Shown piece after piece: positions 1 through 39,572 of a stretch of DNA of 39,572 nt. Under the pieces are notes generated by a model that worked only from the letters and a program-made list of their open reading frames with translations, made no database searches and was not told where the DNA came from. Source of the DNA: an uncultured bacterium (lineage in GTDB: Bacteria > Nitrospirota > Thermodesulfovibrionia > Thermodesulfovibrionales > Thermodesulfovibrionaceae); assembly GCA_937924475.1 (NCBI GenBank), contig CALDSV010000069.1, positions 1-39,572 of the forward strand, written 5' to 3'. Within the stretch, counting starts at the first letter, position 1; each line of letters begins with the position of its first letter. The position numbers and the translations under genes were made by a program.

Positions 1-457
1 CAGGTTTTAGATCAATACCGCCTACTTGCTGAAAATAGGTAAACTGAGTGATCTCCATTCCATCAAGCCAAACCTCCCAACCAAGTCCCCATGCACCAAG
101 GGTAGGACTTTCCCAGTCATCTTCAACAAATCTTATATCATGCTTCTTAGGATCCATACCAAGGGCTATAAGACTGTTTATATAAACCTCCTGAGAATTA
201 TCTGGAGAGGGCTTCAGAATAACTTGGTATTGATAGTATTGCCCCAATCTATTTGGATTTTCTCCATACCTTCCATCAGTGGGACGCCTACAAGGTTGAA
301 CATAGGCTGTATTCCACTTATCAGGACCTAAAACCCTGAAAAAAGTGGCAGTATGAAATGTTCCTGCACCTACCTCTAAATCATAAGGTTGAAGAATTAT
401 ACAACCTCTATTAGCCCAATATTTGTTTAATGTGAAAATTATTTCTTGAAAATACAT
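1..457 (-). CDS. glyQ: Glycyl-tRNA synthetase alpha subunit (partial, C-terminus cut by window edge)
   Basis: This is the first 152 residues of the class II catalytic subunit that, with GlyS, charges tRNA-Gly in the cytoplasm. The minus-strand translation begins [14 protein letters not shown] and continues through GlyQ-typical blocks: [19 protein letters not shown], then [20 protein letters not shown], then [20 protein letters not shown] and finally [14 protein letters not shown]. The gene is cut at base 1, so about half of a usual GlyQ of roughly 290 residues is present. The start at 457 is chosen because MYFQ is the family N-terminus; an upstream ATG at 467 is out of frame. No Shine-Dalgarno sequence is visible, and the promoter at 466-495 would give a leader of only two or three bases, so leaderless initiation is possible. 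It diverges from dsrN. Identity is very secure; the leaderless idea is inference. Confidence 0.96.
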
Positions 458-473
458 AGATTTTCATGATACT
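446..473 (+). promoter_or_regulatory. Possible promoter of dsrN
   Basis: TTGAAA (446-451), a 16-base spacer, then GATACT (468-473). Transcription would begin near 480, just before the ribosome binding sequence AGAGG (481-485), which lies 10 bases before the dsrN ATG at 496. The match to consensus is moderate. It lies inside the start of glyQ and overlaps the divergent glyQ promoter. Confidence 0.4.
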
Positions 474-495
474 TTAGCTAAGAGGCTTCTGTCAA
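466..495 (-). promoter_or_regulatory. Probable sigma-70 promoter of glyQ
   Basis: On the minus strand a perfect TTGACA (bases 495-490) is followed after 18 bases by TATCAT (471-466). The predicted start of transcription, near 459-460, lies two or three bases before the glyQ ATG. The -35 hexamer touches the dsrN start codon, and the -10 overlaps the opposing dsrN -10. Read from sequence only. Confidence 0.6.
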
Positions 496-1896
496 ATGTT
501 TCCAAGAATTTTTATAGCAGGTGTCAGAGGTGGTTCCGGGAAAACCACGGTTACCTTAGCTATTATTTCAATTTTAAAAAAACTGGGCTTAAATGTTATC
601 ACTTTTAAAAAAGGTCCTGACTATATAGACAGCGGTTGGCTAAATCTCTTCTCTAATAATCCTTGTTACAATCTTGATACCTTTATGATGCCTAAAGATA
701 AAATAATTCACTCTTTTATAAGTAGAGCAAAAGGAAAGGTAGCTGTTATAGAAGGTAACAGAGGGCTTTTTGATGGCTTAGATGCAGAAGGCTCTGTCAG
801 TTCTGCAGAGCTTGCTAAATTACTAAAAAGTCCTATTATCTTAGTAGTAGATTGCACTAAAATTACCCGCTCAGTGGCTGCTTTAATTAATGGATTCCTT
901 AATTTTGACAGAGAGTTAGAGATTAAAGGGGTAGTGCTAAATCAGATTGCCAATGCAAGGCATGAAAAAATAATTAAAGATTCCATTAAAAAATATTGCT
1001 CCATACAAATAGTAGGAGCAATTCCAAGATTTAAAAATATAAAGATGCCTGAAAGACACATGGGACTTCTTCCTTATCAAGAACATGAAAGGATTGAAGA
1101 AGCTAAGGAATTCATACAGAAAGCTTCAGAATACTTAGAGGAAGATAAAATTTTACAGATAGTAAAAAATGCGCCGACTTTAGAATACAATCCACAAAAT
1201 AAGGAAATCCCGCCTATTGGAAAGGGATTAAAAATCGGAATTATAAGAGATAAAGTTTTTCAGTTTTACTATGAAGAAAATTTGGAAGAATTAAAAAAAC
1301 ATGGTGCATATCTAGTATTTATAAACTCCCTTGAAGACAAAAAACTACCAGAAATTGACGCTCTTTACATAGGAGGAGGTTTCCCTGAGACAAATGTAAA
1401 ATATTTAAGCAATAATATGGAACTAATGAGAGAAATTAAAGACCAAGCAGACAAGGGGTTGCCTATCTACGCAGAATGTGGTGGATTCATGTATTTATGT
1501 AAAAGTTTAGCCACAGAGGAAGGGGAATTCCCCATGGCAGATATTTTTCCCTTCAGATTAAAAATGTTTAGAAAACCTCAAGCTCATGGCTATGTAATAG
1601 CCAAGATCTTTCAAAATAATCCCTTCTATCCTTTAGGAACAGAATTAAGAGGTCATGAATTTCACTACTCAAAAGTGATTAATCATGAAGAATTTACCTA
1701 TTGCCTTCATAATAGTCCATTAGAAATAACTAATAACTTTACTTTTAAAATGCTCAGAGGTGAGGGAATTATGGAAAGTTTAGACGGCGTTGTTTATAAA
1801 AATACCTTAGGAACTTATGTACATATTCATGCTTTGGGTACAGAGGAATGGGTAATGGGAATTTTAAGAAAAGCAAGACAATATAAGGAGAATTAA
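496..1896 (+). CDS. dsrN: CbiA-type cobyrinate/siroheme a,c-diamide synthase, DsrN-like
   Basis: A 466-residue two-domain amidotransferase of the CbiA/CobB family. The N-terminal ATP-binding domain opens with the P-loop GVRGGSGKTT (residues 9-18). The C-terminal class I glutaminase-like domain shows AECGGFMYL with nucleophile Cys328, GHEFHYS with His387, and GTYVHIH with His443. Family members amidate the a and c acetate chains of cobyrinic acid using ATP and glutamine. In sulfur-metabolising bacteria the homologue encoded with dsr genes, DsrN, is linked to amidation of siroheme for dissimilatory sulfite reductase. I prefer DsrN because dsrC and dsrMKJOP follow and no cobalamin gene is nearby. 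The sequence alone cannot exclude a true cobyrinate enzyme. Length is normal for CbiA and all key residues are present. A one-base gap separates it from the next gene, so the two are probably co-transcribed. Confidence 0.85.
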   Translation: MFPRIFIAGVRGGSGKTTVTLAIISILKKLGLNVITFKKGPDYIDSGWLNLFSNNPCYNLDTFMMPKDKIIHSFISRAKGKVAVIEGNRGLFDGLDAEGSVSSAELAKLLKSPIILVVDCTKITRSVAALINGFLNFDRELEIKGVVLNQIANARHEKIIKDSIKKYCSIQIVGAIPRFKNIKMPERHMGLLPYQEHERIEEAKEFIQKASEYLEEDKILQIVKNAPTLEYNPQNKEIPPIGKGLKIGIIRDKVFQFYYEENLEELKKHGAYLVFINSLEDKKLPEIDALYIGGGFPETNVKYLSNNMELMREIKDQADKGLPIYAECGGFMYLCKSLATEEGEFPMADIFPFRLKMFRKPQAHGYVIAKIFQNNPFYPLGTELRGHEFHYSKVINHEEFTYCLHNSPLEITNNFTFKMLRGEGIMESLDGVVYKNTLGTYVHIHALGTEEWVMGILRKARQYKEN

Positions 1897-1897
1897 A

Positions 1898-2872
1898 ATG
1901 CCTAAAAGAGAATTGCCCACATGCCTTTTTTGTGGCAGAGTAATTAATCCCCCTGAAGAAAAACATACTGATTTTGGGAATATTATTTTTGGTACCTGTC
2001 CTTGCGGAGCCTTATATGTCTGTGAACCCACAGGACATAATCAAGGAGAGGCTCTTACAGATGCTCTATTTCTTGCATCACCTGAAGGGATTGAAAATAT
2101 TGATTTAGGTGTTAACTATGAAATAAGAGAGAGAGATTATGACCTTAAAACCCATCAGTATATTTATATGAAAACCTATCCTTTCCAGGGAAGGCTCTTT
2201 TTCATTAAAAAATTAACGGTAGATTCGAAAACAAAATCTTATGAGAAAATTAATATCAACAAAAAAGATTTCATCTCTTTACTGGAAAATATGGATTTCG
2301 AAACAATAGAAAAAGCCTCTCTTCATAATCAGAATATTTTCTCTTGGTTAATTTCTCTGTCCTATGATAAAGAAAAGGAAATTTCTTGGAAAGCCATAGA
2401 TGCCATGGGCAAAATTGCAAAAGCTTATGTGTCAGTTAAAAATATTGAACCTCTTAGAAACACCATAAGGAAACTTCTTTGGTCTATGACTGATGAATCA
2501 GGAGGAATAGGGTGGAGATCTGCTGAATTAATTGGCGAGATAATTATGGCTGATCCTGAGCTTTTCCAAGACATAATACCAATTCTATGGTCTCAAAGAG
2601 AAGAAGAAAGCTTCCTTGAAAGTGTCCTCAGAGCTATGATCAAACTATCTAATAAAGTGGAGCTCTCAAATTACATAAAATTTGAAGATGCTGAATTAGA
2701 AAATCTTCTTAAACATGAAAGGGACGACATAAAGGCTCTAACTGCCATACTCATAGACAAAACAAAAAGGAATATAGATGTATCCGAAGAGATTAAAAAT
2801 ATAATTATCCCTGTCTACAAAAAGGGTAGAATTATGCGACTGAAAGCAGAAAAGGCTGAAAAATTTTTATAA
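1898..2872 (+). CDS. Unknown dsr-associated protein: N-terminal Cys motif plus HEAT-like helical repeats
   Basis: A 324-residue protein I cannot assign a function. The N-terminus carries five cysteines in a metal-site arrangement: CLFC (9, 12), CPC (34, 36) and Cys42, followed by a conserved-looking segment EPTGHNQGEALTDALF. From about residue 120 onward the sequence is alpha-helical and HEAT-like, with blocks such as SWKAIDAMGKIAKAYV and GGIGWRSAELIGEIIM that resemble PBS-lyase/HEAT units. There is no signal peptide or membrane segment, so it should be cytoplasmic. It starts one base after the dsrN stop, with GGAG at a proper distance before the ATG, and is followed by the dsrC promoter. By position it may help siroheme amidation, sulfite reductase maturation or DsrC function, but this is guesswork. 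The coding call is firm. Confidence 0.85.
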   Translation: MPKRELPTCLFCGRVINPPEEKHTDFGNIIFGTCPCGALYVCEPTGHNQGEALTDALFLASPEGIENIDLGVNYEIRERDYDLKTHQYIYMKTYPFQGRLFFIKKLTVDSKTKSYEKININKKDFISLLENMDFETIEKASLHNQNIFSWLISLSYDKEKEISWKAIDAMGKIAKAYVSVKNIEPLRNTIRKLLWSMTDESGGIGWRSAELIGEIIMADPELFQDIIPILWSQREEESFLESVLRAMIKLSNKVELSNYIKFEDAELENLLKHERDDIKALTAILIDKTKRNIDVSEEIKNIIIPVYKKGRIMRLKAEKAEKFL

Positions 2873-2894
2873 ATTTATAAACTAAATTTATTTG

Positions 2895-2921
2895 ACTTTA
2901 AGTTTATGCATACTTTAAAGT
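2895..2921. promoter_or_regulatory. Imperfect dyad upstream of dsrC, possible operator
   Basis: Left arm ACTTTAAG (2895-2902) and right arm CTTTAAAGT (2913-2921) are near-perfect inverted copies around a central palindrome, ATGCAT (2906-2911). Because the arms are themselves nearly palindromic, they can also be read as direct repeats of ACTTTAA spaced 17 bases apart. It lies just upstream of the dsrC promoter, where an activator or repressor could act. No protein partner is evident. Confidence 0.35.
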
Positions 2922-2931
2922 GGAGTTACCC

Positions 2932-2961
2932 TTGAAGTTCTTTTATTAAAGTAGTTAAAAT
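2932..2961 (+). promoter_or_regulatory. Probable sigma-70 promoter of dsrC
   Basis: TTGAAG (2932-2937), an 18-base spacer, and TAAAAT (2956-2961). Transcription would start near 2968, giving a leader of about 25 bases that holds the strong ribosome binding sequence AAAGGAGGT (2978-2986), six bases before the dsrC ATG. A separate strong promoter fits the abundance of DsrC in sulfur-metabolising cells. Confidence 0.5.
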
Positions 2962-2992
2962 ATTTTTCAAAAAATCAAAAGGAGGTAGAAAA

Positions 2993-3328
2993 ATGGCATT
3001 TATTGAGTTTAAGGGAAAGCAGATTGAGTTGGATGAGGATGGCTACATTCAGAATCTTGATGATTGGTCACCAGAGCTTGCGGAGTACATGGCACAGCAG
3101 GATGGCATCACTCTTACAGAACAACATTGGGAAGTAATTAACTTTTTAAGAGATTATTATCAGAAATATCAGATTGCACCCATGATTAAAATTCTTGTAA
3201 AAGAAATGGCAAAAATGTTCGGACCTGAAAAAGGTAATACTAAATACCTCTACTCATTATTTCCAGATGGACCAGCAAAACAAGCCTGTAGATATGCTGG
3301 TCTTCCAAAACCAACAGGATGCGTGTAA
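2993..3328 (+). CDS. dsrC: DsrC, sulfur-carrier protein of dissimilatory sulfite reduction
   Basis: A 111-residue cytoplasmic protein. DsrC is the physiological partner of sulfite reductase DsrAB. Two C-terminal cysteines take up a sulfur atom as a trisulfide, which the DsrMKJOP complex then reduces. Here the flexible C-terminal arm ends KQACRYAGLPKPTGCV, giving Cys99 and the penultimate Cys110 separated by ten residues. That is the spacing of true DsrC, whereas TusE-type relatives keep only the last cysteine. The body (TEQHWEVINFLRDYYQKYQI, and later LFPDGPAKQAC) is typical. The start has a near-perfect ribosome binding site. The gene stands alone between its own promoter and a strong terminator, upstream of its partner complex. 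Identity is very secure. Confidence 0.97.
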   Translation: MAFIEFKGKQIELDEDGYIQNLDDWSPELAEYMAQQDGITLTEQHWEVINFLRDYYQKYQIAPMIKILVKEMAKMFGPEKGNTKYLYSLFPDGPAKQACRYAGLPKPTGCV

Positions 3329-3335
3329 ATTATTC

Positions 3336-3366
3336 AAAAAAGGGGCAGACTTCTGCCCCTTTTTTT
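3336..3366 (+). terminator. Intrinsic terminator after dsrC
   Basis: A GC-rich hairpin (GGGGCAGA at 3342-3349 pairing with TCTGCCCC at 3352-3359) is flanked by A5-6 on the left and a run of T from 3360, starting eight bases after the dsrC stop. The A-run makes it potentially usable on both strands. It separates dsrC from the downstream RsbRD_N-dsrMKJOP genes. Confidence 0.85.
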
Positions 3367-3409
3367 CTATGGAAAGGGGGGATAAAAAAAATATTTGTAG
3401 GAGAGAAAA

Positions 3410-3928
3410 ATGTATATTAGAGACCTCCTTTCAAAGAAAAGGAAGGCAATAGTTAACAAATCCTTTGAATTAACAATAGCCACATACCCTGAGGAAAGCC
3501 AGAGTTTTTTTAAAGAAAGTTCCAAACAGTTTACAAATCCTATTGGATACAATATTTATCAATCTATTGAAAAAATTATAGACAATATAATCAATGAAGA
3601 ATCTATTGAAAGCTTTATTTCTCCCTTAGAAGAAATTGTTCGCATAAGAGCAGTTCAAGATTTTACTCCATCTCAGGCAATAGGGTTCATATTCCTTATT
3701 AAAAAAGCCCTACAAGATGAGCTGGAAAAGGAAGTAGACCCCCTTCAACTATTAGATTTTTTAACAAGAGTCGATTCTCTTGTACTGGTGGCTTTTGACA
3801 TTTTCATGAAGTATAGAGAGAAGATATATGATCTGAAATCAAAGGAGCTTATCGACAGAACTTGGTGGATTCTTAAAAAATGGAACATCATATCAGAGAT
3901 TCAAGACAAACCATTAGAAACAAATTAA
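3410..3928 (+). CDS. RsbRD_N-type protein preceding dsrMKJOP
   Basis: A 172-residue all-helical soluble protein. Its sequence resembles the RsbR/RsbRD N-terminal domain family, a globin-like helical sensor fold; the segment IRAVQDFTPSQAIGFIFLIK (residues about 81-100) is characteristic of that family. No STAS domain, kinase domain or DNA-binding domain follows, so the sensor-like domain is free-standing. The ATG has AGGAGAG directly upstream. It sits 26 bases before dsrM in the same direction and is probably co-transcribed with the complex. From what I know of the family, small RsbRD_N proteins also occur beside dsrM in other sulfate reducers, but no role is established to my knowledge. A regulatory or assembly role for DsrMKJOP is inference. 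Confidence 0.75.
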   Translation: MYIRDLLSKKRKAIVNKSFELTIATYPEESQSFFKESSKQFTNPIGYNIYQSIEKIIDNIINEESIESFISPLEEIVRIRAVQDFTPSQAIGFIFLIKKALQDELEKEVDPLQLLDFLTRVDSLVLVAFDIFMKYREKIYDLKSKELIDRTWWILKKWNIISEIQDKPLETN

Positions 3929-3954
3929 AAATTTTAAAAGTGAGGTAGGGTGAG

Positions 3955-4944
3955 ATGGGTATAGGATTAGCTTTTATAATTGTTTTAGGTTTAATCCTTT
4001 TTGCCTATATTGGGACAGAACTTCTAGGATTAAAAGGTCTCTTTGCTGTATTTTTCCCCTATTTAGCCTTAGTTATTTTCTTGATAGGCTTTATTCGCAG
4101 AGTTGTGAAATGGGGAAAATCTCCGGTTCCTTTCAGGATTCCCACAACAGCAGGTCAACAATTTTCACTTCCTTGGATTAAGTATAGTAAAATTGATAAT
4201 CCAGTCACAGGTTGGGGTGTTGCTTTGAGAATGTTTTTTGAAATAGCCTTCTTCAGATCTCTCTTTAGAAATACAAAAGCTGAAATAATGAATGGCAGAC
4301 TCTATGTAGGCTCAAACAAATGGCTATGGATCGGAGCTTTAGCTTTTCACTATTCCTTCCTGATTATCCTCATAAGACATTTAAGATTTTTCATGGCCCA
4401 GACTCCCAATTGTATCTCTATTATTGACTCCGTAGATTCCTTCTGGCAGATAGGTCTTCCAATGCTCTATATGACAGATATTATTATAGCAGCTGCTGCG
4501 CTTTATCTTCTTGGAAGAAGAATATTTAATCCTCAGGTTAAATATATCTCTCTTCCTTCAGATTATTTCCCGTTGTTTCTTATCCTTGGGATAGTAGCAA
4601 CAGGTATTTTAATGAGATATTTTTCAAGGGTTGATATCACTGCTATAAAAGAACTTACCTTAGGATTAGCCTATCTAAAACCGACTATTCCTGATGGAGT
4701 AGGAACCCTATTTTATATTCATCTTTTCCTTGTTAGTGTTCTGTTTGCCTACTTCCCCTTTAGTAAGCTTATGCACATGGGTGGTGTATTTTTGAGCCCC
4801 ACAAGAAATCTTGCTAATAACAACAGGATGGAGAGGCATGTGAATCCATGGGATTATCCAGTTAAACATCGTCATTATGAAGAATATGAAAATGAATTTA
4901 GAGAAAAAATGAAAAAAGCTGGAATACCAGTAGAAAAGGAGTGA
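3955..4944 (+). CDS. dsrM: DsrM, diheme cytochrome b subunit of DsrMKJOP
   Basis: A 329-residue integral membrane protein related to the NarI family. It binds b-type hemes and exchanges electrons between the menaquinone pool and DsrK. About six hydrophobic segments are visible: two before residue 50, then around 123-140, 165-187, 204-222 and 250-270. Candidate axial histidines lie inside or at the edge of membrane segments, including His132 and His142 in FHYSFLIILIRHLRFF, His256, and His274 in PFSKLMHMGGVFLSPTRN, a DsrM signature. The C-terminal 50 residues are charged and cytoplasmic. GAGG lies nine bases before the ATG. A four-base gap leads to dsrK. Length is normal for the family and the identity is secure from both sequence and operon order. 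Confidence 0.95.
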   Translation: MGIGLAFIIVLGLILFAYIGTELLGLKGLFAVFFPYLALVIFLIGFIRRVVKWGKSPVPFRIPTTAGQQFSLPWIKYSKIDNPVTGWGVALRMFFEIAFFRSLFRNTKAEIMNGRLYVGSNKWLWIGALAFHYSFLIILIRHLRFFMAQTPNCISIIDSVDSFWQIGLPMLYMTDIIIAAAALYLLGRRIFNPQVKYISLPSDYFPLFLILGIVATGILMRYFSRVDITAIKELTLGLAYLKPTIPDGVGTLFYIHLFLVSVLFAYFPFSKLMHMGGVFLSPTRNLANNNRMERHVNPWDYPVKHRHYEEYENEFREKMKKAGIPVEKE

Positions 4945-4948
4945 GGCC

Positions 4949-6562
4949 ATGGGACTTCCAAGACCAGATGAATTAATTTCAAATGTTAATTTAAAGAAAA
5001 TGCCATCTAAATGGTGGATGGATACTTTACCTGTGGAATTTAAGCCTGGCTATTATTGCTATGGTGCAAAGGGTAAAAATTTAGAATATGTAGGCTTTCC
5101 TAATGCAAGAGACTTCCATGTAACGGACGAAGACTGGAAGCTTCCAGAAGATTGGAAAAATATTGTACTTGAAGGCATTAAGCAAAGACTTGAAAGATTT
5201 AGATCTTTCCATGTCTTCATGGATATCTGTGTCAGATGTGGTGCCTGTGCAGACAAATGTCACTTCTTCATTGGTACTGGTGATCCAAAAAATATGCCTG
5301 TATTAAGAGCAGAACTTCTAAGGTCTGTTTACAGAAAGTATTTTACTGCTGGAGGAAAACTTTTTGGTAGAAAGGGCGGATCAAGAGAGTTAGACATAAA
5401 TGTTTTAAAAGAACTATGGTACTATTTCTATCAGTGTACAGAATGTAGACGTTGTTCTCTGTACTGCCCTTATGGAATTGATACCGCAGAAATAACAATA
5501 ATAGCAAGAGAGCTTCTAAATCTTTTAGGTCTCAATACAGACTGGATCTCTGGTCCTGTGGCAAATTGTTACAGAACAGGTAATCATCTTGGAATTGAAC
5601 CCCATACAATGAAATCTACTCTTGAGTTTATGTGTAATGATATTGAAGAAATTACTGGAATTAAAATTGACCCTCCCATAAATAAAAAAGGGGCTGAAAT
5701 ACTATTTGTAACTCCATCAGGTGACTTATTTGCAGACCCTGGTATTTATAATGCTATGGGATACATGATGCTTTTCCACGAGATAGGTCTTGACTACACC
5801 TGGAGTACCTTTGCATCAGAGGGTGGAAACTTTGGTTTCTTTACATCTTTAGAAATGGCAAAGAGACTCCATACAAAGATCTATGAAGAGGCTAAGAGAT
5901 TAAAAGTAAAATGGATACTGGGTGGTGAATGCGGCCATATGTGGAGAGTATGGCATCAGTTTCATAATACGTGGTATGGTCCAGTAGATTTTCTTGAAGA
6001 GCCCGTATCTCCTATTACAGGAACGAAATTTGAAAATGCTAAATCAAATAAAATTGTTCACATAAGTGAGTTTACTGCGGATTTAATAAGACATGGAGTT
6101 TTAAAATTTGACAAATCAAGAAATGATAACCTAATAGTTACTTTCCATGATTCTTGCAATCCCTCTCGTGGTATGGGACTTTTTGAAGAACCAAGATATA
6201 TTATCAGAAATGTGTGTAATCATTTCTATGAAATGCCTGATGAAACAATAAGAGAGCAAACATTCTGCTGCGGTGGTGGCTCTGGATTAAATGCTGGAGA
6301 AATAATGGAGCTTAGAATGAGAGGAGGATTCCCAAGAGCCAATGCAGTAAGATATGTCCATGAAAAGTTTGGGGTAAATATGTTAGCTAACATATGTGCA
6401 ATTGACAGAGCTACCTTACCTCCGCTTATGGATTATTGGGTACCTGGGGTGAGAGTTTCTGGAGTTACTGAACTTGTAGCCAATGCAATGATAATGAAGG
6501 GAGAAAAAGAAAGAACCATGAACTTAAGGATGGAGCCACTGCCAGGAAAGGAGGAACAGTAA
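4949..6562 (+). CDS. dsrK: DsrK, HdrD-like iron-sulfur catalytic subunit of DsrMKJOP
   Basis: A 537-residue soluble iron-sulfur protein that sits on the cytoplasmic face of DsrM. It is believed to reduce the DsrC trisulfide or disulfide at a special [4Fe-4S] site, like heterodisulfide reductase HdrD. Two classical cluster motifs are present: Cys94-97-100-104 (CVRCGACADKC) and Cys163-166-169-173 (CTECRRCSLYCPYG). C-terminal CCG-domain elements follow, with HDSCNPSRG (Cys403) and FCCGGGSGLNAGE (Cys440-441), plus GGECGHMW further upstream, which are the ligands expected for the non-cubane-type catalytic centre. No membrane segment or signal peptide is present. Its ATG follows the dsrM stop by four bases, with GGAG inside the end of dsrM. 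Identity is secure. Confidence 0.96.
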   Translation: MGLPRPDELISNVNLKKMPSKWWMDTLPVEFKPGYYCYGAKGKNLEYVGFPNARDFHVTDEDWKLPEDWKNIVLEGIKQRLERFRSFHVFMDICVRCGACADKCHFFIGTGDPKNMPVLRAELLRSVYRKYFTAGGKLFGRKGGSRELDINVLKELWYYFYQCTECRRCSLYCPYGIDTAEITIIARELLNLLGLNTDWISGPVANCYRTGNHLGIEPHTMKSTLEFMCNDIEEITGIKIDPPINKKGAEILFVTPSGDLFADPGIYNAMGYMMLFHEIGLDYTWSTFASEGGNFGFFTSLEMAKRLHTKIYEEAKRLKVKWILGGECGHMWRVWHQFHNTWYGPVDFLEEPVSPITGTKFENAKSNKIVHISEFTADLIRHGVLKFDKSRNDNLIVTFHDSCNPSRGMGLFEEPRYIIRNVCNHFYEMPDETIREQTFCCGGGSGLNAGEIMELRMRGGFPRANAVRYVHEKFGVNMLANICAIDRATLPPLMDYWVPGVRVSGVTELVANAMIMKGEKERTMNLRMEPLPGKEEQ

Positions 6563-6563
6563 A

Positions 6564-6965
6564 ATGTATGATGGATGGAAAATAATTCTTGGCTTAGTAG
6601 TATTTGTAATTATTGTGACTCTGCCCTTTACTATGAGCATTGGAAGGGATTATGTAAAACCTCAACCAAGCATTGATACTCCTGAAATACAGAAAATGGA
6701 AAAGAAACAATGCATTGAATCTAAGCAATACATGAGGGAAACCCATATTAAACTTCTTTACTCCTGGAAAGACTATGCTTCAAGAGAAGGAAAAAGAGTA
6801 TACATTGCCTCTGATGGAAAAGAGTACACCATAAGTCTTCAAAATACCTGCATGAAATGCCATTCAAACAAAGAAAAATTCTGTGATGAATGCCATAATT
6901 ATGTGAGCGTTAAACCCTATTGTTGGGATTGCCATATTGAGCCTAAGGTGGGAGGGTTAAAATGA
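6564..6965 (+). CDS. dsrJ: DsrJ, membrane-anchored triheme cytochrome c of DsrMKJOP
   Basis: A 133-residue periplasmic cytochrome held by an uncleaved N-terminal helix (about residues 6-24, [16 protein letters not shown]). Three c-type heme sites are visible: CMKCH (96-100), CDECH (107-111) and CWDCH (120-124). Cys50, in [10 protein letters not shown], is not part of a heme motif. It matches the conserved cysteine that in purple-sulfur-bacterial DsrJ acts as an axial heme ligand (His/Cys coordination). DsrJ is thought to pass electrons between periplasmic partners and the membrane part of the complex. AAGGAGG lies just before the ATG inside the end of dsrK, and the stop overlaps the dsrO start as ATGA. 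Length and order match the family. Confidence 0.95.
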
Positions 6966-7732
6966 TAACGAGAAGAGATTTCCTTAAAATTTCAGCCTTT
7001 GCATCCCTCATAGGACTTGGAGGATCTCTTTCCATTGAAGCACTGGAAAAGAAACAAGGACCTCAGGTTCTTAAAGACTTAAAAGCCTTGAAAGGTAAAA
7101 GATGGGCTATGGCTATTGATACCAGAAAATTTAAAACTCAGGAAGATTTTGATAAAGTAATTAAAGCCTGCCACAAAGCACATAATGTTCCAGAGATTAT
7201 AAATCCTCTTCATGAGGTAAAATGGATATGGACAGAAGACTATGAACATTCCTTTCCCGGAACCGCTGAACATTATATATCAAAGGAAGTAAAAGAGAGA
7301 AAATTCCTTCTCCTTTGCAATCACTGTGACAATGCTCCCTGCACAAGAGTTTGTCCTGTTAAAGCTACCTTCAAAAGAGAAGATGGGATAACAATGCAAG
7401 ATATGCATCGCTGCATTGGATGCAAATTCTGCATGGCTGGTTGCCCTTATGGAGCAAGAAATTATAATTTTCTTCCACCAAGAGACTACATAAAAGAGTT
7501 AAATCCTGAGTATCCTACAAGAATGTTAGGAGTCGTTGAAAAATGTACCTTCTGCAATGAAAGAATAGACAGAGGACTTCTTCCATACTGTGTTGAAGCT
7601 TCAGAGGGTAAAATCATATTTGGTGACCTCTATGACCCTAATTCTGAGATAAGAAAAGTGCTGGCTGAAAACATAATTATTCGTCGAAAAGTAGAACTTG
7701 GTACACAACCTATGGTTTTCTACATAATTTAA
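6962..7732 (+). CDS. dsrO: DsrO, periplasmic ferredoxin-like iron-sulfur subunit
   Basis: A 256-residue protein with a twin-arginine signal (TRRDFLK at residues 3-9, then a hydrophobic stretch), so it is exported folded to the periplasm. Cluster motifs are [13 protein letters not shown] (119, 122, 127, 131), [11 protein letters not shown] (151, 154, 157, 161) and a third, incomplete one, CTFC...YC (195, 198, 210), in which the expected fourth cysteine appears to be Ser214 (YCVEASEGK). An extra Cys70 occurs in [10 protein letters not shown]. The usual role is electron transfer between DsrJ and the NrfD-like DsrP. The start overlaps the dsrJ stop by four bases, which indicates translational coupling. 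Identity is secure; the missing ligand deserves a comparison with relatives. Confidence 0.95.
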
Positions 7733-7744
7733 GGGGAGGTAAAA

Positions 7745-8935
7745 ATGCTTGATTTAGCGTTAAAAGGCAGACCAAGATACTGGATTTGGGTATCTTTTCT
7801 TATAACCATGATAATTATAGGATTTATATGCTGGATGAGAGAGCATCATGTAGGTGCAGCACTTACAACTGGTCTAAGTAGAGATGTATCTTGGGGATTT
7901 CATGTTGGTCAACTTACCTTCTTTGTAGGAGTTGCTGCTTCAGCTGTATTAGTTGTACTTCCCTACTATTTCCACAATTATAAAATCTTTGGAAGAATAG
8001 CAGTAATAGGAGAATTCTTAGCTGTTGGTTGCGTGCTCATAGCAATGCTTTCGGTTTTCGTCATTATGGGACAGCCTTCTCGTGTTTGGAATGTTATACT
8101 TCATCCAACACCTCATTCAATTATATTCTGGGATATGGTAGTGCTTATAACTTACTTATCTCTTAATCTTTTATGTGGGTGGACAATTTTACATGCAGAG
8201 AAAAAAAGTGCTCCTCCACCTAAATGGATTAAACCATTTATTTATTGGGCAATACTGTGGGCACCCTCAATCCATACAGTTACTGCTTTCTTGTATGCTG
8301 GACTGCCAGGAAGACCCCACTGGATGACAGCACTTCAGGCAGCTCACTTCTTGGCAACAGCCTTTGCTGCAGGTCCTTCTTTACTCATTATACTAAGCAT
8401 GATAATCAAAAAAGTTTCAAAATTTGATCCTGGTCAGCAAGCAATTAATAAACTTGCTGAGATAGCCACCTATGCTTTAATAATCCATCTCTTCTTCATA
8501 GGACTGGAATTCTTCACAGCCTTTTATAGCCAAATACCAGATCATATGGCTGCTCTGAAATATCTCTATGTTGGTTATGAAGGTCATACTGGAATGGTTT
8601 CTTGGATGGCAATTTCTACACTCTTAGCTTTTACAGGTTTATTAATATTCATATTCCCTCCTTTACGGAAATGGAATGTAACAAAACTAATAGGAGCTCT
8701 TTGTATTTTCTTCTCCATATGGATGGATAAAGGCTTTGCATTTGTAGTTAGCGGATTTATTCCAAATCCTTTTGATAAAGTAACCGAGGCTTGGATTGCT
8801 CTTAATGAATTTCTTGTGGCAGCTGGTGTTTGGTCAGTTGGGGCCCTTGTAATAACTGTGCTATATAAGATTGCTATTACTGTCAAAGAAAAAGCAGTTT
8901 TTGATAAATACGGGCATAAACAGATTGTTGACTAA
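7745..8935 (+). CDS. dsrP: DsrP, NrfD-like quinone-interacting membrane subunit
   Basis: A 396-residue polytopic membrane protein of the NrfD/PsrC family with about ten hydrophobic helices spread over the whole length (for example residues 14-29, 55-75, 91-112, 126-145 and 164-183). It is expected to exchange electrons with the quinone pool and with DsrO on the periplasmic side. Family-typical stretches include SWGFHVGQLTFFVGVAASA near residue 50 and GYEGHTGMVSWMA near residue 280. A GGGGAGG ribosome binding site lies directly before the ATG, 12 bases after dsrO. It is the last gene of the operon and is followed by a bidirectional terminator. Identity is secure from homology style and order. 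Confidence 0.95.
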   Translation: MLDLALKGRPRYWIWVSFLITMIIIGFICWMREHHVGAALTTGLSRDVSWGFHVGQLTFFVGVAASAVLVVLPYYFHNYKIFGRIAVIGEFLAVGCVLIAMLSVFVIMGQPSRVWNVILHPTPHSIIFWDMVVLITYLSLNLLCGWTILHAEKKSAPPPKWIKPFIYWAILWAPSIHTVTAFLYAGLPGRPHWMTALQAAHFLATAFAAGPSLLIILSMIIKKVSKFDPGQQAINKLAEIATYALIIHLFFIGLEFFTAFYSQIPDHMAALKYLYVGYEGHTGMVSWMAISTLLAFTGLLIFIFPPLRKWNVTKLIGALCIFFSIWMDKGFAFVVSGFIPNPFDKVTEAWIALNEFLVAAGVWSVGALVITVLYKIAITVKEKAVFDKYGHKQIVD

Positions 8936-8954
8936 CTAATAATTAGTATTTTTC

Positions 8955-8983
8955 AAAAAGGCGAGGAAAGTCCTCGCCTTTTT
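8955..8983. terminator. Bidirectional terminator between dsrP and pyrG
   Basis: The stem GGCGAGGA (8960-8967) pairs with TCCTCGCC (8971-8978) around a three-base loop. It is flanked by A5 on the left and T5 on the right, so both strands end in a U-tract. The pyrG stop codon begins at the next base, so the converging operons share one hairpin. Confidence 0.88.
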
Positions 8984-10636
8984 TTATTCAAAAGAACTAA
9001 AGAGAGTATGTTTTTCCCTTAAGGAGGCTTTTATAAATTCCCTAAAAAGAGGATGAGGTTTAAAAGGTTTTGATTTGAATTCAGGATGAAATTGACAACC
9101 TAAAAACCAAGGATGATCTGCAAATTCTATTATTTCCACAAGCTGACCATCAGGAGATGTGCCACTAAATACAACACCTTTCTCTTCTAAAACAGGAATA
9201 TATTTATTATTAAACTCATATCTATGCCTATGTCTTTCTGATATCTCCTTTACCTTATAAGCTTCAAAGGCTTTTGTGCCAGATTTAATAACACAGGGAT
9301 AAGCACCCAGTCTCATCGTTCCTCCCTTCTGAGAGTCAGCAGAGCGAATTTCATACTTTCCTGTTCTGGGATTAAACCATTTTTCCATTAGATAAATAAC
9401 TGGATTTTCTGTGGAGGGATCAAACTCTGTGGAATGAGCACGAAGCCCTGCTATATTTCTACTAAGTTCAATTACAGCACATTGCATTCCAAGGCATATT
9501 CCAAATAATGGTACCTTATTCTCTCTGGCATATCTTATGGCTTCAATTTTACCCTCTATGCCTCTGCTGCCAAAGCCTCCAGGAATTAAAATTCCGTGGG
9601 CATCCTTTAGATGAATCCTGGGACCATCCTTTTCAATATCCTCTGAGTTTACCCAAAGGATATTTACTTTTGCCTCATTGGCAATTCCTCCGTGAATTAA
9701 GGCTTCCGTTAAACTTTTATAGGAATCCCTTAGTCCTACATATTTACCTACCACAGCAATATTAACCTCACTTTTAGGATTTTTAATCTTCCTTACCACC
9801 TCTTCCCAAGGCGATAAATCTTCTAATCTATGGGGTAAAAAGAGTTTCTTTTCAATAAGAAGATCTAATCCTTCGTTTTTGAAATTAATTGGTACTTCAT
9901 AGACGGTCTCTACATCATGGGCTGAAATAACTGAATCGAAATCAAGATTACAGTGTAATGCTATCTTTTTCTTTAATGAGGGAGGAATAGGTCTGTCAGC
10001 TCTGCATAGGAGAATATCGGGTTGAATTCCTATGGACCTTAAACTGTTTACACTGTGTTGAGTTGGTTTTGTTTTAAGTTCCCCAGCACTTTTTATGTAA
10101 GGTACAAGTGTGAGATGAATATATAGAACATTCTCTCTTCCCACATCATATCTAAATTGTCTTATTCCCTCTAAAAATGGTAACCCTTCAATATCTCCTA
10201 CCGTACCTCCTACCTCTACAATTACTATATCATATTCATTATTTTTAGCAGCTGATTTAATTGCTTCTTTTATTTCATCTGTCACATGAGGAACCACTTG
10301 AACAGTATGTCCAAGATAATCTCCTCTTCTCTCCTTAGAGATAACATTAAAGTAAATTTTTCCAGAAGTGTAATTATTAACATTTGAGGTAATCAAATTA
10401 GTAAATCTTTCATAATGACCTAAATCTAAATCAGTTTCACAACCATCATCAGTTACATAAACCTCTCCATGTTCAAAGGGACTTAATGTTCCAGGATCTA
10501 CATTTATATAAGGATCAAGCTTCTGGATAGTAACTTTAAATCCCTTAGCTTCCAAAAGAGCACCTATAGCTGCAGCTGCTATACCTTTTCCTAAGGCAGA
10601 TACAACTCCACCTGTTATAAAAATGTATTTAGGCAT
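8984..10636 (-). CDS. pyrG: CTP synthase
   Basis: A 550-residue cytoplasmic enzyme that makes CTP from UTP using ATP and ammonia released from glutamine. The N-terminal synthase domain begins [18 protein letters not shown] with the P-loop, followed by [19 protein letters not shown]. The C-terminal class I glutaminase contains [13 protein letters not shown] with nucleophile Cys381 and the HPEFKSKP histidine-glutamate pair. Length matches the family (about 535-550). The gene overlaps the upstream kdsB by 22 bases, so it is translationally coupled. CTP is a substrate of KdsB, which explains the pairing. Its stop abuts the shared terminator at 8955-8983. No truncation or missing residue is seen. 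Confidence 0.98.
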
Positions 10637-11382
10637 TTTTCAGCTACCTCCAAATCTTCAGGTGTATCAATTCCAAAGGAATCATATTCAGTTATACCTA
10701 CTTTTATCCTAATTCCATTTTCAAGGGCTCTTAATTGCTCTAAAGATTCAATTTTTTCAAGAATTGATTGAGGAAGTTTTACAAATTCATAAAGAATTTT
10801 AACAGAATAACCATAAATTCCTATGTGTTTATACATGAAATTAATAATAGAAGAACCCTTTAAAAATTTATCCCTGTCAAAGGGAATTGGACTTCTTGAA
10901 AAATAAAGAGCATATCCCTTTTTGTCAAAAACTACTTTAACAATGTTTGGATTATAAAAATCTTCCTCTTTTTCAATTCTCTTTGCCAATGTTCCTATTG
11001 AATTAGTTTCTCCCTCCATTATTTCTATTAATTTATCAATCATATTAGGATTAATTAAAGGCTCATCTCCTTGAAGATTTACAATAATTGAATTTTCATT
11101 CAAATTATATCCTTCTTGGTGAAGATAAGCTACTGCCTCAGCAACCCTATCAGTTCCTGACGGGTGTTTTTCTGAAGTCATTATAGCTTTTCCCCCGAAG
11201 GATTCTACAACTTTAACAATCCTTATATCATCAGTAGCTACAAAAACATCCTTAATTAATTTTGAGGATTTCGCTCTTTCATAAACATGCTGAATAATAG
11301 GTTTATCTTTAAGGATAGCAAGAGGTTTACCTGGGAATCTTGTAGAACCATATCGAGCAGGGATCAAACAGATATTAACCAT
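10615..11382 (-). CDS. kdsB: 3-deoxy-manno-octulosonate cytidylyltransferase (CMP-Kdo synthetase)
   Basis: A 255-residue cytoplasmic nucleotidyltransferase that activates Kdo with CTP to CMP-Kdo for the lipopolysaccharide inner core, indicating a Gram-negative outer membrane. Diagnostic motifs are [16 protein letters not shown] at residues 7-22, the block [16 protein letters not shown] near residue 70, and NLQGDEPLI with the metal-binding aspartate near residue 104. Length is normal. The ATG at 11380-11382 has no visible Shine-Dalgarno sequence, and only 32 bases separate it from the divergent lnt start, so the promoters must overlap each other or the coding ends. The gene overlaps pyrG, a common pairing in Gram-negative genomes. 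Confidence 0.96.
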
Positions 11383-11414
11383 AACATTAACAATTATGAT
11401 AACATAAATATCTA

Positions 11415-13004
11415 ATGCTTTTACCAGAATTTATAAAAGAATTTCCAGAACACATTATCAACTTTATAAAAAAATATCTCTTTTGTTTTTTATCAGCAAT
11501 TTTTCTTATCTTAAGCTTTTCTCCTATTGATTTATATTTCTTAGCCTGGATTGGTTTTATACCCTTTTTTTTCTTTATTTATAATTCGAAAGACTACAAA
11601 ACTTTTTTTAAAGGTAGCTTTATATTTGGATTTCTTTATTTTTTGGGAAATGTTTACTGGATTTATCATTCGCTTTATTTTTATGGTTCAGTACCTCTAA
11701 TTTTAAGTTATTTGGTTGTAGCTCTTTTAGCAGCTTATCTTGCCCTTTATCCTTTGGGCTTTGCCTTAATTTTAAAAAATTTACTTAAAAAAAATATTCC
11801 CACTTCCTTATATGCTCCTTTTATTTGGATTTCCTTTGAAGTTTTAAGAAGTTATCTTTTTACTGGTTTTCCCTGGGCATTGATAGGATATAGCCAATAT
11901 AAATTTTTACTTATATCCCAAATTGCTGATATCACAGGAATTTATGGAGTTTCTTTTTTGGTGCTTCTTTTTAATTGTGTTATTTTTGATATTCTAATTT
12001 TTAAAAAACGGAAGCTTTTACACCCTCTTTTACCTCTGTATACAATAATATTAAGCACTTTTTTAGTTTTAATTGTTTTTTCCTTTTCAATCTTTTATGG
12101 ATTCAAAAAATTAAAAGAAGATGAATCTTACCATAACTTTAAAGTAGCAATTATTCAAGGAAATATACCTCAAAATGAAAAATGGGATTATAAAAAAATT
12201 CAAGAAATCTTAAGTATTTATAAAAATCTTACCATAGAGAGCAAGAAATACCGACCTGAATTGATCATTTGGCCTGAAACTGCCTTACCTTTTGTTTTTG
12301 AAAAAAACAGATATTTTACAGTAGAACTTATAAATTTTGTTAAGCAAGAAAAAATCTATCTACTCTTTGGAAGTATAATGGAAAGAGAAAAAGACAAATA
12401 TACAAATAGTGCATTATTATTAGATTCAGATGGAGTTATTGCTTATTATTATGATAAAATACATTTAGTACCTTTTGGAGAATATGTACCATTAAGGAAA
12501 ATTTTATTTTTTGTAGAAAAATTAACATTTGGCATCGGTGATTACCAGCCAGGTAAAAGTTACAATGTAGCAATTACTCCCTTTGGAAGGTTTGCTACTT
12601 TAATTTGTTATGAAAGTATTTTCCCCGAACAAGTAAGAAAATTTTATCAAAAAGGTGGAAATTTTATAGTAAATATTACAAACGATGGTTGGTTTGGAAA
12701 TACTTCTGGTCCTTATCAACATTTTTCAATGGCAGTATTTCGTGCAATAGAAAACAGAAAACCATTAATTAGAGCAGCTAATTCAGGTATATCAGGTTTT
12801 ATAGATAGCAGAGGAAGAATTTTAAAAAATACAAAATTATTTGAGAGAACTTATTTAGTTGAAACTATAGGAATTAATAATGAAACAACTTTTTATACAA
12901 AATATGGCAACATTTTTGCCTATTTATGTATTGTAATTTCGTTGATTTTTATAATTGGCAATATCAATATAGGAGGTAAAAGATGGTTATATCTGAGGAT
13001 TTAA
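11415..13004 (+). CDS. lnt: Apolipoprotein N-acyltransferase
   Basis: A 529-residue inner-membrane enzyme that adds the third acyl chain to the N-terminal cysteine of lipoproteins. The first 230 residues contain about seven hydrophobic helices and the last 25 form another. Between them lies a periplasmic nitrilase-type domain with the catalytic triad Glu288 (IWPETALP), Lys348 (YDKIHLVPFGEYVP) and Cys398 (LICYESIFPE), and the block NDGWFGNTSGPYQHF. Triad order and spacing match the Escherichia coli enzyme. The ATG at 11415 is the only sensible start, but no ribosome binding sequence precedes it. A TATGAT at 11395-11400 would give a very short leader. The end overlaps prfB by 22 bases. Identity is secure; start confidence is moderate. 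Confidence 0.95.
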   Translation: MLLPEFIKEFPEHIINFIKKYLFCFLSAIFLILSFSPIDLYFLAWIGFIPFFFFIYNSKDYKTFFKGSFIFGFLYFLGNVYWIYHSLYFYGSVPLILSYLVVALLAAYLALYPLGFALILKNLLKKNIPTSLYAPFIWISFEVLRSYLFTGFPWALIGYSQYKFLLISQIADITGIYGVSFLVLLFNCVIFDILIFKKRKLLHPLLPLYTIILSTFLVLIVFSFSIFYGFKKLKEDESYHNFKVAIIQGNIPQNEKWDYKKIQEILSIYKNLTIESKKYRPELIIWPETALPFVFEKNRYFTVELINFVKQEKIYLLFGSIMEREKDKYTNSALLLDSDGVIAYYYDKIHLVPFGEYVPLRKILFFVEKLTFGIGDYQPGKSYNVAITPFGRFATLICYESIFPEQVRKFYQKGGNFIVNITNDGWFGNTSGPYQHFSMAVFRAIENRKPLIRAANSGISGFIDSRGRILKNTKLFERTYLVETIGINNETTFYTKYGNIFAYLCIVISLIFIIGNINIGGKRWLYLRI

Positions 13005-14102
13005 AAACTGAATTGAAAAATTTAAAAGATAAAATATATTCTCTTAGAGACTGCCTTTGAAATAGATGGTTTAAAGAAAAGATTAGAAGAATTAGATATA
13101 GCATTACAAAAAGAAGAAGTATGGAGAGATTTAGACAAAACAAAAGACCTACAAAAAGAAAAAAATAAAATTCTCGAAATTTTAGAGCCTATTGAAGAAA
13201 TAACACAACGTTTTCTATACTTAGAACAAGCTTTTGAAATTGCTGAATCAGAAGAAGAAGGGTACTTACTTTTAAGAGATTTAGAAAAAGACACAGATAA
13301 AATAAAAAAACAAATTGAGACTCTGGAACTTAAGCTCCTTCTAAAGGGGGAACATGATAAGAGTAATGCAATTGTATCAATTCATCCGGGAGCTGGTGGG
13401 ACTGAGAGCCAAGATTGGGCTGAAATGCTTATGCGTATGTACTTAAGATGGGCTGAAAAAAAAGGATATAACGTCCAAATTATTGATTTGCAATCAGGAG
13501 ATGAAGCAGGAATAAAAGATGTTACTTTTACTGTAGAAGGTTCTTATGCATATGGCTACCTTAAAGCCGAAGCTGGAGTTCATAGACTTGTAAGAGTTTC
13601 TCCTTTTGATGCTAATAAAAGAAGACATACATCTTTTGCTGCTGTTCATGTATGTCCTGAGATTGAGGATACTATTCATTTAGATATTAAAGAAGATGAT
13701 TTAAGAATAGATACTTTTAGAGCATCGGGGGCTGGTGGTCAACATGTAAATAAAGTCTCTTCTGCAGTGAGAATTACTCATATTCCTACAGGAATAGTAG
13801 TTACTTGTCAAACAGAAAGGTCGCAACATAGAAATAGAGAATTAGCAATGAAAATATTGAGATCTAAACTTTTTGCTTTAATGGAGAGAGAAAAAGAAGA
13901 AAAAATTAAAGCATTAGTAGGAAATAAAAAAAATATTGGCTGGGGTAACCAAATAAGGTCTTATATTTTACATCCTTACAGATTAATTAAAGATCATCGA
14001 ACAGAAGTAGAAGCTTTTAATGTAGAACAAGTATTAGATGGAGAAATTGATATTTTTATTGAAGCTTATTTGAAAAAGGTTAATTCTAAAGTTTTAAATT
14101 AG
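12983..14102 (+). CDS. prfB: Peptide chain release factor 2, expressed by programmed +1 frameshift
   Basis: RF2 terminates translation at UGA and UAA. The zero frame starts at ATG 12983 after AGGAGGT and runs 25 codons to an in-frame TGA at 13058-13060. Moving +1 after CTT (13055-13057) continues with GAA at 13059 and stays open to 14102, giving a 372-residue protein, the normal RF2 length. The product carries the stop-recognition motif SPF at residues 206-208 and the peptide-release motif GGQ at 251-253, within one residue of the Escherichia coli positions. So this is the classical autoregulatory frameshift, not a broken gene. The start lies inside the end of lnt, indicating translational coupling. 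No clear terminator follows. Confidence 0.95.
13046..13060 (+). promoter_or_regulatory. prfB programmed +1 frameshift site
   Basis: AGAGAC, a three-base spacer TGC, then CTT TGA. The peptidyl-tRNA-Leu can slip from CTT to TTT, skipping one base at the UGA. The spacing is canonical, but the Shine-Dalgarno-like element is weak (AGAG rather than AGGGGG) and the base after TGA is A rather than the common C. Confidence 0.9.
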
Positions 14103-14182
14103 TTTTTATTTTTTTAGAGGTATTAGTTGTATTGCAATTTTTGTTAGCTTCTGAAAATTTGTTTTTTTTATGAGGAGTTATA

Positions 14183-14281
14183 ATGTGGAAAAATTTTTAA
14201 ATTTTTTTACAAATTTTACTTTTGAAGGCATAACTAATTTTTTTAATGTGAAAAATTTTAGGTTTATTACAAGTTTTCAAC
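14183..14281 (+). repeat. Degenerate direct repeat (two copies of about 37 bases) upstream of dnaA
   Basis: Copy 1 (about 14183-14220) and copy 2 (about 14246-14281) each begin with AATGTG, continue with AAAAATTTT and then reach TTACAA(A/G)TTTT, with small gaps. The offset is 63 bases. Each copy begins with a near-DnaA-box on the minus strand, so the repeats may be initiator-binding units. Confidence 0.45.
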
Positions 14282-14287
14282 AGTTTA

Positions 14288-14317
14288 TTGCTCAGTTTGT
14301 TAATTATGGTATATAAT
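14288..14317 (+). promoter_or_regulatory. Possible dnaA promoter
   Basis: A perfect -10, TATAAT (14312-14317), is preceded at 18 bases by a weak -35, TTGCTC (14288-14293). Transcription would start near 14324, giving a leader of about 108 bases. The TTTTCAACA motif at 14274-14282 lies directly upstream, which would suit DnaA autoregulation. Confidence 0.4.
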
Positions 14318-14431
14318 GAGATGGTTAATTTTTATGTCTTTATTTTTATCTAATTGAAAAATAAAGTTTTTTAACTTTAACAAAGAATTAACACAAAAGT
14401 TTTTAACAAATGTTTAAAACTTGTTGAAAAA

Positions 14432-15751
14432 ATGGAAGAATTAAATACAATTTGGCAAAAAATTTTAGAGACTATAAGAAATAAGGTAGGAGAGTCTATT
14501 TTTAATCTATGGTTTTCTCCTGTTAAACTACTCAGAATAAAAGATTCTGAGATATTTCTTGAAATTCCAAATAGATTTTTTCAAGATTGGATAGAAGATA
14601 ATTTCCCCTTATTGATAAAGGATTCACTTAAGGAAATAACAGGTAAGGACTTTGAAGTTTATTATGAATTAAGTGGAAAAGAACAGCCTCAGTTTAACTC
14701 TGAAGATAAAAAGCAAAAGACAAAGAGGGGAAATTTAAATCCAAAATATACCTTTGATTCTTTTGTAGTAGGTCCCTCTAATCAATTTGCTCATGCTGCA
14801 GCTTTTAGAGTAGCAGAAAATCCAGGCTTTTCTTATAATCCTCTTTTTATTTATGGAGGAGTTGGTTTAGGAAAAACTCACTTGATAAATGCTATAGGTA
14901 ACTTTATTTTAGATAATAATCCTCATTTAAATGTTTGCTATATTTCTTCAGAGCAATTTACAGGGGAATTTATTTCTGCTATTAGACATGAAAAAATGCC
15001 TGAATTTAGGGCTAAATATAGAAATGTGGATATTTTTTTAGTAGATGACATTCAATTTATTGCAGGAAAAGACTCCACTCAGGAGGAATTTTTTCATACT
15101 TTCAATGAGCTTTACTCAAAACAAAAACAAATAGTAGTATCCAGTGATAGACCTCCTATTGAAATTTCTGATATTACTGATCGTCTTCGTTCAAGATTTG
15201 GAATGGGATTGATAGCTGATATTCAACCTCCAGAAATGGAGACAAGATTAGCTATTTTATACAAGAAGGCAGAGAGAGAGGGAATAGTTTTACCAGAAGA
15301 TGTTGCTAATTTTATAGCTTCTCGCGTAAAGTCAAATGTGAGAGAGTTAGAGGGCTCTCTGATTAAACTTTGCGCCTATATATCTTTAACAAAAAGTCCT
15401 ATTAATTTAGAGGTGGCAAGACAAGTTTTAAAAGATTTGCTTCCTGATGATAATAAACCTATCACAATTGATTTGGTTCAGAAATTAGTTTCAGATACAT
15501 TAGGAATTAAAGTGCAAGACATTAAATCTAAGAAGAGAACAAAGGAAATATCTCATGCGAGAAAAATTGCCATGTATATTACTAAAAAAGTTACAAATCT
15601 CTCTCTTGCAGAAATAGGTAGTGCCTTCGGAGGTAAAGATCATGCAACTGTAATCTATGCTTGTAAACAAATTGAGAGAGAAAGACAAAAAGATGAAAAT
15701 TTAAGTAGATTAATAGATAACATCATAAAAAAATTACAGGGAAATAAGTGA
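14432..15751 (+). CDS. dnaA: Chromosomal replication initiator protein DnaA
   Basis: A 439-residue initiator that binds DnaA boxes and opens the origin in its ATP form. Domain I (residues about 1-80) begins MEELNTIWQKILETIRNKVG. A short charged linker (about 90-105) follows, then the AAA+ domain with Walker A GGVGLGKTH (near 146-154) and Walker B IFLVDDIQFIAGKDSTQEEF. The C-terminal helix-turn-helix carries the DnaA signature GKDHATVIYACKQIERE. Length is normal. The start gives the usual family N-terminus, but no ribosome binding sequence is visible upstream; the preceding bases are TTGTTGAAAAA. The stop is followed 11 bases later by the dnaN ATG, so the two are an operon. Confidence 0.98.
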   Translation: MEELNTIWQKILETIRNKVGESIFNLWFSPVKLLRIKDSEIFLEIPNRFFQDWIEDNFPLLIKDSLKEITGKDFEVYYELSGKEQPQFNSEDKKQKTKRGNLNPKYTFDSFVVGPSNQFAHAAAFRVAENPGFSYNPLFIYGGVGLGKTHLINAIGNFILDNNPHLNVCYISSEQFTGEFISAIRHEKMPEFRAKYRNVDIFLVDDIQFIAGKDSTQEEFFHTFNELYSKQKQIVVSSDRPPIEISDITDRLRSRFGMGLIADIQPPEMETRLAILYKKAEREGIVLPEDVANFIASRVKSNVRELEGSLIKLCAYISLTKSPINLEVARQVLKDLLPDDNKPITIDLVQKLVSDTLGIKVQDIKSKKRTKEISHARKIAMYITKKVTNLSLAEIGSAFGGKDHATVIYACKQIERERQKDENLSRLIDNIIKKLQGNK

Positions 15752-15762
15752 GGGAGGGAAAT

Positions 15763-16872
15763 ATGCACATAAGGGTTAAAAAAGAAATAATACAACAAAA
15801 ACTCTCAAAAATTCAAAATATTGTTGAGAAAAAGGGAATTATGCCTATATTAAATCATTTTTTATTAGAGACTAACGCTGATAAAGGATATATAATGGCT
15901 ACAGACTTAGAAACAGCTGTAAAACAACCTGTGGAAATGGAGGTTTTAAGTTCTGGGAAAATATGTATTAATGCAAAAAAATTTTATGAGATTGTAAAGG
16001 AGTTAGAAGAAGAAATAGATATTCAATTATTAGATAAATGGATTTTAATAAAAAGTGGTAGAACTACTTTTAAATTGTCCACCTTGGAACCTGATGAATT
16101 TCCTGTATGGCCACAAATTGGTGATTCCATAAGTATAAAATTATCGAGGGACTTTTTATTAACTGCCATAGAGAAAACAATTTATGCTGCTGGAGAGGCA
16201 GATGCTCGTTATGTTTTAAATGGATTGCTTTTTCATATAAAAGATGGAAAGGAATTTAGAGTTGTAGGGACGGACGGCCATAGGTTAGCCCTATTTAGGG
16301 CAAAATTGGAAGGAGTTAATACTCCAGAAGAAATAAAAGTAATTTTATCTAAAAAATCATTAAATGAATTAAAAAAATTTCTAACAGAGGCAGAATCGGT
16401 AATTTTTAATATTGGAAAAACTCATGTAATGTTTGAAATAGATGGTATAGTTTTTCTTACCAGAATGATAGAAGGGAATTATCCTGATTATGAATTAGTC
16501 ATTCCTAAGCATAATGATAAAGTGGCCATCTTTGATAAAAAATTGATGATTTCTGCTTTAAGAAGGGTTTCCATCTTAAGTAGAGAGAATCAGAGCGCTG
16601 TGAAGATGGAATTTGCAGAGGATTTAGTAATTATTTCAGCCTCTGATCCTGAGCTTGGAGAGGCTAAGGATGAATTAACGATAGATTATCAATCTTCGCC
16701 TATTGAGATAGGATTTAATGCAAAATATTTAATAGAAGCCCTTGATGAGCTCAGTTCTGACAGAGGTAAACTCACCATGAGTTCACCTGATAGAGCTATT
16801 TATCTGACTGATGCGGAATCTTCTGAAGAATTCAAATACGAAAGTATAGTTATGCCTTTTAAATTATTATAA
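15763..16872 (+). CDS. dnaN: DNA polymerase III sliding clamp (beta subunit)
   Basis: A 369-residue protein that forms a ring-shaped dimer around DNA and tethers the replicative polymerase. Three similar clamp domains are expected. Recognisable pieces are PILNHFLLETNADKGYIMAT at residues about 25-44, VVGTDGHRLALF near residue 175, and the C-terminal YESIVMPFKLL, close to the classical VMPMRL clamp end. An in-frame GTG at 15748 overlaps the dnaA stop and would add MREGN. I choose ATG 15763 because GGAGGG at 15753-15758 is correctly spaced for it. It is followed within eight bases by gyrB, with no recF between. Identity is secure. Confidence 0.97.
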   Translation: MHIRVKKEIIQQKLSKIQNIVEKKGIMPILNHFLLETNADKGYIMATDLETAVKQPVEMEVLSSGKICINAKKFYEIVKELEEEIDIQLLDKWILIKSGRTTFKLSTLEPDEFPVWPQIGDSISIKLSRDFLLTAIEKTIYAAGEADARYVLNGLLFHIKDGKEFRVVGTDGHRLALFRAKLEGVNTPEEIKVILSKKSLNELKKFLTEAESVIFNIGKTHVMFEIDGIVFLTRMIEGNYPDYELVIPKHNDKVAIFDKKLMISALRRVSILSRENQSAVKMEFAEDLVIISASDPELGEAKDELTIDYQSSPIEIGFNAKYLIEALDELSSDRGKLTMSSPDRAIYLTDAESSEEFKYESIVMPFKLL

Positions 16873-16877
16873 GGTGA

Positions 16878-21587
<4,710 letters not shown>

Positions 21588-21591
<4 letters not shown>

Positions 21592-21851
21592 AAGAAGAGA
21601 GTAAAAAAGCAGTAGCATTAAGATATGAGGCAGAAAAAGACAAAGCACCCAAGGTGATTGCAAAGGGTAGAGGATATGTGGCTGCAAAAATAATAGAAAT
21701 TGCCAAAGAGCATGGAGTTCCTCTAAGGGAAGATGAAGCTTTAGTAGAGGTTTTATCTAAACTTGATCTGTATGATGAAATCCCTGTTGATTTATATAAA
21801 GCAGTGGCAGAAATATTGGTTTTTGTATACAAACTTAGAAAAAGATATTAA
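21588..21851 (+). CDS. flhX: FlhX/YlqH-type small protein, homologue of the FlhB C-terminal domain
   Basis: An 87-residue soluble protein equivalent to the part of FlhB that follows its cleavage site. The line KKAVALRYEAEKDKAPKVIA corresponds to FlhB LAVCIKYDSKNMRAPQVVA. Next, EIAKEHGVPLREDEALVEVL parallels the FlhB segment EIARASGIPIYENKPLARAL, and the ends (YKAVAEILVFVYKLR) also match. It has no membrane domain and no NPxH motif. In other bacteria such FlhX proteins can partly substitute for the cleaved FlhB C-terminal fragment in substrate switching. The ATG start (ATGA overlap with the FliK-like gene, AAAGG upstream) is preferred over an in-frame TTG at 21552 lying deep in the previous gene. 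Confidence 0.85.
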
Positions 21852-21852
21852 A

Positions 21853-22659
21853 ATGGATATTTTAAGTAAAATAGTTGAACAAAAAAAAATAAGAGTAGAA
21901 CAGAAAAAGAAAAGCCTCCCCCTTGAAAAAATCCTTAAGGATATGGAGAACCTAAAGAGAGCAGATAGAGAGGGAAGTTTTTCAAAGGCAATAAAAAGAA
22001 AGGAAGAAGAGTCAATAAAATTAATTGCTGAGATTAAGAGAGCTTCTCCCATTAAGGGTTTACTAAAAGATTTTGATGTGTTGGAAATGTCTCACATCTA
22101 TGTAAAAAGCGGAGCAGATGCCATTTCAGTAATTACAGAGGAAGACTTTTTTTTAGGTAGTCCTCAGTATTTATTGAACATAAAAAAGAGATATCCTGAA
22201 ATTCCAATTTTAAGAAAGGATTTTATTTTTGATGAATATCAAGTTTATGAAACAAAAATGCTTGGAGCCGATGCTTTGCTCCTCATAGCAGGGATACTAA
22301 CCTTAGATGAGGCTAAAAATTTATTTCGAAAAGCCACTGAATTGGGCTTAGAAGTTTTATTTGAAGTACATGATGAAGAAGAGCTTCTAAAAGCCATAGA
22401 ATCAGATGCCTCTATAATTGGAATAAACAATAGAAATCTCAAAACAATGAATACAGAGATTGAAAATACGTTGAGATTAAAAGAATTGATACCTGAGGAT
22501 AAAATTGTTGTTAGTGAGAGTGGAATAAGTAAAGGATCGCAGGTAGAAATATTGCTTAAAGCAGGAGTAGATGCAATTTTAGTAGGCACTTCTATTGTTC
22601 TTTCTCCTAATCCCTTTGAAAAAATAAGAGAGCTCAAAAGAGGCCTGTCAAAAAAATAA
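21853..22659 (+). CDS. trpC: Indole-3-glycerol-phosphate synthase
   Basis: A 268-residue TIM-barrel enzyme of tryptophan synthesis that closes carboxyphenylamino-deoxyribulose phosphate to indole-3-glycerol phosphate. Family motifs in order are LIAEIKRASPIKGLL (residues about 57-71, with the catalytic lysine), SVITEEDFFLGS, ILRKDFIFDEYQVYE, GINNRNLKT and VVSESGISKG, followed by phosphate-binding ILVGTSIV. The ATG directly after the FlhX stop gives the usual N-terminus, MDILSKIVEQKK. A longer in-frame version from 21763 would overlap flhX. No Shine-Dalgarno sequence is visible, so translation is probably coupled to flhX. No other trp gene is in the window: it is an orphan sitting between two sets of flagellar genes. 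Confidence 0.96.
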   Translation: MDILSKIVEQKKIRVEQKKKSLPLEKILKDMENLKRADREGSFSKAIKRKEEESIKLIAEIKRASPIKGLLKDFDVLEMSHIYVKSGADAISVITEEDFFLGSPQYLLNIKKRYPEIPILRKDFIFDEYQVYETKMLGADALLLIAGILTLDEAKNLFRKATELGLEVLFEVHDEEELLKAIESDASIIGINNRNLKTMNTEIENTLRLKELIPEDKIVVSESGISKGSQVEILLKAGVDAILVGTSIVLSPNPFEKIRELKRGLSKK

Positions 22660-22666
22660 AGATTTT

Positions 22667-22680
22667 GTCAAAAAATTGTC
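22667..22680. promoter_or_regulatory. FleQ-like dyad upstream of the fliL operon
   Basis: The 14 bases GTCAAAAAATTGTC agree at 12 positions with GTCAATAAATTGAC, the consensus known for the flagellar regulator FleQ in Pseudomonas. Further TGTCA copies lie at 22646 and 22677. The box ends 65 bases before the sigma-54 -24 element, a suitable distance for an enhancer-binding activator. Protein binding is inference. Confidence 0.4.
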
Positions 22681-22744
22681 ATTTAAAAATTTTTACCTAA
22701 TTTTCTCCTGTTAATTTTTCCTATAAAAAATCAAGTCTAAACTC

Positions 22745-22760
22745 TGGCATATTCTATGCT
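22745..22760 (+). promoter_or_regulatory. Sigma-54-type promoter of the fliL-fliA operon
   Basis: TGGCA (22745-22749) and TGCT (22757-22760) place the invariant GG (22746-22747) and GC (22758-22759) exactly ten bases apart, as in -24/-12 promoters. Transcription would start near 22771, and the ribosome binding sequence AAAGGAGG follows before the fliL ATG. No convincing sigma-70 or sigma-28 promoter is visible in the same gap. Confidence 0.65.
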
Positions 22761-22793
22761 AAAATTTAGAAAAAACTCTTAAAGGAGGAGCCT

Positions 22794-23291
22794 ATGGCAA
22801 AAGAAAAAGTTGAAAATGGAAATACTGAAGCTCAGGAAGCGGCACCAAAGAAAAAAAAGGGAAAGTTTCTGATTATTATAATAGCCCTTGTGGTTTTATT
22901 GGGCGGAGCAGCTGGCGCTTATTTTTTATTCCTTAATAAACCCAAGGAAGGGCAAAAGGTTGAAACTTCCTCAAAAACACACGAAGTGGCAGGAGTAAAC
23001 TTTTCTTTAGAACCCTTTGTGGTTAATTTAGTTGATGCTGGCGGCACAAAATATTTAAAAGTCTCTATTCAGATAGAATTGTCTGATGCAAAACTTATGG
23101 AAAAGGCTAAAAATAGAACTCCTCAACTTAGAGATGCAATCATAACCTTATTGACCAGCAAGACATCAGATGAGTTAATTACTGCGGAAGGAAAGATACT
23201 AATAAAAGATGAGATCAAACAACGAGCTAATCAAATTCTTGGTGAAGGAACAGTTCTTAATGTATATTTAACAGATTTTGTAATGCAATAA
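22794..23291 (+). CDS. fliL: Flagellar basal-body-associated protein FliL
   Basis: A 165-residue single-pass inner-membrane protein. A lysine-rich cytoplasmic tail (residues 1-25, ending KKKKGKF) precedes one membrane helix (about 26-47, LIIIIALVVLLGGAAGAYFL). A periplasmic domain follows, with the FliL-typical NFSLEPFVVNLVDAGGTKYLKV-like strand (residues about 70-90) and the ending AEGKILIKDEIKQRANQIL...VYLTDFVMQ. FliL surrounds the stator near the motor and supports torque or stator function. It is the first gene after the sigma-54 promoter, with a strong AAAGGAGG, and fliM begins four bases after it. The first residues of FliL vary among species; everything visible here is normal. Confidence 0.93.
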   Translation: MAKEKVENGNTEAQEAAPKKKKGKFLIIIIALVVLLGGAAGAYFLFLNKPKEGQKVETSSKTHEVAGVNFSLEPFVVNLVDAGGTKYLKVSIQIELSDAKLMEKAKNRTPQLRDAIITLLTSKTSDELITAEGKILIKDEIKQRANQILGEGTVLNVYLTDFVMQ

Positions 23292-23295
23292 AGCC

Positions 23296-24261
23296 ATGGT
23301 AGACGATATTCTCTCTCAAGACGAAATAGATGCGCTGTTAAGAGGAATTGAAGGCGGAGAGGTTGAGACTGAAACCGCTGAAGCTCCTTCTGGTATCAGA
23401 GTATATGATTTTACCTCTCAGGAGAAAATTGTTCGTGGCAAAATGCCTTCTCTGGATATTATTAATGAGAGATTGGCAAGGAACTTTAGGGTTAGTTTAG
23501 CTTCAGATATAAGAAAAATAGTAGATGTAGTCAATGTAAATGTGAGCATAACTAAGTTTTATGACTTCCTTCGCTCAGTGCCTTTTCCCTCAAGTCTAAA
23601 TATTATTAAACTTGAGCCTTTAAGAGGCTTTAGCCTTGTAGTTTTTGATGCTCCTATGATTTTCACTCTCATAGAGTTTTATTTTGGAGGTTCTGGAAAA
23701 GGATATTACAAACCAGAAGGAAGAGAATTTACACCAATAGAGCAAAGAATAATTCATAAAGTCCTGATGATGTTTCTTGAAAGTATGGAAGATGCCTGGA
23801 AGCCAGTTTTTCCTATAAAAACCCAGTATGTTAGAACAGAGATGAATCCTCAATTTGTGACCATAGTAACTCCTGTTGATGTTGTTATTGAGACTGAATT
23901 TACCTTAGAGATTGAAACAAGAGAATGTAAAATTATGGTTTGCATTCCTTACTCAAGTGTTGAGCCTATTAAGGAAAAACTTTACAGTGCTTTTATGGTT
24001 GATAGAGATGAGATAGATTTGAAATGGATTGGAAAGATAAAAGAACAGATCAAAAGAACCTCCGTTGAGATTGAAGCTATACTGGGCAAAACTAAGATAG
24101 ATTTTAATACCCTTCTTGATCTTAAAAAAGGTGACATAATAGCACTTCAGAGAAGAATAGACGATGATGTAGATATTTTAGTGGAGGGAATTCCTAAATT
24201 CAAGGGAAAGTTTGGTACTTTTAAAGGAAATTATGCTGTAAAAATCAAAGGGGAGGCATAA
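23296..24261 (+). CDS. fliM: Flagellar motor switch protein FliM
   Basis: A 321-residue C-ring protein that binds phosphorylated CheY and reverses motor rotation. The extreme N-terminus, DILSQDEIDALLRGI, is the conserved CheY-binding peptide. The middle CheC-like domain (about residues 40-225) contains RNFRVSLASDIRKIVDVVN and FGGSGKGYYKPEGREFTPIE, the latter including the GGxG loop of the family. The C-terminal SpoA domain (about 245-321) pairs with FliN. The ATG at 23296 gives the complete peptide. It lies four bases after fliL, and fliN begins one base after its stop. The same type of peptide ends the CheW-CheZ fusion at 38847-38889. Confidence 0.96.
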   Translation: MVDDILSQDEIDALLRGIEGGEVETETAEAPSGIRVYDFTSQEKIVRGKMPSLDIINERLARNFRVSLASDIRKIVDVVNVNVSITKFYDFLRSVPFPSSLNIIKLEPLRGFSLVVFDAPMIFTLIEFYFGGSGKGYYKPEGREFTPIEQRIIHKVLMMFLESMEDAWKPVFPIKTQYVRTEMNPQFVTIVTPVDVVIETEFTLEIETRECKIMVCIPYSSVEPIKEKLYSAFMVDRDEIDLKWIGKIKEQIKRTSVEIEAILGKTKIDFNTLLDLKKGDIIALQRRIDDDVDILVEGIPKFKGKFGTFKGNYAVKIKGEA

Positions 24262-24262
24262 A

Positions 24263-24685
24263 ATGGAAGAAAAAGACAAACTGGAAGAGCAAAATTTAGA
24301 AGAAATACCTGAAGAAGAGCTTGACATGGAAAAAGCTCTTGAAATGGAAAAAGCTATGAAAACTCAACAGGAAGCTAAAGCCCCTCAGATAGATGAATTT
24401 GAAGTAACTGCAGAAAAACCCAAAGTACGCGATATAGATTTTATACTTGATATCCCTCTTGAACTTACAGTGATGATAGGTAAAACAAGAATTTTAGTTC
24501 AAGAACTTCTACAGCTAACGCAGGGTTCAGTAGTAGCCTTAGAAAAATTAGCAGGAGAACCAATGGATGTTTATGTTAATGGGAAACTCATTGGAAGAGG
24601 TGAAGTGGTGGTAGTAAATGAAAAATTTGGCATAAGAATTACAGATATAATAAGCCCTCAAGAAAGAGTAAAACAGCTTGGATAG
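24263..24685 (+). CDS. fliN: Flagellar motor switch protein FliN
   Basis: A 140-residue C-ring component. The first 60 residues are very acidic and probably disordered (EEIPEEELDMEKALEMEKAM). The C-terminal SpoA domain (about 62-138) has the family sequence IPLELTVMIGKTRILVQELL, then GSVVALEKLAGEPMDVYVNG and RITDIISPQERVKQL. Length and the acidic start are common for FliN. It follows fliM by one base, with GGGGAGG just before its ATG, and precedes the FliO-FliP gene by eight bases. No CheC-like domain is attached, so it is a plain FliN rather than FliY. Confidence 0.95.
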   Translation: MEEKDKLEEQNLEEIPEEELDMEKALEMEKAMKTQQEAKAPQIDEFEVTAEKPKVRDIDFILDIPLELTVMIGKTRILVQELLQLTQGSVVALEKLAGEPMDVYVNGKLIGRGEVVVVNEKFGIRITDIISPQERVKQLG

Positions 24686-24693
24686 GTAATACT

Positions 24694-25701
24694 ATGGAAT
24701 ATTTGAAAGTTATAATATCTCTTTTAATTGTCATAGCAGTTTTATACTTCATTCTTCGGATATTAAAGCATAAAATTAATCCTGGTAAAGGTTTTATTCA
24801 AATCATTTATTATCAGCCCCTTGGTTATAAAAAAGGTATAGGAGTTATCAAGGCTTTTGATGAATATTTGCTCATAGGTATAACAGAAAATGGAATTAAT
24901 TTAATAACAAAGTTGGATTCTTCAAAAATTGAAGCTCTTTTTAGTACCTCTGAAACAGAAAAAAAGTCCTTTTTTAAGGGAATTCTAAGGATCAGCTTAT
25001 TTATCCTTTTCTGTTTCATTCCCTCTCTTTCCTATGGAGCTCCTCCAGCACCTACCTCAGGAGGGCTTTTTGGTTTTTCATCAGCTATAGATTTACTTCT
25101 TTTTATAACTCTTTTGAGTTTTTTGCCAGCGGTTTTGATAATGATGACATCTTTTACACGCATTGTTATTGTCCTTTCCCTTCTAAGGCAAGCTTTAGGA
25201 ACACCTGCTGTTCCACCCAATCAGGTGATTATAGGGATTGCCCTTTTTTTGACACTTTTCATTATGTCACCAACTGTTGATAGAGTTTACAATGAGGCCT
25301 ATTTGCCCTTTGCAAAAAAAGAGATTACCATGGAAGAAGCAATAAATAAAGCCTCTGTACCTTTCAAAGAGTTCATGCTTAAACAGACAAGACAAAAGGA
25401 TTTAGCTTTGTTTCTTAAGCTTTCCAAGTCAGAAATTAAACCCTCCAGCCCCATGGATTTGCCCATGAAGATAGTTGTTCCTGCCTTTGCTCTTGGTGAA
25501 ATAAAGAGAGCCTTTGAAATAGGTTTCTTAATATTTCTGCCTTTTCTGGTCATTGATATAGTTGTGGCAAGTATATTGCTTTCCATGGGAATGTTTATGG
25601 TACCACCTGTTATGATCTCTATGCCCTTTAAGCTTTTACTTTTTGTTTTAGTAGATGGTTGGCAATTAATAATTGGTTCTTTAGCAGGAGGTTTTAAATG
25701 A
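24694..25701 (+). CDS. fliP: FliO-FliP fusion: flagellar export gate protein
   Basis: A 335-residue protein, whereas FliP alone is usually about 210-250. The first 90 residues look like FliO: one membrane helix (about 5-22, KVIISLLIVIAVLYFILR) and a small beta-rich cytoplasmic domain (FIQIIYYQPLGYKKGIGVIK). Residues about 92-115 look like an ordinary FliP signal peptide (FKGILRISLFILFCFIPSLS then YGAPPAP), now internal. True FliP follows, with MTSFTRIVIVLSLLRQALGT, PPNQVIIGIALFLTLFIMSP and the end IIGSLAGGFK. FliP forms the core of the export gate with FliQ and FliR, and FliO is its assembly helper. No ATG, GTG or TTG sits where a separate FliP start would be needed. The stop overlaps fliQ by four bases. 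Confidence 0.9.
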   Translation: MEYLKVIISLLIVIAVLYFILRILKHKINPGKGFIQIIYYQPLGYKKGIGVIKAFDEYLLIGITENGINLITKLDSSKIEALFSTSETEKKSFFKGILRISLFILFCFIPSLSYGAPPAPTSGGLFGFSSAIDLLLFITLLSFLPAVLIMMTSFTRIVIVLSLLRQALGTPAVPPNQVIIGIALFLTLFIMSPTVDRVYNEAYLPFAKKEITMEEAINKASVPFKEFMLKQTRQKDLALFLKLSKSEIKPSSPMDLPMKIVVPAFALGEIKRAFEIGFLIFLPFLVIDIVVASILLSMGMFMVPPVMISMPFKLLLFVLVDGWQLIIGSLAGGFK

Positions 25702-25967
25702 CAGTTGAGTTTTTAAATTATATTTCAAAACAAACCTTTGAAACAATACTTCTTGTAGGTGGTCCTGTTTTGCTTGTAAGTCTTATGGTAGGACTTCTCA
25801 TAGGTCTTTTTCAAGCTATTACACAGCTTCAGGAAATGACTATAAGTTTTGTCCCTAAGGTTATAGCAGTTTTTTTGACTTTGCTTCTTACAATTCCTTG
25901 GATGGTCAATATAATGACTAAATTTACAAGAGGAATTTTTGAAAATCTTCCACTTTATGTAAAATGA
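25698..25967 (+). CDS. fliQ: Flagellar export gate protein FliQ
   Basis: An 89-residue protein with two hydrophobic hairpin helices (about 15-40 and 51-75), the usual FliQ size. Typical pieces are TFETILLVGGPVLLVSLMVG and FQAITQLQEMTISFVPKVIA. FliQ packs around the FliP-FliR core of the type III export gate in the membrane. It overlaps fliP and fliR by four bases on each side (ATGA), showing strong translational coupling in the gate gene set. Nothing unusual is seen. Confidence 0.96.
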   Translation: MTVEFLNYISKQTFETILLVGGPVLLVSLMVGLLIGLFQAITQLQEMTISFVPKVIAVFLTLLLTIPWMVNIMTKFTRGIFENLPLYVK

Positions 25968-26695
25968 ACTATTTAGAACTTCTTACAACCAATTTATACA
26001 ATTTTATACCTGTCTTTCTTAGGGTCTCCATTATTCTTTTTTTCATTCCCTATATAGGTAGTAGAACAGTACCTTTAGTTTTTAGGTTTTTTTTAGCTTT
26101 AGCAGTATCCTTAGCAGTAATGCCCTATTTAACAATGAAGGAACAAAATTTTTTTCTCTCACTTTTTAATGCTATAATTTTTGGCTTAAGCTTTGGGATT
26201 ATGATAAGAATTATCGTGGCTGCAGTGGAAATTGCCTCTCATTGGATGAGCCTTCAAATAGGTTTTGCTGTGGCAAATATTTTTAATCCTCAGTTTGGAG
26301 AGCTAATGGGACCAATTACTCTTTTTTATGAAATGTTTACCATAGCTCTTTTCTTTTCTCTTGATTTGCATTTAACCCTTGTAGAATTAATAATAAAAAG
26401 TTTTGATTATCCAACTAAATTTTTCTTAGTAGGAAACATAATAGAGTTTTCCTATCTGATGTTTCCTCTTGCTGTTAAACTCTCTGCTGCTGTGCTTCTT
26501 GTTCAAGTCTTGATGAATATAGGATTGGGCTTTCTTTCAAGAATAATGCCTCAGGCAAATGTTTTCTTTGTGGGATTTCCTCTCTTACTTGCCACAGGGA
26601 TTGCAGTTATGTGGTTAAGTATTCCTCTTTTTACTATGGTGCTTTCAAAGGCTTTTTTGAATCTGAAAGAAGCTTTGGCGGGATTATTGAGGTAA
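25964..26695 (+). CDS. fliR: Flagellar export gate protein FliR
   Basis: A 243-residue membrane protein of the flagellar type III export gate, with about six hydrophobic segments. FliR completes the FliP5-FliQ4-FliR1 assembly and contacts FlhB. Recognisable stretches are FLRVSIILFFIPYIGSRTVP near the N-terminus, EIASHWMSLQIGFAVANIFN around residue 90, and VLMNIGLGFLSRIMPQANVF around residue 185, all typical of the family. Length is slightly below average. The start overlaps the fliQ stop by four bases and flhB begins four bases downstream. It is not fused to FlhB, unlike in some clostridia. Confidence 0.95.
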   Translation: MNYLELLTTNLYNFIPVFLRVSIILFFIPYIGSRTVPLVFRFFLALAVSLAVMPYLTMKEQNFFLSLFNAIIFGLSFGIMIRIIVAAVEIASHWMSLQIGFAVANIFNPQFGELMGPITLFYEMFTIALFFSLDLHLTLVELIIKSFDYPTKFFLVGNIIEFSYLMFPLAVKLSAAVLLVQVLMNIGLGFLSRIMPQANVFFVGFPLLLATGIAVMWLSIPLFTMVLSKAFLNLKEALAGLLR

Positions 26696-26699
26696 GGAA

Positions 26700-27761
26700 A
26701 TGCCTGAGGAATTGCAGGAACGAACAGAACAAGCAACTCCCAGAAGACGGGAAAAAGCCCGACAAAAGGGAGAAGTTCCACGAAGTAGAGAGTTAACAGG
26801 AATAATAGGTACATGGATGATTTTTCTATATATTGTTTTTTCAGGTACATTTTTGATTTCTTTCATGGAACATCTAAAAGAAGCCTTCATAAGGGTGAAA
26901 ACCCCTCAATTTGCTCAAGGAGCTATTATTGCTTTTGCTAAAGAAGAGATAAAATGGTTTTTAATGAACTTTTTGCCTATAGGAGGATTATTGCTTTTTG
27001 TAGTTTTATTCACTCACTTTATTCAAACAGGATTTCTCTTTACAGGAGCACCTCTTGTACCAGATCTTTCAAAAATAAGTCCTCTTAAGGGTATTAGAAG
27101 ACTTTTCTCCTTGAATGCTATTTTTGAGACAATTAAAGGTATTATGAAATTGACCGCTCTGGGAATCATTATCTATTTGATTTTGAAGAAAGATGTCAAT
27201 ATCTTACCTCTTTTAATAGATATGGATGTAAGAGCTATTGCTTCCCTTTCCTTTGATAAGGTATACGAGCTTGTATTAGCCTCATTGATTATGCTTACTT
27301 TTTTTGCCGGTATAGATTTTGCATATCAAAGATGGCAGTATGAGAGAAATTTAAGAATGACCAAGCAAGAGGTTAAGGAAGAATTTAAGGAGACAGAAGG
27401 TTCACCTATGGTGAGAGCTCGACTTAGAAGTTTGCAAAGAGAAATGGCAAGGAAAAGAATGATGCAAGAGGTTCCTAAGGCTGATGTTGTTATAACAAAC
27501 CCTCTTCATTTAGCTGTATGCATAAAGTATGACTCAAAAAATATGAGAGCACCTCAAGTTGTGGCAAAAGGAGCTAATCTTCTTGCTGAAAGGATAAAGG
27601 AGATTGCCCGAGCTTCAGGAATTCCAATTTATGAAAACAAACCTCTTGCCAGAGCTCTATATAGAATTCCTCTAAATGGAGAGATTCCTGAAATGCTTTA
27701 TAGGGCTGTTGCTGAAATTTTAGCACAGGTATATAAACTTAAAGGAAGAAGGATTGCATGA
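26700..27761 (+). CDS. flhB: FlhB, flagellar export specificity switch (cleavage motif NPLH)
   Basis: A 353-residue gate protein with an N-terminal four-helix membrane domain (about residues 30-215) and a cytoplasmic C-terminal domain. It starts EELQERTEQATPRRREKARQ, typical of the family, and continues through KEEFKETEGSPMVRARLRSL to the cleavage region. FlhB normally cuts itself between Asn and Pro of NPTH to switch export from hook to filament subunits. Here residues 267-270 read NPLH (AAC CCT CTT CAT), so Asn267 and Pro268 are kept but Thr is Leu. The remainder (RAPQVVAKGANLLAERIKEI) is normal. Whether cleavage proceeds normally cannot be told. A separate FlhB-C-like protein is encoded at 21588-21851. 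It overlaps flhA by four bases. Confidence 0.96.
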   Translation: MPEELQERTEQATPRRREKARQKGEVPRSRELTGIIGTWMIFLYIVFSGTFLISFMEHLKEAFIRVKTPQFAQGAIIAFAKEEIKWFLMNFLPIGGLLLFVVLFTHFIQTGFLFTGAPLVPDLSKISPLKGIRRLFSLNAIFETIKGIMKLTALGIIIYLILKKDVNILPLLIDMDVRAIASLSFDKVYELVLASLIMLTFFAGIDFAYQRWQYERNLRMTKQEVKEEFKETEGSPMVRARLRSLQREMARKRMMQEVPKADVVITNPLHLAVCIKYDSKNMRAPQVVAKGANLLAERIKEIARASGIPIYENKPLARALYRIPLNGEIPEMLYRAVAEILAQVYKLKGRRIA

Positions 27762-29806
27762 ATATCTTGTCTTATATAAAAAGTGATGTTTTCGTGGCAG
27801 TAGGAATCGTCATCATTCTTATTTTTATGATTGTTCCTATTCCACCCTTTTTATTAGATTTGTCTCTTACTATGAGCATAACTCTTTCAATATTAATAAT
27901 ACTTGTAGCTTCCTATGTAAGAAAACCCCTTGATTTTTCTGTTTTTCCATCTGTTTTGCTCATCGCTACCCTCATGCGATTATCCTTAAATATTGCTTCC
28001 ACAAGATTAATTCTTACAAGAGGAGAAGAGGGCACCGAAGCAGCTGGAAAAGTAATAAAAGCCTTTGGAGAGTTTGTAGTAAGTGGAAACTTTGTAGTAG
28101 GATTAATTGTTTTTTTGATTCTTGTAATCATCAATTTTATAGTAATAACTAAGGGAGCAGGAAGAATTGCAGAAGTATCAGCTCGTTTTACCTTAGATGC
28201 AATGCCCGGTAAACAAATGAGTATAGATGCAGATTTAAATGCCGGCCTTATTGATGAAAAAGAGGCGAGACGTAGAAGAGAGGAGATTAGTAGAGAGGCG
28301 GATTTTTATGGAGCAATGGATGGTGCCAGTAAATTTATAAGAGGAGATGCTATTGCGGCAATAATTATCATGATTATAAACATCATAGGTGGAATTCTCA
28401 TTGGTGTGCTTCAGAAGGGACTTTCCGTTTCTGATGCTGTCCAAACATATGTAATTCTAACAATAGGTGATGGTTTGGCTGCTCAGATTCCTGCTCTCAT
28501 TACATCAACAGCAGCTGGTATTGTGGTAAGTAGAGCAGCCACTGAATCAAATCTTGGGCAAGATATTCTGCAACAGCTTTTTAAAAATCCCAAAACTCTT
28601 GCCACAGCTTCTGGAGTTCTTCTTTTACTTGGTTTAATACCTGGCTTACCTCATTTACCTTTTATATTTATAGCTATAGTCTCAGCAGCTATAGCTTATC
28701 TTATGTTAACGAAGGAAAAAAAAGATAAACAGCTTCCTCAAATTACTCCGCCTGAAGAAAAAATACCGTCAATACAGGAGCAACTTGAAAGTCTTTTGAA
28801 AGTAGATCCCCTCTCTCTCGAAATAGGTTACAGTTTAATTCCTCTTGTGGAAGGAGAGAGTTCACTTGTTGAGAGAATACGTTCATTGCGAAAACAGATT
28901 GCCATGGAGATGGGTTATATTGTGCCTTCTATTCATATAAGAGATAATCTTATGCTAAAACCTACTCAGTATAGCATTCTCATAAAGGGAGTTGAGATAG
29001 CAAATGCAGAGATAATACCAGGTAAATTTCTTGCCATTGGAGCCAAGTTTGGTCAGGATATAGAGGGAATACCCACGAAGGATCCTGCCTTTGGTGTAGA
29101 TGCTTTATGGATTGAGGAAAAGGATGTATCTCGTGCTCAAATGCTTGGGTACACAGTGGTAGATGCTCCATCCGTGATAGTTACCCATTTAAGAGAGATA
29201 ATTAAAAGTTATGGCTATGAACTTCTTGGTAAACAGGAAACTCAAAGACTTCTTGACAATCTTGCAAAAACCCATCCAAGAGTAGTGGATGACTTAGTTC
29301 CTAATCTTCTAACGCTTTCGCAGGTACAAAAGGTTTTACAAAATCTTTTGAGAGAGAGAGTTTCAATTAAAGATCTGCAGACAATACTTGAAACTCTTGC
29401 TGAGTATGCTCCTTTAACGAAGGATCCTGATATACTTACAGAGTATGTGAGACAATCACTGTCAAGACAGATAACAAAGAGCGTTCAAAATTCTGACGGC
29501 TCCATCTCAGCCATTCTCTTTGAGCCTTCCTTAGAGCGGACACTTATTGAAGCTTTACAGACAACACCTCAAGGCATCAATTTTGCTCCTGATCCTGCTA
29601 TGATGGAAAAAGTCATAGAAAAGGTGAAAATCTATTCGGAAGAAGCTACAATAAAAGGCTACCAGCCTGTTTTAATTTGTTCACAGGCAATCAGAAGATT
29701 CATTAAGAGAGCTATGGAAAGATCAATTCCATCAATTCCTGTTGTGGCACCACAAGAGTTAGCTCCAGCAGTGAAGATTTACATGATAGCTACAGTTAAA
29801 TTATGA
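27758..29806 (+). CDS. flhA: Flagellar export gate protein FlhA
   Basis: A 682-residue protein, the usual length, that forms the nonameric export ring and uses the proton gradient. About eight membrane helices occupy residues 1-315, with the family block FTLDAMPGKQMSIDADLNAG (about 147-166) and the charged FHIPEP-type loop EARRRREEISREADFYGAMD. The cytoplasmic domain from about 340 to the end binds chaperone-substrate complexes; VDALWIEEKDVSRAQMLGYT and VVDAPSVIVTHL are typical. The start overlaps flhB by four bases. A 16-base gap with a GGAGG site leads to flhF. No anomaly is seen. Confidence 0.97.
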   Translation: MNILSYIKSDVFVAVGIVIILIFMIVPIPPFLLDLSLTMSITLSILIILVASYVRKPLDFSVFPSVLLIATLMRLSLNIASTRLILTRGEEGTEAAGKVIKAFGEFVVSGNFVVGLIVFLILVIINFIVITKGAGRIAEVSARFTLDAMPGKQMSIDADLNAGLIDEKEARRRREEISREADFYGAMDGASKFIRGDAIAAIIIMIINIIGGILIGVLQKGLSVSDAVQTYVILTIGDGLAAQIPALITSTAAGIVVSRAATESNLGQDILQQLFKNPKTLATASGVLLLLGLIPGLPHLPFIFIAIVSAAIAYLMLTKEKKDKQLPQITPPEEKIPSIQEQLESLLKVDPLSLEIGYSLIPLVEGESSLVERIRSLRKQIAMEMGYIVPSIHIRDNLMLKPTQYSILIKGVEIANAEIIPGKFLAIGAKFGQDIEGIPTKDPAFGVDALWIEEKDVSRAQMLGYTVVDAPSVIVTHLREIIKSYGYELLGKQETQRLLDNLAKTHPRVVDDLVPNLLTLSQVQKVLQNLLRERVSIKDLQTILETLAEYAPLTKDPDILTEYVRQSLSRQITKSVQNSDGSISAILFEPSLERTLIEALQTTPQGINFAPDPAMMEKVIEKVKIYSEEATIKGYQPVLICSQAIRRFIKRAMERSIPSIPVVAPQELAPAVKIYMIATVKL

Positions 29807-29822
29807 CTTATGGAGGGTAGGG

Positions 29823-30839
29823 ATGAAAATAAAAAAATTTCAAGGTAAAACTTTCAAAGAAGTATTAGAGATGGTAAAAAATGAATTAGGTCCTGAGGCT
29901 GTTATCATATCAAGTAACACTAAGAAAGATCCTCTTACAAATTTTTCCTCCATAGAGGTAACCGCAGCTTTAGATGACAATAAAGAGACCACCTTTAATC
30001 AAATATCCTTAGAAGATAATAAACCTTTACATTTAGAAATAGAGAAAATAAAGATAGAGATGGCTCTTTTAAGAGAGAGTATCGCAAAAATTTTACCAGT
30101 GGTGAATGATAGTTCAAAAGCAAGTCTTTACAGTCTTATAATTAAAAGCGGAATTGAACCTAACTTGGCAGTACTTCTATTGGAGAGAGTTTCCCATATT
30201 GATGAACTTCGGGAAATTTTATTAAAAGAAATAAAGGTAACTGAGGGAGATATTCAGAACAATAAAGGTTTCATATTCTTTGGCTTACCAGGTGTAGGCA
30301 AGACCACTTCTCTTTATAAATTAGGTAAGCTTATAAAGAGTAGAAACGAAAAATTAATACTTCTTTCTTTTGACCAGCGAATAAGTTCTGTAGCTCAAAT
30401 GAAGGAAATGTCAATAAAGCTAAAATGTGAAGCTAAAATAGTTAAAGATCCAAAAGATTTATACAAGATAGTCCATAAGGAAATAGGGAAAAATAAAATT
30501 TTGATCGACACACCTGGAGATGGCAAAATAACCTATGCTTCTTTGTTGAAAGATTTGATTAAAGACATACCTTTAAGAAAATGCTTAGTTTTAGATACAT
30601 CTATGGCCACATCTGCCTCAGTAAATACTCTTATGAATTTAGACCCGAAAGCCTATGATTGTATAGCTTTTTCAAAAATAGACATTGCCCATAATTATGG
30701 CAATATATACAATCTCCATTTTTATTCTGGAAAACCTATCACTTTTTTAACCTTAGGTGGTTATGATGACGAAAAAGCTATGATTTATCCTCCTTATAAT
30801 GCTGCAAATCTTATAATAGGAGGTTTCTGTGAAAACTAA
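29823..30839 (+). CDS. flhF: FlhF, SRP-type GTPase for flagellar placement
   Basis: A 338-residue protein related to Ffh and FtsY that decides where, and helps decide how many, flagella are built. The N-terminus MKIKKFQGKTFKEVLEMVKN followed by ELGPEAVIISSN is diagnostic. The G domain has the P-loop GLPGVGKTT (154-162). Other SRP-GTPase motifs are altered: FDQRISSVAQMK where DTYR-type sequence is usual, DTPGDG instead of DTAGR, and SKIDIA instead of TKxDE. The protein is also shorter than many FlhF proteins. So GTP binding is likely while hydrolysis properties may differ. GGAGG precedes the ATG, and the end overlaps flhG by 11 bases, the usual partner order. Confidence 0.92.
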   Translation: MKIKKFQGKTFKEVLEMVKNELGPEAVIISSNTKKDPLTNFSSIEVTAALDDNKETTFNQISLEDNKPLHLEIEKIKIEMALLRESIAKILPVVNDSSKASLYSLIIKSGIEPNLAVLLLERVSHIDELREILLKEIKVTEGDIQNNKGFIFFGLPGVGKTTSLYKLGKLIKSRNEKLILLSFDQRISSVAQMKEMSIKLKCEAKIVKDPKDLYKIVHKEIGKNKILIDTPGDGKITYASLLKDLIKDIPLRKCLVLDTSMATSASVNTLMNLDPKAYDCIAFSKIDIAHNYGNIYNLHFYSGKPITFLTLGGYDDEKAMIYPPYNAANLIIGGFCEN

Positions 30840-31638
30840 TGTGCCAAGAATTATAGCTGTATCAAGTGGAAAGGGTGGCGTTGGTAAAACTAACTTTGTC
30901 ACCAATATAGCATTAATTTTTAAAAGTATGCAGAAAAAAGTTCTTCTCATGGATGCTGATATAGGATTAAGTAATATTGATATAATGTTTGGTATTGCAC
31001 CTAAGTATAACATTAAACATCTCTTAAGTGGGGAAAAAACAATTAAAGACATTATTGTAAGCTCCTCACAGGGAGTAGATATTATTCCTGCCAGTTCTGG
31101 CATAAGAGAATTAACTCAATTGAGTTTAGAACAAAAGATGAAAATACTAACAGAGCTTGAAAATCTAGACAAAGATTATGATATTTTTCTTATTGATACT
31201 GGTGCTGGCATCTCAGACAATGTAACATTTTTTTGTTCAGCCGCCCATGATAATGTGATAATTTTAAATTCAGAACCTACCTCTATAGCTGATGCCTATG
31301 CTCTTATAAAAGTCCTGTATAGAGAATACGGAGAGAAGAATTTCCGCATTGTAATTAATTCAGTTAGAAATTTGAAAGAGGCGAAGGATACTTTTAGAAA
31401 AATTTCTCTTGTCACAGAGAGGTTTTTAGGCATTACTCTTGATTATCTCGGTGCTCTTCCCTATGATGAAAAAATTAAAGAGGCTATCATCATGCAAAAG
31501 CCTTATACAGCTTTGTTTCCCACTTCTGATTTTTCTAAAAAATTAAGAGATATTGCAAAGGAAATTTTACATAGGGAGGTAAATTTGTTAAAAGGAGGAA
31601 TGCAATTTTTTCTAAAAAGGGCAATGCAAGTAGGATGA
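30829..31638 (+). CDS. flhG: FlhG/FleN, MinD-type ATPase limiting flagellar number
   Basis: A 269-residue MinD/ParA-family ATPase. The deviant Walker A motif SSGKGGVGKTNF (12-23) has the signature Lys15, followed by LLMDADIGLSNIDIMFG, and FLIDTGAGISDNV as Walker B. FlhG stimulates FlhF and, in polar flagellates, acts as an anti-activator of FleQ/FlrA by binding it. The start is GTG 30829, five bases after AGGAGG inside flhF. A FleQ-like box lies upstream of this operon at 22667, which would fit that feedback, though no FleQ gene is in the window. Identity within MinD proteins rests on the flhF-flhG-fliA order as well as sequence. Confidence 0.93.
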   Translation: MKTNVPRIIAVSSGKGGVGKTNFVTNIALIFKSMQKKVLLMDADIGLSNIDIMFGIAPKYNIKHLLSGEKTIKDIIVSSSQGVDIIPASSGIRELTQLSLEQKMKILTELENLDKDYDIFLIDTGAGISDNVTFFCSAAHDNVIILNSEPTSIADAYALIKVLYREYGEKNFRIVINSVRNLKEAKDTFRKISLVTERFLGITLDYLGALPYDEKIKEAIIMQKPYTALFPTSDFSKKLRDIAKEILHREVNLLKGGMQFFLKRAMQVG

Positions 31639-31644
31639 TTTTTC

Positions 31645-32349
31645 ATGTTTTATTCGGAAAAGGAAAAGGAAAAGCTAATTAAGGAGTTTTTGCCTAAAAT
31701 AAAACATTATGCCTTCAGATACTATTTTACTGTTCAATCTTTTTTGGAACTGGAAGATCTTATTTCTGCAGGGATTAAAGGACTGCTGGAGGCATTAAAC
31801 AAATATAATCCTTCCCTAAACGTTCCTCTGCCTGCTTTCATAGATTATCGAATAAGGGGATCAATTCTTGATGAAATTCGTTCTGTTGATGTTTTCTCTA
31901 AGGAATTTAGAAAAAAGGTAGAAAATCTAAAAAAGGCATATAAAGATTTAAAAGAAAAAGGCCAAGACCCCACCGATGAGGAATTAGCCAGCAAACTAAA
32001 CCTTTCTCAAAAGGAGCTTCAGGAAATCTATCAAAGCATAACTGCTTCTGATTTAGTAAGTTTAGATGACTATACAGAGGCAGTGGATGGAAAAAAATTA
32101 AATATTTTTAATATTCTCTCATCCAATACCGATTTATTTGAAGAGGTAAAGATAAGGGAAATGAGAGATAAATTAGCGGAGGGAATAGAAAAACTATCAG
32201 AACAGGAAAAACTTGTTATCTCTCTTTATTATTATGAAGAATTAAATATGCGAGATATTGCTAAAGTGCTTAATGTATCTCTTTCCCGAGTAAGTCAGAT
32301 ACATGGTAGAGCCCTTATGAAATTAAAAAATTTTATGGAAAACCCTTGA
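31645..32349 (+). CDS. fliA: Flagellar sigma factor FliA (sigma-28)
   Basis: A 234-residue sigma factor of the FliA/WhiG group that directs transcription of late flagellar and often chemotaxis genes. Region 2 contains DLISAGIKGLLEALNKYNPS and FIDYRIRGSILDEIRSVD, both typical of sigma-28. Region 3 contains GQDPTDEELASKLNLSQKEL. Region 4 has LSEQEKLVISLYYYEELNMR followed by a helix-turn-helix, VLNVSLSRVSQIHGRALMKL. A weak AGG lies about ten bases upstream of the ATG. It ends the flagellar operon; its stop codon lies within the -35 of the next promoter. An anti-sigma FlgM is not seen in the window. Confidence 0.95.
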   Translation: MFYSEKEKEKLIKEFLPKIKHYAFRYYFTVQSFLELEDLISAGIKGLLEALNKYNPSLNVPLPAFIDYRIRGSILDEIRSVDVFSKEFRKKVENLKKAYKDLKEKGQDPTDEELASKLNLSQKELQEIYQSITASDLVSLDDYTEAVDGKKLNIFNILSSNTDLFEEVKIREMRDKLAEGIEKLSEQEKLVISLYYYEELNMRDIAKVLNVSLSRVSQIHGRALMKLKNFMENP

Positions 32350-32373
32350 TGAATATGATATATTTGTTATAAT
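32346..32373 (+). promoter_or_regulatory. Strong sigma-70 promoter of the chemotaxis operon
   Basis: TTGATG (32346-32351), a 16-base spacer and a perfect TATAAT (32368-32373) preceded by TGT, an extended -10 element. The -35 includes the fliA stop codon. Transcription would start near 32380, some 39 bases before the HEAT-protein ATG. No sigma-28 promoter is visible here, although chemotaxis genes are often under that factor. Confidence 0.7.
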
Positions 32374-32418
32374 AGTTGTGTAATTTTGTTTCTCTATCGA
32401 TTATGTGGAGGTTTTTTT

Positions 32419-34311
32419 ATGAAAAAAAACATTAAAAAACTTATTTTTAAATTACTTAATGATGAAGATCCTTCTGAAAGAAGATATGCTGCAGAGGAAC
32501 TAACCTACTTTGATGAAAGAGCTGTATATCCTCTTATTAAGGCATTGAAAGATGAAAGCCCTGCAGTGCAAGATGCTGCTACACAGGCACTCATAGCCAT
32601 TGGAACATCCTTAGATGAGGATAGATTTAGCAGTAATCCGGGAGAGTTAGTAACCTATATGGTGATTCCTCTTCTGAGAGAAGAAGAGGCTTATATAAGA
32701 AATACAGCTTTACTTATTCTTACAGAAATAGGAAATAAGGCTCCTTTTTTGATCTATCAACTTCTAAAAGATAAAGATCCCGATGTAAGAAAATTCGGTC
32801 TTGACCTTATAGCTGATATTAAAAGTGGTTTTGATGGTGAAAAAGTTATTCCTCTTTTGAAAGATCCCAATGCCAATGTAAGAGCTGCTGCAGCAAGAGC
32901 AATTGGTGAATTAAGATATGAGAAAGCTGTTTCAGCATTAATTGAATGTCTTAATGATGAAGAATGGGTTTCCTTTTATGTTCTTCAGGCTTTAGCCTCT
33001 TTGCGTTCCTCAGATGCTGCAAAGGCTATAGGAGAACTTCTTCTCACTACAGATTCTCTTTTAGTTAAGGCAGAAGCAATAGATACTCTTGGAAAAATAG
33101 GAACACAAGAAGTAATTGAACCTTTATTAAAGTATTATCCCATTGCCACTAAGGATGAAAAAAGAGAAATAATAAAAGCCTTAGTAAGAGTTGAGGCTTT
33201 ACCCAAGGATGAAGATATAAAGGATGAACTGCTAAGTTTAATCAAAGAAGGTGAATGGGAGGAGAAAGCTTTAGCCTTCAAAGGAGTCAAAATAACAAAT
33301 TTAAAAGAAGCAGTGCCTTTACTGGTTGAAGAAGCTGGGAAACTTGATCCTTCTTGTTTTGATTATGATGAGAAAATATCTTTAATTCAAGACACACTCC
33401 TTGGTATAGACTCAGAGGAGGAATTATTATTTTTACTTGAAAAAGACAAGTTAAAATACAGAGCAAAGGCTTTTGTTATAAATACTCTTGGTAAAATGAG
33501 GAGTACGAAAGCTATACCAACTTTATTAAGATTTCTTGAGGATATAAAGAGAGACATAAGAATAGCTTCAGCAAAGGCACTTGGTAACATTGGAGATAAA
33601 GAATCTGTTCAACCTCTGGTTGCTCGCAGTGTAGAGGATGTTGATGTAAACGTACGTAAAGCTGCCATAGAAGCTTTAGGCATGATTAGAGCAAAAGAGG
33701 CTTTTGAACCTTTGTTAGAACTTGTTCAGAAAGAAACTTATCCTGATGTCATAGAAAGCATCGTTATTTCTTTGATAGAAATAGATCAGGATAGATTTCT
33801 AAATAATTTAAAATCTTACAGTACTGAAGTAAAACTTGCAGTGGCAAATGTTACTTATTCTTTAGATATTCTTAACATGCTTCTTCAGTGTGACATTCTT
33901 GACGTAAGAAAAGCTGCTATAATGGCACTTGGTAAATTGGGAACTCCAGAGGCAATTTCTAAAATTACGGAATTTATATTTTCAGAAAATAAGGAAATAA
34001 AAAAGGCAGCTATTTCTGCTCTTGGTGAAGCACAGTTTTGTTCTGACCTTTTGTTTGAATGCCTAAATGATGAGGATCCTTGGATAAGATATTATACAGT
34101 TAAGGCATTAAGTAAAAGTTGTGAACCTGAAATATTAATTGAAAAATTAACTCCCTTATTAGATGATCCTTTCCCCCCTGTAGTTATAGCCACCATTGAG
34201 GTATTAAGCTTCTTTGGAGGAAGCGAGATTTATGATATTCTATACTCTAAGAAGGAGCATCCTAATAAGGAGATAAGAGAGAAAATAGAGGAGGTATTAA
34301 GTAGAATATGA
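32419..34311 (+). CDS. HEAT-repeat protein leading the chemotaxis operon
   Basis: A 630-residue soluble protein made almost wholly of HEAT/PBS-lyase-type repeats of about 30 residues. Examples are DERAVYPLIKALKDESPAVQ, EKAVSALIECLNDEEWVSFY, TKAIPTLLRFLEDIKRDIRI and KESVQPLVARSVEDVDVNVR. Repeats of this form act as protein-binding scaffolds, and I see no catalytic motif. I choose ATG 32419, seven bases after GTGGAGG, rather than an in-frame upstream start at 32386 without such a site. The stop overlaps cheR as ATGA, so the protein is made together with the adaptation enzyme. Its partner is unknown; a scaffold for chemotaxis or motor proteins is inference. PBS-lyase activity is unlikely, since phycobilins are not expected here. 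Confidence 0.85.
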   Translation: MKKNIKKLIFKLLNDEDPSERRYAAEELTYFDERAVYPLIKALKDESPAVQDAATQALIAIGTSLDEDRFSSNPGELVTYMVIPLLREEEAYIRNTALLILTEIGNKAPFLIYQLLKDKDPDVRKFGLDLIADIKSGFDGEKVIPLLKDPNANVRAAAARAIGELRYEKAVSALIECLNDEEWVSFYVLQALASLRSSDAAKAIGELLLTTDSLLVKAEAIDTLGKIGTQEVIEPLLKYYPIATKDEKREIIKALVRVEALPKDEDIKDELLSLIKEGEWEEKALAFKGVKITNLKEAVPLLVEEAGKLDPSCFDYDEKISLIQDTLLGIDSEEELLFLLEKDKLKYRAKAFVINTLGKMRSTKAIPTLLRFLEDIKRDIRIASAKALGNIGDKESVQPLVARSVEDVDVNVRKAAIEALGMIRAKEAFEPLLELVQKETYPDVIESIVISLIEIDQDRFLNNLKSYSTEVKLAVANVTYSLDILNMLLQCDILDVRKAAIMALGKLGTPEAISKITEFIFSENKEIKKAAISALGEAQFCSDLLFECLNDEDPWIRYYTVKALSKSCEPEILIEKLTPLLDDPFPPVVIATIEVLSFFGGSEIYDILYSKKEHPNKEIREKIEEVLSRI

Positions 34312-35156
34312 GCACCTTAACAGCATCACCGCAGACACTAAGTGAAGAGACTTTCAGGCAGTTAAGGGATTTTATTTATGAGAAAACAGGTATATATATT
34401 CCTGATAATAAAAAATATTTTCTTGAGAATAGGCTTAGTAGAGTTATAAAAGAGAAGAACTTGAGAAGTTACGATGATTATCTTTATTACTTGAAATACA
34501 GTGCTACTAAAGCAGATATAGCCAGACTTTTTGATGCAGTAACTACAAATGAAACTTTTTTCTTCAGAGAACCTCAACAGTTTGAAGTTTTAGCAAGTAA
34601 TCTTATACCACAGATAGTTAAAGAGAATGCTCAAATGGGGAGAAAAGACATAAAGATTTGGTCTGCGGCATGCTCAACGGGTGAAGAACCCTATACAATA
34701 GCCATGATTTTACTTGAAAAAACAGAGTTAATGACCATAAGAAAAGAAATATATGCCTCTGATATTAGTGAATCTGTTTTAATGTCTGCAAGAAGGGGCA
34801 TGTACGGGGGATATTCTGTGAGGAACATACCACCTCAATACATGGCAAAGTATTTTAAGGATTCTGGGGGTGTTTATATTCTTTCTGAAAATGTAAAAAC
34901 ACTGGTAAAATTTATGAATATAAATCTTATAGAGGAAAGAGAAGTGAGACAATTAAAAGGCATTGATATAGTTTTTTGTAGAAATGTTTTAATTTATTTT
35001 GATGATAAGGCAAAGAAAAAGGTGGTTTCATTAATTTACGATGTACTTAGACCAAAGGGTTACTTGTTCATAGGTACGTCAGAAAGTTTGCATAACATAA
35101 CAAGAGCTTTTAGGCCAGTAGTTATAAACAAAGTAATTGTATATCAAAAAGTTTAA
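34308..35156 (+). CDS. cheR: Chemotaxis protein methyltransferase CheR
   Basis: A 282-residue cytoplasmic enzyme that methylates glutamates of chemoreceptors with S-adenosylmethionine. The N-terminal helical domain (about 1-90, FRQLRDFIYEKTGIYIPDNK and TTNETFFFREPQQF) is followed by the methyltransferase fold. The cofactor site is IWSAACSTGEEPYTIAMILL. Further typical parts are YASDISESVLMSARRGMYGG and DIVFCRNVLIYFDDKAKKKV. All parts are normal for CheR. The start overlaps the HEAT-repeat gene by four bases. CheB, its opposing methylesterase, is at the right end of the window. Confidence 0.96.
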   Translation: MSTLTASPQTLSEETFRQLRDFIYEKTGIYIPDNKKYFLENRLSRVIKEKNLRSYDDYLYYLKYSATKADIARLFDAVTTNETFFFREPQQFEVLASNLIPQIVKENAQMGRKDIKIWSAACSTGEEPYTIAMILLEKTELMTIRKEIYASDISESVLMSARRGMYGGYSVRNIPPQYMAKYFKDSGGVYILSENVKTLVKFMNINLIEEREVRQLKGIDIVFCRNVLIYFDDKAKKKVVSLIYDVLRPKGYLFIGTSESLHNITRAFRPVVINKVIVYQKV

Positions 35157-35169
35157 GTGGAGGTAAGGG

Positions 35170-35550
35170 ATGAAAGTACTCGTGGTAGATGATGATAAAA
35201 CAACGAGAAAGATGCTTTCTCTTATTTTAAGAAGTAAGGGATATGAGGTAATAACAGCAGAAAATGGTATGGATGGTCTTCAAAAATTAGGAATGGAGCA
35301 GGTTAATCTTATCCTTACTGATATGAATATGCCCTATATGGACGGAATAGAGTTTACCAAACAAGTAAGGGCAAATCCTGAAATTTCAAATATTCCAATT
35401 GTAATGTTGACTACAGAAGCAGATGAAGAAGAAAAGCAAAGAGCCTACAGAGCTGGTGTAGATGATTATCTTGTTAAACCAGCCACAGCAGAACAAATTG
35501 TTGAAAGCATGAAAAGAATTATAAGGAAAATTTTTGGGAAAAAAGAATAG
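35170..35550 (+). CDS. Single-domain response regulator (CheY-like, first of two)
   Basis: A 126-residue receiver domain without an output domain. It has the acidic pair in VLVVDDDKTTRK (Asp7-9), the phospho-accepting Asp51 (ILTDMNMPYMDG), Thr81/Thr82 and Lys103 (DDYLVKPAT). GGAGGTAAGGG precedes the ATG. It lies directly before a second receiver gene that looks much more like classical CheY. This copy could be a phosphate sink, an adaptation regulator or a partner of the HEAT protein. The sequence does not decide which. It is surely a functional receiver by its residues. Confidence 0.9.
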   Translation: MKVLVVDDDKTTRKMLSLILRSKGYEVITAENGMDGLQKLGMEQVNLILTDMNMPYMDGIEFTKQVRANPEISNIPIVMLTTEADEEEKQRAYRAGVDDYLVKPATAEQIVESMKRIIRKIFGKKE

Positions 35551-35559
35551 GAGGAAGAA

Positions 35560-35964
35560 ATGTTTAATTTCAAAATAAAAGTTCTTGTAGTAGATGATTT
35601 TCCAACAATGCGAAGAATAGTAAAAAATTTGTTGAAACAATTAGGGTTTGAAAATATAGATGAAGCTGAAAACGGAGAGGATGCCTTGAAAAAATTAAAG
35701 AGTGGCGATTACGGACTTGTGGTATCTGATTGGAATATGCCAGTAATGGAGGGAATAGAACTTCTTAAGCATGTAAGAAATGATCCTCAACTTAAGGATA
35801 TACCTTTCTTAATGGTTACTGCAGAGGCAGAAAAGGAAAAAGTTATTGAGGCTATTAAGTCAGGAGTAGATAACTATATTGTAAAACCATTTACTGGTGA
35901 AGTCTTAAAAGAGAAACTTGAGAAAATTGCCCAAAAAAAGCCATCTCTTAAAGGGGGTCAATAA
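35560..35964 (+). CDS. cheY: Chemotaxis response regulator CheY
   Basis: A 134-residue receiver domain that carries the signal from CheA to FliM. The match to classical CheY is close: [18 protein letters not shown], then [20 protein letters not shown] with phospho-accepting Asp, [20 protein letters not shown], and [16 protein letters not shown] with the conserved lysine. The DWNMP and KPFT blocks are those of the enterobacterial protein. AGGAGG lies just before the ATG, and the stop overlaps the cheA start by one base. Its likely binding sites are encoded in the same window: the FliM N-terminal peptide and the C-terminal peptide of the CheW-CheZ fusion. Confidence 0.95.
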
Positions 35965-37685
35965 TGGCTGATGAGATGGATGAGATAATAAATGAATTTA
36001 TTGTTGAAGCAGAAGAAATACTTGAGGGACTTGATCCATTATTTGTAGAGCTTGAGCAAAGAGGACAAGATTCAGAAATTATAAATGAAATATTTAGAGG
36101 AATGCACACCCTTAAAGGTGCTGCTGGTTTCTTAGGTTTTCAAAACATAGTAGATGTAGCCCATAGAGCTGAGACAATTTTAAAAAGATTAAGAGAAGGA
36201 GAGATGGAAATCTCTCCAGAGATTACTGATGCAATTCTTAAAGCTACCGATGTTCTAAGAAACCTTGTTGATCATCTCAAAAGAAAGGATGAAGCTAAGG
36301 AAGACATAAATCCAGTTCTAAGTCTCTTAGACAGTGTTCTTTCAAAAGAGTATTCACCTAAGCGAGAAGAACCTAAGGAGGAGATAGAATCCTCTGAACA
36401 GCCTGTAGAAGAAAAGCAAATTGAGGAAAAGGAAAAAACAGTAAAAACAGAAGAGACCTTTTCGCAGACACAAAAAGAAAGAGAAAAGGAAAAAGAAGTA
36501 GCTACTCTGAGAGTTGATGTAGCAAGAATAGATAAAGTTATGGATTTAGCTGGAGAAATTGTTTTGGCTCGTAATAGACTTTTAAATCTTGCAAATAAGC
36601 TTGAATCAAAATACAGTGGTGATGAAAATGTAGAAAGTCTTATTGAGACAACCTCTTTTCTTGACAGGGTTACTTCTGATTTACAACTTGCTGTAATGAA
36701 AATGAGAATGCAACCTCTTCAGAAGGTTTTTGTCAAGTTTCCAAGGATGGTAAGAGATCTTGCAAGACAACTCGGTAAAGAAATAGAACTTGAAATAAAA
36801 GGAGAGGATACAGAAGTTGATAAGTCAGTTATTGAAAACATTGGTGATCCTCTGGTGCATATAATAAGAAATTCCATAGATCATGGTATAGAATTTCCGC
36901 AGGAAAGAGTTTCAAAGGGCAAACCAGAGAAAGGGAAAATTCTAATAGATGCTTATCAAAAAGGAACTCAAATAGTTATTGATATTGTTGATGATGGCAG
37001 AGGAATAGATGTGGAGGCTGTTAAAGCAAAAGCAATCACAAAGGGACTTATAACCCTTGAGGAAGCAGAAAAGATGTCTGATGATGCTTTAATAAATTTA
37101 ATCTTCTTGCCCGGTTTTTCTACAAAGGATGTGTCAACAGAAGTAAGCGGAAGAGGCGTAGGAATGGATGTTGTTAAATCAAACGTGGCAAAACTTAATG
37201 GTTATGTCGAGATATTTACAGAGAAAGACAAAGGAACTACTTTTAGGATAAGCCTTCCTCTTACTCTTGCAATAATTCAAGCCATGATGATACAAGTAGC
37301 TGAGGAAGTATATGCTATTCCTCAATCTATGATAGAGGAAACACTAAGAGTTCATGTATCTCAATTAAAAGAAGTATCTGGACAAAGAGTTTTAACAGTA
37401 AGAGACAAGGTTTTGCCTGTTTTTATTCTTAATGATCTTCTCGGAGTTTATGGTTCAATAGAGACTGATAAAAAATACATCCTTGTAGCAAGTGTTGGAG
37501 AGAGAAGATTCTGTATAGCTGTAGATGCAGTTTTAGGACAGGAGGAGATTGTTATAAAAACAATTAATGGCATTGATTCTGAAGCCTGTGGAATAATGGG
37601 AGCTACTATAACGGGTGATGGTAAGGTTGTTTTAATACTCGATCTTGCTTTGATTTCAAGAAAAGTTTTCGCAGGAAAAGGATAA
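35964..37685 (+). CDS. cheA: Chemotaxis histidine kinase CheA (no evident P2 domain)
   Basis: A 573-residue kinase. The P1 phosphotransfer domain has the substrate His48 in FRGMHTLKGAAGFLGF. Instead of a folded CheY-binding P2 domain, residues about 128-182 form a Glu/Lys-rich linker (EEPKEEIESSEQPVEEKQIE and following). P3 dimerisation helices follow from VDVARIDKVMDLAGEIV. The P4 ATPase has IIRNSIDHGIEFPQERVSKG, DIVDDGRGID and GRGVGMDVVKSNVAKL. P5, which binds CheW, runs from about 435 to the end (PLTLAIIQAMMIQVAEEVYA). All catalytic boxes are present. It overlaps cheY by one base and is followed after 22 bases by the CheW-CheZ gene, with GGAAAGGAG upstream of that ATG. Confidence 0.95.
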   Translation: MADEMDEIINEFIVEAEEILEGLDPLFVELEQRGQDSEIINEIFRGMHTLKGAAGFLGFQNIVDVAHRAETILKRLREGEMEISPEITDAILKATDVLRNLVDHLKRKDEAKEDINPVLSLLDSVLSKEYSPKREEPKEEIESSEQPVEEKQIEEKEKTVKTEETFSQTQKEREKEKEVATLRVDVARIDKVMDLAGEIVLARNRLLNLANKLESKYSGDENVESLIETTSFLDRVTSDLQLAVMKMRMQPLQKVFVKFPRMVRDLARQLGKEIELEIKGEDTEVDKSVIENIGDPLVHIIRNSIDHGIEFPQERVSKGKPEKGKILIDAYQKGTQIVIDIVDDGRGIDVEAVKAKAITKGLITLEEAEKMSDDALINLIFLPGFSTKDVSTEVSGRGVGMDVVKSNVAKLNGYVEIFTEKDKGTTFRISLPLTLAIIQAMMIQVAEEVYAIPQSMIEETLRVHVSQLKEVSGQRVLTVRDKVLPVFILNDLLGVYGSIETDKKYILVASVGERRFCIAVDAVLGQEEIVIKTINGIDSEACGIMGATITGDGKVVLILDLALISRKVFAGKG

Positions 37686-37707
37686 AAAAAAGGAAAGGAG
37701 ATAAAAA

Positions 37708-38892
37708 ATGAGGCAGTGCATAGGATTTCTTTTAAATGAAAATGAGTATATTATTCCAATTCTAAAAGTGCAAGAAATAATAAAAATTCCACAGATTACA
37801 AAAATGCCAGGAGTGCCTTATTATGTAGAAGGAGTTACAAATTTAAGAGGTAGAGTTATTCCCATTATAAACTTAAAGAGAATATTAAATCTTGCTGAAG
37901 AGCAGGAGGGAAATAAAGTAGTTGTAATATCAACAGGCAGAATAACTTTCGGGGCTTTAGTAGATAACATAACAGGTGTTGTTAACATTGATGAAAAAAG
38001 CATTGAACCTGCAGAAGAATTTCTACAACATGGAGATAATCACATTGAGGGAGTAGCGAGGATAGATGATAGATTACTAATATTGTTAGACGTAAAAAAA
38101 TTAATTCCTTCAGAAGATCAATCACTTTTTGAAGACGAGGTATTAGAAGTCATAGAAGAGGGAGATAAAGTAGAAGTACTAAAAAAGGTTGCCACAGTAG
38201 GTGGTGAAATTACTGTAAAAGAAATAATAGATCCTGTTAGATTTTATGAAGAAAAGGGACTTTCAAAGGATGATCCAAAATATTTACTTTTAGAAGAGAT
38301 TACAAACTTTATGAATTCTATCTCATTAGGCGATTATGAAAGAGCAGATCAAATAATGACTAATATCATTCAGAAAAGTCAGAGTGATTTGTTCAAAGAA
38401 GTAGGTAAAGTAGCAAGAAAGCTTCATGATTCACTTAAAAGCTTTAGAGAAGCTCTTGATCCCCGTATAAAAGAATTAGCAACAGAACAGATGCCAAGAG
38501 CAGTTGATCAACTTCAAATGGTAATAAATAAAACAGAAGAAGCAGCAAATAAAACCATGGAAATAGTTGAAAAAAATATTCTTAAGATGGATGATTTAGC
38601 TAACCATATAAGAGAATTGCAAGGACCTGAGGAATCAGTAAAATTTCTAAAAGAATTTAAAAATACCTTAGAGGATGACTTAACAGAGATTCTTACAACT
38701 CAGTCTTTTCAAGATCTTACAGGACAGGTTCTTAAAAAAGTAATAAGCCTTGTGGGAGACCTTGAGGTTGAGCTTTTGAAACTTATAACTACCTTTGGTT
38801 TAAAGTTTGAAGAAAAGAAAACTGTACCTAAAGAAGTAGAGAAAGTATCTCAAGAAGATGTAGATGAATTATTAAAAGAATTTGGCTTCTAA
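37708..38892 (+). CDS. CheW-CheZ fusion protein
   Basis: A 394-residue single reading frame. Residues 1 to about 140 are a CheW domain (RQCIGFLLNENEYIIPILKV, then VPYYVEGVTNLRGRVIPIIN), the adaptor that joins CheA to receptors. After a linker (about 140-190), the rest is CheZ, the CheY-P phosphatase: a long helical region, DLFKEVGKVARKLHDSLKSF, then QMPRAVDQLQMVINKTEEAA, then the catalytic helix TTQSFQDLTGQVLKKVISLV. In that helix Asp336 and Gln340 match Asp143 and Gln147 of Escherichia coli CheZ. The end, SQEDVDELLKEFGF, matches the CheY-binding tail of CheZ. Phosphatase activity would thus be fixed at the receptor-CheA array. No frameshift or stop lies between the parts, and no separate cheW or cheZ is seen in the window. 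Confidence 0.92.
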   Translation: MRQCIGFLLNENEYIIPILKVQEIIKIPQITKMPGVPYYVEGVTNLRGRVIPIINLKRILNLAEEQEGNKVVVISTGRITFGALVDNITGVVNIDEKSIEPAEEFLQHGDNHIEGVARIDDRLLILLDVKKLIPSEDQSLFEDEVLEVIEEGDKVEVLKKVATVGGEITVKEIIDPVRFYEEKGLSKDDPKYLLLEEITNFMNSISLGDYERADQIMTNIIQKSQSDLFKEVGKVARKLHDSLKSFREALDPRIKELATEQMPRAVDQLQMVINKTEEAANKTMEIVEKNILKMDDLANHIRELQGPEESVKFLKEFKNTLEDDLTEILTTQSFQDLTGQVLKKVISLVGDLEVELLKLITTFGLKFEEKKTVPKEVEKVSQEDVDELLKEFGF

Positions 38893-38904
38893 GGAGATGG
38901 TAAA

Positions 38905-39572
38905 ATGATAAAAGTTTTGGTTGTTGATGACTCAGCATTCATGAGGAGAGCTTTAACATCTATGCTTCAAGAAGATCCTGAGATAAAGGTAATAGGAGCT
39001 GCAAGAGACGGGATGGAAGCTATTCAGATGATTCAAGAATTAAAGCCTGATGTAGTAACAATGGATGTAGAGATGCCCAGAATGGATGGCATAACAGCAC
39101 TGAAGGAAATAATGAATAAATGTCCAGTGCCTGTAATTATGGTAAGTTCCCTTACAACGGAGGGAGCAAAAGTTACTCTGGAAGCTCTTGAATTAGGAGC
39201 AATAGATTTTATCCCAAAGAATCTTGCAGAACTTTCAGTGAATATTGTAAAGATTAAGGGAATGCTAATTGAGAAAATAAAAACAATTGGGAAAAGAGGT
39301 ATTATAAAGAGAAAACCATCGGTTAGAACAACAGAGATAAAAAGTGAGCCTTCAAAAATTGAACTTCCTAAAACGAGAATCTCTACAGAGAGAAAAGTAG
39401 GCATTGTATCCATTGGAACATCTACTGGAGGACCAAAGGCACTTCAGGAAATAATACCAAAATTACCAAAGGATTTTCCTGTGCCTATTGTTATTGCTCA
39501 ACACATGCCACCTAATTTTACAAAACCTTTTGCTGAAAGACTGGATCAACTAAGTCAGCTGTCTGTAAAAGA
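38905..39572 (+). CDS. cheB: CheB, protein-glutamate methylesterase (partial, cut by window end)
   Basis: The first 222 codons of CheB, which removes methyl groups from chemoreceptors and is activated by phosphorylation from CheA. The receiver domain begins [20 protein letters not shown], with phospho-accepting Asp54 in VVTMDVEMPRMDG, followed by PVIMVSSLTTEGAKVTLEAL and the lysine in DFIPKN. A linker follows (about 125-165). The esterase domain starts VGIVSIGTSTGGPKALQEII, with the catalytic serine in the GTSTGGP turn, and IAQHMPPNFTKPFAERL with the active-site histidine. AGGAG lies before the ATG, 12 bases after the CheW-CheZ gene. The C-terminal part with the last catalytic aspartate is outside the window. 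Confidence 0.95.
   Translation, partial: MIKVLVVDDSAFMRRALTSMLQEDPEIKVIGAARDGMEAIQMIQELKPDVVTMDVEMPRMDGITALKEIMNKCPVPVIMVSSLTTEGAKVTLEALELGAIDFIPKNLAELSVNIVKIKGMLIEKIKTIGKRGIIKRKPSVRTTEIKSEPSKIELPKTRISTERKVGIVSIGTSTGGPKALQEIIPKLPKDFPVPIVIAQHMPPNFTKPFAERLDQLSQLSVK

Follow-up and report, generated by a model that had tools for sequence, protein, structure and literature searches.

Gene P0001, which lies between dsrN and dsrC in the window (the whole stretch of 39,572 nucleotides analysed here), is a real gene and a fusion of two proteins, a four-cysteine domain that we call CysN and a HEAT-repeat domain (Table 1). Within this phylum its link to the dissimilatory sulfite reduction (Dsr) pathway, which drives sulfate respiration, is well supported, and P0001 very probably serves this pathway. 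We know of no settled account of how the siroheme-[4Fe-4S] enzyme DsrAB is assembled or how DsrC is delivered to it, and a pair of proteins with a clear genetic partner in DsrC is a concrete target for the genetics of sulfate reduction. An earlier note on this DNA had described one protein with five N-terminal cysteines, at residues 9, 12, 34, 36 and 42, followed by a helical-repeat scaffold. The cysteines and the scaffold were both borne out, whereas the single protein turned out to be two separable ones.

Table 1. Features of the dsr region of the window (positions are those of the window).
Feature	Position	Strand	Basis
dsrN (siroheme amidase-type cobyrinate a,c-diamide synthase homologue)	496..1896	+	TIGR00379 452 bits, cut-off 261.4
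Fused CysN-HEAT gene P0001, 324 aa	1898..2872	+	ORF and translation
CysN domain, residues 1-112, four-Cys, putatively ribbon-like; separate gene in many relatives	1898..2233	+	
Invariant Cys9, Cys12, Cys34, Cys36 (first to last codon)	1922..2005	+	112/112 non-redundant domains
Cys42, variable	2021..2023	+	kept in 46/112 domains
HEAT-repeat domain, DVU0298 family, residues ~122-286	2261..2755	+	NF045662 93.1 bits, cut-off 75; AlphaFold2 model
DESGGIGW motif, most conserved HEAT stretch	2492..2515	+	family consensus, located in window
dsrC	2993..3328	+	TIGR03342 168.9 bits, cut-off 53.5
RsbRD_N-domain protein between dsrC and dsrM	3410..3928	+	PF14361 68.4 bits; recurs in relatives
dsrM, dsrK, dsrJ, dsrO, dsrP	3955..8935	+	ORFs

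The open reading frame is exactly as first described. It starts with an ATG just 3' of a GGAG, one base after the end of dsrN, and dsrC begins 120 bp 3' of it, followed by the RsbRD_N protein and dsrMKJOP-like ORFs. The single names dsrM, dsrK, dsrJ, dsrO and dsrP are ones that we presume from characteristic features and gene order, not from a family search, and the name dsrN is a homology call, given on the match to the cobyrinate a,c-diamide synthase family and the place in the dsr cluster. The dsrA, dsrB and DsrD-like genes of this genome lie on another contig (C32). Homologues of P0001 with 66-94% identity over nearly the full length occur in 13 genomes of the same genus, and there are two further matches of 56% and 68% identity, the latter partial. 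A scan of contigs with P0001 found three loci, all from this genus, and in the Thermodesulfovibrio sp. N1 record (L033) and a genome of the same genus (G114) the match lies at identical coordinates, so that the window can be assigned to Thermodesulfovibrio. Compared with three relatives, the differences at first, second and third codon positions number 11/5/35, 50/32/166 and 84/47/172; this gathering of substitutions at third positions indicates purifying selection. Across 33 loci (L001-L033, among which L031-L033 duplicate L002, L003 and L012), the gene start overlaps or lies near the dsrN stop, at -8 bp in 17 of the 33 and within a range of -62 to +40, and 19-189 bp separate the gene from dsrC in the 32 loci where dsrC is present. 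Elsewhere in the window, a release-factor-2-like ORF (13425-14102) begins late in the protein, as would be expected if the start lay further upstream, behind a programmed frameshift.

In many relatives the two halves are adjacent but separate genes that lie between dsrN and dsrC. When 176 genomes of the order were searched, families f1 and f5 gave single matches over most of P0001; the other hits were paired partial matches in separate frames, for example to residues 3-104 and 122-250. One genome (G172) reads dsrA-dsrB-dsrD-dsrN-HEAT-CysN-dsrC-RsbRD-dsrMKJOP, three others (G175, G165, G142) are alike where sequence is present, and in G302 and G291 the arrangement is CysN-HEAT-dsrC. The reverse fusion, HEAT-CysN, was found in G003 and G153, and both matches lie in one open frame, also as HEAT-CysN, in G004, G151 and G155. 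There have been at least four separate fusions, two in each domain order: CysN-HEAT in f1+f5 and in f10, and HEAT-CysN once in f3 and once in f12. Trees were built of 91 HEAT and 112 CysN domains (FastTree, midpoint-rooted, with weak deep branches). They place the f1+f5 fusions in a single clade (support 0.987 and 0.996) and the f10 fusions in their own (1.0 in both trees). The f3 fusion groups with an unfused gene of f10 in the HEAT tree (0.999), and G153, which holds the f12 fusion, is sister to the unfused G152 (0.941 and 0.958). Repeated fusion of two families in both orders is a classic sign of joint work.

The tie to dissimilatory sulfite reduction that the earlier note proposed is upheld by gene content across 395 genomes of this one phylum, 184 of which were called dsrB-positive at our own threshold of E<=1e-40 (176 at the curated cut-off). 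HEAT scored over its family cut-off in 167 of the 395 genomes and CysN matched in 158. Either half is present in 171 of the 184 dsrB-positive genomes, as against only 6 of the 211 dsrB-negative ones; the corresponding counts are 154/184 and 4/211 for CysN, and 162/184 and 5/211 for HEAT. Widespread homologues in dsr-free organisms, which would have spoken against the note's reading, were thus not seen within the phylum. HEAT occurs without CysN in 19 genomes and CysN without HEAT in 10, some of these coming from incomplete assemblies. Five of the six dsrB-negative carriers encode a DsrK 71-74% identical to that of the window, and the sixth (G246) is a 74% complete genome. In one carrier, G142, dsrN-HEAT-CysN-dsrC-RsbRD-dsrMKJOP stands on a single contig, and dsrAB was probably lost to assembly, as the cluster is otherwise present. 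Within the order, dsrB, a close DsrK, CysN and an over-cut-off HEAT are all missing from three genomes (G001, G092, G128), with a 48% DsrK relative in G128 and a weak HEAT match (E 1.2e-7) in G092, and a further one (G036) has neither dsrB nor either half, yet holds a 71% DsrK. As the broad split is one deep event, independent losses are few and the co-occurrence mostly reflects one phylum-level split; as the genomes share ancestry, the Fisher p values (about 1e-66 to 1e-87) are not counted as evidence. Among 14 control genomes outside the phylum none matches NF045662, no relative was found when viral contigs were searched with the CysN alignment, and the plasmids searched gave no match to CysN or HEAT. 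A degenerate DNA pattern for DESGGIGW did occur in two viral contigs, where the HEAT and CysN profiles find nothing, and was set aside as chance.

Thirteen dsrB genomes carry neither half, and seven of them belong to families f23 and f26, in both of which the halves are absent. The combination of dsrEFH and DsrL is the gene set of oxidative Dsr. In f23, the fullest locus read (G186) holds dsrEFH, all three over the NCBIfam cut-offs, together with a DsrL-like gene, and in f26 a DsrL-like gene is present in both loci read (G177, G180); the contig of G203 is short, and these readings cover the named loci. One study of acidobacterial dsr clusters discusses DsrL and DsrEFH as oxidative Dsr genes and also places DsrL in putative sulfate reducers (PMC6018796), so that the oxidative reading of f23 and f26 is suggestive only. 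Reductive or oxidative type was judged here by the gene content of the exceptional loci; DsrD had been considered as a reductive marker and was rejected, since the Pfam DsrD model exceeds its cut-off in just 17 of the 395 genomes and misses the genus of the window. Among the other six genomes, a partial HEAT match (E 2.8e-27) was found in G338 and weak ones in G361 and G376, with none in G016, G024 and G371. G024 holds a contiguous, reductive-looking dsrABDN-dsrC-dsrMK cluster with neither half, and in the reductive-looking cluster of G318 dsrN adjoins dsrC and CysN is absent. The module is therefore not obligatory: a genome can do without it or have it scattered.

The arrangement of the genes ties CysN to dsrC. 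CysN loci were read in 111 genomes (the rows count G104 three times), and in 94 of the 109 with enough downstream sequence dsrC follows within 1.5 kb in the same orientation, in nearly all cases with no other dsr gene in between. In 22 rows dsrC comes after CysN though dsrN and HEAT are both undetected nearby (some flanks are short), and CysN stays with dsrC where dsrC has left dsrN and dsrAB (L144-L149, L151-L153). The 15 exceptions comprise five f10 genomes, nine f7/f8 genomes and G373. In f7/f8 (L161-L163, L169-L173), CysN lies away from dsr in an argC-argJ-CysN-def-fmt-DUF116 cluster, named by Pfam for L161 and judged by gene sizes for the others. For HEAT, in a neighbourhood sample that took roughly one region from each genus of the unfused clades and added the search returns, a dsr gene lies within 2.5 kb in 42 of 43 fused rows and in 28 of 47 solo rows; 15 of the solo rows have none despite room, and 4 are too short. 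The picture of a gene locked between dsrN and dsrC thus fits the window and is common, but the halves move apart in other families. Two other observations concern these clusters. The RsbRD_N protein (PF14361) occupies the dsrC-dsrM interval in most relatives' clusters and looks like another unstudied fixed member of them. Family f10 (L077, L078) has a divergent Dsr set, with dsrAB about 50% identical to those of the window's genome, a canonical Pfam DsrD, a fused CysN-HEAT gene divergent from dsrN, another HEAT gene next to dsrA and, near dsrN, a gene for a Zn_ribbon_8 (PF09723) protein.

Two other explanations were considered. Two unrelated proteins might simply hitch-hike in a cluster transferred as a block: dsr clusters probably travel as units, and both HEAT and CysN can sit elsewhere in the genome. 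We consider such a passive link very unlikely, given the repeated fusion in both orders, the persistence of CysN beside dsrC when clusters break up, and the retention of the halves in dsr genomes even when they are relocated. Alternatively, P0001 might regulate dsrC, its ribbon binding the dsrC mRNA leader or promoter while the HEAT half senses a partner, and so set the dosage of DsrC. The nearly constant place of CysN just upstream of dsrC, even at loci with dsrC separated from dsrN and dsrAB, would suit a regulator, and zinc ribbons are common among nucleic-acid-binding proteins. However, this would not account for the conservation of the HEAT half or for its link with dsrN/dsrAB, and CysN is away from dsrC in f7/f8 and f10. 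Moreover, promoter- and terminator-like sites at the locus are no commoner than in shuffled sequences, so no regulatory site stands out, and we regard regulation of dsrC as unlikely.

The cysteines of CysN point to a structural role. Cys9, Cys12, Cys34 and Cys36 had been expected to be conserved together with Cys42; the first four are invariant, and Cys42 is the one that varies. The invariant four are spaced as CxxC...CxC, and in f10 the second pair is CxxC, giving two pairs of metal-ligand-type cysteines; this is the spacing of a zinc ribbon. Four invariant cysteines beside a variable fifth suggest a structural metal site over sulfur transfer, in line with the metal-type domain foreseen in the earlier note, and the metal is probably zinc, to judge by the pattern. 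The stretches TGxNxG and YD...H are also conserved and are CysN's own. No Pfam or NCBIfam model matches the CysN domain of the window, and a sequence search of the PDB returned nothing convincing for it. AlphaFold2 modelled residues 1-120 poorly, at low confidence (pLDDT mostly 32-66), and the ribbon fold is putative, drawn from the cysteine pattern. In the sulfur-trafficking reading, which the note also offered, the N-terminal cysteines would carry persulfide or trisulfide sulfur. Five cysteines near dsrC and two solo HEAT genes of f11/f15 beside a DsrE-like gene (L043, L067, the latter also with TusA) lend it some appeal. However, all four invariant cysteines fit the CxxC...CxC metal site (CxxC in f10), the domain's only other cysteine is kept in fewer than half of the members, and none of the HEAT positions conserved at >=80% is a cysteine. 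Sulfur-relay carriers of the TusA/DsrE/DsrC type have an invariant free reactive cysteine, and no such residue was found across the 112 CysN domains. With no invariant cysteine beyond the four metal-ligand-like ones, a sulfur carrier is highly improbable.

The HEAT half is a helical-repeat solenoid, as judged from family matches and a predicted structure. NCBIfam DVU0298_fam (NF045662) matches P0001 at residues 127-292 (E 1.7e-26), spanning model positions 4-175 of 213, so that the C-terminal end of the model is unmatched. Pfam HEAT_2 matches 44 of the 50 members of the HEAT-family alignment at E<=0.1, while the window protein by itself scores below the Pfam cut-off for HEAT. An AlphaFold2 model of P0001 from four sequences (mean pLDDT 72.4, pTM 0.62) gives an alpha-solenoid from about residue 121, with pLDDT mostly 80-95 and weaker near 190-210. 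Foldseek with this model found no match at E<=0.001. A PDB sequence search with the HEAT alignment matched designed and natural solenoids, which informs on fold and not on function. The DESGGIGW region is a candidate binding face of this half, given its conservation. A second long HEAT-like protein (641 aa, recognised by eye) is encoded at 32386-34311 of the window, in a flagellar/chemotaxis stretch just before a cheR-like gene.

Another reading starts from the solo HEAT genes. In f11/f15 they recur beside a flavodiiron-type protein at six loci (L041, L049, L051, L053, L068, L116), with the ODP lactamase and flavodoxin domains found by Pfam in the two tested. P0001 might accordingly hold DsrAB or Fe-S clusters that oxygen or redox stress has damaged, and so protect or repair the Dsr system. 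However, most clusters that join the halves and dsr genes show no stress gene, and stray genes are the smaller share (of 47 solo rows, 19 are without a dsr gene in range, 4 of these being short-flanked). We therefore find stress protection quite unlikely.

The role that we favour, although only tentatively, is that of a factor for assembly or docking in the reductive Dsr pathway. P0001 would be a dedicated accessory protein of the bacterial reductive pathway with two cooperating parts. The four-cysteine, probably zinc, ribbon would work with DsrC and hold it. The HEAT solenoid would work with DsrN/DsrAB, cradling either siroheme-loaded DsrAB or DsrN as it hands over amidated siroheme. The fused protein might thus bridge these partners, maturing DsrAB and DsrC or bringing them together; either DsrAB would be completed after siroheme amidation by DsrN, or DsrC would be docked. 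The fuller version, in which a zinc-ribbon subunit for DsrC and a HEAT subunit for DsrN/DsrAB dock or mature DsrAB-DsrC, marking the reductive pathway and being absent from oxidative Dsr, is possible but more doubtful.

We found no description of CysN or of the HEAT half with Dsr in the open-access literature. The passages of two Dsr surveys that cover DsrAB, DsrC, DsrD, DsrN, DsrMKJOP, DsrT, DsrEFH and DsrL name neither half (PMC10504309, PMC12948486). Two other reports show unnamed genes, which might be related, at or close to this position: acidobacterial dsr clusters are drawn with four grey 'syntenic genes of unknown function' (PMC6018796), and an unnamed 'hyp' appears in the order dsrD-dsrN-hyp-dsrL-dsrC (PMC6338057). 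The protein called unknown in the earlier note is indeed uncharacterised, but its HEAT half is already in a named, though uncharacterised, NCBIfam family, while CysN is without a Pfam or NCBIfam family. Just one paper was found to use the name DVU0298; it puts the gene in a table of CO-dehydrogenase genes (PMC2901600), which looks like a slip.

Several known systems resemble parts of P0001. The HEAT half is a member of the NF045662 family, but the match leaves out residues 1-126 with the cysteine domain, and P0001 is a fusion. With HEAT/ARM solenoids such as designed armadillo proteins, PP2A PR65 and karyopherins it shares the alpha-solenoid (best Foldseek E about 0.004-0.014), a likeness limited to the general fold. 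CysN has the CxxC...C(x1-2)C arrangement in common with small zinc-ribbon proteins (Lar PF14354, LysW NF041070, Zn_ribbon families); the best E-values of these families for single CysN members are 7.8e-4 and 8.9e-4, whereas the window's own domain matches none of them. DsrD resembles the halves of P0001 in being a small accessory protein whose gene lies in these clusters; it is a separate gene there, and the likeness drawn here is one of cluster position.

Follow-up and report, generated by a model that had tools for sequence, protein, structure and literature searches.

The gene at positions 37708-38892 of the window (the whole stretch of DNA that was analyzed, 39,572 nucleotides) encodes a CheW domain and a CheZ part in one protein, which we call CheWZ. 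We consider it likely that CheWZ is the CheZ of the flagellar system tied to a CheW adaptor, which would hold the phosphatase covalently at the kinase. CheW is the adaptor that keeps chemoreceptors and kinase together in one cluster. The off-switch of the swimming signal, in Thermodesulfovibrio as in the majority of related lineages, would then probably be anchored where the signal arises.

CheW and CheZ are encoded in a single open reading frame

The cheWZ frame (37708-38892, + strand, stop codon included) starts with ATG and runs over 394 residues without an internal stop. An earlier note on this DNA had described one uninterrupted frame for both domains, and this holds well beyond the present contig. 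We surveyed 296 Nitrospirota genomes with a fusion profile, counting only matches that span both domains in one frame, and found the same architecture, without stops, in 69 of them. MAG contigs can in principle be mis-joined, and a mis-assembly or a missed stop could have linked neighboring cheW and cheZ genes; no actual sign of this was found, and the same architecture is present in the single-contig genomes G002, G009, G012, G026, G029 and G295. In addition, dN is 0.009-0.15 for the CheW and 0.012-0.11 for the CheZ domain, compared with dS values from 0.3 to saturation, a pattern of strong purifying selection on both. Since the assemblies are independent and selection is purifying, mis-assembly is excluded, and an artefact of either kind has next to no chance of explaining the gene.

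The CheW domain (residues 3-135, 37714-38112, + strand) retains the GVTNLRG segment. It matches the Pfam CheW profile (PF01584) over positions 1-136 of 138 with an E-value of 2.8e-37 and 127.8 bits, far above the curated cut-off of 23.5, so that the full length of the family is covered and the domain is complete, as had been proposed. With a profile built from 26 homologues, CheW proteins of known structure were matched at a best E-value of 1e-39. The arginine of the NLRG segment (R47) is invariant across the 26 aligned fusions, and this conservation suggests that the CheW part may bind the P5 domain of CheA and the receptors. The domain shares 41% identity with the genome's separate CheW protein; CheW proper lacks an enzymatic domain, whereas CheWZ carries CheZ.

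A linker (residues 136-225, 38113-38382, + strand) follows. Its last ~30 residues (~195-225) align with the N-terminal extension of the gammaproteobacterial CheZ of Aeromonas and Pseudomonas, which indicates that CheW was fused to CheZ as a whole, with a junction at around residues 140-190.

The CheZ part (residues 226-394, 38383-38889, + strand), a putative phosphatase, was identified by Pfam and by profile alignment. The Pfam CheZ profile (PF04344) matches in two stretches, the first starting at residue 227 (E-value 3.6e-32, 112.3 bits with a cut-off of 30.7), and the 26-homologue profile aligns with residues 11-214 of the E. coli CheZ chain (PDB 1kmi, E-value 6.8e-32), covering its whole length. 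CheWZ and E. coli CheZ also share the DxxxQ motif and the C-terminal tail. The catalytic motif D336-L-T-G-Q340 (38713-38727, + strand) corresponds to D143/Q147 of E. coli CheZ. At the C-terminus, the tail SQEDVDELLKEFGF (38848-38889, + strand) is predicted to bind CheY: in the alignment VSQEDVDELLKEFGF of CheWZ pairs with ASQDQVDDLLDSLGF of E. coli CheZ, the respective ends being VDELLKEFGF and VDDLLDSLGF. Across the 26 aligned fusions, D336, Q340 and the two C-terminal residues G393-F394 do not vary, and the catalytic and tail residues overall are invariant or nearly so. The catalytic Asp336/Gln340 pair and the CheY-binding tail had both been read from the sequence before, and the alignments agree with that reading.

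The description of the C-terminal half as a full CheZ needs one correction. Family match, catalytic pair and tail are present, but the tip of the apical hairpin is not. The Pfam match jumps over profile positions 78-107, and compared to E. coli CheZ ~14 tip residues (E. coli ~90-103, including W94, W97 and F98) are deleted in CheWZ between residues 304 and 305 (38617-38622, + strand); a further ~7 residues past the tip are also missing. The fused proteins of families f3, f7, f11 and f14 retain a longer hairpin. Two sister families with standalone CheZ also lack the apical tip, which makes it less likely that the fusion caused the loss of the tip.

Predicted with seven close homologues, the structure of the whole of CheWZ was unusable (pLDDT 43). 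The CheZ part alone was modeled with low confidence (pLDDT 61), with predicted helices that fit a long helical hairpin. A Foldseek search with this model returned no match at E <= 0.001, and re-alignment of the model listed generic helical bundles, CheZ not being among them. The assignment to the CheZ fold is therefore carried by sequence homology.

cheWZ is part of the flagellar chemotaxis operon

The gene order in the window is fliL-fliM-...-fliOP-fliR-flhB-flhA-flhF-flhG-fliA, followed by a gene for a HEAT-repeat protein and by cheR, cheY1, cheY2, cheA, cheWZ and cheB. The setting of cheWZ is thus a flagellar chemotaxis operon. All chemotaxis genes are on the + strand. Pfam identified cheR (34308-35156), cheA (35964-37685; 573 aa with Hpt, dimerization, ATPase and CheW domains) and cheB (38905-39570, truncated by the contig end). 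Two single-domain response regulators are encoded between cheR and cheA, recognized by Pfam or profile match and by alignment. CheY2 (35560-35964) resembles E. coli CheY (174.8 bits), retains its residues D13, D57, N59, T87, E89 and K109 and is the likely substrate; cheY1 (35170-35550) encodes the other one. The tandem pair (35170-35964) is conserved throughout the class and in f28. CheY2 keeps most of the E. coli-like FSTMRR segment, which CheY1 lacks. No Pfam match to the CheY-docking P2 domain was found in CheA (35964-37685). The linker between P1 and P3 of CheA is short, and the CheA proteins of fused and unfused relatives are equally without a P2 match.

The HEAT-repeat protein (641 aa, 32386-34311) is encoded between fliA and cheR. 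In f3, f25 and f28, HEAT proteins related to it occupy the corresponding position ahead of cheR (loci L069, L071, L149, L142 and L143), and the protein may be an unrecognized part of the chemotaxis system.

In related families cheWZ occupies the place of cheZ. The order is cheY-cheWZ-cheA in f3 and f22, and P. aeruginosa has fleN-fliA-cheY-cheZ-cheA; because it sits in the same genomic slot as the Pseudomonas gene, CheWZ is the orthologue-by-position of CheZ. The sister families f29 and f31 have the order cheY-cheZ-cheA-cheV-cheB, with a standalone CheZ and a CheV-type protein. There, the CheV-type gene follows cheA (L146:7471-8451, L147:1808-2758, L150:1634-2593), the place that cheWZ takes in the window.

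CheWZ probably serves as the genome's only dedicated CheY-P phosphatase

We looked for separate cheW and cheZ genes elsewhere in the genome, which is ~95% complete. No other CheZ, CheC or CheX was detected above threshold, and a separate, full-length cheW was found beside a chemoreceptor gene. Since other phosphatases of these families were not found while a second CheW was, CheWZ is probably the genome's only dedicated CheY-P phosphatase but not its only adaptor; with a genome about 95% complete, an overlooked second phosphatase is possible. Another CheA, accompanied by a CheW-like protein of its own, is encoded at a different locus. A second chemosensory cluster (L078, G000:C24:27823-33017) comprises a CheA that bears a receiver at its C-terminus, a diverged CheW, two proteins of the methyl-accepting type and CheY-like proteins, and resembles a system of the pilus type or another one unrelated to flagella.

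The separate CheW implies that receptor rings could be built without CheWZ. The CheW domain of CheWZ could accordingly be an allosteric arm that binds CheA, with bound CheA activating CheZ and no seat in the receptor ring needed; CheA-short is reported to activate CheZ in E. coli. Yet the CheW domain of CheWZ is as intact as a standalone CheW and equally constrained, with no sign of a loss on the receptor side, and we regard an arm of this kind as unlikely. An array adaptor bearing a phosphatase remains the preferred reading.

E. coli CheZ is a dimer. If CheWZ dimerizes in the same way, each molecule would have two CheW domains, and the fusion might mainly be structural, the CheZ dimer linking two CheW domains and stiffening the array while phosphatase activity is secondary or lost. 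Against this, the DxxxQ motif and the CheY tail do not vary among the aligned fusions, and the genome has no further known phosphatase. A mainly structural role is therefore highly improbable, and a tethered phosphatase is again favored.

The fusion is the normal form of CheZ in the class

Fourteen of the 16 genomes of the genus contain the fusion, the remaining two being only 56% and 63% complete. Among the 66 genomes of the class in which the match to CheZ is clear (better than 1e-10), 64 have the fusion; the exceptions are a short fragment (G271) and, confirmed by inspection of the open reading frame, a divergent CheZ without CheW (G047). The earlier note had called the combination unusual, which is true only outside this lineage. 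Beyond the class, fusions are present in families f22, f25 and f28, and every sampled CheZ locus of f26, f29, f31, f33, f34 and f37 encodes a standalone protein. In f30, CheZ is preceded by a strongly diverged or unrecognizable CheW-like part. Since CheW decays there while CheZ is kept, not every lineage depends on the adaptor. The f30 proteins (L097, L103, L107, L089) are 329-364 aa long with a CheW-like N-terminal half, as if the adaptor were decaying while CheZ persists.

In two genomes of one genus (f12, g40), an additional gene encodes a CheW-CheZ fusion that is more diverged (G158:C21:26905-28080, G273:C77:15638-16813). In the standalone CheZ of f29/f31 (L052, L082, L083, L091, L092, L104, L106) FQDLTGQ is replaced by FQDLVAQ or FQDIVAQ, and the standalone CheZ of f33 (L093, L099) and f34 (L086, L090, L096) did not match the motif pattern. 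A single-query scan of genome contigs returned close relatives only, a search of viral contigs yielded no relative, and none of the 98 matches among plasmid records covered more than 80% of the query.

The two domains were placed in separate trees. In the CheW tree, the fusions of the class and of f25 form one clade (support 99/96), separate from the sampled standalone CheW proteins, and a single clade of all fusions was not rejected (p 0.46). In the CheZ tree, such a single clade was strongly rejected (p 1e-42), and a clade of the class and f25 fusions was not (p 0.32). The rejection allows either several fusion events or one early fusion in the phylum with later losses of CheW in some lineages.

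A phosphatase probably held at the kinase

For CheWZ we infer phosphatase activity, docking to the array, dimerization and termination of the signal mainly at its source. The CheW part would dock on the P5 domain of CheA, on the array receptors or on both. The CheZ part would dimerize as an antiparallel hairpin of helices, CheY-P would be captured by its C-terminal tail, and Gln340 and Asp336 would accelerate hydrolysis of the phospho-aspartate on CheY-P. The phosphatase would thereby be fixed covalently to the kinase, replacing the contact of the apical hairpin with CheA-short in E. coli, and the CheY-P signal would be ended mainly at source.

E. coli CheZ reaches CheA-short through its apical hairpin (PMC7750401), so the comparison that had been drawn with E. 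coli is correct, the hairpin tip itself being absent in CheWZ. The outcome, a phosphatase at the kinase, is presumed to be the same in both cases; in E. coli the contact is non-covalent and made by the hairpin tip (PMC7750401), whereas CheWZ has an N-terminal CheW domain that presumably provides a covalent one. The absence of the tip that docks on CheA-short fits anchoring through CheW but hints at it only faintly, because other clades also lack the tip without having the fusion. The CheZ proteins of alpha- and deltaproteobacteria have likewise been reported to be without CheA-short-binding sequences (PMC7750401).

More tentatively, CheWZ could be built into the array as a structural component and at the same time be the sole CheY-P phosphatase, with the dimer bridging two CheW positions and the signal ended almost only at source; we hold this stronger version to be rather doubtful. 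If it were true, kinase and phosphatase would be co-assembled through CheZ dimers that bridge CheW positions. This would be a third mode of ending the signal, beside CheZ that is free or docked on CheA-short and systems of the CheV/CheC type, and it would be fixed across a bacterial class.

Relation to CheV and significance

CheWZ resembles CheV in that an array adaptor is fused to a part acting on the level of CheY-P. CheV consists of CheW and a receiver domain without CheZ, whereas CheWZ consists of CheW and CheZ; its C-terminal half is CheZ, and Pfam found no Response_reg (receiver) match in it. CheV had no match in the genomes of the genus. CheWZ as a simple replacement for CheV was considered and dropped, since several related families have both.

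CheZ, CheW and the combination of an adaptor with a signal-terminating module, as in CheV, are already known. We regard CheW-CheZ as a new form of CheZ that is functionally parallel to CheV: a counterpart in which the adaptor would carry a true phosphatase instead of a receiver domain. No description of a CheW-CheZ fusion in Thermodesulfovibrio or elsewhere was found in the open-access papers searched; domain databases may list the architecture. Whether a phosphatase is needed at the kinase, and how this bears on signal range and gain, has been debated on the basis of mutants and models of E. coli (PMC2673030, PMC1447658). A whole class in which kinase and phosphatase would be covalently tied, apparently without free phosphatase, makes this question directly testable by splitting CheWZ.

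Other loci in the window

A CbiA/CobB-like amidase gene is followed by genes for a nitrate-reductase-gamma-like membrane protein, a 4Fe-4S protein and an NrfD-like protein (2993-8935). This region probably encodes a sulfite-reduction membrane complex of the dsrMKJOP type with DsrN. A dnaA-dnaN-gyrB-serS cluster (14432-20401) precedes the flagellar/chemotaxis operon by a few kb and possibly adjoins the replication origin.
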